A stretch of 64,000 bases of DNA from the NCBI RefSeq assembly GCF_900168115.1, contig NZ_FUZC01000003.1:248001-312000 (forward strand), written 5' to 3'. Source of the stretch: Salegentibacter salinarum (GTDB lineage Bacteria; Bacteroidota; Bacteroidia; Flavobacteriales; Flavobacteriaceae). The notes beneath the pieces were generated by a model. The model was given only the letters and a program-made list of their open reading frames with translations, was not told where the DNA came from and ran no database searches. This document shows, in pieces, positions 1 through 64,000 of the stretch. The translations under genes were made by a program, and so were the position numbers. Numbering within the stretch: position 1 is the first letter of the stretch; every line of letters starts with the position of its first letter.

Positions 1-1093
<1,093 letters not shown>

Positions 1094-1100
1094 CTAAGTA

Positions 1101-2432
1101 TTAGGGTAAGTTTTTAATTTCCAATATTTTTATAGGTGTCGCTTCTTCTTCGGCAATTCCTTCTCCATCTACCTGAATTACTTTTTGAAGAAAAATATGT
1201 AAGTCATTTTTTATTTGAAATAGCTCTTTGTCGTAATTAGGCTCCCATTGCCCTACAGAATAATCTGTAAGATCATCTACCTTCCATTTATCGTTGGAGA
1301 AAAATGATTTACCCGCAATAGAGACTTTATTATCTCGTTCTTCATCTCTAAAAAGTAAATACACCTTTTTTCCTCTTACGTTTTCCCCAATAAGTATTTC
1401 AGGTCTCGAAATAGGAATACTCTTTGTGCCGCCACCGCCAAGGTTGAAAAAACTTTTTCTGAAATCTGTTGTTTCTTTTTTCCAGTTACCATCTTCTAGA
1501 TAAACAACCTGAAATTGTGTAGCATCTATATTCTCCTCATTCCAATAACTCGCGATATAGGGATTACCTTCTGCATCGGTGGTGATAGAGGTTTGATTTA
1601 TTAGGCTGCTGTTTTGTGGGACTTTCCAGGCGTATTCAGCAGAGGACTCGGTTATGGGTAACTCATATTTTTCTCCGGTAGATTTCTCCCAGGTTTTGCC
1701 ACCATCTTTAGAGCGAGCATAGGCTATATCGTGGTTGGTGGCAACATCCCAGCTTTCCCGCCAAACCCAGGAAATATGAATGGTTCCTTTAGAATCAACC
1801 GTAGTTTGCCAGTAAGCGTTGCGCTTATCTTCACCGTCAATTAAGTTGTCCTGTAATCTCGTCCAATTGTGAGTTTTGGTACTGTAATTATTAGCTATTA
1901 AACTCCCACTGCCCGAATGGCCTGAACGATAGAAGAAAACTAAATTTCCATCTTTAAGATTATAAAATTGCGGATATGAAACTTTATCTTCCAGGTTATT
2001 GGTCATCGGCATTTTTTCCGATAGCTCTAATCCCAAAGCTTTTTTACTTCTAGCATAGCGAAGTTCGTTATCATGATGGTCCCAGCTTACGTGCAAGAAG
2101 CCATCTCCATCAATGGCGATACTTATGGCATTATGTGCATCTTTTGTATTTCCTTTATAGCGAGTTTTATGAATTTCCCAGGAAGATCTGTCTAATTTGC
2201 GTTTAGCCAGTACCATAAATCCCTCCTCATTGTAAAATGCCGTAAACTGATTCTTTTTATGAGTGGTAATTGCTTTTTCCCTAAAAATCACAGTATTTAC
2301 TGAATTATTTGCCCAGCCATCCCCGACATATATTTCCGCCATCTTTGAAGAAACGCAAGCATTCAAAACGATAATACAACCTAGAGAAAGGAAAAGGAAA
2401 AACTTTCTGTTACAGCAGCGATCTATAGTCAT
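1101..2432 (-). CDS. BNR_4 seven-bladed propeller lipoprotein, PL24/PL25-like lyase candidate
   Basis: This is a 443-residue lipoprotein. An upstream TTG extends the frame, but the ATG at 2432 gives a clean signal ending in the lipobox LNAC, so that start is preferred. The mature protein resembles the BNR-repeat (PF15892-like) group that contains PL24/PL25 ulvan lyases and is fold-related to GH145. GDGWANNSV starts the propeller. His100 (DAHN) and His120 (DHH) are 20 residues apart, the spacing I recall for the two key histidines of PL24/PL25 lyases. FFYRSG, RNAYWQ and ISWVWRES follow. Ulvan lyases cleave Rha-(1,4)-uronate bonds by beta-elimination, and GH105 enzymes further along the window could process such products. 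No sulfatase is present, so an unsulfated Rha-GlcA substrate is more likely than ulvan. Family placement is fairly sure; activity is inference. Confidence 0.7.
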   Translation of the reverse strand: MTIDRCCNRKFFLFLSLGCIIVLNACVSSKMAEIYVGDGWANNSVNTVIFREKAITTHKKNQFTAFYNEEGFMVLAKRKLDRSSWEIHKTRYKGNTKDAHNAISIAIDGDGFLHVSWDHHDNELRYARSKKALGLELSEKMPMTNNLEDKVSYPQFYNLKDGNLVFFYRSGHSGSGSLIANNYSTKTHNWTRLQDNLIDGEDKRNAYWQTTVDSKGTIHISWVWRESWDVATNHDIAYARSKDGGKTWEKSTGEKYELPITESSAEYAWKVPQNSSLINQTSITTDAEGNPYIASYWNEENIDATQFQVVYLEDGNWKKETTDFRKSFFNLGGGGTKSIPISRPEILIGENVRGKKVYLLFRDEERDNKVSIAGKSFFSNDKWKVDDLTDYSVGQWEPNYDKELFQIKNDLHIFLQKVIQVDGEGIAEEEATPIKILEIKNLP

Positions 2433-2680
2433 GGAATAAAAATGAATTAGAGAAAAAATCAATTTTTTTGTAAATTCTAAAAGTAAATTTAATGATTTCT
2501 ACAATAATAAACGTAAAAACTACACTTAAAAACTTCACTTTTATAGTTCTTGAATTGGATGCTTGATACTTGTTAATTAATAATGTTAAGTTGTGAATAA
2601 AGGAATAATCAGGATTTCAGATTTTACAATGGATTTCAACCTTATCAAGGCTGAGTTAGTTTTTCTTTGATAAATTATTT
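2433..2680. other. Intergenic gap inside the region A operon
   Basis: This is the largest gap between the minus-strand genes of region A, about 250 bp and AT-rich. It could hold a secondary promoter for the BNR and GH2 genes. I found no clear TAnnTTTG element on the minus strand and no strong hairpin. Confidence 0.4.
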
Positions 2681-3688
2681 TTAATCGTTCCGCAGATGAT
2701 TAATGACTATTTTATCTCCAGAATCATCTACATTAAATAGATGTGGGATGCGAATATACCTTCCATTTTCATCTTCTCTGTGGCTGTGGACAGACATAAG
2801 CAATTTGCCTTCAAATGTGTGGAACATCATCCCGTGTCCATAATCTGGAGGGGTAATTAATTCTTTTTCGTGCTCCCATGGACCGTCCAGTGTGCCACTC
2901 TTAGAATAGGCGACACCCTGGGCATAAACACTGTGGTCCCAGCTGGTCCAAATCATTCCTAATTTCCCGGTTTTAGTTCGGAAAAGCCAGGGGCCGTCGG
3001 TTACTTTGTTGGGTACCTCATTGTCCTCTTCATCATATTCCTTGCTCCAGGGGGAATCACTGGCACGGAAGAGGATTTCTCCTTTCCCTATTGAGCCGCT
3101 TAGGTCAGGTTTTAGTTCTATTTTCTCCATAGTTCCATCCCAATTTTGAAGCCATTCGTGGCAGTAAATCATATATGGTTTACCATCTGTATCTTCCCAA
3201 AATGTACCATCCAGAGTAGGTTTTTCTGGCGGCAAATAAGTAAGATCTTCCATGGGTACGTAGGGCCCGTCGGGTTTGTCACTTACCAGGATATGGCTGG
3301 CACGACGCTCTATTTCGTTTCCTTTTACAGTATCAATAATGACATCCCTGTTGGTGAAGGTGGCGAAGTAATAGTACTTATCATTATATTGGTGTATTTC
3401 TGCAGCCCAAATCATTGGGTTATCTCCCATCCAGGAATTGGGATCTGTTTGTACGACATTAAAAGGACCTGTCCACATTTTTAAATCTTTACTTTTCCAT
3501 AACATACCACCGGTGCCAGTCATGTAATAAGTAGAGGTGGCATCATCGGCCAGAATAGCAGGGTCGCTTAGCCGGATAGAATCAAGGGGCACATTTTTTC
3601 TTATTTTATTCTCCCTGTTTTGTGAAAATCCTGCAGGGAAATTCATTAAAATTCCGACTACTATCAGAAAAATTTTTTTATACTCCAT
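2681..3688 (-). CDS. GH43 family glycosidase
   Basis: This 335-residue protein has a Sec signal (MEYKKIFLIVVGILMNFPAGFSQ) and a single five-bladed GH43 propeller. The base Asp is in LSDPAIL and the pKa-modulating Asp in LDGTFWED. Where the acid Glu is normally expected the protein reads VTDGPWL, with Asp in place of Glu. This variant may belong to a subfamily rather than being an inactivating change. GH43 enzymes usually remove alpha-L-arabinofuranose or beta-xylose, and some act on galactans. It lies between two GH2 genes and downstream of GH30, consistent with side-chain trimming of a galactan or arabinogalactan in the periplasm. The gap to the next upstream gene is only 35 bp, which supports an operon. 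Confidence 0.8.
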   Translation of the reverse strand: MEYKKIFLIVVGILMNFPAGFSQNRENKIRKNVPLDSIRLSDPAILADDATSTYYMTGTGGMLWKSKDLKMWTGPFNVVQTDPNSWMGDNPMIWAAEIHQYNDKYYYFATFTNRDVIIDTVKGNEIERRASHILVSDKPDGPYVPMEDLTYLPPEKPTLDGTFWEDTDGKPYMIYCHEWLQNWDGTMEKIELKPDLSGSIGKGEILFRASDSPWSKEYDEEDNEVPNKVTDGPWLFRTKTGKLGMIWTSWDHSVYAQGVAYSKSGTLDGPWEHEKELITPPDYGHGMMFHTFEGKLLMSVHSHREDENGRYIRIPHLFNVDDSGDKIVINHLRND

Positions 3689-3723
3689 TTGTTATTTCCT
3701 TTATTATGTAATAAAGCCTTTTT

Positions 3724-6135
3724 TTAAAAAGAAATCTCTTTTTCAGGAATTCCCGGAGAACTAATTTTAATATTAACTTCTTTGGCTTCACCTGTAGTTT
3801 CTATATAAGCTCTCAATTGTCCTTTGTAAGTATTTCTTTCTTTTGCCTGGTAACTTTCATGGCTGGATAAGTCTCCACTCTCCAGGCCAAGTAATTTTGC
3901 GGGGCCTTCAACTTCTATGCTTACTTCCCTGTCATCGTCTGTTATTCTGTTTCCTTCTTTATCGGTTAAAAGGATATCGAGGTGAATAATTTCTTCAATA
4001 CCCTCTGAAGACGATCTTTTATCAGTTTGAATTTGAAGATCTGTAGCCGTACCGGGAGTTACCAGTTTATATTCTGAGACTATACTGTCATTTTTATCAT
4101 ATCCTTTAACTAAAAGTTCTCCTGGGCTAAATGGTACTTCCCAGGCAATCATTTTGTCATTCTGATAAACCGCTTCTTTTCTTCCCAGGGATTCCCCGTT
4201 TAAAAACAATTCTACTTCCTCTGTGTTTGTATAGGCTGTAATCCATTTCGTTTGTCCTTCTTCACCTATCCAGGCTTCTTCGATATTGCTTCTCCTGTTT
4301 ACATCCCGTTCGCTATTGGCGACTCCTATGTAAACCATTGGTTGGTTATTCCATAAACTTTTCCGGAAGTAGAAATCAGGTTTGGGTTGTCCGGCAAGGT
4401 CTATAATGCCGGCGCCGCTGCTTCTTACCGGCCATTCCCTTGCCTCTCCAAGAAAATCAAAAGCTGTCCACAGAAACTGAGAAGAAATAAAGTCATTATT
4501 TACTACGGCAAGCCAGGCATCTAAGGCATCTCCATTTTCACTTCCGTAGATTACTCTCTCCGGAAATTCTTTATGATCTTCTTCGTATCTGTATTCCTGA
4601 TAGTTATAACCTACAATATCCAGCACAGAAGGGTAGAGGGTATGATTAGACATAGTTACCCCTGCCAGGGCAGCAGTTACCGGCCTTGTGGTGTCATACA
4701 TTTTAACGGCGTTTGCCAGTTCATTTGCCAGCTTAGCCAAATGACTCGCAGGAGGATTTTCTTTATTAAAACCTTTTCCGTAAATCTGGGGGTTTCTGCC
4801 TTCGTCCAGTACAGGATGGCTGTAAGGATCATTAGGATAATCTATTTCATTACCAATACTCCACATTATAATTGAGGGGCGATTACGGGTTCTTCTCACC
4901 ATATCCTGAACATCCTTTACTCCCCATTCTGAAAATGCCTCATGATAACCTTCATTTCCCGGGGTGCCTACGTTCCATCCTTCTATCCATTTGTTTTTGC
5001 CGTATTCCCATTCATCAAAAGCTTCCTCCTGTACAAGGAATCCCATTTCATCGGCCAGCTCATAAATAAAATCCTGGTGCGGGTAATGAGCCATTCTTAT
5101 AGCATTTACTCCTAATTCTTTTAAGGTCTCCATTCGTTTTTCCCAAACTTCTTTAGGAACAGCAGCTCCCAACGCCCCTGCATCATGGTGAAAACATACT
5201 CCTTTTAATAACATGTTCTCTCCATTTAGGAAAAATCCACGATCTGCATCAAAATGGAAGTCGCGAAAACCTACCTTTTCGTTCCATGCATCCACCTCAG
5301 TACTACCTTCTACAAGATTAACTTCTAAATCATATAAATAAGGTGAACCTGGAGACCAGAGTTTTGGATCATTAATTTCAAGATCAAATTCCAAATAATT
5401 TTCTTTACCTGGACGCAGGCTTATATCTTGTTTAGAAGTGGCAACAGAATTTCCGTCGTTATCTTTCAAATAAATCTGTACGGTTTTCTTACTAATCTCT
5501 TTTCCATGGTTTTCAAGTTCCACTGAAACTTTAGCTGTTGCACGTTCTTTTGAAACTTCGGGAGTTTGAAAAAATACCCCCCATTTGGAAAAATGATGTT
5601 CCTCCTGAGTAATTAAATAAACATTTCGATAAAGCCCCGAGCCAGTGTAATACCTGGAGTCTGCATAGTCAGTATGGTTTGCTTTTACTATTATGAGGTT
5701 ATTGTCAGCCTGTAAAAACGGCGTTAGGTCGTATTGAATAGGAATAAAGCCATTAGGTCTTTTACCCAGATAATGCCCGTTAATCCAAACTTCACTGTTT
5801 TTATAAATACCGTCAAAATAAACAGCATACCTTTTATTTTTATCGTAGTCCTTGAGATTAAAATCTTTTCTATACCAGCCTATTCCTCCCGGCAAAAAGC
5901 CGGTGCCGCTGGCCCATTCGCTGCTAAACGGGCCTTCCACACTCCAGTCATGAGGCACGTTTACCGGTCTCCAGCTTACTTGATCACTTGTAGCTCGCTC
6001 TATACTTAGATCACCTTTATGGAACGTCCAGGCATCATTGAATTTTTCCTTTCCCATTTGTTGGCTAAAAAGATCTGGAAGAGTGAAAAAGAATGCAACA
6101 AGTAAAAATACTCGAATGAAGGATTTTTTTCTCAT
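3724..6135 (-). CDS. GH2 beta-galactosidase-like enzyme
   Basis: This is an 803-residue secreted GH2 with a signal peptide ending near LPDLFSQ. The domain order is sugar-binding jelly roll (GGIGWYRKDF, VWINGHYLG), Ig-like domain, TIM barrel, then C-terminal Ig-like/DUF4982-type modules from about residue 640. The acid/base is Glu430 in MWSIGNE and the probable nucleophile is Glu533 in YGSENG. The length and DUF4982-type tail match the Bacteroidota GH2 beta-galactosidases common in pectin and galactan loci rather than E. coli LacZ. It follows the GH30 gene after 11 bp, so cotranscription is very likely. Expected role: release of terminal beta-galactose from oligosaccharides in the periplasm. 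Confidence 0.85.
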   Translation of the reverse strand: MRKKSFIRVFLLVAFFFTLPDLFSQQMGKEKFNDAWTFHKGDLSIERATSDQVSWRPVNVPHDWSVEGPFSSEWASGTGFLPGGIGWYRKDFNLKDYDKNKRYAVYFDGIYKNSEVWINGHYLGKRPNGFIPIQYDLTPFLQADNNLIIVKANHTDYADSRYYTGSGLYRNVYLITQEEHHFSKWGVFFQTPEVSKERATAKVSVELENHGKEISKKTVQIYLKDNDGNSVATSKQDISLRPGKENYLEFDLEINDPKLWSPGSPYLYDLEVNLVEGSTEVDAWNEKVGFRDFHFDADRGFFLNGENMLLKGVCFHHDAGALGAAVPKEVWEKRMETLKELGVNAIRMAHYPHQDFIYELADEMGFLVQEEAFDEWEYGKNKWIEGWNVGTPGNEGYHEAFSEWGVKDVQDMVRRTRNRPSIIMWSIGNEIDYPNDPYSHPVLDEGRNPQIYGKGFNKENPPASHLAKLANELANAVKMYDTTRPVTAALAGVTMSNHTLYPSVLDIVGYNYQEYRYEEDHKEFPERVIYGSENGDALDAWLAVVNNDFISSQFLWTAFDFLGEAREWPVRSSGAGIIDLAGQPKPDFYFRKSLWNNQPMVYIGVANSERDVNRRSNIEEAWIGEEGQTKWITAYTNTEEVELFLNGESLGRKEAVYQNDKMIAWEVPFSPGELLVKGYDKNDSIVSEYKLVTPGTATDLQIQTDKRSSSEGIEEIIHLDILLTDKEGNRITDDDREVSIEVEGPAKLLGLESGDLSSHESYQAKERNTYKGQLRAYIETTGEAKEVNIKISSPGIPEKEISF

Positions 6136-6146
6136 ATTTTCAATTT

Positions 6147-7703
6147 TTAATTAGTAGTTATAGTGACTATTGCTTTTGAAGGAATAGTAACCTCTGAATT
6201 TACTGTTTTTACCTCCAAATCTTTTTCAGAAGATGTTATAAAGGCTTTTAAATTTATTAATGATTCATCGGCTTGCTGCAAATTTACACTCAGCTCTTCG
6301 TTACTTTTATTAATAAGAACAATCACTGTTTCGTCATTATTGGGATTTTTATAAGCTGAATACAGGAAAGTGTCGGCTTTCGTATTATCTGAAGCTGTAA
6401 TTTGGACGCGTTGAAAACCAGGTTTAATAAAATGGCTATAATTGCCTAAAGCCCACAATATTTTACTCTCGTAGAAATTCCCGTCATTTTTTTGGTGATC
6501 TATATAAACAAGCCCATCCTTATAATCGTAAGGGGAGACGGCTAACCACCAATGCCAGGCAGTCGCATTAGCAATAGCCAGGTCAGCATGGATAATTCCG
6601 GCCACATAAAGCGCAGGATCAATTCCCAAGTCGCGGCCGTTGCCTTTCATGATTTCGTTGTTTTCTAAAATACAATATTCTGACATCCAAAATTTTAAAT
6701 TATCATAGTTGTCAATCTCATTTTTCACTTTATTCCTAACCTCTTTTACTTCTGAATAGGGATAAGTAGTAAAGTAACTGTGTCCCGAGATGGTATTACT
6801 TATCTTTGAGAAGTCTCCTACATAATTTTCAGAAGATTCATCAAAGAAGCTTTTGATTTGTTCCCCTCTTTGCGGCTTATTGTCTTTTTCATATAAATAG
6901 TTGAGTTGTGCAGTTTCTGGAATGTCGATTTTTACATCCAAATTTTCTTCTTCCAGTTTCTTGTTTAATTCCCTAATGAGGCTATGTATTTCATTGTTTC
7001 TAAAAGGAGTTCCTTCCTGGCCGCCATCAGACCAATCCCACTGGGGTTCATTAATTGGGCTAATATAATCGGGGTCCAGACCTTTTTCCTGAAATCCTTT
7101 TACCACATCCGATAAAAAGCCGGCGAATCTTGAATAATTTTCAGGAGCAAGATTAGTATTCTCATTCTCTGCATAAGCCTTGCCTGTCCTGGTCATTTGA
7201 ACTGGAGCACTATTAGAAAATAACAGTAGATTTTCTACTCCTCTTGCCTGTGCGGCCTCAGCAAACCAGATTTGACCACTTTGTTTTTCCCAATTGTAAG
7301 AGCCGTTATCGTTTAGGAAACCTTCAGCTCTACGCCACTCATCACTAATGCCACTATTCTCTCCCTGTTCGGCACTACCGGCTCCTATATTAAATCTCCA
7401 AAGAGATAAGCCGATCCCCAGGGGGTTACCTTGTTCATCTTTTTCGCTACTAAATAACAGGTCAGCAATTTTTTCTTTTTTGCTTTGGGGCCACTTTCCT
7501 ACGAATTGGGTGGACCAGGCATCAGAAGCACCAAAGTTATCTATAGTTTGAAAGGTCTCATCTCTATCGATATTTAAAGTGATTGAATTAGAAGGTGCTT
7601 CTCCATCATCGCCTTCTTGATTATTTGCATCAGAATTATTGTTGCAGGCGAAGAGAAGGCTGGTCAGAATGATTGAAAATACTATAAAAGTTTTTATTCT
7701 CAT
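6147..7703 (-). CDS. GH30 lipoprotein, possibly endo-beta-1,6-galactanase
   Basis: This 518-residue lipoprotein (lipobox LLFAC, Cys20) has a GH30 catalytic barrel and a C-terminal beta domain. The acid/base is Glu219 in SPINEPQW and the nucleophile is Glu342 in FWMSEYC. The N-terminal motif FQTIDNFGASDAW is characteristic of GH30. A surface lipoprotein encoded directly downstream of a SusCD pair typically starts depolymerisation outside the cell. Together with two GH2 and a GH43, an endo-1,6-galactanase (GH30_5-like) role on arabinogalactan side chains is plausible. Glucanase or xylanase members of GH30 cannot be excluded from sequence alone. A strong hairpin separates it from susD1. Confidence 0.82.
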   Translation of the reverse strand: MRIKTFIVFSIILTSLLFACNNNSDANNQEGDDGEAPSNSITLNIDRDETFQTIDNFGASDAWSTQFVGKWPQSKKEKIADLLFSSEKDEQGNPLGIGLSLWRFNIGAGSAEQGENSGISDEWRRAEGFLNDNGSYNWEKQSGQIWFAEAAQARGVENLLLFSNSAPVQMTRTGKAYAENENTNLAPENYSRFAGFLSDVVKGFQEKGLDPDYISPINEPQWDWSDGGQEGTPFRNNEIHSLIRELNKKLEEENLDVKIDIPETAQLNYLYEKDNKPQRGEQIKSFFDESSENYVGDFSKISNTISGHSYFTTYPYSEVKEVRNKVKNEIDNYDNLKFWMSEYCILENNEIMKGNGRDLGIDPALYVAGIIHADLAIANATAWHWWLAVSPYDYKDGLVYIDHQKNDGNFYESKILWALGNYSHFIKPGFQRVQITASDNTKADTFLYSAYKNPNNDETVIVLINKSNEELSVNLQQADESLINLKAFITSSEKDLEVKTVNSEVTIPSKAIVTITTN

Positions 7704-7726
7704 TACTTAAAATTTTAGTTTAAAAA

Positions 7727-7748
7727 AGGGAGAACACTGGTTCTCCCT
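7727..7748 (-). terminator. Intrinsic terminator/attenuator between susD1 and GH30
   Basis: Read on the minus strand there is a perfect 9-bp stem AGGGAGAAC/GTTCTCCCT with a 4-base loop, followed at once by TTTTTT. It lies 10 bp past the susD1 stop and about 24 bp before the GH30 start. It should terminate a fraction of transcripts, so that susCD mRNA exceeds enzyme mRNA. Confidence 0.85.
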
Positions 7749-7757
7749 CTTAAATTT

Positions 7758-9464
7758 TTAATAACCGGGATTTTGCTCCAACTGCCCATCGGAAGATTGG
7801 ATTTCCTGTCTGGGTATTGGGAGCCAGTAATGTTGTTCTTCAAAACTTCTTCCTTCTAGAGCAATTTTTCTATCATAAGAAAGACTACCGTCCTCAGCTT
7901 TTCTAATGTTAATTCCGTAAGCAGGCACGTTTTCTGTTTCCATCGCAATTTTCCAGCGACGTACATCGTAGAATCTGTGCTCTTCAAAAGCTAATTCAAC
8001 CCTTCTTTCCTGACGTATAGCCTCTCTCATCTCTTCCTGAGACAATCCTGCTGGGAGAGCTGGCATTTCTACTCCATTTCTACTCCTGATTTGGTTAACC
8101 GCATTGTAAACTGACTCGTCTGGACCTGAAACTTCATTTTGTGCTTCAGCGTAATTCAGTAATATTTCAGCATATCTGAAATATATCCAGTTTTGTGTTC
8201 CGGCTACTTCCCATGGATTCTGAATAGGTAAATCTTCGTTTATAAACTTCCTTAGGTAATATCCAGTTTTACTGGTATTCCAGTTATCAGGTCCGTCTTG
8301 GGAGTCAAGCCCACCCGGAGTAAAAGTTTCCACTTCGCGGCCACGATATTCCGCTCCGTTATATAATATGCTTTCATAAAACCGAGGATCTCTGTTTTCG
8401 TATGGTGAATTTGCTTCTTCTGGGTCATCCCAATTAAATTCTGAGCCATCTGCCATTTCATAATCATCCACCAGATTTTGTAACGGTACCTGGCCTCCCC
8501 AACCACCATAACCATTAGGGCCATTAGCAATCTCTAAAGCAGTATGTCTTTCATTGATGTTGTAATACCGGGCGAAAATAATTTCAGAATGACTCCCTTC
8601 TGTAAGAAACATATCAGCATACCCATCCTGATATAAGCTGTAAATTCCCAAATCCATTACATCCTGAGCTGCATCTGCTGCTCGTTGCCATTTCTGTGGG
8701 TCAGAATTGTCATTGTCGTATAAAGGACTGGCTGCATATAAGAGTAAACGAGATCTTAAAGCTAACGCAGCTCCTTTAGTTGCACGACCATCTTCCCATT
8801 CTCCGTCATTATGCAAAGGTAGACCTTCAGCAGCTTGATTTAATTCTTCAATAACATATTCAATGCTTTCTTGAATGGATGTTTTTTCGAAAAGTTCTGG
8901 GTTAGAAAAATCATCTCCCAATTCAGAAACCCGGTCTCCCATTAAAACTACTTCTCCATAGTTTCTAATTAAATCGTGATAACGAAATGCTCTAATGAAT
9001 TTTAATTCTGCTATTAGTTTTGCTTTTCCAGATTCGCTCATTTCGACATCACTTATATTTTTCAAAGCATAATTTACTTCTCTAATACTCCGGTAACTTC
9101 TACCCCAGAATGTTCCAAGAATACCTGTATTTTCTGGTGATAGTTGTCCCTGCTGAATTAACCATGTATTGTCGTCATTGTTATATATGGCCTCATCAGT
9201 TACTGTACCCATCATTGCGTATTCATAACCTCTACCGAAACCTGGAACAGAGCCATCTCCCTCCTTATCGGTTAATCTTACCCCTAAATATCGGTTGATT
9301 ACATACGCTTCAAATAACGTTGAATCTTGGACTATGGCCACTTCTGATAGTCGATCGGTTGGATTTACTTCTAAAAAATCCTTTTCACAACCGATAAAGG
9401 TTACAGCAAGGAATAATATTCCTAACCTTATAGATGATAGTTTTAATAATATATTATTTTTCAT
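7758..9464 (-). CDS. SusD-like glycan-binding outer-membrane lipoprotein (SusD1)
   Basis: This 568-residue RagB/SusD-family lipoprotein opens with a signal ending IGCEKDFLEVNPTDRL. Family hallmarks are the N-terminal TPR-like region (ELKFIRAFRYHDLIRNYGEVVLM), the C-terminal NQIRSRNGVEMP and EEHRFYDVRRWK segments, and the terminal motif LPIPRQEIQSSDGQLEQNPGY. It forms the lid over the SusC transporter and captures oligosaccharides at the cell surface. It starts 5 bp after susC1 stops, and the pair is followed by a terminator-like hairpin. The ligand cannot be read from sequence; neighbours suggest a galactan-type glycan. Confidence 0.95.
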   Translation of the reverse strand: MKNNILLKLSSIRLGILFLAVTFIGCEKDFLEVNPTDRLSEVAIVQDSTLFEAYVINRYLGVRLTDKEGDGSVPGFGRGYEYAMMGTVTDEAIYNNDDNTWLIQQGQLSPENTGILGTFWGRSYRSIREVNYALKNISDVEMSESGKAKLIAELKFIRAFRYHDLIRNYGEVVLMGDRVSELGDDFSNPELFEKTSIQESIEYVIEELNQAAEGLPLHNDGEWEDGRATKGAALALRSRLLLYAASPLYDNDNSDPQKWQRAADAAQDVMDLGIYSLYQDGYADMFLTEGSHSEIIFARYYNINERHTALEIANGPNGYGGWGGQVPLQNLVDDYEMADGSEFNWDDPEEANSPYENRDPRFYESILYNGAEYRGREVETFTPGGLDSQDGPDNWNTSKTGYYLRKFINEDLPIQNPWEVAGTQNWIYFRYAEILLNYAEAQNEVSGPDESVYNAVNQIRSRNGVEMPALPAGLSQEEMREAIRQERRVELAFEEHRFYDVRRWKIAMETENVPAYGINIRKAEDGSLSYDRKIALEGRSFEEQHYWLPIPRQEIQSSDGQLEQNPGY

Positions 9465-9469
9465 AATTC

Positions 9470-12400
9470 TTAAATTTGGATATTTAAACCTAAATTAATA
9501 ATTCGTTGCTGTGGATAAAATTGCCCGCTTTCGCTGGCCCCTTCAGGATCGTAATCTTCTACTTCAGTAATAGTAAATACATTAAATCCACTAGCGTATA
9601 TCCTCGCACTAGAAACTGAAAATCTTTCTAACAAGGTGGAGGGGATTGAATAACCAATCTGGATATTCTTAAGTCTTACAAATGATGCGTCATCCAACCA
9701 AAAATCATTTCTAAACAAACCACCACTTACTGCGGATGAAGCTCTTTCACTTACACGAGGATATGAGCCATTTGGGTTGTCTGGACTCCAGCGATTATCT
9801 GCCCAACTACTGTAATAATTTCCAACTGTGCCAGATTCCGGTAATACATATTGACTAACGTTTGTTTGTCCAGAAAATAAAGCTGAGAAATCAAAATTTT
9901 TCCATTCAGCATATAAATTTAAGCCGAATGTTATTTCTGGGATATTGCCATATTCTGTTCTATACCTATCATCAGCATTAATTTCTCCATCTCCATTTAT
10001 ATCCTCATAAATTAAATCTCCAGGCTGAGCCCCTGGTACGTGTGGATAATCTTCTAACTCTGCTTCTGATCTGAAAATTCCTAATGTTTTATAAAGTAAA
10101 TAAGTATTCATAGGTCTCCCAGTTTGTTGTTGGTATTCTGGCAGGCCGGGAGCTTCATCCATAAAAATAACTTCATTCGTAGCATAGGTAAGATTACCTG
10201 ACACTCCGAAGTTAAAATCTTCTCCAGAATAATCATAACCTAATACTGCTTCTATACCATGACTTTCAACTGAACCAATGTTTTCTGAAGGAACTAAAGA
10301 CTGAGCATCATACGGGTTTACTATTCCGCTAGTAGCTGGTATTGATGCATTTCTGGTTGTTAAGATATTTGAACGATCTTGTCTAAAGTAAATGAATTCA
10401 GTAGTGAAATTATCTAACCATCTCGCGTCAAACGCAATATCAGTTTTAATAGCTTCTTCCCAGGTGATATTAGGATTTGCAAGTCTAGTAAGATCAATGC
10501 CAGTTGTAACCTGGTTTCCAATAACATAGCGGTTGTTAAAACTGTAATTGTTAAAGTATTGAAACTGGCCAACATTATCATTTCCTAGCTTACCGTGTGA
10601 AGCGCGAAATTTTAAATCATTAAAAAAGGAAATACTTTCTTTAAACCATTCTTCTTCTGTAATTCTGTAACCTACCGATACAGATGGAAAAACACCATAT
10701 CTATTTCCTTCCGGGAAAATAGAGGAGCCGTCTATACGCATTTGTAATTCAGCTAAATATTTTTCATCATAATCATAAGCTATTCTACTTAAGTAGCTTA
10801 ATCTCGTAAAATTATAACTGCTTCCATAATTATCATAATCTGCTGCTGCAGCTCCACCTTGAGATAACTCTGGAGTTTCTGTGGTAGGGAAATGAATTCT
10901 TGAGGCTCCCATTGTGTGAGATTTATTCTCACTTTGCTCATAACCAATAAACGCATCTACATTATGGGCCCCAAATTGCTGGTTATAGTTTAATTTAATA
11001 TTACCAACAGTTTTTGATTCGTTAAAATGTTCTTCATACAATGCGGCTTCCTGATCTGGCCCCCCTCCTACAACTCGCGGTATATACTCATCATTTCTAT
11101 ACTCATATAATGTATAAGGTGTTATGAAATTCTTTGTACGGTTAGAACTTTCATCTATAGAAAAGAATCCGTCAATCGATAAACCCTCGAGAAATGGGAT
11201 ATCATAGCTTCCTCTTAAAATTCCATTAAAAACATATTTCGGATTCTCATTAATTCCACCTGCATCTGTAGCTCTTACCAAGGGGTTGCTTAATTCAATA
11301 CCTGTAGAGGGATTACCATTCGGGAAAACGGCGGGACTGGTAGGGTAAGCCCTATAAAGAGATCTGAAAATTTCTCCTGCACCTGTAGTAGGGAATTGTC
11401 TGTCCTCTTTTCTTCCATTCAGGGATAAACCAACCTCCAATCTATCTGTAATATCCACATCCAGGTTAGACCTTACACTGTATTGGTCGTACCTATTTGC
11501 TCCGTCTTTATATATACCATCCTGTCCAATTTTTCCAAGTGAGAAAAAGTATCTGGCGTTATCACCACCCCCACGAACGTTTAAGTTCTGTTGGGTTTGG
11601 ATTGTGGTGTTTTGAAGACCTTCTTCAGGCCAGTTTGTATTAGGGTAATTTATAGGATCGCTTCCATCCCTAAACAAATTTATTTCTTGATCTGAATAAA
11701 TTTGATTAAATCCATCAGAAGGATTATTGTAATAAGCTATCTCATTTCTAATATTTGCGTAAGTTGGAGCATCTGCCAAATCAGGTAATCTGGTTGGAGA
11801 TGCAATACCTACATCAATTTTATAAGAAATTTGAGGAGCTGCATTTCTACCTTTTTTTGTAGTAATTAATATTACTCCATTGGCAGCACGACTTCCATAA
11901 ATTGCAGCGGAAGCATCTTTTAAGACGGTGAAACTTTCAATATCTTCGGGGGACAGTCGTGACAAGCCTCCAATCTGGCCCGGCACACCATCGACTACAA
12001 CCAGTACATCATTGTTACCTGTTGTAGCAAGCCCTCTTATAGAAATACTCGAATCATCGTATCCCGGTTCACCACTCCTGTTATTGGCAATAACCCCTGG
12101 CACTCTACCTGAAATTGAATTAGATAAGTTGGGTTGAGGGCTACGTTGAAGTTCTTCAGATTCTACTTCAGAAATAGAACCTGTTAAGGTGGCTCTCTTT
12201 TTGCCACCGTAACCAACTACTACTATTTCATCTAATTGTCCTAGATCTTCTACTAAGGTCACATTAAGACTGTTAGTTTCATTAACCTCTACTTCCTGGG
12301 TTTTAAAACCAATGTAAGAAAATACAAGAGTAGCACCGGAACTCGAAACTCCTATCTCGTAATTTCCATCAAAATCAGTAACCACACCATTGTTGGTGTT

Positions 12401-12571
12401 TTTTTCCTGAACAGTTACTCCAGGTAGAGGTAATCCTGCTTCATCAGAGACAAGGCCTGTAACTTCCTTTTGCTGAGCAAAAAGTAGGGTAGTAAACAGT
12501 AAGAAAAATACAGAAAGATATTTCTGGCATTTTTCCGATTTAAGAAAAATTTTTGACATACTTTTTATCAT
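9470..12571 (-). CDS. SusC-like TonB-dependent outer-membrane transporter (SusC1)
   Basis: This is a 1033-residue TonB-dependent transporter. After the signal peptide (ending LLFAQ) comes a carboxypeptidase-D-like regulatory domain (KEVTGLVSDEAGLPLPGVTV, YIGFKTQEVEV). Next are the SusC signature LDEIVVVGYG, the plug (VLVVVDGVPG, SIEVLKDASA-type motif, GSRAANGVILITTKKG) and a long beta-barrel ending in RIINLGLNIQI. The first Met or Met5 could be the start. It pairs with SusD1 to import oligosaccharides using TonB energy. The N-terminal domain is almost identical to that of SusC2. A divergent HTCS gene and candidate operators lie just upstream, so induction by its own oligosaccharide is likely. 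Confidence 0.95.
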   Translation of the reverse strand: MIKSMSKIFLKSEKCQKYLSVFFLLFTTLLFAQQKEVTGLVSDEAGLPLPGVTVQEKNTNNGVVTDFDGNYEIGVSSSGATLVFSYIGFKTQEVEVNETNSLNVTLVEDLGQLDEIVVVGYGGKKRATLTGSISEVESEELQRSPQPNLSNSISGRVPGVIANNRSGEPGYDDSSISIRGLATTGNNDVLVVVDGVPGQIGGLSRLSPEDIESFTVLKDASAAIYGSRAANGVILITTKKGRNAAPQISYKIDVGIASPTRLPDLADAPTYANIRNEIAYYNNPSDGFNQIYSDQEINLFRDGSDPINYPNTNWPEEGLQNTTIQTQQNLNVRGGGDNARYFFSLGKIGQDGIYKDGANRYDQYSVRSNLDVDITDRLEVGLSLNGRKEDRQFPTTGAGEIFRSLYRAYPTSPAVFPNGNPSTGIELSNPLVRATDAGGINENPKYVFNGILRGSYDIPFLEGLSIDGFFSIDESSNRTKNFITPYTLYEYRNDEYIPRVVGGGPDQEAALYEEHFNESKTVGNIKLNYNQQFGAHNVDAFIGYEQSENKSHTMGASRIHFPTTETPELSQGGAAAADYDNYGSSYNFTRLSYLSRIAYDYDEKYLAELQMRIDGSSIFPEGNRYGVFPSVSVGYRITEEEWFKESISFFNDLKFRASHGKLGNDNVGQFQYFNNYSFNNRYVIGNQVTTGIDLTRLANPNITWEEAIKTDIAFDARWLDNFTTEFIYFRQDRSNILTTRNASIPATSGIVNPYDAQSLVPSENIGSVESHGIEAVLGYDYSGEDFNFGVSGNLTYATNEVIFMDEAPGLPEYQQQTGRPMNTYLLYKTLGIFRSEAELEDYPHVPGAQPGDLIYEDINGDGEINADDRYRTEYGNIPEITFGLNLYAEWKNFDFSALFSGQTNVSQYVLPESGTVGNYYSSWADNRWSPDNPNGSYPRVSERASSAVSGGLFRNDFWLDDASFVRLKNIQIGYSIPSTLLERFSVSSARIYASGFNVFTITEVEDYDPEGASESGQFYPQQRIINLGLNIQI

Positions 12572-12614
12572 TTAAATAGTTAGATTATTAAAAAAATTTC
12601 AAATAGATTTTAGA

Positions 12615-12625
12615 AAACGATTTCG
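12615..12625. promoter_or_regulatory. AAACGATTTCG site shared upstream of susC1 and susC2
   Basis: This 11-base string lies 44-54 bp before the susC1 start. An identical copy lies 30-40 bp before susC2. Its core CGA-TT-TCG is a short inverted repeat. It could be a regulator or promoter-associated site; the function is unproven. Confidence 0.35.
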
Positions 12626-12683
12626 TAAAATAGGTTTCTCGATTGTCGATAGACAAGTTTCGTAATTCGTAGTGGAAAGTTAA

Positions 12684-12720
12684 GGGGGTATAATGTCAAA
12701 AAACAGGGGGTAAATTGTGC
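12684..12720. promoter_or_regulatory. Candidate HTCS operator: GGGGGTA direct repeats 22 bp apart
   Basis: GGGGGTATAATGT begins at 12684 and GGGGGTAAATTGT at 12706. The repeats share 11 of 13 bases and are spaced two helical turns apart, the arrangement expected for AraC-type DNA-binding domains of HTCS regulators. They sit between divergent susC1 and the HTCS gene. Confidence 0.55.
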
Positions 12721-12784
12721 AGGCCAGATTATTCCTGTTTTTAACAGCCATATTTTTTATTTTTATAAAATTTTAAAGCTAGAA

Positions 12785-15700
12785 ATGAAAATTCGTTACT
12801 TAATTTTTTTTATTCTGATTCTAAAAACCAGTTTCCTGGTGAGCCAAAATTCTATTAAAGATGGCTCGCTGGGGGATAGTTTGCATTTTCATCTTCTGGA
12901 TGTCTCTTCAGGTTTGTCACATAATTTTATAAATGATATAAAACAGGATTCACTTGGTTTTATGTGGATTGCAACCATAGATGGTCTAAATCGATATGAT
13001 GGCAATCAATTTGTCCAGTTTAAAAAACAGCGTGGGTCATCAGAGAGGGGATTGGTTAATAATTATATCCAGCAATTGGAGCTAAAGAATGGTAAAGAGT
13101 TAGTAGTAGCTACCGATGCTGGTCTTGTTATTTATAATTCTAGAATAGATAAATTCCAGTTAATAAATACTGAAGACGGTTTGTTAAATAATAGTGTGAG
13201 TGCTATTGAGACGGGCCCAGGTGATAATTCTGTTATTGGAACTTACCGAGGGGGAATTCAATTTGCTAATAATAAGTGGGATCTTAAATATTCGAGGGAA
13301 AACTTCGTCCAAAATATAAACCTTACTTCAAATGAAATTTCATCTATACAACTGCAGCAAGATAGTATTTTATGGGTAGGTACATACAATGATGGACTTA
13401 ATAAGATAAATCTTAAGAACGGGAGAGTAAGCCATCTTTTTGAAAAAAATAAATCAACTACTTCACGGGTAATTAATAGTTTATATGAAGATATTGATGG
13501 GAATTTGTGGGTGGGCACAAGAAATGGTTTGCATGTTATTACAAGGTTAAATGATACTATTAGCATCAACGCAAAGTCTGGATCACAAGGCTTAAGTGAT
13601 ATGGATGTGCTGTGCTTTGAAGAAGACCTGAATAATAATATTTGGATAGGGACTAGAAACGGTGGGCTTAATATTCTTGAGAAATCTTCCTTGTTTAATG
13701 ATAGTTCTAATATTAATATTCGGAGATATTTACCAAGAAATGATGGAAGTAGTGTATATAATAGAACAGTTTCAGTTATCACCAGGGACAAGGATAACAA
13801 TATGTGGATTGGGACCCCTACTGGTATAAATTATGTCAATCCACTTGGAGATCCAGTAAGACTTATCACGCATAGTGCAGATAAGAAATCAATAAGTCAT
13901 AATAGAATTGGTGCCTTGGCACAAAGCGGAGAGGGTAAGGTCTGGATTGGTACCGACGGAGGTGGTCTTGATCTCTATGACCCACAAACCGGAATTATTT
14001 TTAATTATCATCATAATGAAGAAGATCAGAGTAGCTTGAGCAATAATTATATATTGTCAATTCTCGAGGATAGTAAAGACCGTATTTGGGTAGGAACTTA
14101 TCAGGGAGGCCTTAATAGATTGGATATAAAAAATGGAAAAGCCAGACATTATCTTCAGGGCTCGGTTTCTAACGGAAGTGATGTGCGGGTGATATTTGAA
14201 TCCAGGAATGGAACAATTTGGGTTGGTACAAATCGAGGAGGTTTATACAAATACATTGAAGGTAAAGATAGGTTTAAATACATTGAATCCTTAGGAAAGA
14301 TTGATATACGTTCAATAGTAGAAGATCAGGAAGAAGGTGTTTTGTGGTTTGCTACTTTTGGATCGGGATTAATTAAGTATAATCCTGAAGCCGATGATTT
14401 TCAGAGTTTTAATGAAGATAATACTAAGGGGTTTAATAGCGATATCATATTTTCAGTATTGCTGATGGAAAACGGAGAAGTGTTGGCAGGTACAAGATTT
14501 GGCGGGATACTCCGATTTAATCCAAAAACTAAGGAAGTGCTAACTTTTTCCGTAGAGGATGGTTTAAGTAATAATACCGTAAATAGTCTTATATGGGAAG
14601 ATGAGACTTATATATGGATGGGAACCTATAACGGAATAAATCGTTATAATGTGGAAACAAATGAAATATTGGATGTTTCTTCTTTGGATAATCTCCAGTC
14701 GGGGGAATTCAATATTGGTGCAGCCCTTAAGAATTCTTCAGGAAACCTTTATTTCGGTGGTAATAATGGTTTGAACATTTTGGATCCGAATCATTTTAAG
14801 AGAGTAAAACAGGATTATCCTTTGTTATTTCAAGGTCTTAAAGTCCTCAATAAAACTGTTGAAGTAAGGGTAGAAGAAAAAAATTCCATTCTCAGGCAAG
14901 CGATTTTTTACCAGGATAAAATCAAATTAAACCATAACCAGAATTCTTTTTCCGTGGAATTTGCATCACTCAAATATCCGGAAGCTCATAATTTGACATA
15001 TTCTTACAAACTTGAAAACCATAATAAATATTGGATTGAAGATCAAAAGGAAGGTATAGCCAACTTCACTAGTGTTCCTCCCGGAGAATATATACTGAAG
15101 GTACGCGTTAATTCCGGTGTCAATACTAAAAATTATAAAGAATTAAAATTCAATATTGTCCCTCCCATCTGGAAAACATGGCCTGCTTATTTATTATATT
15201 TTATTATGGCTACTATCTTGATCTGGATAAGTTTTAAGTATTATTCGGAGCGTGTTCACCTAAAAAATTCCCTCCTATTTGAGAAAAAGCAGCGTCATTT
15301 AGAAAAGGATTTAAACGAAGAACGGTTTAGGTTTTTTACGGCTTTTTCTCATGAACTTAAAACTCCTCTAACTTTAATTCTGGCTCCAGTTGAGAATCTT
15401 CTGGAAATTCAAAACAAAAAGATAAAAACAGATTTATTGTTTATTCAGAGAAATGCCCGCAAGTTGCATCATTCAATTAATAAATTATTAGAGTTTAGAA
15501 AGGCCGAAGAAGGTTTGAGCCAATTGAATAGAAGGGAACATGATATTTCTGAGAATCTAAAAACATGGATAGAAAATTACCTTCCTCTAGCGAAAGAAAA
15601 AAATATAACATTAGAGTATTCCCTTCCCGTAGACAAAAAAATATTCAATGTGGATATTGAAAAGATTGAAGTTGTAATTAATAATTTACTTTCTAACGCA

Positions 15701-16858
15701 ATAAAGTATTGTAAAATTAATGGTGAAGTCAAAATCTCACTGATTTGTAATAGTGACAATTTTAAAATAACTGTAAGTGATACAGGAACAGGTATTAGTA
15801 AAGAAGAATTGTCTCATATTTTTAACTGGTATTATCGCTCCAATTCTAACGTTAAGGAAAAAGGGAATGGGATAGGATTGGCATTGTCGAAGCGTTTCGC
15901 AGAATTGCACGGTGGAAGTATTCATGCAGAAAGTACGCCCGAAGAGAAGACGATCTTTACTCTTGCAGTTCCTGCAGTCGAAATTAAGGAGGTTGAGGAG
16001 CATTTGAATAGGGATGATGAAAAGGTCGTTACCGGGCAGGTGTTTTCAGATAATATTAAGTCGCGTAAACAAACAGCCAATCTTAAACCCAATAAGGATA
16101 GACGGCTCATTCTTATTATAGATGATAACGAGGAAATTTTAAATTTTCTTAGTAATATTTTTAAGGAGGAATATGATATAATACACTCAAGAAATGGGAG
16201 AGAAGGAATTGTTAAAGCTTCCAATTATGTTCCTGATCTTATAATTTCAGATGTTATGATGCCAGAAAAAAACGGGGTAGATTTATGTTTTGAATTAAAG
16301 CAGCAGCATTCCACAAGCCATATTCCTATAATTCTTCTCACTGCTAAAGGAAATTTTGAAAGTATAAATTTAGGTTATGAGCAGGGGGCTGATGATTATA
16401 TTGTCAAACCTTTCAATCCTAAATTGTTAAAAACCCGTGTTAAGAATTTATTGTTTAGTAGAGAGCAACTTCAACATCATTTTAAAGGTGTGAGGGAGAA
16501 TAAATCAAAAACGGAAGAAAAAGTTTCAGTATTGCTAACGAAGGAAAAGGAATTTCTTTCTGAACTCGATCTCATAATTGCAAAGAATATGGGTAAAGGT
16601 ACAGATAATGTTGATTTAATCTCACAAAAAGTTGGAATGAGCAGAACCTCCTTATATAGAAAACTGAAAGCAATTACCGGCTTGAGTATAAATGAATATA
16701 TTAGAAATTTGAAAATTGAAAGAGCCGCAGAACTTATTAAAAATGAAAATTTTTCAGTTTCCCAGGCATCTTATGAGGTTGGCTTTACTAACTTAAAGTA
16801 TTTTAGAAAGATATTTAAAGAAAAATTTGGTAAAACTCCAAGAGAGTTTAAATCATAA
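12785..16858 (+). CDS. Hybrid two-component system sensor/regulator (HTCS)
   Basis: This single 1357-residue protein joins all elements of a two-component system. The signal peptide MKIRYLIFFILILKTSFLVSQ is followed by about 14 Reg_prop propeller repeats (many IWVGT and MWIGT motifs, residues ~30-700), which form the periplasmic sensor. Then come a Y_Y_Y domain (~730-795), one membrane helix (~799-820, WPAYLLYF), a HisKA helix with His856 in FSHELKTP, an HATPase (NNLLSNAIKYC, ~965), a receiver domain with phospho-acceptor Asp1156 in ISDVMMP, and an AraC-type HTH (~1270-1357). HTCS proteins bind oligosaccharides in the periplasm and activate the adjacent PUL. It is divergent from susC1, so region A is the expected target. 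Confidence 0.95.
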   Translation: MKIRYLIFFILILKTSFLVSQNSIKDGSLGDSLHFHLLDVSSGLSHNFINDIKQDSLGFMWIATIDGLNRYDGNQFVQFKKQRGSSERGLVNNYIQQLELKNGKELVVATDAGLVIYNSRIDKFQLINTEDGLLNNSVSAIETGPGDNSVIGTYRGGIQFANNKWDLKYSRENFVQNINLTSNEISSIQLQQDSILWVGTYNDGLNKINLKNGRVSHLFEKNKSTTSRVINSLYEDIDGNLWVGTRNGLHVITRLNDTISINAKSGSQGLSDMDVLCFEEDLNNNIWIGTRNGGLNILEKSSLFNDSSNINIRRYLPRNDGSSVYNRTVSVITRDKDNNMWIGTPTGINYVNPLGDPVRLITHSADKKSISHNRIGALAQSGEGKVWIGTDGGGLDLYDPQTGIIFNYHHNEEDQSSLSNNYILSILEDSKDRIWVGTYQGGLNRLDIKNGKARHYLQGSVSNGSDVRVIFESRNGTIWVGTNRGGLYKYIEGKDRFKYIESLGKIDIRSIVEDQEEGVLWFATFGSGLIKYNPEADDFQSFNEDNTKGFNSDIIFSVLLMENGEVLAGTRFGGILRFNPKTKEVLTFSVEDGLSNNTVNSLIWEDETYIWMGTYNGINRYNVETNEILDVSSLDNLQSGEFNIGAALKNSSGNLYFGGNNGLNILDPNHFKRVKQDYPLLFQGLKVLNKTVEVRVEEKNSILRQAIFYQDKIKLNHNQNSFSVEFASLKYPEAHNLTYSYKLENHNKYWIEDQKEGIANFTSVPPGEYILKVRVNSGVNTKNYKELKFNIVPPIWKTWPAYLLYFIMATILIWISFKYYSERVHLKNSLLFEKKQRHLEKDLNEERFRFFTAFSHELKTPLTLILAPVENLLEIQNKKIKTDLLFIQRNARKLHHSINKLLEFRKAEEGLSQLNRREHDISENLKTWIENYLPLAKEKNITLEYSLPVDKKIFNVDIEKIEVVINNLLSNAIKYCKINGEVKISLICNSDNFKITVSDTGTGISKEELSHIFNWYYRSNSNVKEKGNGIGLALSKRFAELHGGSIHAESTPEEKTIFTLAVPAVEIKEVEEHLNRDDEKVVTGQVFSDNIKSRKQTANLKPNKDRRLILIIDDNEEILNFLSNIFKEEYDIIHSRNGREGIVKASNYVPDLIISDVMMPEKNGVDLCFELKQQHSTSHIPIILLTAKGNFESINLGYEQGADDYIVKPFNPKLLKTRVKNLLFSREQLQHHFKGVRENKSKTEEKVSVLLTKEKEFLSELDLIIAKNMGKGTDNVDLISQKVGMSRTSLYRKLKAITGLSINEYIRNLKIERAAELIKNENFSVSQASYEVGFTNLKYFRKIFKEKFGKTPREFKS

Positions 16859-16989
16859 GCAATAAAAGTATAATTACAAGACAATAAAATATACAAACTT
16901 TTGAAATCTTAGTAATAACAGCATGGTGGCTGCTTAGTAAGTATACTAAAAGTATAATATAAGACAAATGCAGTAAAATTAATAATAAG

Positions 16990-17019
16990 AAACCTTTCCC
17001 AAAGTTGTGGGAAAGGTTT
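16990..17019 (-). terminator. Terminator hairpin after susD2, also facing the HTCS gene
   Basis: A perfect 11-bp stem AAACCTTTCCC/GGGAAAGGTTT with an 8-base loop lies in the convergent 180-bp gap between the HTCS and susD2. On the minus strand it is followed by the T-rich tract TCTTATTATT. It begins 20 bp past the susD2 stop and probably serves both convergent genes. Confidence 0.85.
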
Positions 17020-17038
17020 ACTGGCTAATTAATACTGG

Positions 17039-18643
17039 TTAATATCCAGGGTTCTGCTCAAGTTCAGCATCTTTATTCAACTGAATTTCTCTAAGGGGTA
17101 TGGGCATTAAAAGATGCGTTTCGGATAAACCTCGAATTTGCATATTTTCCGGTGCGTCATTATTTAATCTATTGGCTCGTTCCACAAGTGTTCCGGTTCT
17201 CATTAAGGTCATTCGGCGATTTTCCTCGGCTATCAGCTCTCTTACCCGTTCGTCCAGGATAAAATCAAGATCTATATCACCAGCATCTACCATAGGCGCA
17301 TTTGCTCTTTCTCTCAGTTCATTTATTGAAGAGGCTGCACCTGCAAAATCATCCTGCTTAAACTGAGCTTCAGCTTTTAAAAGATAAGTCTCTCCTAATC
17401 TCATTAAGATGAAATCTTTCCACATTCCCCACCCAAAAGTGTCTCTTTCATCAAAATGCTTCCATTTCATAGTGTAAGGATTTGTAATAAAGAGGGTATC
17501 GGGACCTTCATAAGGTACTCTTTCCCCGTAATCTTCATAGTCTGGATTATTATAGTATAATTCCCTGTTAATATTGTATTCCGAGTTGCGCATATCACCT
17601 TGGTCATAAAGGTCGTAGAGCACAAAATTATTAAGTCTTATTCTGGATAGACCGCGGCCGCCAAGAGAATCAGCGGGCAACATACCTGCTCTACTATGGT
17701 ACTGAGCACCCCATACTCTACGATGCTGAGGAGCACCCACACTTCCTCCTCGAACATCGGCCGGGTTTTCCATTTCGAGTACCCAGATCGCTTCTGTGTT
17801 TCCTTGAGACCTTCTTTGGTTACCCTTCCAGAACATATCTGAAAATGGGTCTCCATCTTCATCTGCTTTAACGCCATAACGTTCTGTGACTAAGCTATAG
17901 GCGCTGCTTTCAATAATTGCATCAGCTTCTTCTTCGGCTTTTGCAGGTTCATCAGTTCTTAGATAGAATTCTGCGAAAAGTTGGTGGGCAGCATATTTAT
18001 TTATCCGAGCTTCCGCTGGCATACCTCCGACTTCGGGAAGGTGTTCAGTGGCAAAGTTCAAATCTTCCTCAATTAAAGCATTAATATCTTCTATAGGAGC
18101 TCTCACAAAATCGGTTCTGGGCTCTGTAAGTGCTTCAGTTACTAAGGGTACACCTCCATAGAGCGTTGCTAGCATATTATAGGCGTATGCTCTGAAAAAT
18201 CGTGCTTCGGCATTTACTCTATTTCGGTCTTCTTCATTCATATCCGGTGCTTGCAATTCAGGATTCTCTACATTATTTATAATACTATTTGCATTTTCAA
18301 TAAGATTGTAATTCCATTCCCAGGTATAGGTTGTTGCCTGGTCATCTGCGGTGAGAGAACTATACTCGTAGTAAGGAACTTCAATTCCTTGCGGAAGAGT
18401 GGGCCATACGATGTCAGTTCCCACCTGCCAAACTGCAAGCCATCCCTGAGCCCAACTAAGACCTTGATAGGCTCCCATTTGTTGATAAAGACCGACTAAT
18501 GCTGCTTCGAATCCAAGGGCATCAGTTAAATTTTCTGGTGTATACGCTGAACGCACTTCTTCTTCAAGAAAAGAGTCTTCGCAAGAAGCAACTATAACTG
18601 CAAAACTAAAAACAAGTGCTGTTATTTTAAAATATCGTTTCAT
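17039..18643 (-). CDS. SusD-like glycan-binding lipoprotein (SusD2)
   Basis: This 534-residue RagB/SusD lipoprotein has its lipobox at IVASCEDSFLEEEV. Recognisable segments are the RFFRAYAYNMLATLYGGVPLVTEAL helix region, INELRERANAPMV and the C-terminal HLLMPIPLREIQLNKDAELEQNPGY. It is expected to cap SusC2 and bind the imported glycan. It starts 20 bp after susC2 ends and is followed by a strong hairpin. No enzyme gene follows on its strand, because the HTCS lies convergent downstream. The partner enzymes are therefore probably the divergent plus-strand GH43-GH97-GH105 run. Specificity is unknown. Confidence 0.93.
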   Translation of the reverse strand: MKRYFKITALVFSFAVIVASCEDSFLEEEVRSAYTPENLTDALGFEAALVGLYQQMGAYQGLSWAQGWLAVWQVGTDIVWPTLPQGIEVPYYEYSSLTADDQATTYTWEWNYNLIENANSIINNVENPELQAPDMNEEDRNRVNAEARFFRAYAYNMLATLYGGVPLVTEALTEPRTDFVRAPIEDINALIEEDLNFATEHLPEVGGMPAEARINKYAAHQLFAEFYLRTDEPAKAEEEADAIIESSAYSLVTERYGVKADEDGDPFSDMFWKGNQRRSQGNTEAIWVLEMENPADVRGGSVGAPQHRRVWGAQYHSRAGMLPADSLGGRGLSRIRLNNFVLYDLYDQGDMRNSEYNINRELYYNNPDYEDYGERVPYEGPDTLFITNPYTMKWKHFDERDTFGWGMWKDFILMRLGETYLLKAEAQFKQDDFAGAASSINELRERANAPMVDAGDIDLDFILDERVRELIAEENRRMTLMRTGTLVERANRLNNDAPENMQIRGLSETHLLMPIPLREIQLNKDAELEQNPGY

Positions 18644-18663
18644 ATCTATTCTGTTATTTATTT

Positions 18664-21651
18664 TTAAAGAGAAACATTTAATCCTACGGAAAAGGTTCTA
18701 ACCACAGGGTAATTATTTGTCCAGTTTCCGCTTCCGCGAGGATCTTGATTACTTTCAGGATCCCATCCAATCCAATCTGTAAATGTATAAAGGTTTCTTC
18801 CGGCAACGTAAATCATAAAATTACTTACTCCATAATTTTCAATAATATCTGCAGGTAATCTATAGCTTAATCTCGCATCTTTAATTCTTACAAAGCTGGC
18901 ATCTCGAGGAAAACCATAGCCGCGTGGATTACGATACCCCATAGAGGCAAATTCATTGGAAGGGTTTTCGGGTGTCCAGTAACCTACATCAATAGGAGTA
19001 TTTCTTCTTCCGCCTTCATCAGCAAAGTGGATATCACTATTATTTTTTAGAACTCCCTGAATAGTTTGTACAAAAATGCTGAAATCAAAGTTCTTATAAC
19101 TTAGCCGGTTTGTTAAACCACCTGTCCATGATGGGAGACCGGTTCCAAGATATTTCCTATCATTTTCAGGGTCTATAACACCGTCTCCATTTAGGTCTGC
19201 AAATTTTAAATCCCCGGGCCGGGCACTCGGGTCCCAGTTTGAAGGATCTTCGCCTTCCTGCCAAACTCCTACCATCTCGTAGTCATAAACAGCCCAGAGA
19301 GGTTTACCAATAAACCAACGGTTTCCAAGGTCATCTTCACCATCACCGTAGATATCTAAAAGTTCATTTTTGAAGGTTGAAAAGTTGAGGTCCATTTCCC
19401 ATCTAAAATTATCATTCCGAATTGGAACAGTGTTCAGAGTTACTTCCAAACCAGTGTTTTGCATTTCTCCCAGGTTATCCCATACAGAATTAGACCCGGT
19501 AATACTAGGTAAACTTCTTTGAATCAAAATATCTCGTGTTCTACTTCTATAAGCTTCAATGGTACCTCCCAACCTATTTTCGAAAAAGCCAAAATCAATA
19601 CCAAAGTTTGCAGAGGTGGTAGTTTCCCAGTTTAGATTAGTGTTACCCATACCGCCGAGATAAGTCCCGACCTGCGCTGAACCACCAAATGGGTACAAGG
19701 TGGTGCTGGCAGTTGTTTGGGTTTGACCTACTCCCACTGCCTGGTTTCCAGTTTCCCCGTAGGAAAAACGTAATTTAAGTTGATTTATATTATCAGAGTC
19801 CTGAAGAAAGTCTTCCCTATGAACGTTCCAACCTAAAGCCATGGATGGGAATATTCCATATTTATCGGTATCGGCACCAAAGGCTGAGAAACCATCACGA
19901 CGCGCTGTAAGGGTTAACAAATATTTACTGTCGTAATTATAGTTTATTCGTCCCATTTGAGAAAGTAGAGTAGATTTCCAGCTGTTGGATGATCCACCAA
20001 TATTTTCCCCTGCGCCAATATTATAATAGGAAAGCGCATCATTTATAAAACCGGAGGAATTGGAACTGGAAGTGAAATATTCATTTTCCTGAGCACTATA
20101 CAAAGCTGTGAAATCTAAATTATGTTTCCCGAAACTTTTTGTGTAAGAAAGAATATTTTCAATAACCCAGTTGTTTTCTTCAGAATTAGTTAGGTTGGCC
20201 GTTCCTCCTTGTGTGTTATTTGCAGCCCTACCTGAATAGAATCGATAAGTATATGGGTTGTGTGCATACGAAGCATTGAATCTATATGAAAGACCTTCTA
20301 TAAAGCCTGGAGTCAATTCTGCAAATGCATTTCCGGAGAAATTATTATCCCTTTCCATTCTATCCGTATTTAACGGTAGTAATGGGTTAGCGAATAATTG
20401 TTCCGGTTCCATTGGGAAAATAATCATATTTCCTTCGTCATCATAAGGCACAGAGTAAGGGCTCATAGCAGCAGCTTCTAATAGATTAGCTCTTCCACCA
20501 TTAAAATTGTTGTTTGCAAAGAATGCGTTTACACCAACTTTTAGATAATCGGTTACATCAAGATCCAGATTAGTTCTAAAAGTTACTTTTTGATAATCAT
20601 ACCCTTGAATTACCCCTTTTTGATCCAGGAACCCTCCAGATAAATAATAACTGGCATTTTCGCTTCCTCCGTTTATACTTAAATTGTGTTCCTGAATTAC
20701 CCCTGTTCTGGTAACTTCGTCAATCCAGTCGGTAGTACGACCGGCTTCATAATTTTCAACTTCTCTGAAGTTAGGAAGGATTCTGTTTTGCTCCAACCCC
20801 ATTGCATTCATATAGTCCGCATATTTCTGAACGTATGCATCCGGGCCTCTTGGTTCGAAAATATTAGCAATTTCTTCAACACCTCCATATACGGTATAAT
20901 TTATAGTTGGTTTTCCAAGTTTTCCTTCTTTAGTGGTAATAAGAATAACACCATTTGAACCACGTGTACCATATATAGCTACAGCTGAAGCATCTTTTAA
21001 CACCTCAATAGATTTAATGTCCCGTGTGTTAATATCATTCAATGTTCCAAAAAATGGAGAACCATCAAGAACGATAAAAGGGCTATTATTAGCATTTATG
21101 GAGTTCACACCTCTTACCTGTATAGAGCCAGTACTTCCAGGTACAGATGAGCCTTCTGTAATATTCAAGCCTGCAGTAGTACCCTGGATAGCCTGGGTGA
21201 CATTTGTTACTGGAAGATTTTCCAATCTTTCCTGGGGTACTGAAGAAACAGAACCGGTAACATCCGATCTTTTCTGAGTACCATAACCTACTACCACTAC
21301 TTCATCTAATTGTCCAAGATCTTCTTCAAGAACAACGTTATTAATAGCTTCCTGGTCATTTACTGGTATTTCTTTGGTCTCAAAACCAATATAGGAAAAT
21401 ACCAGGATCGCATCTGGTCCCGAAACCTCAATTTCGTAATTTCCATCAAAATCAGTCACAACACCATTATTGGTGTTTTTTTCCATCACTGTTACACCCG
21501 GTACAGGCAAATTGTCTGCTGCACTTGTAACAGTACCTGTAATAATTTCTTGAACTTTTTTATTGTTTTCTGCATTTTTAAAAGGTAATGCCTGAAAAGA
21601 AAAAAGTAAAGCAACGCATAAGATTGCATTGTGTAAATTTTTCACATTCAT
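18664..21651 (-). CDS. SusC-like TonB-dependent transporter (SusC2)
   Basis: This 995-residue SusC protein has a signal peptide and a carboxypeptidase-like N-domain (TVTSAADNLPVPGVTV). The signature LDEVVVVGYGTQKRSDVTGSVSSV and plug motifs (FIVLDGSPFFG, IEVLKDASAVAIYG, GTRGSNGVILITTKEG) precede the barrel. The last strand is VVRTFSVGLNVSL. The EKNTNNGVVTDFDGNYEI stretch is shared exactly with SusC1, while the barrels differ, so the substrates probably differ too. It faces a 900-bp intergenic region with the divergent GH43 operon. It carries the AAACGATTTCG site 30 bp upstream of the start. It should import oligosaccharides generated by the region B enzymes. Confidence 0.95.
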   Translation of the reverse strand: MNVKNLHNAILCVALLFSFQALPFKNAENNKKVQEIITGTVTSAADNLPVPGVTVMEKNTNNGVVTDFDGNYEIEVSGPDAILVFSYIGFETKEIPVNDQEAINNVVLEEDLGQLDEVVVVGYGTQKRSDVTGSVSSVPQERLENLPVTNVTQAIQGTTAGLNITEGSSVPGSTGSIQVRGVNSINANNSPFIVLDGSPFFGTLNDINTRDIKSIEVLKDASAVAIYGTRGSNGVILITTKEGKLGKPTINYTVYGGVEEIANIFEPRGPDAYVQKYADYMNAMGLEQNRILPNFREVENYEAGRTTDWIDEVTRTGVIQEHNLSINGGSENASYYLSGGFLDQKGVIQGYDYQKVTFRTNLDLDVTDYLKVGVNAFFANNNFNGGRANLLEAAAMSPYSVPYDDEGNMIIFPMEPEQLFANPLLPLNTDRMERDNNFSGNAFAELTPGFIEGLSYRFNASYAHNPYTYRFYSGRAANNTQGGTANLTNSEENNWVIENILSYTKSFGKHNLDFTALYSAQENEYFTSSSNSSGFINDALSYYNIGAGENIGGSSNSWKSTLLSQMGRINYNYDSKYLLTLTARRDGFSAFGADTDKYGIFPSMALGWNVHREDFLQDSDNINQLKLRFSYGETGNQAVGVGQTQTTASTTLYPFGGSAQVGTYLGGMGNTNLNWETTTSANFGIDFGFFENRLGGTIEAYRSRTRDILIQRSLPSITGSNSVWDNLGEMQNTGLEVTLNTVPIRNDNFRWEMDLNFSTFKNELLDIYGDGEDDLGNRWFIGKPLWAVYDYEMVGVWQEGEDPSNWDPSARPGDLKFADLNGDGVIDPENDRKYLGTGLPSWTGGLTNRLSYKNFDFSIFVQTIQGVLKNNSDIHFADEGGRRNTPIDVGYWTPENPSNEFASMGYRNPRGYGFPRDASFVRIKDARLSYRLPADIIENYGVSNFMIYVAGRNLYTFTDWIGWDPESNQDPRGSGNWTNNYPVVRTFSVGLNVSL

Positions 21652-22551
21652 AATAGTTTTTTGGTTTAGATAATTAACTCAAACGATTTCGAATAACTTA
21701 ATGTAAACATAAAGATCTTTTTTAAATGTGCAAAGTACGTTTATTAAAGTGTCAAAAATTTAACAAAAAAAAGGTTAAAATATGGTTTATATTTCCATAG
21801 TAAATTATCTTAATCCTATTGATTCCATAGGCTTGTAATCGATTGAAATCAAAAAGTTAAATTACTGTTAAATTAAAAATATAGAGGTGAAAAACTCAAA
21901 CAGAGTAAAATTTGGTGGAAATCAATTAGAGTGAGTAATTACTAGTATTTTCCAATTTAAAATTTATTTTTATTGAATTTATTGCTTTGGGTAATTACCC
22001 TCCTGGGATTATAAATAAAGAGAAATAAGACTAAACTTATTATTAAGTCAAAGGTTTTTTATATGTAATAAATTGATTATTAGTTTTTTAATTTCAGATA
22101 ATTAAGATGTTGGTTTTTTTGTTAATATAGTTTTTGATGTTTGCGACGTTTTATAACGCAAATTTTTACTTTTATTTTATTCCTGAAAATGAGTGGTTCT
22201 ATGGATAAATCTCATTTTACATAAAGGAAGTTATTAAACGTAGGATAAACATTTATTTTTTATATTAGCCGCAATACTATAAGATTATTAATGAATTTAA
22301 GAACCGTATTGTACTTTGGTTAACAAATAATTAAATTTCGAAGTAAACCTAAATATCTCTATGTAAATATGTTACAAAAAAATATTTTACCTCTTTTTTT
22401 AGATTAAAAAATCGTCATAGGATTTAACTTATATAGACTGAAGTACGAGACCAGTTTGATTAAAACCTATGTCCATATAAATATAGGTTTACTGAGTTAT
22501 CTCTTTGAAAATTTTTCCTTCAAAAAGGAAGGAAATATAAAATATAAGAAA
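21652..22551. other. 900-bp AT-rich divergent intergenic region
   Basis: No credible coding frame, tRNA or IS remnant is visible. The region holds AAACGATTTCG (21681-21691), TTGTAATCGATTG with the palindromic core AATCGATT (around 21834-21846), and an inverted repeat TTTGCG/CGCAAA (22140-22162) with CGTT/AACG nested inside it. It must contain the promoters for susC2 and for the GH43 operon. Its length is unusual for this compact locus, and a small RNA or long leader is possible but not demonstrated. Confidence 0.5.
22140..22162. promoter_or_regulatory. Inverted repeat TTTGCG-N11-CGCAAA
   Basis: The six-base arms TTTGCG and CGCAAA flank an 11-base spacer, and the inner bases CGTT/AACG form an alternative dyad. 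It lies about 390 bp before the GH43 start. It may be an operator for an unknown regulator; nothing else supports it. Confidence 0.3.
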
Positions 22552-23685
22552 ATGGAAAGAAAAGTAATATTTCTAGTGTTTTTGGTTAACAGTCTTAGTA
22601 TTACCGCCCAGGAGACTACCTATCCCTATGATGCTTTTTATCCCGGGACGATTTGGGAAGATTCTGGAGAAAACCATATTAATGCCCACGGGGGTGGAAT
22701 TATGTTTAAAGGGGACACCTATTATTGGTATGGAGAGCATAAAGGAAAAAGTAGTAAAGCGAGAGTTGGAATAAATGTTTATAGCTCTAAAGACCTTTAT
22801 AACTGGAAAAAAGAAGGAGTGGCTCTTGCTGTAGAAGACGATCCTGATTCCGAGATTACAGGCGGAAGTGTTATGGAAAGACCTAAGGTAGTTTATAATG
22901 AAAAAACAGGAAAATATGTAATGTGGTTTCATTTAGAGTTAAAAGGGCAGGGCTATGCCGCTGCAAGAACGGGTTTGGCTGTTAGTGATAATCCAACCGG
23001 TCCTTTCGAGTATTTAAAATCTTTTAGACCCAATGCAGGGGTATGGCCTAAAAATTTTAAGGAAGAATGGAAAGAAACGCCTGAGGACGGTGATGCTGAA
23101 GAATGGTGGACGGATGAATGGTACAAAGCTTTAAATGATGGAATGTTTGTAAGGCGGGATTTTGAAGATGGTCAAATGGCCCGCGATATGACTGTTTTTG
23201 TTGATGACGATGGAACGGCTTATCACATCCATTCTTCAGAGGAAAATCAAACTCTACATATTTCAGAATTAACTGATGATTATTTAGGCTTTACCGATAA
23301 TTGGGTGAGAGTAAAACCTGGCGGGCAAAACGAAGCACCAACTATATTTAAGCACAAAGAGCATTATTATATGATTACCTCCGGTCTTACAGGCTGGGAA
23401 CCTAATAAAGCCCGTTCTTTTAAAGCAGAATCGGTTATGGGACCCTGGAAAGGCCTTGGAAATCCCGCAAAAGGAGAAGAGGCTAATGTGACTTTTAGGT
23501 CGCAAAGTACTTTTGTTTTACCGGTACAGGGAAAAGAAAACGCCTATATCTTTATGGCGGATAGATGGAAACCCGATAATCATATTGATGGTCGTTATAT
23601 CTGGCTTCCTATAGAATTTAAAAATGATAAACCTATTATAGAATGGCATGACCAGTGGGATTTGTCTTTTTTTAATGAAGAATAA
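22552..23685 (+). CDS. GH43 enzyme, exo-beta-1,3-galactanase-like
   Basis: This is a 378-residue secreted protein. A TTG 96 bp upstream extends the frame, but MERKVIFLVFLVNSLSITAQ from the ATG at 22552 is a clean signal peptide with a purine-rich stretch before it. The opening NAHGGGIMFKGDTYYWYGEHKG matches the GH43_24-type exo-1,3-galactanase group. That group lacks the usual catalytic-base Asp, which is also not seen here. Other family strings are SSKDLYNWKKEG, VMERPKVVYN, ARDMTVFVDDDGTAY and NEAPTIFKH. It is the first gene of a five-gene plus-strand run. The probable role is trimming the beta-1,3-galactan backbone of type II arabinogalactan, though subfamily assignment is by motif memory only. 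Confidence 0.75.
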   Translation: MERKVIFLVFLVNSLSITAQETTYPYDAFYPGTIWEDSGENHINAHGGGIMFKGDTYYWYGEHKGKSSKARVGINVYSSKDLYNWKKEGVALAVEDDPDSEITGGSVMERPKVVYNEKTGKYVMWFHLELKGQGYAAARTGLAVSDNPTGPFEYLKSFRPNAGVWPKNFKEEWKETPEDGDAEEWWTDEWYKALNDGMFVRRDFEDGQMARDMTVFVDDDGTAYHIHSSEENQTLHISELTDDYLGFTDNWVRVKPGGQNEAPTIFKHKEHYYMITSGLTGWEPNKARSFKAESVMGPWKGLGNPAKGEEANVTFRSQSTFVLPVQGKENAYIFMADRWKPDNHIDGRYIWLPIEFKNDKPIIEWHDQWDLSFFNEE

Positions 23686-23718
23686 TGACCAAACTATTAA
23701 CCAATTTTAAATTTTAAA

Positions 23719-25893
23719 ATGAAAAAAAAATATTCTGTATTCCAGTACTTCCTGCTATCGGTATTAAGTCTTTTGTTATATGCCTGTGAAAACACTGAAA
23801 AAAGTGAGTATAATAAAAATGAAAATGTAGCCTACCTATTTACATATTTTACCGGTAATGGTGAAGGCGAAGAGGCCGTTCGTTATGCGCTTAGTGAAGA
23901 CGGCTATAACTACTATGCCCTTAACAATAATGAGCCTATAATTAGTTCTGAAGAAATCAGCAATACCGGTGGTGTTCGTGACCCACATATATTAAGAGGT
24001 GCCAATAGAAGCTTTAGAATGGTGGTGACCGATTTGTTGACTCAGAACGGTTGGAGTAATACTGAAATGGTATTGTTAAAATCTGATAATTTAATCGATT
24101 GGACTTCTACGGTCATTAATATCCCGGATACTTTTGAGGAATTTTCAGATGTTAGCAGGGTGTGGGCACCGCAAACTTTTTACGATGAGGAAAAAGAAAA
24201 ATATATGGTTTATTTTTCCATGTTACAGCCTGATAGTTATGACAAGATTTACTATGCCTACGCCAATGAAGATTTTACTGAACTCGAGACGACTCCTAAA
24301 CAATTATTTTACAATCCTAAAGAAATGGCCAGTATAGATGGTGACATCATTAAAAAGGACGGTAAATTCCATCTTTTCTATAAAACTGAGGGAGATGAAG
24401 ATAAAGGGATAAAAGTAGCGATTTCAGATAGTTTGACCGGCGGCTACGAGCCTATGGAAGGTAATGTAGACCAAACCGACCAGGCGGTAGAAGGTAGCGG
24501 GGTTTTTAAACTCATAGATTCAGATAAATATATTTTAATGTATGATGTTTATATGGATGGTCGATATGAATTTGCTGAAAGTAACGATCTGAAAAATTTT
24601 GAGTTGGTAAGCGAAGATATTTCTATGAATTTTCACCCGCGTCACGGTACAGTATTGCCAATTACAGAAGAAGAAGTAAATCAACTCCTGGAGGCATTTC
24701 CTTCAGATGATTTTCCGGTAATTACCGGGAGTAATTCTTCAGCAGTAAAGCAGAAAAATATAATAATAGACGAGGCTGAAAAGTCTATCTACTTACCTGT
24801 TAAAAATGGAACCGATCTTAGCAGTTTTAATCCTGAATTAGGAACTTTTCCCAGTATTGAAATCACGAATCCTGAAGCTAAAAACTTCGAAAACGGTGTA
24901 CAGGAATACACTGTGAAATTAGCCAATGGTGAAGAGAAAATTTATAAAGTTCAGGTAGAAATAGCTAATAATCCTGTTGTTGAAGGTTATTACGCCGATC
25001 CTGAAATTATATATTCAGAAAGGGAAGAAAAGTATTACCTGTATCCAACCAGCGATGGCTTTCACGGATGGTCAGGCACTTATTTTGAAACTTTTTCTTC
25101 AGAAGATTTAATCAATTGGAAAAATGAGGGTACAATTTTAGACCTTAAAAAAGATGTGGACTGGGCAGATAGAAATGCCTGGGCTCCTTGCGCTATTGAA
25201 AAGGAAATAGATGGAGAATACAAGTATTTCTATTACTTCACAGCCGCCCAAAAAATTGGGGTAGCGGTTGCAGATCAACCTGAAGGGCCTTTTGAAGATA
25301 TCGGGGAGCCTTTAATTTCAGAAAAACCGGAAGGGGTAAAAGGTGGTCAGGTCATCGACCCTGATGTTTTTACCGATCCCGAAAGCGGAAAAAGCTATTT
25401 GTATTGGGGTAACGGATTTATGGCGGTTGCCGAATTAAATGAAGATATGACTTCTCTAAAGGAAGGAACTGAAAAAGTTATTACTCCCGATAATACGTTT
25501 AGGGAAGGTGCTGAGGTGTTTTTTAGAGATGGTAAATACTACTTTCTATGGTCAGAAAACGATACTAGAAGTCCGGATTACCGGGTAAGATATGCTACTT
25601 CTACCTCGCCAACTGGTCCACTTGAAATTCCTGAAGAAAATATGGTAATTGAAAAAGATGAAGAAAACGAAATTTATGGTACAGGCCATAATTCGGTTAT
25701 CCAGGTGCCGGGAAAAGATGAATGGTATATCGTTTATCATCGCTTCACCCGCCCCAAAGGTATCGATATGGGACGGGAAGCCGGATTTCATCGCGAAGTT
25801 GCCATTGATAAATTGGAGTTTGATGAGGACGGTACTATTAAGAAGGTGAAGCCGACGGTTAAAGGGATAGAATCCTTAAAAACTTCGGAGTAA
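23719..25893 (+). CDS. Tandem GH43-GH43 lipoprotein
   Basis: This 724-residue lipoprotein (LLLYAC, Cys23) contains two GH43 propellers. Domain 1 (~36-330) has base Asp88 in VRDPHIL, SIDGDII and VEGSGVF. A linker with a small beta domain spans ~340-415. Domain 2 (~418-715) has YYADPE at ~425, DPDVF at ~548 and FREGAEV at ~596. Both carry the Asp, Asp, Glu set expected for activity. Domain 1 resembles the GH43 half of the esterase fusion at 30.3-32.2 kb (both begin with FTGNGE and YALS/YSYDGY). Two different linkages, such as arabinofuranosyl and galactosyl or xylosyl, may be handled by one surface or periplasmic protein. Its stop overlaps the next start by one base (TAATG). Confidence 0.85.
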   Translation: MKKKYSVFQYFLLSVLSLLLYACENTEKSEYNKNENVAYLFTYFTGNGEGEEAVRYALSEDGYNYYALNNNEPIISSEEISNTGGVRDPHILRGANRSFRMVVTDLLTQNGWSNTEMVLLKSDNLIDWTSTVINIPDTFEEFSDVSRVWAPQTFYDEEKEKYMVYFSMLQPDSYDKIYYAYANEDFTELETTPKQLFYNPKEMASIDGDIIKKDGKFHLFYKTEGDEDKGIKVAISDSLTGGYEPMEGNVDQTDQAVEGSGVFKLIDSDKYILMYDVYMDGRYEFAESNDLKNFELVSEDISMNFHPRHGTVLPITEEEVNQLLEAFPSDDFPVITGSNSSAVKQKNIIIDEAEKSIYLPVKNGTDLSSFNPELGTFPSIEITNPEAKNFENGVQEYTVKLANGEEKIYKVQVEIANNPVVEGYYADPEIIYSEREEKYYLYPTSDGFHGWSGTYFETFSSEDLINWKNEGTILDLKKDVDWADRNAWAPCAIEKEIDGEYKYFYYFTAAQKIGVAVADQPEGPFEDIGEPLISEKPEGVKGGQVIDPDVFTDPESGKSYLYWGNGFMAVAELNEDMTSLKEGTEKVITPDNTFREGAEVFFRDGKYYFLWSENDTRSPDYRVRYATSTSPTGPLEIPEENMVIEKDEENEIYGTGHNSVIQVPGKDEWYIVYHRFTRPKGIDMGREAGFHREVAIDKLEFDEDGTIKKVKPTVKGIESLKTSE

Positions 25894-27821
25894 TGAGGAA
25901 GTTTATAGCATCGGTTTTTGGGTTAGTGATTTTGTATTCCTGTTCCGATCAGGAAATGAAGAATGCGAACTTCAGTAATCCGGCAAATGATATTAAACTG
26001 GAGGTGAGCGTTAATGAAAATGGGGAATTAGTTTACATGGTTTCTTATAAGGATAAGGGCATTTTACAGGAATCGAAATTAGGCCTGTCCAGGGAAGATT
26101 CAGATTTCACAAAAAACCTTAAAATTATCGAGGTTTCAGATAAAGAAGAAGTTTCAGAGGATTATAAGCTTTTCCACGGAAAACAGTCAGAAATTAGTTA
26201 TACAGCAAATCAATATACTTTAAAAGTAGAAAATGGGGATCAGAAACAAATGGGGATCGATTTTCATTTAGGTGAGAATTCTCTTGGATTTCGCTATCGT
26301 TTTCCAGAGGGGGAATCGGGTGTCAAAATAATTAATGAGGAAAAAACCACTTTTAATTTTACTTCAGAAGCCCGGGGCTGGTTGCAACCTATGTCTAAAG
26401 CAAAAACCGGTTGGGCGGAAACCAATCCTTCTTATGAAGAGAATTATAAAATGAATATTCCTCTTAATACTAAGCCCGAAATTGGTGAGGGTTGGGTATA
26501 TCCGGCACTAATAAAGGAAGGAGAAACCTGGATTTTAATTTCTGAAACCGCGCCAAACCGAAATTTTAGTGCCAGTAGGTTAAAGTCTGAAGAGAATGCT
26601 TTAAAAGTTAGTTTTCCTCAAAAAGAAGAAGTTTTTCCGGGAGGTGAATTATTACCTAACGCGGAACTGCCCTTGGAAAGTCCGTGGCGTACTTTAGCCT
26701 TTGGCAACCTTGAAGATGTTGTTAGTAATACCATTGTTACTGATTTGGCGGAACCTACAAAACAAGAAGAAACCGATTATATTAAGCCAGGGCTATCTTC
26801 GTGGAGTTGGGCCTTGTTAAAAGATGAGTCGGTAAATTACTACACCACCAAAAAATTTATTGACTACGCTGCCGATATGAATTGGGCTTATTGCCTTATC
26901 GATGTTAATTGGGACGAAAATATTGGATGGGAGCGTATGCAAGAGTTGGTAGATTATGCCGACGAAAAATCGGTAAAATTACTGCTATGGTATAATTCTT
27001 CAGGTGATTGGAATAGTACACCTTATACTCCAAAAGGTAAATTACTCACAAAAGAAAGTCGGGAAAATCAATTCAAAAAATTAAAGGAGATTGGTGTTGC
27101 CGGTGTTAAGATCGACTTTTTTGGAGGAGATGGGCAATCGGTAGTTGATTATTATCACGACATACTTGAAGATGCCGCAAAATATAAGTTATTAGTTAAT
27201 TTTCACGGCGCTACCTTGCCAAGGGGATGGCATAGAACTTATCCAAACCTTATGACTGTTGAAGCAGTTAAAGGGCACGAATTCATCACTTTTGAACAGG
27301 AAAATGCAAATCGGGCTCCGGCCCACGCGGCAATATTGCCCTTTTCCCGAAATGTATACGACCCGATGGATTTCACTCCTATGGTTTTAGATACTATTCC
27401 GGATATCAACCGACTTAGTACCCCGGCATTTGAATTAGCATTACCCGTCCTTTTTACTTCAGGAATACAACATATTGCAGAAACTCCGGCCGGGATGGCA
27501 AAACAACCTGAGTTTGTTAGAGAATATTTGCGAGATATCCCGGTACAATGGGATGAAAGTAAACTAATTGAGGGTTATCCCGGGCAGGAAGTGATCATGG
27601 CTAGAAGAAAGGGTGAAACCTGGCATATAGTAGGAATAAACGGTGAAAATGAAAGCAAGGAATTTGAGATTTCATTTGATTTTATTGAGAATCTTGCATC
27701 AGCCTATTTAATTACTGATGCAAAAGAAGGTTTTACAAAACAAGAGATCGAAATAAATGAACCTATTGAAATTTTTGTTCAGCCATATGGCGGATTTGTA
27801 ATTAAAATTCAAAATAATTAA
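25893..27821 (+). CDS. GH97 glycosidase, retaining type (alpha-galactosidase or beta-L-arabinopyranosidase)
   Basis: This 642-residue lipoprotein (LYSCSDQ) has the three GH97 parts: N-terminal beta-sandwich (GWLQPMSKAKTGWAE, WVYPALI), TIM barrel (PGLSSWSWALLKDES) and C-terminal beta domain. Asp408 in GVKIDFFGGDGQ matches the nucleophile of retaining GH97 enzymes. Inverting SusB-like members use glutamates instead, so an alpha-galactosidase or beta-L-arabinopyranosidase is favoured over alpha-glucosidase. TVEAVKGHE carries the likely acid/base Glu. It is translationally coupled to the preceding GH43 gene and followed after 2 bp by the DUF2264 gene. It fits removal of terminal sugars from arabinogalactan-type side chains. 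Confidence 0.85.
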   Translation: MRKFIASVFGLVILYSCSDQEMKNANFSNPANDIKLEVSVNENGELVYMVSYKDKGILQESKLGLSREDSDFTKNLKIIEVSDKEEVSEDYKLFHGKQSEISYTANQYTLKVENGDQKQMGIDFHLGENSLGFRYRFPEGESGVKIINEEKTTFNFTSEARGWLQPMSKAKTGWAETNPSYEENYKMNIPLNTKPEIGEGWVYPALIKEGETWILISETAPNRNFSASRLKSEENALKVSFPQKEEVFPGGELLPNAELPLESPWRTLAFGNLEDVVSNTIVTDLAEPTKQEETDYIKPGLSSWSWALLKDESVNYYTTKKFIDYAADMNWAYCLIDVNWDENIGWERMQELVDYADEKSVKLLLWYNSSGDWNSTPYTPKGKLLTKESRENQFKKLKEIGVAGVKIDFFGGDGQSVVDYYHDILEDAAKYKLLVNFHGATLPRGWHRTYPNLMTVEAVKGHEFITFEQENANRAPAHAAILPFSRNVYDPMDFTPMVLDTIPDINRLSTPAFELALPVLFTSGIQHIAETPAGMAKQPEFVREYLRDIPVQWDESKLIEGYPGQEVIMARRKGETWHIVGINGENESKEFEISFDFIENLASAYLITDAKEGFTKQEIEINEPIEIFVQPYGGFVIKIQNN

Positions 27822-27823
27822 AT

Positions 27824-29056
27824 ATGAAAAAAAATAACAACATACCTCTAAAAGCTTTTGCCTTGGGAGTGTTATTTCTCTCTCTCAGTACAATGAGCTT
27901 TGCCCAAGAAAAACCTGAAGAAGTGAGGGAATATTATGTTTCATCCCTGATAAAAATAGCCGATCCGGTTTTAACAGCTTTGAGTAAAGATCAACTTAAA
28001 GAAAAAATGCCCATAGAACGATCTCCGGGTGCCTGGGACGATCGCACACACGTAACTTATTTAGAAGCTTTTGGAAGGTTGATGTCCGGTATGGCACCCT
28101 GGCTGGAAATTGGGCCAGACGATACGGAAGAAGGGAAATTAAGGGAAAAATATATTGAACTTAGTGTAAAAAGTTTGGAAAATGCGGTAGACCCTGACGC
28201 AAAAGATTTTATGAATTTTTCAGAAGACCGTCAGCCTTTGGTTGATGCTGCATTTTTGGCACAGGCGCTACTAAGAGCACCTAATCAATTATGGGGTAAT
28301 TTAGAGGAGGAGTCAAAAGAGAATGTAATTGAAGCCTTAAAGTCTACCAGGAAGATAAAGCCTTATTACAGCAACTGGTTACTTTTCACCGCAATGGTGG
28401 AAGCAGCTTTATTAAAGTTCGATGAGGAGGCAGATATGGTTAGAATGGATTATGCGCTAAACAAACATATGGAATGGTATTTAGGCGATGGAATGTATGG
28501 GGACGGACCAAATTTCCACTGGGATTACTATAACAGCTTTGTTATTCAACCAATGATGCTCGATATTCTTAAAACGTTAAATGAGGAAGGAATTGACAAA
28601 GAAAAAGATTTAAAGGAAGTAACACGAAGAGCAAGCCGATATGCCGAAATCCAGGAGCGCCTTATTTCTCCTGAAGGTACTTATCCTCCGATAGGACGAT
28701 CGTTAGCATACAGGTTTGGAGCTTTTCAGGCATTATCCCAAATAGCATTATGGGAAGAACTACCCGAAGAAATTAAACCTGCTCAGGTAAGGTCAGCATT
28801 ACACGCGGTCATAAAAAAACAAATTGAAGCAGAAGGAACCTTTGATGAAGAAGGATGGCTTAAAGTTGGATTCTATGGAAGTCAGAATAATATTGGCGAA
28901 GGCTATATTTCAACCGGAAGCCTTTATTTATGTTCTGAGGCATTTCTAGTATTAGGACTTGAAGAAGATAATGAATTCTGGAGTGCTCCGGCAGCCCCCT
29001 GGACACAAAAGAAAATTTGGAGTGGAGAAGCTATTCCTATAGATAAAGCTGAATAA
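27824..29056 (+). CDS. DUF2264 family secreted protein, putative (alpha/alpha)6-barrel hydrolase
   Basis: This 410-residue protein has a Sec signal (ending STMSFAQ) and matches the DUF2264 pattern: THVTYLEAFGRLMSGMAPWLE, GDGPNFHWDYYNSFVIQPMMLD, PIGRSLAYRFGAFQAL and SLYLCSEAFLVLGL. Such proteins are predicted all-helical (alpha/alpha)6 barrels and recur in pectin and arabinogalactan loci. Some may be classed as beta-glucuronidases (GH154), but I am recalling that without certainty. The conserved Asp/Glu/Arg/His-rich strings (DDRTH, GPNFHWDYY, EGTYPPIGRS) are consistent with an acid-base active site. Placed between GH97 and GH105 with 2-bp and 20-bp gaps, it probably acts on a uronate-containing oligosaccharide. 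Confidence 0.75.
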   Translation: MKKNNNIPLKAFALGVLFLSLSTMSFAQEKPEEVREYYVSSLIKIADPVLTALSKDQLKEKMPIERSPGAWDDRTHVTYLEAFGRLMSGMAPWLEIGPDDTEEGKLREKYIELSVKSLENAVDPDAKDFMNFSEDRQPLVDAAFLAQALLRAPNQLWGNLEEESKENVIEALKSTRKIKPYYSNWLLFTAMVEAALLKFDEEADMVRMDYALNKHMEWYLGDGMYGDGPNFHWDYYNSFVIQPMMLDILKTLNEEGIDKEKDLKEVTRRASRYAEIQERLISPEGTYPPIGRSLAYRFGAFQALSQIALWEELPEEIKPAQVRSALHAVIKKQIEAEGTFDEEGWLKVGFYGSQNNIGEGYISTGSLYLCSEAFLVLGLEEDNEFWSAPAAPWTQKKIWSGEAIPIDKAE

Positions 29057-29076
29057 AAATTTATAAAGATAACAGC

Positions 29077-30279
29077 ATGATTAAAATTAAGACTTACTTA
29101 TTATTAGTTGTTTCAGGGCTACTTATGGCCTGTAATTTTGGAGAAAGCAAGAATTCAGAAGAGAATAATGAAACTACCTCAAATACTGAAGAAAAAGAGA
29201 TTTTACCAGATTCTAAAGAGGAAGTAGAGGAAATTATACACCGTGTGAATAAGCACTGGCAGGATAAGAATCCTGATCACAGCTGGGCTTTTTGGCACGA
29301 CGCCGCTTACCATACCGGAAATATTGAAGCCTATAAAGTGACAGGTGAAGAAAGTTATTTAGAGTATTCCAAGGCCTGGGCAGAAGAGAATGAGTGGATG
29401 GGCGCCAAATCAGAGGATAAAACTGAATGGAAATATAATTACGGGGAAACCGACGAGCATGTTTTATTTGGGGATTGGCAGATTGCTTTTCAGACCTATA
29501 TTGATATTTATATGTTAGAAGGAGAAAACGATCCATCGAAAATTAAACGTGCCCGTGAGGTAATGGAGTACCAGATGAATACTTCTGAAAATGATTATTG
29601 GTGGTGGGCAGACGGTCTGTACATGGTAATGCCCGTTATGACCAAGCTTTACAAAGTTACCGGGAATGAGGAATATTTAAATAAACTGGATGAATACCTT
29701 TCTTATGCCGATAGCATCATGTATGATGAAGAAGCAGGATTATATTATCGTGATGCAAAATATGTTTATCCTGAACATAAAAGTGAAAATGAAAAGAAGG
29801 ATTTTTGGGCCAGGGGGGATGGTTGGGTATTTGCCGGCTTTGCTAAAGTGCTTCAGGACTTACCTGAAGATGCTAAAAACCGAAAAAAGTATGAAGAACG
29901 CTTTAGAACTATGGCTAAGGCTCTAGCTGAAGCGCAACAAGAAGAAGGATACTGGACCAGAAGTATGTTAGACCCAGAGCACGCGCCCGGCCCGGAAACC
30001 AGTGGCACCTCTTTCTTTACTTATGGCTTTCTATGGGGAGTAAATAATGGAATTTTAGCTAAAGAAGAATATATGCCAACCATTAAAAAATCCTGGCAAT
30101 ATCTTACTGAAACGGCACTTCAGGAAGATGGCTCTATTGGTTATGTACAGCCTATTGGTGAAAAAGCCATTCCGGGCCAGGTGGTGGATAAAAATTCTAC
30201 TGCCGATTTTGGAGTAGGGGCTTTTTTACTGGCTGCTTCAGAAATGTATAGGTATGTAAATAACACTCAAAATCCTTAA
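29077..30279 (+). CDS. GH105 unsaturated uronyl hydrolase, lipoprotein
   Basis: This 400-residue lipoprotein (LLMAC, Cys19) has a Glu/Asn-rich linker before the GH105 (alpha/alpha)6 barrel. Recognised motifs are WAFWHDAAYHTGN, WQIAFQTYIDIY, the catalytic Asp179 in WWWADGLYM (YteR Asp143 equivalent), FWARGDGWV and ETSGTSFFTYGFLWG. GH105 enzymes hydrate the double bond of 4,5-unsaturated galacturonyl or glucuronyl residues left by lyases and release an open keto-sugar. Its presence implies a polysaccharide lyase upstream in the pathway. The only lyase-like gene in the window is the BNR propeller. It ends the plus-strand region B run at a convergent hairpin. Confidence 0.9.
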   Translation: MIKIKTYLLLVVSGLLMACNFGESKNSEENNETTSNTEEKEILPDSKEEVEEIIHRVNKHWQDKNPDHSWAFWHDAAYHTGNIEAYKVTGEESYLEYSKAWAEENEWMGAKSEDKTEWKYNYGETDEHVLFGDWQIAFQTYIDIYMLEGENDPSKIKRAREVMEYQMNTSENDYWWWADGLYMVMPVMTKLYKVTGNEEYLNKLDEYLSYADSIMYDEEAGLYYRDAKYVYPEHKSENEKKDFWARGDGWVFAGFAKVLQDLPEDAKNRKKYEERFRTMAKALAEAQQEEGYWTRSMLDPEHAPGPETSGTSFFTYGFLWGVNNGILAKEEYMPTIKKSWQYLTETALQEDGSIGYVQPIGEKAIPGQVVDKNSTADFGVGAFLLAASEMYRYVNNTQNP

Positions 30280-30335
30280 CTATAATATTGAAATGTTTTC
30301 AATGGATATTAAAGGAATCTAATTTGTTAGCTAAA

Positions 30336-30365
30336 CTTACAGGAGTTTTCCATTACTCCTGTAAG
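30336..30365. terminator. Bidirectional terminator hairpin between convergent GH105 and esterase-GH43 genes
   Basis: A perfect 11-bp stem CTTACAGGAGT/ACTCCTGTAAG has an 8-base loop and is followed by CTTTT on the plus strand. The right arm overlaps the last codons and stop of the minus-strand gene. It serves the convergent ends of both operons. Confidence 0.8.
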
Positions 30366-32155
30366 CTTTTCAAGACTTCTGCCGGTACTTTTAATATACT
30401 CCCGTGTCGAATATCTTCAGGAAAGCTAACTTTATCTGAAATATCTTCCCAGTTTTCCAGGTCGTTTGATCGTACTGCACCGAATTCTTTTTCAATATAC
30501 TTATCAAAGAAAACCAGGTATTCATCCCTTATCTTAACTGAAGTTGGTCCTTCTGCCCAATACTCACCGGTAATAGGTTCACTAGCTTTGCTATAAGGGC
30601 CTTTCAGATTGTTGGCGGTAGCAATCCTGATATTTTTCTCAGCAGGTTCACGCGTTTCATCTTTCAGAAACATCACAAACATATCTTCATACTCTTTAAT
30701 GCTTGCATCAATAACGTTGAAGCCGGGCTCATATAAAATCTTCGTGTCGCTAAAATTTTTAAAATCCTTAGTGCTTACATAATACATTCGGTGATTATAA
30801 CCGTCGTCGGCATCAATTTGGGTTTCACGAAACTTTCCTTTTATAGTTGTTGCCCAGTAAATGATGTATTCTTCGTTTTCTTCGTCGTAGGTAACTTCGG
30901 GCGCCCAGGTATTTCTTGCATTTTCTTCGTGTTCCATTACAGGAATATATTGCTGATCACTCCAATTGATGAGATCTTTAGAAGAAGCATAACCAATTCC
31001 TTTTTCGGTCCAGCCAACCGTCCATACCATATGATATTTTCCGTCTCCGCCTTTTATAATACAGGGGTCGCGCATTAGTTTTTCATTCCCTAATTCTGGT
31101 TTTAAAAAAGATTTTCCATTATTTAAAGCTTTCCATGTGTAGCCATCATAGCTATAGGCCAAGTGAAGGCCATCTTCGCCATTTCCGGTGAAATAAGAAA
31201 AAACCATAGGTTTGTTTTGAATCAGGTGGTGCTGATCCAACCATTTTTCAAGATTGTTTGGCCAAAATGTATTTGTTCCTTTTTTCCCTAATCCGAACCC
31301 ATGACCGCCATCTTCAAATATGTGCATCTCCACAGGAACGTTATTAGCTTTTAAAGCTTTATAATATTCCAGACTGTTTTCTACCGGAACAGCTTTATCA
31401 TCGGTAGCGTGCACCAAAAAAGCAGGAGGTGTCTCGGCTGTCACGAGGTTTTCATTCGAAAAATTCTTTATTAGGTCTTCTTTTGCATTTTCTCCTAGTA
31501 AACTCTCCTGAGAACCTTTATGGGTTAACTTATCTTCCATTGAAATCACCGGATATATTAGAATACTGAAATCCGGCCTTCCTGAAACTACCTGGTCCTT
31601 TTGAACAATTTTTTCATTAAATCTAGTTGAAAGACTCGCCGCCAAATGGCCGCCTGCTGAGAAACCTAAAACCCCTATTTGATCTGGATTGAGGTCCCAT
31701 TTCCCTGCATTTTTTCTGATAAACCGCATAGCCTGTTGGGCGTCGGCTAGGGGAGCAAGCCTCTTATCTTCCATTATTTCATCAGAAGGAAGCCTGTAGT
31801 GTAAAACAAAAGCATTCAGCCCTAACGAATTAGCCCATGTAGCAACTTTTCTCCCCTCTTTTTCTACCGAAAGATGAGAGTAACCTCCCCCGGGAAGAAT
31901 TAAAATCGAAGCATTATTTGGGTTTTCAGCCTTAAAAATTTTTAATTCTGGGGTAACTACTTTGGAAATCCCGGTAACTACACCGGCCTCATTTTTATTT
32001 TCAATTTGTGTATAATCTTCTGCCAAAATTGCCCCCGGAATCTCTCCTTCCCAGATTTCCACAGATTCCTGAGCATAAAAGGTTGGGAAACAAATAAGGT
32101 TTAAGAGTATAGCCAAATGGAATACTCTTAAACCCTGTCTGGTTTGATATTTCAT
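30353..32155 (-). CDS. Alpha/beta-hydrolase esterase fused to GH43
   Basis: This 600-residue secreted protein has two enzymes in one chain. Residues ~35-310 form an alpha/beta-hydrolase carbohydrate esterase: oxyanion motif LPGGGYSH, nucleophile Ser166 in GFSAGG, Asp252/253 in HATDDKAVP and His285 in GGHGFG. Residues ~318-600 form a GH43 propeller with Asp363 in MRDPCII, Asp483 in NVIDASI and Glu535 in WAEGPT. Both triads look intact. The esterase half resembles acetyl- or feruloyl-esterases of the BD-FAE type. The pairing suggests that an ester group must be removed before or during release of an arabinofuranosyl or similar residue. It follows the GH105 gene on the same strand across a 122-bp gap with two hairpins. 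Confidence 0.85.
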   Translation of the reverse strand: MKYQTRQGLRVFHLAILLNLICFPTFYAQESVEIWEGEIPGAILAEDYTQIENKNEAGVVTGISKVVTPELKIFKAENPNNASILILPGGGYSHLSVEKEGRKVATWANSLGLNAFVLHYRLPSDEIMEDKRLAPLADAQQAMRFIRKNAGKWDLNPDQIGVLGFSAGGHLAASLSTRFNEKIVQKDQVVSGRPDFSILIYPVISMEDKLTHKGSQESLLGENAKEDLIKNFSNENLVTAETPPAFLVHATDDKAVPVENSLEYYKALKANNVPVEMHIFEDGGHGFGLGKKGTNTFWPNNLEKWLDQHHLIQNKPMVFSYFTGNGEDGLHLAYSYDGYTWKALNNGKSFLKPELGNEKLMRDPCIIKGGDGKYHMVWTVGWTEKGIGYASSKDLINWSDQQYIPVMEHEENARNTWAPEVTYDEENEEYIIYWATTIKGKFRETQIDADDGYNHRMYYVSTKDFKNFSDTKILYEPGFNVIDASIKEYEDMFVMFLKDETREPAEKNIRIATANNLKGPYSKASEPITGEYWAEGPTSVKIRDEYLVFFDKYIEKEFGAVRSNDLENWEDISDKVSFPEDIRHGSILKVPAEVLKSLQE

Positions 32156-32185
32156 AATTTTATTTTTGATAATTCATCAAAATTA

Positions 32186-32224
32186 CTCAATAATTGAGAT
32201 TTAAATGCTCCGAGGCTTGCCTCG
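32186..32224. repeat. Two small palindromes in a 122-bp intergenic gap
   Basis: CTCAATAATTGAG (32186-32198) and CGAGGCTTGCCTCG (32211-32224) are near-perfect dyads. A partly similar string, AATGCTTCGTGAGCTTCCTCCGAGG, follows at about 32248-32273. This may be a dispersed REP-like intergenic element or a processing/attenuation hairpin between two cotranscribed genes. Confidence 0.45.
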
Positions 32225-32277
32225 AAGATTAAATAATGGTTCTCATTGAATGCTTCGTGAGCTTCCTCCGAGGTAGT

Positions 32278-33408
32278 TTACTCCATTTTATAAATTTCGG
32301 TACCGGCAAGTAAAAATAATCCCAGTCCATAATCTTCAAAATCTGGTACCTTATCGTAAGAAAGTGGCTGGCCGTCTTTAGGTTCTTTTCCCGTAGATTG
32401 AACATACCCTAGAAAACCATTTTCGTGAAGTGCATCGTCGATCATTGCGTTCCAGGCTTTTTCAATTATTGGTGTATATTTTTCTTCATCAAGTAAGCCA
32501 TTATTAACGCCGTATGTCATACCATACACAAATGATGCTGTACCGGAGAGTTCTTTTCCGCCATAATGATCTTCATCGTGGAGACTCACATTCCAAAAGC
32601 CATCTTCACGCTGAACTTTGGCTAAAGCTTCGGCCATAACTTGAAGGTCTTCAATATATTGATCACGATGCTGAGCGTCTTCAGGAATAATATCCAATAC
32701 TTTTGCCAGGGCTACAATTACCCACCCATTACCACGACTCCAGTAAGAATCTTCTCCGTTTGGTTCGGTATAAGGTGGGTCAAAATCGGCATCTCGCCAC
32801 CATAATCCATCTTCTGGATTAAACAAACCATTTTCCCCCTCTATATCTCGAGAATACATATACATTTTATGCATTTTTTCAAAATAGCGTTCATCGTTTT
32901 CCAAAACTCCTAATTTAGCAAAAACAGGCATTCCCATTTGAATGGCATCAATCCAATCCCAATCTCCATTTTGGGGAGTATGTAAGAACTTCTGCATTGC
33001 AGCCCGGGTATTTTTAAGTTTTTCAGGCTTTGGCTCTAATTGGTAAAGATCAATATAGGTCTGGGCAGCACAATAGTCGTCGGCATTTCGGGTTATATTT
33101 TTGCTTCTAAATCCCCAGTCGTGAAATTCTGCCCAGTCGAGGGCATAATTATAATAATCTTGTTTTGGATAGATTTCGTGTAATGCCATAAGACCTTCGT
33201 AATATACGGCCCTCGTCCATATGTGGCTTGGACGTTCCATATTTGTAACGATAGTTTTTCCAACATCAGGCCATTTTTCCATAAAGTATTTATTGGCCAA
33301 TTCTATTTGACTTAAGACTTCATCTCTATCTAAATCTATAGATTGTTGAGCAAAGGAACTTGCACTAATAAAAATGACGAGGTAGGCGAGTAAAGAATGT
33401 TTTTTCAT
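32278..33408 (-). CDS. GH105 unsaturated uronyl hydrolase (second copy)
   Basis: This 376-residue protein has a Sec signal ending in SASSFAQ and no lipobox, unlike the other GH105 here. The (alpha/alpha)6 motifs are HIWTRAVYYEGLMAL, YCAAQTYIDLY, catalytic Asp154 in DWIDAIQMG, YWSRGNGWVIVALAKVL and ELSGTASFVYGMTYG. It should hydrate unsaturated galacturonyl-rhamnose or glucuronyl-rhamnose products in the periplasm. The adjacent GH106 rhamnosidase then could remove the exposed rhamnose, which is the alternating pathway for rhamnogalacturonan oligosaccharides. It lies 34 bp after GH106, so it is probably expressed from the promoter at 36.24 kb. Confidence 0.9.
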   Translation of the reverse strand: MKKHSLLAYLVIFISASSFAQQSIDLDRDEVLSQIELANKYFMEKWPDVGKTIVTNMERPSHIWTRAVYYEGLMALHEIYPKQDYYNYALDWAEFHDWGFRSKNITRNADDYCAAQTYIDLYQLEPKPEKLKNTRAAMQKFLHTPQNGDWDWIDAIQMGMPVFAKLGVLENDERYFEKMHKMYMYSRDIEGENGLFNPEDGLWWRDADFDPPYTEPNGEDSYWSRGNGWVIVALAKVLDIIPEDAQHRDQYIEDLQVMAEALAKVQREDGFWNVSLHDEDHYGGKELSGTASFVYGMTYGVNNGLLDEEKYTPIIEKAWNAMIDDALHENGFLGYVQSTGKEPKDGQPLSYDKVPDFEDYGLGLFLLAGTEIYKME

Positions 33409-33442
33409 AATTTAAAAATGTATTTTTTATTAATTATTTGCT

Positions 33443-36184
33443 TTAGTTTTTATGCAAAGGAGTAAGGGTTAGAGTGTCTAAAAGACCTGAAGGCATAGGA
33501 TCCCATTTAGTGGCATCAAATTCTTCATAATCTTTATTTACCATATTTATTTCGTGGAAAATTTTCCATTCCTCGCCACGAATTTCCATATCTCTAACGC
33601 GATTAGCAGCCAGATTGGTTACTTTAATTTTTATTTTGTTAATTCCTTCAAGAAGATCTCCTGTTTTTAGTTTGAATGGTGCTGCCCAGGCTGTTCCAAT
33701 GTATTCTTCGTTTATGTAAACTGAAGCACTTTCCCTTACATCTCCCAGGTTAAGCTCCCAATTATCAGCATCAACATCAGGTTTTTCAAAAGTAGTTTCA
33801 TAAATTCCTGTTCCCGAAAATGCTTCGGCTTTTTCTCCTAAACCGGTCCAGGATTGCATTTCCTCTATTTTCTTTGTTTCAGGGATTTCAGGACCGCCAT
33901 TTTCAAAAGATAAGGTCCATTTACCTGTAATATCGTAAGATTCTTTTCCAGGTTCATAATAAAACCAGGCTTGTAATTCTTTTTCAAGTCCTGTTTTTAT
34001 AAAAAATGATTCACCCGATTCTATTTGTACTCTCACCATAGTTCTGCCATTTTCTATTTTAGAATCGGCTTTCCCTGCTTCGCCGGTTAGCGGGTCAAAC
34101 AGCATTATTTCATCTGAAGTTGTTTGTAGTGGAATATATTGATCTATGGATTTTGAAGTATGGTTTACCAGAAAGTATATTTTGTTGTTACCTAATTTCC
34201 TTCTAATGAATTTCAATCCCGTATTTACCAAATCTTCAGGAAGAACATTAACAGTTTTCAGATCTTCTGGAAGGTTATTAAGTTTAGTAATTTCAATGTT
34301 GTTTTCATCAATAATTTTTTCTATTCTCGTAGTCCTTTCTTTGTAATTATGATATCCAGGAGCGGTTTCAGGCAAACCGGTAAATACAATATGTGCTCCA
34401 TTATTTTTTAACTCAATTAATTTTTCTAAAGTTTCTATGGGCATATTTTTACTTGCAGGAACAATTAAACTTTTGAAGCTGCCTCCAGGTAATTTAATTT
34501 TACCGCCTTCAGCACTGGCTCTGTGGATAAACCTATCAGAAATAAAATCTGTGGCATATCCATTATCCATTAAATAATTAGTGGTTTCATAAAAAGATGT
34601 ATCGTGAAGCCATTCATCCAGGGAATGGATTTTTAACTGAAAAAACAGATTTCCTTTATAAAAATTATCCCAAACATCGTGAATGGGCCAATAAAGAAGT
34701 GTTTCATTGTCGGCTTCCCCGGCTTGCAACATAGATTGAGAGTTTTCTATATAGGTAAAGAGTTCGGGGGCATCCTGCCAAATAGTATTATTAGGACTAA
34801 AGTTTACCGACGCATAAAATTTCCATCCCGGCCATTTTGCGCGGTCAGGAGAATAGGTGGTCCCGTGTAAGAAAATATGATTTATTCCATTTAGGAATAG
34901 CTCTTCTACTTCGGGTTTAGCGTGTGAAAGTGCCGTTTTAAAATGATCCCTAAGCCAGGTAAATGTTTCTGAAGAAGTTAATGGTTTGCCGGCAATATGC
35001 GCCGCAGAGGATGAAAATTTAAGCATAACAGGATCTGCATCCCCTTCTCTTATATCTTCTTTTTCTCTTCTCAATCCTGGGATATCAAAGGGCATTGAGC
35101 CGAAAGTTTCACATTCAGGAATATCGGCCGAAGCATACATATCTATTAAATTTCCCGGGGAACCATGTGCCTGTAATCTTGTTTTTAATCCTTTTTCGTT
35201 GGCCCATTCCGTCCACGGAATATTGAAATCTTCCAATAATAAATCGGAAATAGTTTCCCGGTAATCGCTTTTAACCCTATTTCCTTCTTCCGACCTATTA
35301 TCTTCTAAAAGAAGATGAAGTTTTGTTTTAAGGTTGTAACCTCTTCTAGATTGAAATTCTTCAAAAAAATCAGGAGTAAAATCGGTGGCATATACTTCGT
35401 AACTATCGTTAAATACACTTCTGGGTTTATGCGAAATTTTATCAAAAGCTTTATCAAATGGTTGTATGTATTGATTTAAAGCCTCGTGCGAATAATGATC
35501 TACAGTAAAGCCTTCTCCTCCCGGGGCCGCTCTTTTAACCTGTTGGCCGGTTTTACCCGTAAACACAGCAATAACTTTATGATCCTGGCCTTTAGATTTC
35601 CAATTTATCGAAGCATCTTTTTTTACTTTATGCGTGATGTCTATGTGTTTCCCTTCTTCATTAAAAGCTACTAAATATTTAAGTTTAGCAGTGGTTTGAT
35701 CTCTTTCGTCTTTAGGTTCAATCTTTTGTTTTAATCGTTCTCCTTTCTTTATTTCGTAAGTTCTTGTTACCAGTTTGGTCGCGGCATGTTCCTGATCTAC
35801 TTGTGGGCCGCCATAAGGCCATCCCGTTCCTAGAACCATATCAACCCCCATTTCAAGACTATCGGCTGTTTTAATGGTATAATCCAGGATTTCCAGATAT
35901 TCAGGAGATAAAAAATCTAAATAATTATCCTCTTCTCCTTTCACTCCATAGATAGGTGTGATTTCTACGCCTCCAATTCCTGCTTTATGCAGTTCGATTA
36001 GATTTTGCTTTACATTTTTCTTATCAATTGCACTGCCCATCCACCACCAACGGGTCCAGGTTTTAGTGGTTATATCAGCTTTTTGCCAGGTAGTTTCTAG
36101 TAGTTGATCATTAGGGTTTTCCTGAGCGTATGTAGGTAAAAGACATAACGCCAAAAGTGGAAGAAAAATAAGTTTATTGAACAT
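33443..36184 (-). CDS. GH106 alpha-L-rhamnosidase
   Basis: This is a 913-residue secreted enzyme. A TTG start would add 15 residues, but the ATG at 36184 gives the clean signal MFNKLIFLPLLALCLLPTYAQ. GH106 signatures are TRWWWMGSAIDKKNV, GIGGVEITPIYGVKG, VLGTGWPYGGP, FNDSYEVYATDFTP, LTSSETFTWL and NGINHIFLHGTTYSP. A C-terminal jelly-roll domain (~770-900) carries YETTFEKP and RDMEIRGEEW. GH106 enzymes release alpha-L-rhamnose from rhamnogalacturonan fragments. A regulatory site of the type shared with susC3 and rhaEW lies 56-104 bp upstream, linking it to rhamnose use. Confidence 0.93.
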   Translation of the reverse strand: MFNKLIFLPLLALCLLPTYAQENPNDQLLETTWQKADITTKTWTRWWWMGSAIDKKNVKQNLIELHKAGIGGVEITPIYGVKGEEDNYLDFLSPEYLEILDYTIKTADSLEMGVDMVLGTGWPYGGPQVDQEHAATKLVTRTYEIKKGERLKQKIEPKDERDQTTAKLKYLVAFNEEGKHIDITHKVKKDASINWKSKGQDHKVIAVFTGKTGQQVKRAAPGGEGFTVDHYSHEALNQYIQPFDKAFDKISHKPRSVFNDSYEVYATDFTPDFFEEFQSRRGYNLKTKLHLLLEDNRSEEGNRVKSDYRETISDLLLEDFNIPWTEWANEKGLKTRLQAHGSPGNLIDMYASADIPECETFGSMPFDIPGLRREKEDIREGDADPVMLKFSSSAAHIAGKPLTSSETFTWLRDHFKTALSHAKPEVEELFLNGINHIFLHGTTYSPDRAKWPGWKFYASVNFSPNNTIWQDAPELFTYIENSQSMLQAGEADNETLLYWPIHDVWDNFYKGNLFFQLKIHSLDEWLHDTSFYETTNYLMDNGYATDFISDRFIHRASAEGGKIKLPGGSFKSLIVPASKNMPIETLEKLIELKNNGAHIVFTGLPETAPGYHNYKERTTRIEKIIDENNIEITKLNNLPEDLKTVNVLPEDLVNTGLKFIRRKLGNNKIYFLVNHTSKSIDQYIPLQTTSDEIMLFDPLTGEAGKADSKIENGRTMVRVQIESGESFFIKTGLEKELQAWFYYEPGKESYDITGKWTLSFENGGPEIPETKKIEEMQSWTGLGEKAEAFSGTGIYETTFEKPDVDADNWELNLGDVRESASVYINEEYIGTAWAAPFKLKTGDLLEGINKIKIKVTNLAANRVRDMEIRGEEWKIFHEINMVNKDYEEFDATKWDPMPSGLLDTLTLTPLHKN

Positions 36185-36239
36185 TAAGTAAAGTTTAAAC
36201 CTTGGTGGATTTACTGTATTAAGAACCAATATTAATTTA

Positions 36240-36288
36240 TAAAAATAAATATTAAGCGTTTAGCAGGTATCCTGTGCCGTCCTGTAAA
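36240..36288 (-). promoter_or_regulatory. Shared operator plus minus-7 element for GH106 (site 1)
   Basis: On the minus strand, ACAGGACGGCACAGGATACC (from about 36285) is followed, 19 bases after ACAGGATAC, by TATTTTTA (36247-36240). That is one base off the Bacteroidota TAnnTTTG element. The geometry is identical to sites 2-4. It implies transcription start about 50 bp before the GH106 ATG. Confidence 0.65.
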
Positions 36289-36503
36289 ATAGATAATTCA
36301 TTATGAAAATTTAGCGGTACTTAATTTCAATAATTCATGCAGTAAAAAATACTGAATTATTCGATAGATATTTCTTCTTAAACTAACGTTAAGGAAAGAG
36401 CTGTATACCTTTATAATAATTTGCCAGGTCTGTAAAAATTTTATTCAAAATATGTGTAAAACAAGCATTATTGGCAGATAATTTAAATGATTTGTAAAAA
36501 AAT

Positions 36504-36549
36504 GCAGTACAGTACAGGATACCTAAGCATAGAAAAGCAAATATATTTG
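36504..36549 (+). promoter_or_regulatory. Shared operator plus minus-7 element for susC3 (site 2)
   Basis: GCAGTACAGTACAGGATAC (36504-36522) is followed after 19 bases by TATATTTG (36542-36549), a perfect TAnnTTTG. It matches site 3 before rhaEW at 18 of 19 bases. Predicted leader is about 35 bases. Confidence 0.75.
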
Positions 36550-36589
36550 AATGTTAATATTTTGTAAACACATAAACTCAATTAATTAT

Positions 36590-39500
36590 ATGAAACATTT
36601 AGTACGGAAATTATTGATGTATACAGGATGCATCTTATTTAGTATTCCTGTTTTTGCCCAGGAGAAGGAGGTGACTGGGACAGTTACTGATGAAAATGGC
36701 ATACCGGTACCAGGAGTAAACGTGGCTATTGAAGGCACAACTAGCGGAACTCAAACAAATTTTGATGGAGTTTATGAGCTAAACGCTTCAGAGGGCGATG
36801 TTCTTGTATTTTCTTTTATAGGAATGCAACAAACAGAAGTTACCATTGGAGACGCCACAGAGTATAATATTGTCATGGAGGAAGGAAGTTCTGAGCTTGA
36901 TGAAGTAGTAGTAGTGGGATATGGAACTCGAAAGAAATCTGATGTTACTGGAGCAGTTGCAAATGTAAGTTCTGAAGAACTTATGACGCAACCTGTTAGT
37001 AATGCTTTCCAGGCTTTGCAAGGAAAGGCAGCAGGTGTGGATATTACAAGTAGCGAAAGGCCGGGTACAATTGGTACCGTACGAATACGTGGTAATCGCT
37101 CCTTAACAGCAAGTAATGCTCCTCTATATGTGGTAGACGGTATTCCATTATTGTCTGCTTCTTCAATTGAAACTATTAACCCTAGGGATATTGAATCTAT
37201 TGACGTTCTTAAGGATGCATCAGCTACTGCAGTTTATGGTTCAAGAGGTGCCAATGGTGTTATAATAGTTACTACTAAAAAAGGAAAAGCTGGTCGTCTT
37301 ACTTTGAATTATTCAGGTACGGTTACCGCTTCAGAGATTGTAGACAGAGCACCGTCAATGAACGCCGCAGATTTTATTGAATTTAGAAGGTCGGCTGCTT
37401 ATAATCTTGATCCGGAAACTTATGCTAATCCTAATTCCCCTACACTGGAAAATGATACTAATATATTTGACAGTCCTCTCGATGGTCAAACCTCAAGAGA
37501 CAACGTATTGCAAGGTTGGGAAGGTGGTACCTGGGACCCTTCCAGAGTTACAAATACAGATTGGACAGATTTTGTAACCCAAACCGGAATTTTAAATGAG
37601 CATACTATTAGTGCGAGTGGTGGTACTGAAAAAATGAAAGCCTACGCATCTTTAGGATATTTGAATGATAAAGGGACACAAAAAGGCCAGTTTTATGAAA
37701 GATATTCTGCAAATGTTAGCACAAATATAAAGCCTGTGGACTGGTTTACCTTAGATGCTAATTTTAATATGTCCTGGAGTGAACAGGATTATGGTTTTTC
37801 AACCCTGGGAGGCCGAAGCAGTTCCGGTCCAAATGCAATTTACGGTGCTGCCAAAAACATATACAATATGGCTGTTCCATATGATAGTGACGGGAACCTG
37901 GTTATTAACCCGGGTGGTGAATCAACCATATATACCATTATGGACGAATGGGACAAAAGTACCCAGCTATCTGAGACAATGCGTGCCTTAGGAAGTGTGT
38001 CTGCGACCTTTGATATTGGAGAAATAATTGATCCATTAGAAGGTTTGAATTATCAGGTGAGATTTGGACCTGATTTTCGATACTGGAGAGAGGGTGTTTA
38101 CCTTGACAATACATCAGCCCATAGAATTAATTCAGACGGAAGTCCTGGAACTAATTTCGCAAGGTTAAATAATAGAAGAGACCTTTCCTGGACACTGGAT
38201 AATATTATTACTTATAACAAGACAATAGCAGATAAGCACAATTTTGATGTAACACTATTACAAACAGCATCCTCATGGAATATTGAAAATTCAGGTATGA
38301 ATGCTAATAATATTCCGAAAGAATCTATGCTATGGTATAACTTTGGGGAGGTAGATATTACCAATTCTGAAAATAGTGCTGATATGTGGTCCGGCCTTAA
38401 TGAACGCCAACTCAGTTCCTATATGGCGAGATTAAACTACGGTTTTGATGATCGTTACTTATTAACCGTTTCGGGACGTTGGGATGGCGCCTCGCAACTT
38501 GGGGAAGGTCGTAAATGGGACTTTTTCCCATCAGCCGCCCTGGCTTGGAAAATAGATCAGGAGGACTTTCTAAAAAATAGTGAACAGATCAATTCCTTAA
38601 AACTTCGTTTAGGTGTTGGTACTACGGGAAACTCTGCAGTAGATCCATATGCAACGAAGGGAGATATTACTTCAATCTTTATTCCTTTTAACGGGATGTC
38701 TAATCGTATAGGGTATACTACAAATGAACCTTATTATTCAGCTAACCAACTTTCCCTGGCTAATCCTTTACTTGGGTGGGAAAAAACAACACAATATAAT
38801 TTAGGTGTAGACTTTGGATTTTTTAATAATAGAGTGAACGGGAGCTTTAATGCTTATAGATCATTTACCTCAGATTTATTAATGTCTGTAAATATACCAA
38901 CCTTAACAGGTTTCCCTTCTACTGTGGCAAACATTGGGCAAACGAATAACCGAGGGGTAGAGCTATCCTTAAACGTGGTTCCAATAGAAACTGAAGAATT
39001 TTTCTGGGAGTCTAATATAAATGCCGCCTGGCAAAAGGATGAAATAGATGAACTGGCATATGGGGAAAACGATATGGTGGATAACGAGTGGTTTATTGGA
39101 GAATCCATAGGCGTTATATATGGTTTTGATAATGAAGGAGTATGGCAGGATACACCCGAGGATCAGGCCGAAATGGATCTTTGGAATGCTAATGGTTATA
39201 ATTTCACCCCTGGTAATGTTAGACCAATGGATCAAAATGGGGATTATGATATGACTCAAGAAGACCGTATAATTCTTGGAAATCGTAACCCAAGATGGAC
39301 CTTAGGCTGGAATAATTCAATAGGATATAAAGGGTTCGAGTTACAGGCATTGATTATTTCGCGTTTAGATTATACAGCTTCAATAGGAGGCCAGACTATG
39401 ACCGCCAGGGCTAATCAAATTGATGTAGATTACTGGACACCGGATAATCAGGATAGTGAATTTCAAAAACCAATCTTAGGGCAGGCTACTTCAGGCTCCC

Positions 39501-39742
39501 AGGATCAGTTTTCCGGACTGTTAGGTATTAGGGATGCTGGTTTTGTAAAAATCAGGAATATTTCACTGGGATATAATTTTTCCTCAGAATTTACTTCAAG
39601 AATAGGCTTAAGTAATCTTAAAATTTACGCACAAGCTGTCAACCCTGGAAGTATTTATCAGGCAGTAGACTGGTATGATTTCGATGTAAACTCAATGATT
39701 TTCAATAGGAGTTTTTCATTAGGTCTTGATATCGGTATTTAA
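36590..39742 (+). CDS. SusC-like TonB-dependent transporter (SusC3)
   Basis: The start is placed at the ATG at 36590 (MKHLVRKLLMYTGCILFSIPVFAQ) because the earlier ATG falls just after the promoter element and spoils the signal peptide. That gives 1050 residues. Features are the carboxypeptidase-like N-domain (EVTGTVTDENGIPVPGVNV), signature LDEVVVVGYGTRKKSDVTG, plug (PLYVVDGIP, IDVLKDASATAVYGSRGANGV) and a long barrel ending FNRSFSLGLDIGI. The N-domain is distinct from that shared by SusC1 and SusC2. It opens the plus-strand operon with SusD3, GH31, rhaM and GH28 and carries the shared rhamnose-type operator. Likely cargo: rhamnogalacturonan-type oligosaccharides. Confidence 0.95.
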   Translation: MKHLVRKLLMYTGCILFSIPVFAQEKEVTGTVTDENGIPVPGVNVAIEGTTSGTQTNFDGVYELNASEGDVLVFSFIGMQQTEVTIGDATEYNIVMEEGSSELDEVVVVGYGTRKKSDVTGAVANVSSEELMTQPVSNAFQALQGKAAGVDITSSERPGTIGTVRIRGNRSLTASNAPLYVVDGIPLLSASSIETINPRDIESIDVLKDASATAVYGSRGANGVIIVTTKKGKAGRLTLNYSGTVTASEIVDRAPSMNAADFIEFRRSAAYNLDPETYANPNSPTLENDTNIFDSPLDGQTSRDNVLQGWEGGTWDPSRVTNTDWTDFVTQTGILNEHTISASGGTEKMKAYASLGYLNDKGTQKGQFYERYSANVSTNIKPVDWFTLDANFNMSWSEQDYGFSTLGGRSSSGPNAIYGAAKNIYNMAVPYDSDGNLVINPGGESTIYTIMDEWDKSTQLSETMRALGSVSATFDIGEIIDPLEGLNYQVRFGPDFRYWREGVYLDNTSAHRINSDGSPGTNFARLNNRRDLSWTLDNIITYNKTIADKHNFDVTLLQTASSWNIENSGMNANNIPKESMLWYNFGEVDITNSENSADMWSGLNERQLSSYMARLNYGFDDRYLLTVSGRWDGASQLGEGRKWDFFPSAALAWKIDQEDFLKNSEQINSLKLRLGVGTTGNSAVDPYATKGDITSIFIPFNGMSNRIGYTTNEPYYSANQLSLANPLLGWEKTTQYNLGVDFGFFNNRVNGSFNAYRSFTSDLLMSVNIPTLTGFPSTVANIGQTNNRGVELSLNVVPIETEEFFWESNINAAWQKDEIDELAYGENDMVDNEWFIGESIGVIYGFDNEGVWQDTPEDQAEMDLWNANGYNFTPGNVRPMDQNGDYDMTQEDRIILGNRNPRWTLGWNNSIGYKGFELQALIISRLDYTASIGGQTMTARANQIDVDYWTPDNQDSEFQKPILGQATSGSQDQFSGLLGIRDAGFVKIRNISLGYNFSSEFTSRIGLSNLKIYAQAVNPGSIYQAVDWYDFDVNSMIFNRSFSLGLDIGI

Positions 39743-39780
39743 ATAAAAATAACCTTAGAGTAATTATATAATTAATACAG

Positions 39781-41880
39781 ATGAAAACAAAAATATTTAA
39801 AAATAGTAACAAGATTCTCCTTATCATGGTAGCGTTTGTACTATCTTCTTGTGAAAAGGATTTTCTTGACGAGGAACTAAAAGCTCAATATTCTACGGAG
39901 TATTTTGATACAGCTGAAGGTCTTGAGGATTTAACCGTTTCCTTATACGGTAATATTAGATGGCATTTTGGATTTGAATGGGCATATGGCATGACCCTTT
40001 ATGGAACCGATGAATTTACCAATGCTAATGATCTAACCAATGAAATGTGGAATACCTACGATAGCCGTTTAGGACCTATGGGTGCAAATCCCGATACTGG
40101 GGCCGCTAACTGGAATTCTACTTCCCCAGCTGCTTTATGGGATCAAATGTATTATGGTATAGCTTCTGCAAATACCATAATCGCGAATGCAGATATCATT
40201 GAAGATGATGTGCAACGAAATCGTAATCTGGCACATGCATATTTTTTAAGAGGATATAATTATTATCGCCTTGCAGCTCAGTATGGAGGAGTAGTATTAC
40301 AATTAGAGCCTGCTGTAGGAGTAGTACGAAATTTTGAAAGAGCCTCAGATGAAGAAACCTGGGCACAGATTATTTCAGATTTTAGAAATGCTTTTGAACA
40401 TTTTGAAGGGGAAATCTTTACTTATGGAAAAGGGGTGACCTGGACCAAAGCAACTGCCGGGCATTTTTTAGCAAAGGCATTGCTATTTAGAGCTTCAGAA
40501 AGAAATGATGATTGGAATAGTTCTTATATAGATGCAGATTTAGAAGAGGCCGTTCAGGCTACTACCTATGCAATTAATGCAAGAGGAGCCTTAGCTGATA
40601 ATTATCGAGATCTCTATGCAGATTGGACAGGAGTTGATAGTGAAGCCGAGCAACTTGATGAAATATTAATGGCAGCACCTCATAATGACGATGGTTCAAC
40701 TACGGGTAGATTTGGAAATCGTACCTATAACTACTTTACGCCGCAATTTTCTGCTTTCTCTGGTGGATGGGTAAGAAGGGGAGTTTGGATTGGTGGAATG
40801 GATTTCCAACGATTAAGACCAACTGAATATTCTTACAAGGTTTTTGATCATGTAAATGATTCCAGAATGTGGAAGACTTTTAAAACAGTATATGGTATCA
40901 ATAACGTGATAGACGATGAATTAGGACTTGAACCTGGAGATCCTGGAATTGTAATGATCCTCAATACTGAAGATGATAATACTTATAATAATTTTACTTT
41001 TGGTGCCTCAATTCAAAATCCTGACTGGAGAGATGTAGATGGTCGTTTACCGGAATGGGAATTAGGATCACGTCAAACCGAGACCTCTGGTTCTTTAACA
41101 AGTACTCCTGGCCAGTTTGTACCAAACTCTTTGGTATTATACCAAAATGGAGAATATGTTTCTCCACAATTTAAGAGTACTCCAATTTCAAATTTCTTTG
41201 CTGGAATTAATAAAACCGATGATGGTTCCCGTTTTGCCGAGAAAGGTGATGCGCACCGGGATGTAACTATGGCGAGATTGGCAGAAACTTATCTTATTAG
41301 AGCAGAAGCCTACGTTCGTCAAGGACAGTATGGAAGTGCTATGGATGATATTAACACCGTTAGAAATAGAGCAGAATGGAATGAAGGGGAAAATAGATCA
41401 TACTATGTTGATGGTTCTCAGGCTTTTGAAAATAATGCTCTTAACACGGGTAGTGCCGCTGATAATTATATTAATTCAAATCTTGATATGAACACCTATT
41501 ATTTGTCTAATCCTGATTTGGAAGTTACCACTGCAGCATCAGATTTAACCTTAACTTCTTTTCCGGATAACCTCCCTGAAGAGGATGAAGAAATTTTGTC
41601 AGAATTAGGTGTTTCTGGATCTTATGAGCGGGCTTTACACTTTATTCTTAATGAACGTACTCGTGAATTACTGGGAGAATGGCAACGATGGGAAACGCTC
41701 TCCAGAACAGGAACATTAATTCAGCGTACTACAACTTTTAATGAGGAGGCCACAGATATTACGCCTAATAAACATGAACTTCGTCCCATTCCACAATCTT
41801 TCATAGATGGATTGTTGAACGAGGATGGATCCAACCTGGCTCCAGATGTACAGGATTCCTGGCAAAATCCCGGTTATTAA
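39781..41880 (+). CDS. SusD-like glycan-binding lipoprotein (SusD3), long form
   Basis: At 699 residues this is about 130-200 residues longer than SusD1, SusD2 and typical family members. The lipobox is at LSSCEKDFLDEEL. SusD hallmarks are HAYFLRGYNYYRLAAQYGGVVLQ, AKALLFRASE, AETYLIRAEAYVRQG, INTVRNRAEW and the C-terminal ELRPIPQSFIDGL with QDSWQNPGY. The extra length lies mainly in the middle (~290-480) and before the C-terminal helix (~545-610), and may form extended ligand-binding loops. It pairs with SusC3 and is followed by a perfect hairpin. It probably captures a large branched rhamnose-containing oligosaccharide. Confidence 0.93.
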   Translation: MKTKIFKNSNKILLIMVAFVLSSCEKDFLDEELKAQYSTEYFDTAEGLEDLTVSLYGNIRWHFGFEWAYGMTLYGTDEFTNANDLTNEMWNTYDSRLGPMGANPDTGAANWNSTSPAALWDQMYYGIASANTIIANADIIEDDVQRNRNLAHAYFLRGYNYYRLAAQYGGVVLQLEPAVGVVRNFERASDEETWAQIISDFRNAFEHFEGEIFTYGKGVTWTKATAGHFLAKALLFRASERNDDWNSSYIDADLEEAVQATTYAINARGALADNYRDLYADWTGVDSEAEQLDEILMAAPHNDDGSTTGRFGNRTYNYFTPQFSAFSGGWVRRGVWIGGMDFQRLRPTEYSYKVFDHVNDSRMWKTFKTVYGINNVIDDELGLEPGDPGIVMILNTEDDNTYNNFTFGASIQNPDWRDVDGRLPEWELGSRQTETSGSLTSTPGQFVPNSLVLYQNGEYVSPQFKSTPISNFFAGINKTDDGSRFAEKGDAHRDVTMARLAETYLIRAEAYVRQGQYGSAMDDINTVRNRAEWNEGENRSYYVDGSQAFENNALNTGSAADNYINSNLDMNTYYLSNPDLEVTTAASDLTLTSFPDNLPEEDEEILSELGVSGSYERALHFILNERTRELLGEWQRWETLSRTGTLIQRTTTFNEEATDITPNKHELRPIPQSFIDGLLNEDGSNLAPDVQDSWQNPGY

Positions 41881-41907
41881 AATTTAAATATTTTTAAAAA
41901 CAATGCC

Positions 41908-41933
41908 AAACGCTATTATTTATAATAGCGTTT
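41908..41933 (+). terminator. Hairpin between susD3 and GH31
   Basis: A perfect 11-bp stem AAACGCTATTA/TAATAGCGTTT with a 4-base loop is followed by GTTTTAT. It lies in the same relative position as the hairpin after susD1. It probably acts as partial terminator or 3'-end stabiliser that sets susCD expression above that of the enzymes. Confidence 0.75.
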
Positions 41934-41949
41934 GTTTTATAACTTAAAA

Positions 41950-44403
41950 ATGAACTTTACTAAAATTATAGTCTGTCCAGCTCTTTTGATTTTATTGTTG
42001 AATATAGATGCTATTGGCCAGACTGGTATTGGAGACTTCGAAGAAATTTCTTCTACAAACGATAATACAGTTGAATTAGCCACTACAATGGGTAGGGTGC
42101 AGATACAGTTCTGTACCCCTTCCATTGTGCGTTTTAGAACAAGCTGGAATAATAGCTTTGAAGAGGATGAGCATTTAATGGTAAACCGTTATGATTGGCC
42201 TGAAACCGAATATGAATCTGAAGAAGATGAAGGATCCCTAATTTTTACAACTGAAGCTTTGAAAGTTCAAATTCAAAAGAAACCTTTTGCTATTGAAATT
42301 TTTAATAAAGAAGGAGAACTTCTGAATTCTGAAAAATCAGATAATAATAAGTTAGGTGCATTTTCCACTGAGGAAAAAATTGGCGCAAAAAAGCAGCTTA
42401 ATCCGGAAGAACATTTCTTTGGTTTTGGTGAACGTATGGACTTTTTAGATCGCAGAGGGAAAAAGGTCTCTCTTGATGTAGGGAGAGGATTAGGAAAACC
42501 TCATATTATTGGAGCTTATAACGTTCTAGAAGCTAATTATGCACCGGTTCCATTTTTTATGAGTACAAAGGGTTATGGAATTTTCTTCCATAATTCATAT
42601 AAAACTACCTGGGATATGGGACTTTCAGATAATAAAAGTTACTCTTTTGAAGCTGCGGGCGGCGAATTGGATTATTACTTTATTTACGGTCCTAAATTTC
42701 CGAAAATTCTAGATGGGTATACTTCAATAACCGGGAAATCACCATTACTTCCAAAGTTTGCTTTAGGATTACACGTGGGTACTTATAGCGGAGGAACCTG
42801 GGGACATGAAGAAAAAACCTCCGAGAATTACCCGGTTGCTCTTGTTAAAAAATTCCGGGAATTGGAGATTCCAATAGATATTCTTCATTTAGATTCTACC
42901 TGGAGAATATTTGGTGAAAACGGCGGAAGTGGCGCAACCACTTTTGAATGGCGGGAAACTTTTGATAATACCGAGCAAATGTTTGACAGCATCTATGATA
43001 TGAATATTAATATGATGGGATTACATGTGCGTCCTCGTTTTGACAATGGAAATAAATTAAGATTATTAGATGAAGCAAGGGAAGCAGGCCACGTTTATCC
43101 TGAAGATGATAACCCTGGAGAGTTTGTGAACTTCTTTGATGAGGAAAGTGTTGATTGGTGGTGGGAGAACGGAGCAATGAATGTTGTAAAGGAAGGTGCT
43201 ATGTTCTTTAAAACCGATGAAGGAAGTGCATTTGGAAGAAAAGCTAACGAAAGTAACAAAACCGGCCCCCAGGGTAAGGAAATTGAATCTTTACATAATT
43301 TATTTCCACTGGCTTATGCAAAAGCCGCTTTTACTAAATTCCAGGAACATAATAATATGCGTGGTATGAACCATACCCGTGAAGGTTATGCAGGTATACA
43401 ACGCTACCCTTTTATTTGGGCCGGAGACTGGCCAAGTGAATGGCAGTATTTTGAGCCGGTGATAAAAGCCGGACTTAATATTGGGATTTCGGGAGTAGGC
43501 TATTGGAGCCATAATATGGGCGGTTTTGAACACGTAGCCGACCCCGAACTCTATATCCGTTGGGTGCAATTTGGGATGATGAGTCCTATAGCGCATCTAT
43601 TCGGGATGGAACATCCTAATTATAAGGAACCCTGGAACTATGGGGAAGAAGCGCAGAAAATCTTTAAACAATACGATGAGCTACGTTATAGCCTGATTCC
43701 CTATTTATACAGCAATTCCTATGAAATGCATAAAACCGGAATGCCACTTATGCGTGCCTTGGTTTTAGAGTACCAGGATGATCCAAATGTTTATGAAATT
43801 ACAGATCAATATCTGCTTGGAGGCGATTTATTAATCTGTCCGGTTACAACTAAAGATGCCAAAACCAAAACAGTCTATCTTCCTGAAGGAAAATGGATAA
43901 ATTACTGGACAGGAGAAAAATTTGAAGGCAAACAATATCTAAATGTACTTACGCCCATAGAAGAGATGCCAATTTTTGTAAAAGCCGGTGCCATAATTCC
44001 AACTCAGGAAATAGTACATTATGTAGGTGAAAAGGAAATAGATGAAATTATACTGGATGTCTACCCAGAAGGAAATTCTTCCTTTAAACTTTATGATGAT
44101 GATGGAGAAAGTCTCGATTATCAAAACGGTGAGTTTAGTATTTCAGAAATAAACGTACAAGAAGATGAAAATCAATTAGTACTTGAAATTAAGCCACCGC
44201 AAGGAGAATTTGAAGTAAACCCTCGCAGCTATAAAATACTGATTCATTCAGAGCAAGAATTTTCAGATATAAAAATCAATGATTCTGAAGATGAAGATCT
44301 AATCACTTACGATGATAAAGTTGTAGAAATTCTGCCGCGGGAAAAAAGTGACAAAAAGATAAAGGTAGTTTTAATTAAAAAGAAAAAAACTAAATCCAGC
44401 TGA
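41950..44403 (+). CDS. GH31 alpha-glycosidase
   Basis: A TTG upstream lies within the hairpin, and the ATG at 41950 gives the signal MNFTKIIVCPALLILLLNIDAIGQ, hence 817 residues. Motifs are FFGFGERMDFLDRRG (N-terminal beta-sandwich), ILHLDSTWR in the barrel, nucleophile Asp423 in FKTDEGSAFG, acid/base Asp493 in WAGDWPSEW, and a C-terminal beta domain (GGDLLICPVT). GH31 covers alpha-xylosidase, alpha-glucosidase, alpha-galactosidase and others. The motif around the nucleophile (KTDEGSAF rather than KTDFGE) does not settle specificity. It sits in the SusC3 operon before rhaM, so it probably removes an alpha-linked decoration from the same glycan. The Lys-rich C-terminus (about 15 residues) is unusual. 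Confidence 0.88.
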   Translation: MNFTKIIVCPALLILLLNIDAIGQTGIGDFEEISSTNDNTVELATTMGRVQIQFCTPSIVRFRTSWNNSFEEDEHLMVNRYDWPETEYESEEDEGSLIFTTEALKVQIQKKPFAIEIFNKEGELLNSEKSDNNKLGAFSTEEKIGAKKQLNPEEHFFGFGERMDFLDRRGKKVSLDVGRGLGKPHIIGAYNVLEANYAPVPFFMSTKGYGIFFHNSYKTTWDMGLSDNKSYSFEAAGGELDYYFIYGPKFPKILDGYTSITGKSPLLPKFALGLHVGTYSGGTWGHEEKTSENYPVALVKKFRELEIPIDILHLDSTWRIFGENGGSGATTFEWRETFDNTEQMFDSIYDMNINMMGLHVRPRFDNGNKLRLLDEAREAGHVYPEDDNPGEFVNFFDEESVDWWWENGAMNVVKEGAMFFKTDEGSAFGRKANESNKTGPQGKEIESLHNLFPLAYAKAAFTKFQEHNNMRGMNHTREGYAGIQRYPFIWAGDWPSEWQYFEPVIKAGLNIGISGVGYWSHNMGGFEHVADPELYIRWVQFGMMSPIAHLFGMEHPNYKEPWNYGEEAQKIFKQYDELRYSLIPYLYSNSYEMHKTGMPLMRALVLEYQDDPNVYEITDQYLLGGDLLICPVTTKDAKTKTVYLPEGKWINYWTGEKFEGKQYLNVLTPIEEMPIFVKAGAIIPTQEIVHYVGEKEIDEIILDVYPEGNSSFKLYDDDGESLDYQNGEFSISEINVQEDENQLVLEIKPPQGEFEVNPRSYKILIHSEQEFSDIKINDSEDEDLITYDDKVVEILPREKSDKKIKVVLIKKKKTKSS

Positions 44404-44509
44404 CTTCACTAGAAAAAAATTTGAAGAAAGCGCACTTCCATCATGAAAAGAATTTATTTTTAGAGAATTGTTTTAACTAAGAAGATGAAGTTAAACTAAC
44501 GTACTTATT

Positions 44510-44824
44510 ATGAGTTTGAGAGCTTTTAAAATGAAATTATTGCGAGGTTTTGAAGCTGAATATAAGAGAAGGCACGATGAGATATGGCCAGAACTCAGCA
44601 AACTTCTTTCAGAAAGAGGAATTTATGACTATAATATATTCCTGGATGAAGAAACTCATATTCTTTTTGCGGTTCAAAAAGTGAAAAATGAAAAGGATTT
44701 AACCGGTTTAAGAGAAGAACCTATTTTGCAAAAATGGTGGGATTATATGAGTGATATTATGGAAACAAATCCTGATAATTCCCCTGTGGAAAAACCTTTG
44801 GAAAGGGTTTTTCATATGGACTAG
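44510..44824 (+). CDS. rhaM: L-rhamnose mutarotase
   Basis: This 104-residue cytoplasmic protein aligns closely with E. coli RhaM: catalytic His22 in RRHDEIWPEL, YDYNIFLDEE, ILFAVQKV, KWWDYMSDIM and the near-invariant NPDNSPV. It interconverts alpha- and beta-L-rhamnopyranose so that the isomerase receives its preferred anomer. It has no signal peptide, although its operon neighbours GH31 and GH28 are exported. Its position therefore links uptake of rhamnose-rich glycan to cytoplasmic catabolism. The remaining rhamnose genes, rhaEW and rhaI, lie about 16 kb away but carry the same operator type. Spacing to GH31 is about 105 bp and to GH28 is 38 bp. Confidence 0.95.
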   Translation: MSLRAFKMKLLRGFEAEYKRRHDEIWPELSKLLSERGIYDYNIFLDEETHILFAVQKVKNEKDLTGLREEPILQKWWDYMSDIMETNPDNSPVEKPLERVFHMD

Positions 44825-44862
44825 AAAAAAGAATTCGATAGTAAATAATTTATTAGAATTAA

Positions 44863-46428
44863 ATGAGAAAATATTTTCGTCCCGCCAACTTCCTTAAAAT
44901 AGTAAGCGCCTGTCTGTTTCTGTTGTTTAGTACTTCAGCAGTGATGGCATCAGATAATTTTAATATCCGCAATTACGGTGCGGTAGGTGATGGGGAGACC
45001 CTGGATACAGAAGCTATCAACAAAGCAATAGAAGCGGCTTCTGAAGCGGGAGGCGGCAAGGTTTATTTTCCGGCTGGGACTTATTTAAGTTATTCTATAC
45101 GGTTAAAAGATGATATTCACCTTTACCTTGGGGCCGGAGCAATTTTAAAAGCAGCAGGAGAAAATGACGGCGGTCGGTACGACGCTCCCGGGGAAGGTGC
45201 CGGTAATGAATACCAGGATTATGGGCATAGCTACTGGCGAAATAGCCTAATTTGGGGAGAGAATTTGAATAATATTACTATTTCCGGTCCTGGAGTTATC
45301 CAGGGAGAAAACTTGAGCAGAGGTTTTTATGCCTCAGAAAACTGGGATAAAAAAGGAATTCCCGCTGGTAACCTTATGTGGGAAGGTGGAGGAAATAAAG
45401 CTATTGGATTAAAATTGTGCACGAATGTGATTCTAAAGGATTTTACGATCATAAAAGGTGGACACTTTGGAATTTTGGCCACAGGAGTAGATAATTTTAC
45501 TATAGATAATCTTAAAATTGATACCAATCGTGACGGAATAGACATTGATGCCTGCAGGAATGTTCGTATTTCAAATTGTACAGTAAATTCCCCTAATGAT
45601 GATGCGATTGTTTTGAAGAGTTCTTTCGGACTGGGCTTTGCCCGAGCGACAGAAAATGTGACGATTACCAACTGCCAGGTTTCCGGCTATGATGTGGGAA
45701 CTATGATTGCCGGCACCTACCAAACAAAAGAAGGTCATTTGGTGCCGGACCAGGAAGGACCTACCGGGCGAATTAAATTTGGAACAGAATCTAATGGCGG
45801 ATTTAAAAATATTACTATTAGCAATTGTGTTTTTGACCGTTCGCGAGGCCTTGCACTGGAAACTGTGGACGGAGGTCTTCTGGAAGACGTGAATATTAGT
45901 AACATTATTATGCGAAATGTTACCAATTCCCCTTTTTTCCTTAGGCTGGCGGGTAGAATGAGAGGGCCTGAGGGTGTAGAGCGGGGAAAATTGCGAAGAG
46001 TAAGTATTAGCGATGTGACGGTTTATAATGCCGATTCCCATTTCTCCAGCATTATCAGCGGGATACCCGGCCACGATATTGAAGATATTCGATTTAATAA
46101 TATTGACATTTGGTATCGTCCGCTGGACTCTGCTAGAACCCAAATCCAGAAAATAGTACCGGAATATGTTAAAACCTATCCTGAACCCGCTAAATTCGGG
46201 GTTATGCCTTCCTATGGATTCTTTATAAGGCACGCAAAAGGTATTGAAATGAATAATATCAATATTCATTATACAGGCGATGAGAGCAGACCGGCTATTA
46301 TTTTGGATGATGTAGAGGAAATAGAATTTAATAATGTAGAAGCACAAAAAGCCGAAAATTCCCCTGTTCTTAAAACCCGAAAATCAAAGGGGATTAAAAT
46401 CAAGAATAGTAACAGTTTACAAAATTAA
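44863..46428 (+). CDS. GH28 polygalacturonase-family enzyme, rhamnogalacturonan-type
   Basis: This 521-residue secreted right-handed beta-helix protein has a signal ending AVMA. The N-terminus FNIRNYGAVGDGETLDTEAINKAIEAA is typical of GH28. Catalytic Asp224 (NRDGID) and Asp246/Asp247 (NDDAIV) have the normal 22-residue spacing, and RIKFGTES keeps the Arg-x-Lys pair. The GHG histidine of true polygalacturonases is missing at the expected place (~268, region LGFARATENVTI). This is also a trait of rhamnogalacturonan-type GH28 enzymes. It is therefore more likely a rhamnogalacturonan hydrolase or exo-alpha-galacturonidase than a homogalacturonanase. It closes the SusC3 operon, convergent with the next gene after 42 bp without an obvious terminator. 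Confidence 0.88.
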   Translation: MRKYFRPANFLKIVSACLFLLFSTSAVMASDNFNIRNYGAVGDGETLDTEAINKAIEAASEAGGGKVYFPAGTYLSYSIRLKDDIHLYLGAGAILKAAGENDGGRYDAPGEGAGNEYQDYGHSYWRNSLIWGENLNNITISGPGVIQGENLSRGFYASENWDKKGIPAGNLMWEGGGNKAIGLKLCTNVILKDFTIIKGGHFGILATGVDNFTIDNLKIDTNRDGIDIDACRNVRISNCTVNSPNDDAIVLKSSFGLGFARATENVTITNCQVSGYDVGTMIAGTYQTKEGHLVPDQEGPTGRIKFGTESNGGFKNITISNCVFDRSRGLALETVDGGLLEDVNISNIIMRNVTNSPFFLRLAGRMRGPEGVERGKLRRVSISDVTVYNADSHFSSIISGIPGHDIEDIRFNNIDIWYRPLDSARTQIQKIVPEYVKTYPEPAKFGVMPSYGFFIRHAKGIEMNNINIHYTGDESRPAIILDDVEEIEFNNVEAQKAENSPVLKTRKSKGIKIKNSNSLQN

Positions 46429-46470
46429 GCAGGATCTAATTTAAATATGTTATGTAGCCCGATACTTTAT

Positions 46471-48090
46471 TTATTTGCTTAAAACAAAAGAGACATCGTC
46501 TATTTGAGCACTGGCTCCTGCGTCCCCATAAGCATTAAAACCAATTTCTACTTTTTCATTGCTTACCTGAACATTTTCAATTTCTATCGTAATCCATTCA
46601 TCATTCTGCTCTGTGATCTCTACATTATGGCGTTTTCCTGCACTTTCGGCATACATTCTTAACTTATGAAATTTACCAGTATTTTTAATTTTGGCTGATA
46701 ATGTATAATAACCGTCTTTTAATTTTACATAAGGTGTAGACTCTATAATTTGGAAAACCTCTCTTTTAAACTCTATATTATCTGAGATATTCAAACTTTT
46801 TTCACCTATCACATGTTTTCTGTCTTCTTCTGAATTAAAATAATTTAAAACAGGCGAATCTTCTGATTCAATGACAATTACATTACCCTGGTTTACTTTA
46901 GAATACCATCCTAGTAGTTGTTCTTTAATAGGTTTAACAGGACTTGGGATCTGCCTTCTATCAGCTTCAAAACTTGCGTTTTTTACATAATTGTTGTCAT
47001 CGGCTACTTTCCATTCTCCAGTGGCTTCATTAAGGTTCCAGGAGCTTAAAGAGTTAAAGTAGGGAGTCTCGCCATCAAAAGACATGGGGCACCATTGATT
47101 ATACCCCAGGCCATTGCCAGCAAAGTCTGCCCAACGATCTCCACAATAGACTACTGTTTCCTGTTTTGATCCTTTTACATTTACAAAAAATCCTGTTTGT
47201 GTAATATGTGCATAATCTTCGTAAGTCCCCGGAGTAATCAACATCTTATTTTCAGGGGTATAAGGTCCCTCAATGTTATCGGCCACCAGGTAATAAGCAT
47301 ATGAGGAATCCCAACCATAGAGATTTGACGCAAAAATATAATACTTCCCATTATGTTTAACCATACAATTTCCTTCCCGGCCTTTTCCCTTATATATTTG
47401 ATTAACATCCAGCAGATCTACTTTTTCATCTTTTACGCCGATCTCAGACAAATATATAATATGTCTACCCTGGCCGTAGGAATATACCAGGTACGAAATT
47501 CCCGTATCCGGGTCTGTGAAGACGGTTTGATCTCCGGTATTTGGAGAGCCAATCCTATCGGTCATATCTAAACGATTATGAACCTTGAACGGGCCGGCTG
47601 GTGTTGGAGAAAGTGCGATTAAAACTCCAGCATTATGCTGAATAAACATAGCATATTTGTCCATTTCTTCTACGTAAGCAACTCCCATTCTTCCCATCCA
47701 ATGTGTATTCTCATAGTGATCAGTGACTTCTGATCTCTCCAGGGCATTGCTCTCCAACTCCCAGTTCACCAAATCTGTAGAGGTATAACAAGTAACGGCT
47801 TTAATATAATTTCTCTCCTGTGTTACAGACGGATCATCGCGATACAACTCTGCTTCTCTATAATGAACCCCATACCAATAATATTTTTCCACTCCATCTT
47901 TTGGATCGGTAAAGGTGAAAATTCCACCTCCCTGGCTATAAATAGGCTCACCGTCTTTGGTGTCCCAGAAAGTATCATTTTTGATGTTGGAGGATTGTGC
48001 TTTTAATGTTTGTGAAGTTCCTGATATTAGTCCCCACATAAGGCTTAAAAGTACAATCTGAAAGAAATGTTTTATTGTATGCGTCATCAT
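46471..48090 (-). CDS. GH43-like enzyme with C-terminal carbohydrate-binding-like domain
   Basis: This 539-residue secreted protein (signal ending TLKAQ) starts at either of two adjacent Met codons. Residues ~38-350 form a GH43-like propeller of the exo-galactanase-like group: YSQGGGIFTF, YYWYGVHY, STDLVNWELE, GDQTVFTDPDTGISYLVYSYG, GREGNCMVKHNGKYYIF. From ~370 a beta-sandwich begins (KNASFEADRRQIPSPV, EIGFNAYGDAGASAQIDDVSF), resembling CBM4/9-type carbohydrate-binding modules. It is the last gene of the esterase-led minus-strand operon. The probable role is removal of galactose units while anchored to the glycan. The GH43 subfamily is my judgement from motifs only. Confidence 0.75.
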   Translation of the reverse strand: MMTHTIKHFFQIVLLSLMWGLISGTSQTLKAQSSNIKNDTFWDTKDGEPIYSQGGGIFTFTDPKDGVEKYYWYGVHYREAELYRDDPSVTQERNYIKAVTCYTSTDLVNWELESNALERSEVTDHYENTHWMGRMGVAYVEEMDKYAMFIQHNAGVLIALSPTPAGPFKVHNRLDMTDRIGSPNTGDQTVFTDPDTGISYLVYSYGQGRHIIYLSEIGVKDEKVDLLDVNQIYKGKGREGNCMVKHNGKYYIFASNLYGWDSSYAYYLVADNIEGPYTPENKMLITPGTYEDYAHITQTGFFVNVKGSKQETVVYCGDRWADFAGNGLGYNQWCPMSFDGETPYFNSLSSWNLNEATGEWKVADDNNYVKNASFEADRRQIPSPVKPIKEQLLGWYSKVNQGNVIVIESEDSPVLNYFNSEEDRKHVIGEKSLNISDNIEFKREVFQIIESTPYVKLKDGYYTLSAKIKNTGKFHKLRMYAESAGKRHNVEITEQNDEWITIEIENVQVSNEKVEIGFNAYGDAGASAQIDDVSFVLSK

Positions 48091-48160
48091 AATGCATTAA
48101 TTAATTTTATTATTTCTTGTTTCCTGCAAAAGGCCGTCTGGAACCGTGTTCTCCTTAAAA

Positions 48161-50596
48161 TTACGGGTTGATAGTTTTAGATTGTAATTTAATGTTTCCT
48201 GTTTGCAGTCCTTTTCCTGAAACTGACAATTCAATTTCTCCTACGTCGGTAGTTGATTGCACCAGGACCACTAGCTTTCCGCTAAAGGCTTTCATAGTTG
48301 GTAAATGGAACATCTCCAAAGAGGTTGGATCTCCATTGGATGCTGCCCGGTATTTGCCGGCTCCATCCACCTTGAAACTCAACTGGTTTGTTGCTGTAGG
48401 ACAGACATTACCGTCCTTATCTACTACAGAAACTGTAATAAAACTCAGGTCTTCTCCATTGGCTGTGAGATTTGTGCGGTCTGCTTCCAGTTTTAAATGA
48501 TGTGGTTTCCCTGCGGTAACGATTTCTTTCTCCATTGCCGGCTTATCATTTTCATCGTAAGCGACCACTTTAATTGTTCCCGGCTCATAAAGCACCTCGT
48601 TCCACATTAGGCGGTACCTCTCAAGTAGTGAATCTTTCTGTTTTATACGTATTCCCTGGCTTTTTCCGTTAATGAACAACTCTGCTTTATTATAACTCGT
48701 GTATACAAAAACAGGCGTAACTTCCCCTTCACGTCCTGCCCAGTTCCAATGAGGAAGGATGTGCAAAGTCTCGTCTTCTGTATTCCAACGGCTTCTGTAG
48801 AGATAATAGCGGTCTTTAGGAATTCCGGCGAGATCTATCATACCAAAATAGGAACTCCGGCTTGGCCAGTAGTTATCATAAGGAGTAGGTTCTCCCAGGT
48901 AATCAAAACCGGTCCAAACGAATTCCCCTAGCACCCAATCGTGATCGTCCTGTTGTACAAAATCTTCCTCGGGTATGTTGGACCAACTACAGTACTCCAG
49001 ATCATAGGAAGAAGATTGCAAGTCGGGGTAGGTGATGTCATGGCCTTTTTTCACCGGAAATTTATAGATGCCGCGCGAACTTACCGTAGAAGCGGTTTCT
49101 GAACCCAGAATGAAGCCCTGGGGAAAGCTCTCTCGCGCCTCTTCATATAAATGTACGCGGTAGTTCAATCCCGGGATATCCAGTACAGCACCAAAACCGT
49201 TTTCCATCACTGCCTTCACCTGGTCCATTCCAACGGTAACCGGCCTTGTAGGGTCTTCCCGATGAAAGATCTCCTGGAGCCAGTGTAGTCGTTTCACACC
49301 TTCACTGCCCCATTGATCTGGTACTTCGTTCCCGGCGCTCCACATAATGATACTTGGATGGTTTTTTGTAGCTCTAACAAGGTTCTCCACATCTTTTTCA
49401 GCCCATTCATCAAAATGCTGGTTATATCCGTTCTTTACTTTTGGCTTTTTCCACTCATCAAAACTTTCAGCAATCACTAAAAAGCCCATTTCATCAGCTA
49501 ATTCAAGTTGTTCAAGAGAGGGCATATTGTGAGCAGAGCGAATGGCGTTGCAACCAAGATCTTTTAAGATTGTAAGCTGCCTTTTTAATGCTGCTTTATT
49601 TATAGCTGTGCCTATAGGTCCCAGATCGTGATGTAAGCAGACCCCTTTAAATTTAGTAACCTTACCATTCAACTTAAACCCTTCTGGAGTATATTTAAAT
49701 TCCCGAATCCCAAACCTCATTTCTTGCGAGTCCTTTAGTTCCCCGTCCTTAAAGAGTTTTATTTCTGCGGTATAGAGATATGGGTGGGAAGGCGACCATA
49801 AGTTCGGTTCTTCAACGGGGATGTTTTGTTCAACCTCATCCCCGAATCGTTGGGAATTAGAATTAAAAGCTATAGCCTTACCCGTACTGTCTTTAATGGT
49901 CGTTTCCACCCGAACATTCTTTCCCTGTACTTTAGATTTGATTTCAACTTTTGCCATTTCTCCAGTTATATAAGGAGTGGTTATGGTAGGGCCCCAATGT
50001 TTAAAAGACACTGTGTCTTTTGTTATTAGCTGGACTTTTCTGTATAGGCCAGCCCCGGGATACCACCTCGATGATTGAGATTCGTTTTCCAGTCTTACGG
50101 CAAGCAGGTTGTCTTCTCCTATTTTTAATTCTTTACTAATGTCAAAGTAGAAGTAGCTGTAGCCGTATGGTCGATTCCCTATTTTTTTTCCATTTAGAAA
50201 AACCTCTGCATTGCTCATGGCTCCATCAAAGGTTAGTAAGATTTGTTTTCCTTCAGCTGATTCTGGAATAGAAAGCACGGTGCGATACCAGCCGGTCCCA
50301 ATAAAAGGAAGCGAACCTGTTCTACCGGTTTTCTCTGTGGCCACTTCTTCATTGTTCTGCTCAATTTTTACAATTTGTTTGTCTATATCCTTGTTAAATG
50401 GGCCGTAGATAGCCCAGTCGTGAGGAATTTGCACGTCCTGCCAGGAAGCATCATTAAAATCTATTTTATAGGCATCTTTATTTTCTCCTTTAAAAAATTT
50501 CCAGGTCTTTATATCCTCTATATCTCGTTTCTGCGAAAAAAGGAGGTGTGGGAGTATGAGTATTAACAGGCAGCTTATAGTTTTGTATGTTTTCAT
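48161..50596 (-). CDS. GH2 beta-galactosidase-like enzyme
   Basis: This 811-residue secreted GH2 (signal ending PHLLFSQ) is laid out like the GH2 at 3.7-6.1 kb: jelly roll (TGWYRTVLSIP, AEVFLNGKKIGNRPYG), Ig-like domain, barrel and DUF4982-type tail. The acid/base is Glu424 in MWSAGNEV and the probable nucleophile is Glu500 in LGSETAST. Compared with the other copy it has a 30-residue insertion in the first domain (KQIVKIEQNNEEVATEKTG). The two belong to different operons, so they likely address similar linkages in different glycans or under different inducers. Expected substrate: beta-linked galactose or a related sugar on rhamnogalacturonan side chains. Confidence 0.85.
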   Translation of the reverse strand: MKTYKTISCLLILILPHLLFSQKRDIEDIKTWKFFKGENKDAYKIDFNDASWQDVQIPHDWAIYGPFNKDIDKQIVKIEQNNEEVATEKTGRTGSLPFIGTGWYRTVLSIPESAEGKQILLTFDGAMSNAEVFLNGKKIGNRPYGYSYFYFDISKELKIGEDNLLAVRLENESQSSRWYPGAGLYRKVQLITKDTVSFKHWGPTITTPYITGEMAKVEIKSKVQGKNVRVETTIKDSTGKAIAFNSNSQRFGDEVEQNIPVEEPNLWSPSHPYLYTAEIKLFKDGELKDSQEMRFGIREFKYTPEGFKLNGKVTKFKGVCLHHDLGPIGTAINKAALKRQLTILKDLGCNAIRSAHNMPSLEQLELADEMGFLVIAESFDEWKKPKVKNGYNQHFDEWAEKDVENLVRATKNHPSIIMWSAGNEVPDQWGSEGVKRLHWLQEIFHREDPTRPVTVGMDQVKAVMENGFGAVLDIPGLNYRVHLYEEARESFPQGFILGSETASTVSSRGIYKFPVKKGHDITYPDLQSSSYDLEYCSWSNIPEEDFVQQDDHDWVLGEFVWTGFDYLGEPTPYDNYWPSRSSYFGMIDLAGIPKDRYYLYRSRWNTEDETLHILPHWNWAGREGEVTPVFVYTSYNKAELFINGKSQGIRIKQKDSLLERYRLMWNEVLYEPGTIKVVAYDENDKPAMEKEIVTAGKPHHLKLEADRTNLTANGEDLSFITVSVVDKDGNVCPTATNQLSFKVDGAGKYRAASNGDPTSLEMFHLPTMKAFSGKLVVLVQSTTDVGEIELSVSGKGLQTGNIKLQSKTINP

Positions 50597-50686
50597 AGGG
50601 TGGTTTCAATATGGAACTCAAAATTACGAATACCAATATTTGTAAGTAAAAATTCTATATCATCAATTACTATTTATTTCTGTTTT

Positions 50687-53599
50687 CTAATTAAACCTGG
50701 TTTCCGGTAGTAGGCTATAGGGTAAAGATTGGTCCTGGAGGTTTACATAGATAAAATCAAGAGCCACTCCCTGGTCAACCATATATATCTTCAGAATTTG
50801 CTTTCCGGCTTCTTGAATTTCAACAGGAATATGGACCTTTGCCAGATTACGAAGAACATTTTGCTTCCATTCCTCACTTCTTCCATATGTCCTGAAATCG
50901 ACTATTTCAACTGGACCATCATTCCACTGCACCCCTATTCTCATTCCATGTTCATTGGTTAAGGGATGGGTAGGAAGGGCATGTAAGACAAGCTCTGCGT
51001 TTTTTGTTAAAGATTCTGTATAGAGGGTATACTCGAGATATGGGGACTTTTCCTGTAGCTGAAGCGTGTCCAACGGTTTTCCTGTTAATGGGAAGGATTG
51101 CATCAAATTACGAGAATATCCCAGCCCCGGAATTCTTTCCCACTTAAACTCATCTCTATCTGTTTTTCCGGAATAATTTTCTGCATAAATAACAACCAGC
51201 CCGTTTTGTTCTGTAAAGATATTCTCGCCCGTTTCCGCCAGCTTATAGGATCTTAGTTGCATGTTTATTTTGTGGCGACGCTTTCCTAATCTGGGATTTA
51301 GCTCTGCATTTTTGGGCCTGTTGACCTGACGCCATTTTTGCCAGTCCACGGCTACAGTAATCCTTTTTTCGGTTATACCATCTTTGGTAAGATTCCCTTT
51401 TGTTTCACTTAGTTGCAACCAGCTAGGCACATTCTGCACAGACCACTTCACCGATTTCGGTTGCTTGAGGTAGATGTCAAAAAAGTGATTTTGTGGTGAG
51501 TTTTCATAAAATGCCGGGAGTTGAAGATCCTCTACTCCAGAAGCATTTTCAACAGAAATTCCGGCTGCTGTTGAATAATTAGGATCCAGGTAAAAAGAGA
51601 TTTCAGGTTTATCAAAAACTGGCAGCTTTCGTGGGGCCATATCCATCATTCCTTTCCATTTTCCACCGGATACTTCTTCATTATAACGCCTGGTAATGGA
51701 GGCTATACTGTCATAATAAGTGTGAGACAGGTTTTTATATTTTTTAACTATTAGACGATTTTGTTTTAAATATTTAAGAGCAAGATCTCTATAAAGGAAT
51801 TTCTTGTTCATAAAAGAGGCAGCTTTCACCGGATAATGAACCAATTGAAAATAAGCATCCCTAGTAACTTCCGGGATTTGATGTTGTATCTTCTCTGTCT
51901 TTTCTTCTAAAGCTTCGTAGCTATCAATTCGTCTATTGATTTCGTCCCCCCAGGAAAAAGGAGTGTAAGCAGTTGTATCAATTTTGGTAGTTGGTTCAGT
52001 TTGGCTCCATCCCATAAATTCAGGCTTACGTTCAAAGGCCAGATTATAGTATTCCTTTTTTATATTCGCGATGGGTTTTCCTTTTGCCTTTCCAAAGGCA
52101 TTGCTATAGAAGTCTTGCATATGTTTGTCTACATATTCCGGTTCTTCAAACTTTTCAATATCATAAGCCATATCCATAAATAACTGCATATTATATTCAG
52201 CAGGTTTTAGATCGCCTACGTTTAAAATCCACATTTTTCTACTGTTGTTTTTATAGGCTTTCATCATTTCATTACGAATCAATGCCGGATGCGTGGTGCT
52301 TAACCATTGATAATCGTGAGGGCGGCCCCAATAAGAGGCGTGGTAATAAACTCCGCCTCCACCTTTTCTTGCACGTTCTTCTTCGTTTCCAAGACGTCTT
52401 ATATAACCATAATTATCATCTGTCCATACTATAGTTACATCTTCGGGTAATTCCAAGCCGTGATCATACACATCCAGAACTTCCTTATAAACAGTAAAAG
52501 CCTGTGGCACCCCGGTCACTTCTTTACTACTATAGGTTTTGAGTAATTTCCTTTGATCTTTTAACACGTTTTGGAGGTTTGCTTTCGCTTCTTCAATCCC
52601 TTTTACACCTTCCATACCACTATCGTGAATTCCGCGCATTCCAAGCGTGTAAATAGCATCTATATCTTTAGTTTCTTTTACCCGCTCTTCCCAGTATTTA
52701 TAAACATTTTCTTTGTTTGATAGATAATTAAAGGAACCCATTGGTTCTTTATCCCATTCATCTACATTGTTGCGTAGCATAGGTTCTGCGTGGGAAGTTC
52801 CTATCACTATTTGGTATTTTTCCGCCATTTCAGGATTGCCCTGATAATGGAAAAAAGCTTTGGTACTGGGATGCATAGCGGGCCAGATGGTGTTCGCTTT
52901 TAGGCGTAGAAGTAATTCGAAGATTTTTGCATAGGTCTTAGGGCCTATGTCCCCAACTTCAGGTTCAAAGGTTTTCTCAGCCCAGGGTTGCAACCCCCAA
53001 TCTTCGTCGTTTAGAAAAATTCCACGGAATTCCACGGAAGGTTCTTTAGAATAAAATTCTTCCTGTTCAATGATAATTTCCTTTTGTTTTTTTACCGGTA
53101 CATCGGCCCACCAATACCAGGGGGAAACACCAATTTTTTCTGAAAGTTCAAACACACCATAAGCTGTTCCTCTGGGATCGGTACCTGCAACTACCAGAAT
53201 TTTCTTGGCCTCATCCTTTACAACTTTATGAAGAAAGCTTTCATTTTGATTTTTAAATTTACGGGGAAGGTCATTAGAACCAACAAATTTTGAGATCAAA
53301 TCTGAATTCAGCTGGCCTATTACTATAGTATTTCCTTTTGTTTTATTTACATCGGTAGTAACCAATGGTTTTTTATGGCTTACCTTATAAATATCCTCCG
53401 CTAAAAGTGAAGCACTTATAGAATCTAAAGGGGAGCCTTTTTTATCGTATAATATGGAAAACTCCGGTGTACCGGTGAAAATTTCAAATTGAGTGTCCTG
53501 ACTGTAAAGTTTAGGAAAAAGAAATACTAAGAATAGAAATAAGCCTGGCTTTTGTAAAGCTCTAAAATCCCTTATCCGTTTTATAGATTTAAATCTCAT
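50687..53599 (-). CDS. GH115 alpha-glucuronidase-family enzyme
   Basis: This 970-residue secreted protein (signal ending PKLYSQ) has the family's usual length. GH115 strings include GQLNSDLISKF, AVFELSEKIGVSPWYWWADVP, EFRGIFLNDEDWGLQPWAEKTF, GTSHAEPMLRNNVDEWDKE, TLGMRGIHDSGMEG, IVWTDDNYGYIRRL and GGGVYYHASYWGRPHDYQW. Known GH115 enzymes remove alpha-1,2-linked (4-O-methyl)glucuronate from xylan. No other xylan enzyme is present here, so a glucuronate decoration of rhamnogalacturonan or arabinogalactan is more likely. Its start codon overlaps the preceding tandem esterase stop by four bases (ATGA), indicating translational coupling. Confidence 0.92.
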   Translation of the reverse strand: MRFKSIKRIRDFRALQKPGLFLFLVFLFPKLYSQDTQFEIFTGTPEFSILYDKKGSPLDSISASLLAEDIYKVSHKKPLVTTDVNKTKGNTIVIGQLNSDLISKFVGSNDLPRKFKNQNESFLHKVVKDEAKKILVVAGTDPRGTAYGVFELSEKIGVSPWYWWADVPVKKQKEIIIEQEEFYSKEPSVEFRGIFLNDEDWGLQPWAEKTFEPEVGDIGPKTYAKIFELLLRLKANTIWPAMHPSTKAFFHYQGNPEMAEKYQIVIGTSHAEPMLRNNVDEWDKEPMGSFNYLSNKENVYKYWEERVKETKDIDAIYTLGMRGIHDSGMEGVKGIEEAKANLQNVLKDQRKLLKTYSSKEVTGVPQAFTVYKEVLDVYDHGLELPEDVTIVWTDDNYGYIRRLGNEEERARKGGGGVYYHASYWGRPHDYQWLSTTHPALIRNEMMKAYKNNSRKMWILNVGDLKPAEYNMQLFMDMAYDIEKFEEPEYVDKHMQDFYSNAFGKAKGKPIANIKKEYYNLAFERKPEFMGWSQTEPTTKIDTTAYTPFSWGDEINRRIDSYEALEEKTEKIQHQIPEVTRDAYFQLVHYPVKAASFMNKKFLYRDLALKYLKQNRLIVKKYKNLSHTYYDSIASITRRYNEEVSGGKWKGMMDMAPRKLPVFDKPEISFYLDPNYSTAAGISVENASGVEDLQLPAFYENSPQNHFFDIYLKQPKSVKWSVQNVPSWLQLSETKGNLTKDGITEKRITVAVDWQKWRQVNRPKNAELNPRLGKRRHKINMQLRSYKLAETGENIFTEQNGLVVIYAENYSGKTDRDEFKWERIPGLGYSRNLMQSFPLTGKPLDTLQLQEKSPYLEYTLYTESLTKNAELVLHALPTHPLTNEHGMRIGVQWNDGPVEIVDFRTYGRSEEWKQNVLRNLAKVHIPVEIQEAGKQILKIYMVDQGVALDFIYVNLQDQSLPYSLLPETRFN

Positions 53600-55116
53600 T
53601 CCTTTTTTTCTTTTATAAAAATATAATCTCTTATTCCAGTTTCTTTAGCTTGTTTTAAATTTTTAGCAATAATAAAAGCATTTAATTCCGCGCCTTCCAT
53701 ATTGGTGTGAGTATGGTCTTTTGGAAAGAATGAGGATACTTCCTCAGGTCCTATTTCTTCATACTTTTTAGCTATGGAATCATTCAAATCAATAAATAAA
53801 GCATTCTCCTGTTCGGCAGCTTCCCTCGCCCATTTTCCATAAGAATCGTTAGCCCTTTCAACATTGCCATTGGCCCATTTGTTTCGTGGAATATGACTAA
53901 AAACTATAGGCCTGGCTCCTTTTTCTTTAGCTTCACTTATGTATTTCTTCATATACCAGCCATAGGTGTGAACTTCTTCTTTGGAGCCATCTGGTTTTGC
54001 GACCTCTTGTATGGAGTCGCTCATTCCTTTTAAAGATGCCCGATGCTTCAGTTTAGTCACATCTCCACCGTCATTATGGCCAAACTGCATCAGGACAAAA
54101 TCGCCTTCCTTAATACTGTCTTTAATTGCGTCCCAAAGACCTTCATTTCTAAAAGTACGGCTACTTCTGCCGCCACGTGCCTTGTTGATTACATTCACCC
54201 TTGTGGTGTCAAAATATTGTTCAATTGGTACGCCCCAGCCCACTGCCTCTTCATCATTATTATTTGCAACCGTAGAATCTCCGATAAGAAAGACATTCTT
54301 TTTTGATGGGAGTTCAACCTCAGGATTTTCCAACATATAATCCCTTAGTTTATTCTCACTTGCTTTTATTCCTTCAACTACAATGGACGCAGCAAGTAAA
54401 GCACCCCTGGCAGAGGTGTGAGTATGATCACGTCTATAAAAATATTTCCCAGTTACCTGGTCTTCACCTTCTTTTTCGATAGCCATGGCCATCTTCTCAT
54501 TTAAATCTATAAATGTTACATTCTCTTCTTTAGCAACTTGTTTTGCCCAACCACCATAAGAATCATTATTTCTAGGAACCTTTCCGTTTTTCCAGTTATT
54601 GCGTGGAATAGGGGACATTATAATAGGAATAGCTCCCTCCTCCTTAGCGTCTGTAATTAATTTGCGGATATACCAGCCGTAAGAATGAACAATCTCGTGT
54701 TCTCCTGTGAGCATGTTATCAATTTCTTCTGATTCATCTCCTATACCCTTTATTGTTCCCCTTGCACGAAAATCATCGTTAATTGGCCCAGCATCATTAT
54801 GCCCAAACTGAATCAAAACATAATCGCCCTTTTTTAAACTATCCTTTACCGGCTTCCATAATCCCTGGCGCTGGAAAGTACGGCTGCTGGTACCTCCTAA
54901 AGCATGATTTTCAACCTCTATTTCGGAAGTATCCAAAAATTGGCCAATATAATCTCCCCAGCCCCACAAGCCGCCGGCTCCGTCTCCCTGACCATTTTTT
55001 ACGGTGGAATCACCCACTAGGTAAACAGTGGGTTTTTGTTTTTCTGAATTGTTATTGCTACATCCGATCAATAAAATAACTGAAACGACCAGAAAAAAGA
55101 TTTTTAAACTTTTCAT
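53596..55116 (-). CDS. Tandem SGNH (CE12-like) rhamnogalacturonan acetylesterase lipoprotein
   Basis: The frame extends to 55152, but the ATG at 55116 yields a lipoprotein signal (MKSLKIFFLVVSVILLIGC, Cys19) and a 4-bp gap to the previous gene, so it is preferred (506 residues). There are two complete SGNH domains. Domain 1 has Ser37 in GDST, GGTSSRTF, GHND and RDHTHT. Domain 2 has Ser281 in GDST, GGRSSRTF, GHND and KDHTHT. Both domains keep GDS, Gly, Asn and the Asp-x-x-His pair, so both should be active. CE12 members deacetylate galacturonate in rhamnogalacturonan. Two linked copies may remove O-2 and O-3 acetyls or raise activity. Its stop overlaps the GH115 start. Confidence 0.9.
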   Translation of the reverse strand: MKSLKIFFLVVSVILLIGCSNNNSEKQKPTVYLVGDSTVKNGQGDGAGGLWGWGDYIGQFLDTSEIEVENHALGGTSSRTFQRQGLWKPVKDSLKKGDYVLIQFGHNDAGPINDDFRARGTIKGIGDESEEIDNMLTGEHEIVHSYGWYIRKLITDAKEEGAIPIIMSPIPRNNWKNGKVPRNNDSYGGWAKQVAKEENVTFIDLNEKMAMAIEKEGEDQVTGKYFYRRDHTHTSARGALLAASIVVEGIKASENKLRDYMLENPEVELPSKKNVFLIGDSTVANNNDEEAVGWGVPIEQYFDTTRVNVINKARGGRSSRTFRNEGLWDAIKDSIKEGDFVLMQFGHNDGGDVTKLKHRASLKGMSDSIQEVAKPDGSKEEVHTYGWYMKKYISEAKEKGARPIVFSHIPRNKWANGNVERANDSYGKWAREAAEQENALFIDLNDSIAKKYEEIGPEEVSSFFPKDHTHTNMEGAELNAFIIAKNLKQAKETGIRDYIFIKEKKE

Positions 55117-55120
55117 TGTT

Positions 55121-57979
55121 CTAATTTTTTTCCTGATTTTTTCTGAAATCAAACCATAGTTTCATGGTAATTCCATCGTCTCCGCTTTTAATTCGGATAT
55201 TCGTCGGTTGGCTGCTTGGTCCTTGATGTTCCAGAGGTTTAAAGGCTCGCATAGCAGGAATTTCATACATAAATGAAATATCTCCTTCCGGGAATTCCGG
55301 TTGTGGATGTACTTTAGAAACCGCATGTTCAGGCTCGGCTGGAGTGAATAAGCGCAGGAACATATTATCGTTCTCGCTAAACACCCTGAAGCCTTGATCC
55401 CCTGCACTTAAAAATCCACCTAAGAAATTGGCGTGATAACCTTTAAATTCAGGGTAGATGAGATTCTCGTAACTTTCACCGGTAATGGTATTATTATAGT
55501 CTTTTTGCCAAATAGAATATTCGGTTCCTTTTAAGCGGTTTTTCCATACACGGTAAGGTCCTTTTCCAAACCATTTAAAACCTTCAACTCCTTCTTCAGG
55601 AAAATCAAATGTAATCCCGAATTTATCAATATTCCCTTCGTAAAATGCACCATCAAAACCATCACCTCCCCTTGCATTTGTTAGGGCGGTCATGTGCATA
55701 TGCAAACGACCGTCTGGGTACATCGTCCACACAATACTTTCTATGCCGCCACCGTATTTAGCCGTAAAAATCGATTTATCCCCATCCTGGCTAATCTGAA
55801 AGTTCTGAAATTCGGCCTTCATTCCTATTGGCCGTGGACCATTGTGAAATGGGATTTCGTTTTCACCGCTGGAAACTGATGTAAGTAGACCTGTTGTTTT
55901 ATCAAAACTTACTTTTATATCATTTCCGGAAAGTGTGATGTTATTTTCGCTTTCTTCAGCAGAAGCAGCTTGTTGGTTCTCTTCATCCAGTAAAAATTTA
56001 TCGGCGAAATAATCGGCACGGTGAATAGGCCAGGTCCAGGTGTAAATTTCCCTTTCGTGTTGATCCCAGGCTGTAATTTCCAACCAATCACCTTCAAAAA
56101 AATTCTCCCCTGGCTGAAAATTGATTTTTCGTGTTTCTCCCGGAACTGCGTCTGGTAAATTTATTTCTCCAGAAGCTATTTCACTTACTTCCGAATCACT
56201 GTAAAGTATTTCTTCCGGAGCTTTCATTACCTCGTACTTCATTTTAGCAGAGTTCAGGTTACTAAAGAGGAAGTCGTTTGTCACTAAAAAAGAGCCGTCA
56301 AAAGTTTGTGTAATTAAGCGCGGTTCAAACTGGATGGGTGCCCAAACTTCTTTGATTGTATAAAAACTACCTTCTTTTTGACGGTGTGGTCCTAAAATTC
56401 CATCGGCGGCAAGGTTTCCTTTGGAGTCATATTTTCTTTCCCCCTCCCAATCGCTTCTTATCACGGCGTTATCACTGAAATCCCATATGAATCCACCGGC
56501 AAATAACGGACTCTCTTTATACTTATTCCAGAAATCATCTAAACCGGCACCGTGACCATTATCATAGGTTCCGTGCATAAATTCCGTAGGAAAAAATACA
56601 TTTTCCCCGGACCCAAAGCGATGCACGCCAGTTTGGTATGTGGGGTAGTGGTGGGTGTCCCAACCGTTAAAATCGGCCCAGGGATGAATAACTATTCTTT
56701 TTTGCGGGTCATAATCGTGAAAAACCGAATCCAGTTCATAATTCCAACCTCCTTCATTTCCCTGGTCCCAGATGATAACTGAAGCGCTATTTACATCCCT
56801 TTTTACAGTTTCTTTCACCAATTGGCTCCCGGATTCCGTGTCATAAGGGTTTTGCCATCCAGCCAGTTCATTTAAAACAAAAAGGCCTAAAGAGTCGGCG
56901 GCTTCCATAAAATGTTTGTCGGCCGGGTAATGAAAACGAACTGCGTTCATATTCATATCCTTGATGAGGTTTACGTCCATTACACTAATGCGTTTGCTGG
57001 TGCTTCGGCCAGATTCCGGCCATAATGTATGTCGATTTACCCCTTTCATTAATATTTTCTTGCCATTAACGTAAATACCATCTTTTTTTCTGAATTCCAG
57101 GGTTCGAAATCCAATGCGATCTGAAGTTTCGTGCAGCGTTTTTCCGTTTTGGACGAGTTTCAGTTTTAACTCATATAAATTTGGACTTTCAGGATCCCAG
57201 GTTTTTACGTTATCCCATTTTGCTTCAATAATTTCTTTCTCAGTGTTCTCTGCAACAGGAAAACTAAAGGTTTCAAATTCTTGGGTTTGTTCTCCTACAG
57301 CGGAGATTTTAGCTTCAATTTTCGTATTATCGGGAATGTTTTTTAGGTCTACCTCCGCGGTTAGACTTCCATCCATTTTTGCATCTACCGCAAAATGAAC
57401 TATATGAGAATTGGGTTTTATTTCCAGCCATACCGGTCTATAAATTCCTCCAAACAGCCACCAGTCCGCTTTGCGTTCCGCGTTATTTACCGTGGGGTTT
57501 GCGGAATGTTTCCAAACGTGAACCTCCAGTAAATTTTCTTCACCATATTTTAGAAACTCGGTAATATCATATTCAAATTGGTAAAACCCTCCCTGATGCT
57601 TAGGGCCTACCACTTCGCCGTTAATCTTAACCTCGGTATCGGTCATAGCACCACCGAAAACTATTTTAACTGCTTTACCTTTGTTATCGACTGGAACTTC
57701 AAATGTATGTTTATAAAAGCCTTCTTCTTTACTGGGTTCTTCCAGGTTTAATTCTTTATACCAACGGCCATAAGTATAAGTTCCAAATCCTTCAATTTCC
57801 CATTGGGAGGGAACATTAATGTTGCTCCATTCGTTACTGTTTCTGCCATCACTCACCTTAAAATCCCATTCAACAGGTTCCTCAAAGCTTTTACCTGATA
57901 AATAAATTTTCTCTGTTTGTTGTGCGGTAAGTTGTAAGCTTCCTAAAATTAGAAAGGTAAATAGTAAGTGTTTTTTCAT
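55121..57979 (-). CDS. GH2 beta-galactosidase (LacZ type with small-chain domain)
   Basis: This 952-residue secreted enzyme has a signal ending LQLTAQ. LacZ-type order: jelly roll (VPSQWEIEGFGTYTYGRWY, DTEVKINGEVVG), Ig domain, barrel, second Ig domain, and C-terminal Bgal_small_N domain (from ~690; ISFDKTTGLLTSV-like, GFKWFGKGPYRVWKNR). The acid/base is Glu409 in DQGNEGG and the nucleophile is Glu466 in FPTEFMHG. The acid/base motif departs from the usual SLGNE. The region between the glutamates contains HHYPTYQTGV and the FIWDFSDNAV segment expected of LacZ-type barrels. It follows the single-domain SGNH gene after about 60 bp. A beta-galactosidase role on pectic galactan is likely, with beta-glucuronidase as an alternative. 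Confidence 0.88.
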   Translation of the reverse strand: MKKHLLFTFLILGSLQLTAQQTEKIYLSGKSFEEPVEWDFKVSDGRNSNEWSNINVPSQWEIEGFGTYTYGRWYKELNLEEPSKEEGFYKHTFEVPVDNKGKAVKIVFGGAMTDTEVKINGEVVGPKHQGGFYQFEYDITEFLKYGEENLLEVHVWKHSANPTVNNAERKADWWLFGGIYRPVWLEIKPNSHIVHFAVDAKMDGSLTAEVDLKNIPDNTKIEAKISAVGEQTQEFETFSFPVAENTEKEIIEAKWDNVKTWDPESPNLYELKLKLVQNGKTLHETSDRIGFRTLEFRKKDGIYVNGKKILMKGVNRHTLWPESGRSTSKRISVMDVNLIKDMNMNAVRFHYPADKHFMEAADSLGLFVLNELAGWQNPYDTESGSQLVKETVKRDVNSASVIIWDQGNEGGWNYELDSVFHDYDPQKRIVIHPWADFNGWDTHHYPTYQTGVHRFGSGENVFFPTEFMHGTYDNGHGAGLDDFWNKYKESPLFAGGFIWDFSDNAVIRSDWEGERKYDSKGNLAADGILGPHRQKEGSFYTIKEVWAPIQFEPRLITQTFDGSFLVTNDFLFSNLNSAKMKYEVMKAPEEILYSDSEVSEIASGEINLPDAVPGETRKINFQPGENFFEGDWLEITAWDQHEREIYTWTWPIHRADYFADKFLLDEENQQAASAEESENNITLSGNDIKVSFDKTTGLLTSVSSGENEIPFHNGPRPIGMKAEFQNFQISQDGDKSIFTAKYGGGIESIVWTMYPDGRLHMHMTALTNARGGDGFDGAFYEGNIDKFGITFDFPEEGVEGFKWFGKGPYRVWKNRLKGTEYSIWQKDYNNTITGESYENLIYPEFKGYHANFLGGFLSAGDQGFRVFSENDNMFLRLFTPAEPEHAVSKVHPQPEFPEGDISFMYEIPAMRAFKPLEHQGPSSQPTNIRIKSGDDGITMKLWFDFRKNQEKN

Positions 57980-58040
57980 ATCTATTATACGTTGATATTT
58001 TCTTAAATATTCAGTTTACTATGAATGTGGACAATTAAAA

Positions 58041-59333
58041 TTAATTTCCTTCGGGTTTGGTGCTTTCGAAATGAGTACTCAGGGGAACCGTCCAGTTTTT
58101 AAGATTATTAGGTTTATTTGAATCATAACGAGAGGTTTCTTCCCTGATGTGATTTTTTAATTCTAAATCAGAATTTCTTATTTCTTCAATAATCGCGAGC
58201 GCAATTTCATTGGCGCCAAAACCATTGAAATGTGTATTATCGGATAGTTCTTTATGCTGGCCGGGAAAGGTGTTTTCCTGATAATGTACCAAAGCATTTT
58301 TGGAATCTTCCACGCCCCAGGCTTCATACATTTTAGTGGTAATTTTAGTAAGATCTATAATTGGGACGTCCAGTGATTTAGCAACTTTGCGCATAGCATC
58401 AGGAAAATTGCCGTGAGTAGGTTCTAATTTTCCTTCTTTATTAAAATGACGACGTTCTGTGGGGGTAAGTAATACCGGGATTCCGCCCTTTTTACGGGCT
58501 TCTGTTACGTATTCTTTAAGGAGTTGAGTATACAGGCCATAAGCACCATTTCCTTCTCCCTTTATTTTTGAATCATTATGGCCAAATTCTATAAACAGGT
58601 AATCTCCTTGCTGTATAACATTTAGAATTTTTTTTAATCTATTTCTTCCTTTAAAAGAACCCAGCGATTCTCCTGAAGCCGCATAATTAGCTACCACTAT
58701 ATCTGAAGAAAAAAATTGAGTAATCATTTGGCCCCAGGATGCCCAGGGTTCTACATCCTGATCGGTTACCGTAGAATCCCCGGCAAGAAAAATATTTATA
58801 AAATCCTCTGCAGGCTTAATGCGAATAGCTTTTACGGCGACTTCCCCGGAAAACTCAAGCGTTAGTTTGTTATCCCAGTTTAGATCATCCTCTTCCCGGG
58901 ATTTTAAGTTTACCGATTCTTCCTCAGAAATTTTAATTCCTCTTAGATCTACGCTGAATGTTTCGGTTTTAATCCCTCCTTTTTTTACAGAAACCTGGCT
59001 GCGCATTAACCGGCGCGATTCCGCTTTTATAGTTGTTTCTGAGGTGCTTTTTTCGCTACCTAAATCGACTTCAATGAAATAATTTCCTTCGGGAAGTTTT
59101 ATTGAAAAATAAGCAGGAGTAGCAGAGGTAAAAGCATTTTTTTCGAAAACTATATTTTCGCAAGTATTAAAATCGAAGCCATAACCTCTATCCACATGGT
59201 AAGAAAGCGGCGATGAGATTGGGATCTCTTTAGATGATTTTTCCAAACCAAAATCAAATGTTTTAACTTCAGCCTGACTATAAACTATCGAGAAGTTTAG
59301 AGAAATTAATAAAATTGTAAAAATGAAATTCAT
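58041..59333 (-). CDS. SGNH (CE12-like) esterase with N-terminal beta-sandwich
   Basis: This 430-residue secreted protein (MNFIFTILLISLNFSIVYSQ) has a beta-sandwich over ~20-175 (FDFGLEKSS, YHVDRGYGFDF, YFIEVDLGSEKS) resembling the N-terminal domain of rhamnogalacturonan acetylesterases. The SGNH domain follows: Ser187 in AGDSTVTD, Gly in AASGESLGSF, Asn in FGHNDSK, and the catalytic Asp/His in SDNTHFNG. The N-domain is absent from the tandem esterase in the same operon, so the two probably attack different acetyl positions or chain contexts. It is the first gene of the six-gene minus-strand operon and has the shared operator/promoter directly upstream. Confidence 0.88.
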   Translation of the reverse strand: MNFIFTILLISLNFSIVYSQAEVKTFDFGLEKSSKEIPISSPLSYHVDRGYGFDFNTCENIVFEKNAFTSATPAYFSIKLPEGNYFIEVDLGSEKSTSETTIKAESRRLMRSQVSVKKGGIKTETFSVDLRGIKISEEESVNLKSREEDDLNWDNKLTLEFSGEVAVKAIRIKPAEDFINIFLAGDSTVTDQDVEPWASWGQMITQFFSSDIVVANYAASGESLGSFKGRNRLKKILNVIQQGDYLFIEFGHNDSKIKGEGNGAYGLYTQLLKEYVTEARKKGGIPVLLTPTERRHFNKEGKLEPTHGNFPDAMRKVAKSLDVPIIDLTKITTKMYEAWGVEDSKNALVHYQENTFPGQHKELSDNTHFNGFGANEIALAIIEEIRNSDLELKNHIREETSRYDSNKPNNLKNWTVPLSTHFESTKPEGN

Positions 59334-59363
59334 CTAAGTCTGATCTAATTTTGATAATCAGCC

Positions 59364-59410
59364 TAAAATTAATTTAAAGAAGCAATAACACTATCCTGTA
59401 CTGTTATGGG
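59364..59410 (-). promoter_or_regulatory. Shared operator plus minus-7 element for the esterase-led operon (site 4)
   Basis: On the minus strand, ATAACAGTACAGGATAGTG runs down from about 59406. TAATTTTA (59371-59364) follows 19 bases after ACAGGATAG and is one base off TAnnTTTG. It begins about 30 bp before the SGNH start codon. It also lies 28-51 bp past the regulator gene's stop. Confidence 0.65.
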
Positions 59411-59437
59411 TTGATAAGGTCTAAATAGAATGAAGAA

Positions 59438-60484
59438 TTAAACTGAATTACGTTCTATATATTTAAAAACGTTTTTCACTTTTTCCTTTTTATTTTTTAG
59501 GAGCATATATGCAGCGGTTTCACCCATTGTTTTAAAATCGGTACTTATTACGGTAATTCCTAACAGTTCCTTTAAAGGAGTTTCATTGTAAGAAATAATT
59601 CCAATGTCTTTACCAAGTACCAGTTTCTTTTTTCTAACCTGGCGTACAAGATTCACTAAATCTCTTTCCTGAATGGTGATGTATGCATCTTTGCTCTGAA
59701 GATCCATCTCGTCGTAAATTTCATCAAGTATTTCAAAATCTAAGTTATTCTCCCAACAAAATTGTTGAAAACCATGAAGAATTCGGCGAGGATACGGGTT
59801 GGCACTCTTACTGGGATAAACAAGAATTATTTTATCATATTTCTTAATTCTTTCTAATCCCTCATTTAAAGCTTTATAAATATCATTTTGAAAATCCTGG
59901 TAAATAGCACCATAGTTACCTGAAATACCCGGTTTTGTATTGTCTAACATAATTAGCTTGTCCTTAGGTATTTGTTCTAAGACCTTAATTACGTTTTCAG
60001 TATAACTTACATGATTAGAGTTTTCATCCCTAAAGTGTGGCATAATAACATAATAGTCATAAGCACCCATATTTCTCTCCAGAGATTTTATAAATAGAGA
60101 TTCATCACAATGGTAGATAAACATATTTACATGACCATTCACACCTATTGAGTCTACAAATGAATTATAGATTATCATTTTATAGGTGCTGGGTTTATTA
60201 ACCAGAAAAAAAATATTCGCCTTAGAAATGAGATCGGTTTTAGCTGTATAATAACCTTTCCCTTTTACCGAAATAATAACCTTACGTTCTTTTAATTGTT
60301 TATAAGCTTTTTCTACCGTGTCCCGCGAAAGATAACAGGATTCGCTTAATTCATTAATGGAAGGTATTTTTTCGCCAACCTTTAAATTTCCATTAGAAAT
60401 ATCCGCTATTATAGAATCCACAATTTGTTTGTATTTGGGAATACGGGATTTTTCATTTATTTGTATTTGAAAGGTCTGAGTCAT
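59438..60484 (-). CDS. GntR-type HTH regulator with LacI-like sugar-binding domain
   Basis: This 348-residue cytoplasmic regulator has an N-terminal winged helix of the GntR family (residues ~10-75: IPKYKQIVDSIIADI, VGEKIPSINELSE, SRDTVEKAYKQLKERKVI, GKGYYT). A periplasmic-binding-protein-fold effector domain covers ~85-348 (YDYYVIMPHF, GISGNYGAIYQD, DIGIISYNETPLKELLGITVISTD). This architecture senses a small sugar and binds paired DNA sites. It lies between the esterase-led operon and rhaEW, and four copies of a common operator flank those genes, susC3 and GH106. It is the best candidate for a rhamnose or rhamnulose-responsive controller of all four units. A palindrome GTAATCGATTAC lies 31-42 bp upstream of its start. 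Confidence 0.9.
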   Translation of the reverse strand: MTQTFQIQINEKSRIPKYKQIVDSIIADISNGNLKVGEKIPSINELSESCYLSRDTVEKAYKQLKERKVIISVKGKGYYTAKTDLISKANIFFLVNKPSTYKMIIYNSFVDSIGVNGHVNMFIYHCDESLFIKSLERNMGAYDYYVIMPHFRDENSNHVSYTENVIKVLEQIPKDKLIMLDNTKPGISGNYGAIYQDFQNDIYKALNEGLERIKKYDKIILVYPSKSANPYPRRILHGFQQFCWENNLDFEILDEIYDEMDLQSKDAYITIQERDLVNLVRQVRKKKLVLGKDIGIISYNETPLKELLGITVISTDFKTMGETAAYMLLKNKKEKVKNVFKYIERNSV

Positions 60485-60514
60485 TTAAACTAATTAAGGA
60501 AAAACACATTAAAG

Positions 60515-60526
60515 GTAATCGATTAC
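60515..60526. promoter_or_regulatory. Perfect 12-bp palindrome upstream of the GntR-type regulator
   Basis: GTAATCGATTAC has the CG-centred symmetry of LacI-family operators. It is placed where it could control the regulator gene. Ten of its bases (GTAATCGATT) recur in the susC2/GH43 intergenic region near 21836. The protein that binds it is unknown. Confidence 0.4.
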
Positions 60527-60593
60527 ACAATATTAAGCTTAATTTGTGAGAAATAAAAGATAGAACTCTTTAAAAAGATGCCATGTCAACATA

Positions 60594-60639
60594 GCAGTAC
60601 ACTACAGGATACTACCCTATAATTTATAATTTACTTTTG
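60594..60639 (+). promoter_or_regulatory. Shared operator plus minus-7 element for rhaEW (site 3)
   Basis: GCAGTACACTACAGGATAC (60594-60612) is followed after 19 bases by TACTTTTG (60632-60639), a perfect TAnnTTTG. The operator occupies the position where a minus-33 element would lie. Predicted leader is about 25 bases. Confidence 0.75.
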
Positions 60640-60669
60640 AGGTATTAAAGATAATTTTTTGGAATAATT

Positions 60670-62766
60670 ATGGAAAAAACTTTTAAATACGTAGACTATC
60701 TCTGGGAGGAGAAAAAAGCTGCAGACCTGGGCGATGACCAGGTCGCATTATTTTTATATAGATCTAATATCCTCGGTGCAGATTTGAGAATTACTAACTA
60801 CGGCGGTGGAAACACCAGCTGTAAAACAGTAGAAAAAGATCCTTTAACCAATGAAGATGTTGAGGTTATGTGGGTAAAGGGGTCTGGAGGAGACATCGGC
60901 ACTCTAACCAGGGAAGGTATTGCAGGTTTATATACCGAAAGATTAAGAAACCTTAAAAATGTTTATAAAGGTATTGAGGATGAAGATCGTATGGTGGGGC
61001 TTTTTAACCATTGTATTTACGATTTAAACAGCAAAGCACCTTCCATTGATACTCCTTTGCACGGGCTTCTTCCGTTTAAACATATAGATCACTTGCATCC
61101 AGATGCGCTTATTGCAGTGGCGGCAGCAAAAGATAGTGAACAAGTGACCAAAGAAATTTGGGGAGATACAATGGGTTGGGTCCCATGGCAACGCCCTGGC
61201 TTTGATCTTGGTCTTCAGTTAGAAAAATGCCTGGAGGAAAATCCGGGGATTCGAGGAATAGTACTTGGAAGTCATGGACTCTTTACCTGGGGAGACACTT
61301 CCTATGAATGTTATATGAACAGTCTGGATGTTATAGAAACTGCTTCAGAATATATTGAGAATAAGGTAAAAGAACAGGGGGAAGTTTTTGGAGGAAAGAA
61401 AACAGACAGCCTTCCTTCTTCTGGAAGGAAAGAAAAAGCTGCAGAATTGTTGCCATTACTTCGTGGTCTGGCTTCTTCAGAAAATAGAATGATCGGGCAT
61501 TTTACCGACAGTGATACTGTACTGGAATATATAAACAGTAATGATCTCGAAAGACTCGCTCCAATGGGTACCTCCTGTCCAGATCACTTTCTGAGAACAA
61601 AAATCCAGCCTTTAATCCTAAAATTAGATCCATCTGAAGATCTTTCGGATCCAGAGGCAGTTCTTAAAAAATTAGAACCAGATTTTGATCAATACCGTAA
61701 AGAGTACAAAGACTATTACGAAAATTGTAAACACGATAATAGTCCGACGATGCGAGATCCTAACCCGGTAATTATTATTTACCCGGGAGTTGGAATGTTT
61801 AGCTTTGCTAAGAATAAACAAACAGCAAGAGTTGCCAGTGAATTTTATGTGAACGCTATAAATGTAATGCGCGGTGCAGAGGCTATAACTGAATATACGT
61901 CCCTGCCTCGTCAAGAGGCATTTGATATTGAATACTGGCTTCTAGAAGAAGCAAAATTGCAAAGAATGCCTGCCGAGCAACCACTTTCCAGAAGAGTTGC
62001 TATTGTAACAGGAGCAGCTGGCGGTATTGGTAAGGCAATAGCCGATAAAATGGTAGCCGAAGGGGCAAATGTGGTGCTAACCGATATCACCAAAGAATCT
62101 TTAGAAGCGGCTGTTAAGACTTATAAAAAAGACCAGGTGAGCGGTGTGGTTTGCGATGTGACGGATGAAGCCTCTATTATCGCTGCTTATAAAGAGGCGA
62201 ATCTGGCTTTTGGTGGAGTGGATATCATTGTACATTCTGCCGGCTTGGCAATCTCAAAATCTTTAGAAGATACTAGCATGAAAGACTGGAACCTGCTTCA
62301 GGATGTGTTGGTTAAAGGTCAGTTTTTAATGGCACAACACGGAGCTGCTGTGATGAAAAAGCAAGGATTTGGAGGCGATATCATCAATATTGCCAGTAAA
62401 AACGGAATTGCCTCAGGACCTAATAATGTAGGTTACGGTACTGCAAAAGCCGCACAACAGCATATGTCCAGGTTATTGGCAGCAGAGTTGGGCGGAGATA
62501 AAATTAAAGTGAATATTGTTAATCCAGACGGTGTTATTGTCGGTAGTAAAATATGGGAAGGAGCCTGGGCAGAAGGTCGTGCCAAAGCTCACGGTATTAA
62601 GGTAGAAGACTTACCTAAACACTACGCAAAACGTAACCTTTTACAGGAAATTATTTTACCCGAAGATGTGGCAAACGGAGTTTTTGCGTGTATTGGAGTG
62701 CTTGATAAAAGTACTGGAAACACGATAAATGTAGATGGAGGAATGGCCAATGCTTTTGTGAGATAA
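60670..62766 (+). CDS. rhaEW: Bifunctional L-rhamnulose-1-phosphate aldolase / L-lactaldehyde dehydrogenase
   Basis: This 698-residue cytoplasmic fusion matches the RhaEW (YuxG) type. Residues ~1-430 are a class II aldolase: TNYGGGNTSCK, WVKGSGGD, the metal-binding HGLLPFKHIDHLHPD and GSHGLFTWGD. Residues ~440-698 are a short-chain dehydrogenase: TGAAGGIG from Thr447, catalytic YGTAK (Tyr589, Lys593), and NPDGVIVGSKIW. It splits L-rhamnulose-1-phosphate to DHAP and L-lactaldehyde and oxidises the latter to lactate. No rhaB kinase is visible in the window and it should lie further downstream. The gene has its own operator/promoter and is followed by a hairpin before rhaI. Confidence 0.95.
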   Translation: MEKTFKYVDYLWEEKKAADLGDDQVALFLYRSNILGADLRITNYGGGNTSCKTVEKDPLTNEDVEVMWVKGSGGDIGTLTREGIAGLYTERLRNLKNVYKGIEDEDRMVGLFNHCIYDLNSKAPSIDTPLHGLLPFKHIDHLHPDALIAVAAAKDSEQVTKEIWGDTMGWVPWQRPGFDLGLQLEKCLEENPGIRGIVLGSHGLFTWGDTSYECYMNSLDVIETASEYIENKVKEQGEVFGGKKTDSLPSSGRKEKAAELLPLLRGLASSENRMIGHFTDSDTVLEYINSNDLERLAPMGTSCPDHFLRTKIQPLILKLDPSEDLSDPEAVLKKLEPDFDQYRKEYKDYYENCKHDNSPTMRDPNPVIIIYPGVGMFSFAKNKQTARVASEFYVNAINVMRGAEAITEYTSLPRQEAFDIEYWLLEEAKLQRMPAEQPLSRRVAIVTGAAGGIGKAIADKMVAEGANVVLTDITKESLEAAVKTYKKDQVSGVVCDVTDEASIIAAYKEANLAFGGVDIIVHSAGLAISKSLEDTSMKDWNLLQDVLVKGQFLMAQHGAAVMKKQGFGGDIINIASKNGIASGPNNVGYGTAKAAQQHMSRLLAAELGGDKIKVNIVNPDGVIVGSKIWEGAWAEGRAKAHGIKVEDLPKHYAKRNLLQEIILPEDVANGVFACIGVLDKSTGNTINVDGGMANAFVR

Positions 62767-62785
62767 TTAAAGATAATCTAATAAA

Positions 62786-62816
62786 AAGCCTCATAGATTT
62801 TATATCTGTGAGGCTT
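62786..62816 (+). terminator. Hairpin between rhaEW and rhaI
   Basis: The stem AAGCCTCATAGAT/ATCTGTGAGGCTT is 13 bp with one G-U pair and a 5-base loop, followed by AATTTT. The next start is only 28 bp downstream, so this is probably a partial terminator or mRNA-processing hairpin rather than a full stop. Confidence 0.75.
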
Positions 62817-62844
62817 AATTTTAAATGAAAATATCGCATAAAAA

Positions 62845-64000
62845 ATGAAAATAACCACTGATAGGATTTCAGAATTCAATAAAAGCAATCATTCTTCTTA
62901 TAAGACTGAACTTGATTTTCTTAAAAATAAATTGGTCAAAAAAGGAATTGATACTGAAGAAATAATTTCAAAAGTAGCCGATTTCCAGGTAGCCATTCCC
63001 AGTTGGGCATTAGGTGCAGGTGGTACGCGATTTGGAAGGTTTTCTTATGGTGGGGAGCCTGCTTCTTTGGAACAAAAACTGGATGATATTGGTGTTTTGC
63101 ACGCGCTTACCCAATCGGCTGGAGCGGTTTCTTTACATATTCCGTGGGATATTCCTAAAGATGTAAAAGCCATAAAGGAGAAAGCCCAAAGTCACGGGAT
63201 TGTTTTTGATGCAATGAATTCCAATACCTTTCAAGATCAACCTGAGGCTAAAGAAACATACAAATATGGTTCTTTAAGCGCGGTAAACGATGCTCCTAGA
63301 GATTATGCTATTGGGCATAACCTGGAGGTTATTAAAATAGGGGAAGAATTAGGTTCAAAAAGTCTCACCGTCTGGTTGGCCGATGGAGCTAATTTTCCAG
63401 GGCAAAATAATTTTCAAAGAGTATTACAAAACACTGAAAACAGTTTAAAAAGCATTTACGGTAAAATGCCTAAAGACTGGAAAATGTTTATTGAATACAA
63501 ACCCTACGAGCCTAATTTCTACAGCACCGTTATTCAGGATTGGGGCACTTCTTTTATGCTTGCCAACGCTTGTGGGGAACGTGCTTATACATTGGTTGAT
63601 TTAGGACACCACCTACCAAACACCAATATTGAACAAATCGTAGCCACTTTAATGCTGAAGGGGAAACTTGGAGGTTTTCATTTTAATGATAGCAAGTATG
63701 GCGATGATGATATTACCGTTGGTTCCATAAAACCATATTCTTTATTTCTTATTTTTAACGAATTGGTATACGGGATGGAAAATAATCCGCAAAACCCGGA
63801 TTTGGCCTGGATGATAGATGCCAGCCACAATACCAAAGATCCGCTGGAAGATCTGTTGCAATCCCTTGAGGCAATATTAATTGCTTACACACAGGCGCTT
63901 TTAGTAGATCAAAAAGCTTTAAAACAAGCTCAGCAGGAAAACGATGTTGTTACCTGCCAGGAGATTCTACAAGACGCCTATAGGACTGATGTTCGTCCAT
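62845..64000 (+). CDS. rhaI: L-rhamnose isomerase (Pseudomonas stutzeri RhaI type), cut by window end
   Basis: The frame is open from the ATG at 62845 to the window end (about 385 residues visible of roughly 420-430 expected). This is a sugar-isomerase TIM barrel. Glu217 (FIEYKPYEP), Asp252 (LVDLGHH), His279 (GFHFNDSKYGDDD) and Asp325 (MIDASHN) have exactly the spacing of the P. stutzeri enzyme's metal ligands as I recall them (219, 254, 281, 327). It converts L-rhamnose to L-rhamnulose using Mn2+ or a similar metal. Relatives can also act on L-lyxose, L-mannose or D-allose. It is cotranscribed after rhaEW or reads through the hairpin between them. The kinase rhaB and a rhamnose permease would be expected just outside the window. 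Confidence 0.92.
   Translation, partial: MKITTDRISEFNKSNHSSYKTELDFLKNKLVKKGIDTEEIISKVADFQVAIPSWALGAGGTRFGRFSYGGEPASLEQKLDDIGVLHALTQSAGAVSLHIPWDIPKDVKAIKEKAQSHGIVFDAMNSNTFQDQPEAKETYKYGSLSAVNDAPRDYAIGHNLEVIKIGEELGSKSLTVWLADGANFPGQNNFQRVLQNTENSLKSIYGKMPKDWKMFIEYKPYEPNFYSTVIQDWGTSFMLANACGERAYTLVDLGHHLPNTNIEQIVATLMLKGKLGGFHFNDSKYGDDDITVGSIKPYSLFLIFNELVYGMENNPQNPDLAWMIDASHNTKDPLEDLLQSLEAILIAYTQALLVDQKALKQAQQENDVVTCQEILQDAYRTDVRP

Follow-up and report, generated by a model that had tools for sequence, protein, structure and literature searches.

A predicted two-turn operator between susC1 and an HTCS gene of Salegentibacter salinarum and its fixed distance from a -7-like promoter element

Described HTCS sites and the susC1/HTCS locus

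Regulators of the hybrid two-component system (HTCS) type govern much of the glycan foraging in Bacteroidota, and few of their operators outside Bacteroides were found in the literature. In Bacteroides, motifs have been predicted for 16 HTCSs (Ravcheev et al. 2013, PMC3878776); all of them are direct repeats, on average 21 bp apart. In the accessible text of that study the repeats are read as sites of dimers on the same face of the helix, two turns apart, and motif similarity tracks that of the HTH domains. The response-regulator parts of B. thetaiotaomicron HTCSs shift PUL promoter fragments that hold predicted HTCS sites, the pairs given in the accessible parts of the reports being BT4124/bt4114, BT4663/bt4662 and BT0366/BT0365, two of which concern promoters of susCD homologues; there, DNA binding needs phosphorylation and the histidine kinase dimer keeps two DNA-binding domains close together (PMC11253607, PMC5061871). 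A further described arrangement is that of XylS at the Pm promoter, where, according to the accessible text, two 15-bp direct repeats consist of two boxes each and the proximal repeat overlaps the -35 box by two bases (PMC4225500, PMC5481539). A literature search, with most subscription papers and supplements outside its reach, found neither HTCS sites described for Flavobacteriaceae nor a constant spacing reported between such sites and the -7 box.

The site described here is located in a 64-kb stretch of the S. salinarum genome, hereafter called the window, and was predicted from sequence, whereas the B. thetaiotaomicron pairs are experimental. Like the Bacteroides motifs (PMC3878776), it is a two-site direct repeat (12-16 bp in the examples seen there) upstream of HTCS-linked polysaccharide-locus genes, and it has the features by which such sites were described: a direct repeat of two sites about 21 bp apart, a position upstream of susC/susD in an HTCS-encoding PUL, conservation and a link to the HTH domain. 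Unlike them, it occurs in Flavobacteriaceae, has the consensus GGGGTA..AAATTG and a period of 22 bp, and belongs to a clade in which the spacing to the -7 box appears fixed, a feature without mention in the accessible text of PMC3878776. With XylS at Pm it would share an AraC-family activator, a pair of direct repeats and a proximal repeat that abuts or overlaps the -35 region (-33 in the window, in the numbering proposed below), although XylS is a soluble one-component regulator acting on a proteobacterial promoter through a different sequence. Two-turn direct repeats are an already published form of predicted HTCS sites, and the predicted promoter geometry is a useful addition to it, as a well-supported detail.

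The two repeats, GGGGGTATAATGT at 12684-12696 and GGGGGTAAATTGT at 12706-12718, were read directly from the sequence and start 22 bp apart, which confirmed the original prediction of repeats at this distance between susC1 and the HTCS gene. They lie in a 213-bp gap between susC1 (9470..12571, minus strand), the predicted target, identified from gene calls and Pfam domains as coding for a TonB-dependent receptor, and the HTCS gene (12785..16858, plus strand), which codes for the predicted regulator. The ATG at 12571 is absent from the nearest named orthologues (L116-L118), in which a second ATG, at 12559, is kept, so that susC1 more likely starts at 12559. The rest of the predicted target operon (2681..9464, minus strand) consists of susD1 (7758-9464) and genes coding for GH30 (6147-7703), GH2 (3724-6135) and GH43 (2681-3688) family enzymes; judged from gene order and strand, susC1-susD1-GH30-GH2-GH43 would form one operon, and the family names of this gene set alone suggest a galactan or arabinogalactan-like substrate. 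The HTCS has 1357 residues and combines a periplasmic propeller sensor (Reg_prop, Y_Y_Y), a histidine kinase (HisKA, HATPase_c), a receiver and an AraC-type HTH in one chain, its best sequence match among solved chains being 12aw, a hybrid two-component system protein.

With the matrix scans described below, the predicted operator units were delimited as AGGGGGTATAATGTCA at 12683..12698, the unit nearer susC1, and AGGGGGTAAATTGTGC at 12705..12720, 22 bp after it, both on the plus strand. The 16-bp units form a direct, not an inverted, repeat. Exact matches to GGGGGTANANTGT in the window are limited to these two repeats. The tandem score of the pair was equalled in 2 of 1000 dinucleotide shuffles of the gap when any lag of 8-60 bp was allowed, and in none of 1000 at lag 21-22. 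The paired pattern GGGGGTANANTGT-N9-GGGGGTA, with 3 mismatches allowed, occurs once in the 4,308,139 bases of the genome, adjoining the HTCS gene. The accompanying statement that runs of G are rare in this DNA was correct only in part, with 33 starts of GGGGG and four of GGGGGTA on the two strands of the window.

Conservation of the tandem repeat in related HTCS loci

The last 129 residues of the HTCS were used as a query against 397 genomes of the host family, and matches with E 1e-20 or better were obtained in 136 of them. Upstream regions were compared for the 20 closest matches by DNA-binding domain and for 60 others. These 80 comparison loci were hand-picked, 77 of them from the family-genome search (the 20 best matches after the window, followed by a selection in which some matches were skipped) and three from another search. 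Scanning the relatives with the literal consensus of the window missed several sites because the unit varies, and it was replaced by a shared matrix obtained with an EM model.

In the EM model, the window and its 20 closest relatives were fitted with a single 16-bp matrix applied twice at a given lag, with 19 lags competing. Lag 22 scored highest (197.8), followed by lags 23 (149.3) and 12 (139.3), so the two-turn geometry originally proposed emerged from the model itself. The unit consensus was approximately A/G-GGG-T-A-Y-AAA-T-T-G. When each locus in turn was left out, the window scored 29.9 and none of 200 shuffles was as good; the same was true of 14 of the 20 closest relatives (scores 19.3-31.3), in which the units all share one orientation relative to the HTCS gene. 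One relative, L034, was borderline (1 of 200 shuffles) and the result was not significant in the other five (L037, L039, L044, L050 and L051), the upstream region of L037 having been fetched inside the gene. No site scoring at least 18 was found in the 24.5-38.5 kb around three of the 20 closest relatives (G049, G342 and G311).

Among the 60 HTCS loci with less similar domains, two reached a score of 14 on the same strand and one on the opposite strand. Similarity of the motif thus tracks that of the HTH domain (14 of 20 closest loci vs 2 of 60), a contrast weakened by most of the 60 being without a recognisable adjacent susC. With a matrix built without the window, the site at 12683 ranked top in the 64 kb, with 30.8 vs 14.5 for the next site at lag 22. 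The same matrix also gave a weak tandem at 57045 on the minus strand, AAGGGGTAAATCGACA / TGGCCGGAATCTGGCC, at lag 23 with a score of 22.3, inside the ORF 55121-57979.

The original prediction had named a lack of conservation in orthologous loci as evidence that would speak against it. This comparison was run, and the tandem was found to be kept both upstream of most HTCS genes that code for a closely similar DNA-binding domain and in all three nearest named orthologues, from Salegentibacter sp. oa5, Salegentibacter sp. 24 and Christiangramia crocea (80, 71 and 73 % identity), the pairs in the three orthologues scoring 36.3, 35.0 and 28.3. When 81 HTCS upstream regions were autocorrelated, the two strongest lags were 22 and 21 (z 4.2 and 4.0), which is what the use of two-turn repeats by many HTCSs would give; the best lags of single loci were noisy.

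A -7-like element at fixed distance from the repeat

The -7 box of Flavobacterium psychrophilum, TAnnTTTG, spans positions -12 to -5 according to the accessible text of PMC9723704. The promoter regions of 16 loci, the window and 15 relatives, were anchored on the repeat and read toward susC; L044, for which the leave-one-out score was 6.2 with 12 of 200 shuffles as good, was left out. Conserved positions, with the number of loci in agreement, were T18 (13), G22 (15), A23 (15), A24 (14), A26 (13), T27 (16), T28 (16), G29 (15) and T30 (15). These include a GAAnATTG element on the susC side, 21 bp from the near edge of the repeat; apart from the positions listed, the next best were near the null level. 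Common descent alone is a poor explanation of the element, since the stretch between it and the repeat is without such conservation.

Agreement with TAnnTTTG in the 16 loci averaged 4.06 of 6 places at offset +22, compared with 1.94 overall. In the window, the element in this register is GAAACTTG (12654..12661, minus strand; offset +22 to +29 from the repeat), a putative -7-like element of the susC1 promoter, which agrees with TAnnTTTG in no more than 4 of the 6 positions; the three nearest orthologues read GAAAATTG instead. The HTCS/susC promoters with adjacent genes in the 16 loci mostly carry GAAnATTG, with the G at -12 kept, and at sites elsewhere in the PULs TAnnTTTG or CAnnTTTG is more frequent at this offset. 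Among 58 more distant HTCS loci (L080 and L111 left out), none had an operator-to--7 spacing at p < 0.1, with 5.8 expected.

The matrix was also run over 829,113 bases around related PULs, in 47 stretches, some of which overlap. It found 26 sites scoring at least 18, as against 3 with the reversed matrix; 14 of them were training sites and 12 were new, all of the latter scoring at least 20. Eight of the 12 new sites have at least 5 of the 6 places of TAnnTTTG at exactly +22, with TAATTTTG, TAACATTG, CAAATTTG and similar sequences at that offset, while any other offset had at most one such site. Given the measured background, 8 of 12 sites would agree in one offset by chance with a probability of 4e-14; an assumed background of 6 % raises this to 7e-8. 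As for the remaining four, L206:6802 represents the second register within an array of three copies, GAATATTG lies at +22 in L215 and one base off in L228, and L213 carries GAATATTT. Several of the new sites precede ORFs which by length and leader resemble susC, being of SusC size with signal-peptide-like starts, and some, around the HTCS genes of G115 and G061, belong to PULs in which site and HTCS gene are not neighbours.

Arrays of more than two units were also seen. At L206:6780-6840 (G061:C1) three operator copies are arranged head to tail, 22 bp apart, and three similar copies at 22 bp were read by eye in L074.

Predicted role of the repeat and alternatives to it

The repeats are predicted, with good though not full confidence, to serve the adjacent HTCS as its operator for the activation of susC1-susD1-GH30-GH2-GH43. 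With the -7 box at -12 to -5, the susC1 promoter would be covered by the repeat from about -34 to about -71. The membrane dimer of the HTCS would sense a periplasmic oligosaccharide and its receiver domain would become phosphorylated; the two tethered AraC-type domains could then dock on the pair of 16-bp direct repeats, which with a spacing of 22 bp, or two turns, share the same face of the helix. Since the proximal repeat would end at about -34, the bound regulator may replace the -33 box and recruit RNA polymerase to the poor -7 box GAAACTTG, which would switch on the operon; binding, phosphorylation, activation, start site and inducer all belong to this proposal. It is somewhat less certain, and still favoured, that this Flavobacteriaceae HTCS clade activates its promoters in this way at a fixed register, with the tandem operator followed after 21 bp by the -7 box, possibly as a general grammar.

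That the repeat is accidental is hardly credible: single units are indeed neither rarer nor commoner in the window than expected (13 found with 2 mismatches allowed, 15.4 expected), yet the pair was not equalled in the 1000 shuffles at lag 21-22 and is conserved in relatives and orthologues. The tandem could instead be bound by another AraC-type or unrelated regulator, and the genome does contain further HTCS genes. This is very unlikely, given that the tandem follows the similarity of the DNA-binding domain of this particular HTCS and that the strict paired pattern is found once in the genome, beside this HTCS gene. Only slightly less unlikely is an operator that serves autoregulation of the HTCS gene (12785, plus strand) and not susC1. 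The pair does lie 65-102 bp upstream of the HTCS start, and in G115, where the region immediately upstream of the HTCS gene is coding, the site L200:14886 faces in the HTCS direction about 1.7 kb before the gene, so that some HTCS genes may use such a promoter. However, the 14 relatives with significant scores differ in the distance to the called HTCS start (-32 to -454), whereas the -7-like element toward susC keeps a single offset, and this fixed distance points to susC1 as the gene served by the predicted site, a choice that the original prediction had left open. In addition, the HTCS genes of G061, which has an operator-like array nearby, and of G115, which has two sites scoring at least 20 (27.2 and 31.4) and a weaker one (17.5) in its surroundings, are not beside these sites, which are found at a distance from the HTCS start, in front of or close to ORFs of SusC size (1036 and 1035 aa). 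HTCS genes are, furthermore, typically constitutive at a low level, according to the accessible text of PMC6874557.

Improbable, although the most probable of the alternatives, is that the operator serves susC1 from further upstream, with the repeat near -60 and GAAnATTG being a -33 element or the site of an unrelated factor. The TTG of GAAnATTG fits the Flavobacterium -33 consensus, and the window has TATTTTAC 21 nt after this TTG, with identical letters in L116 and similar ones in L117. The susC1 5′ leader would then be about 60 nt, rather than the approximately 90 nt implied when GAAnATTG is taken as the -7 box, which would be long and counts against that assignment. In the 16 loci, however, TAnnTTTG-like matches do not cluster further downstream, between +46 and +60, and in the untrained sites TAATTTTG, TAACATTG, CAAATTTG and the like sit at +22 itself. 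If GAAnATTG is indeed the -7 element, this poor variant, used mostly in the adjacent HTCS/susC promoters of the clade, would make these promoters dependent on an activator. A defined operator whose position relative to the -7 box is constant would render HTCS targets, and also start sites, readable from sequence alone, and would offer a clear mutational test of HTCS activation.

A further sequence in the gap, GAAAACGATTTC (12613..12624), is a near-palindrome with a central CG, resembling a LacI operator, between the -7-like element and the susC1 start. The part of it designated AAACGATTTCG also occurs at 21681-21691, and so precedes both susC1 and susC2; with up to 1 mismatch allowed, these two exact copies were the only ones in the window, compared with 1.8 expected. 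The pattern extended by NA gave 4 sites in the genome vs 3 for the reversed control, one of the 4 being located between genes which by eye were named dnaK-like and serine-dehydratase-like, and for these reasons AAACGATTTCG was dropped from the finding and no regulon is claimed for it. AAACGATTTCG is kept in L116, L041 and L046 and is present with a change in L117, L118 and L047.
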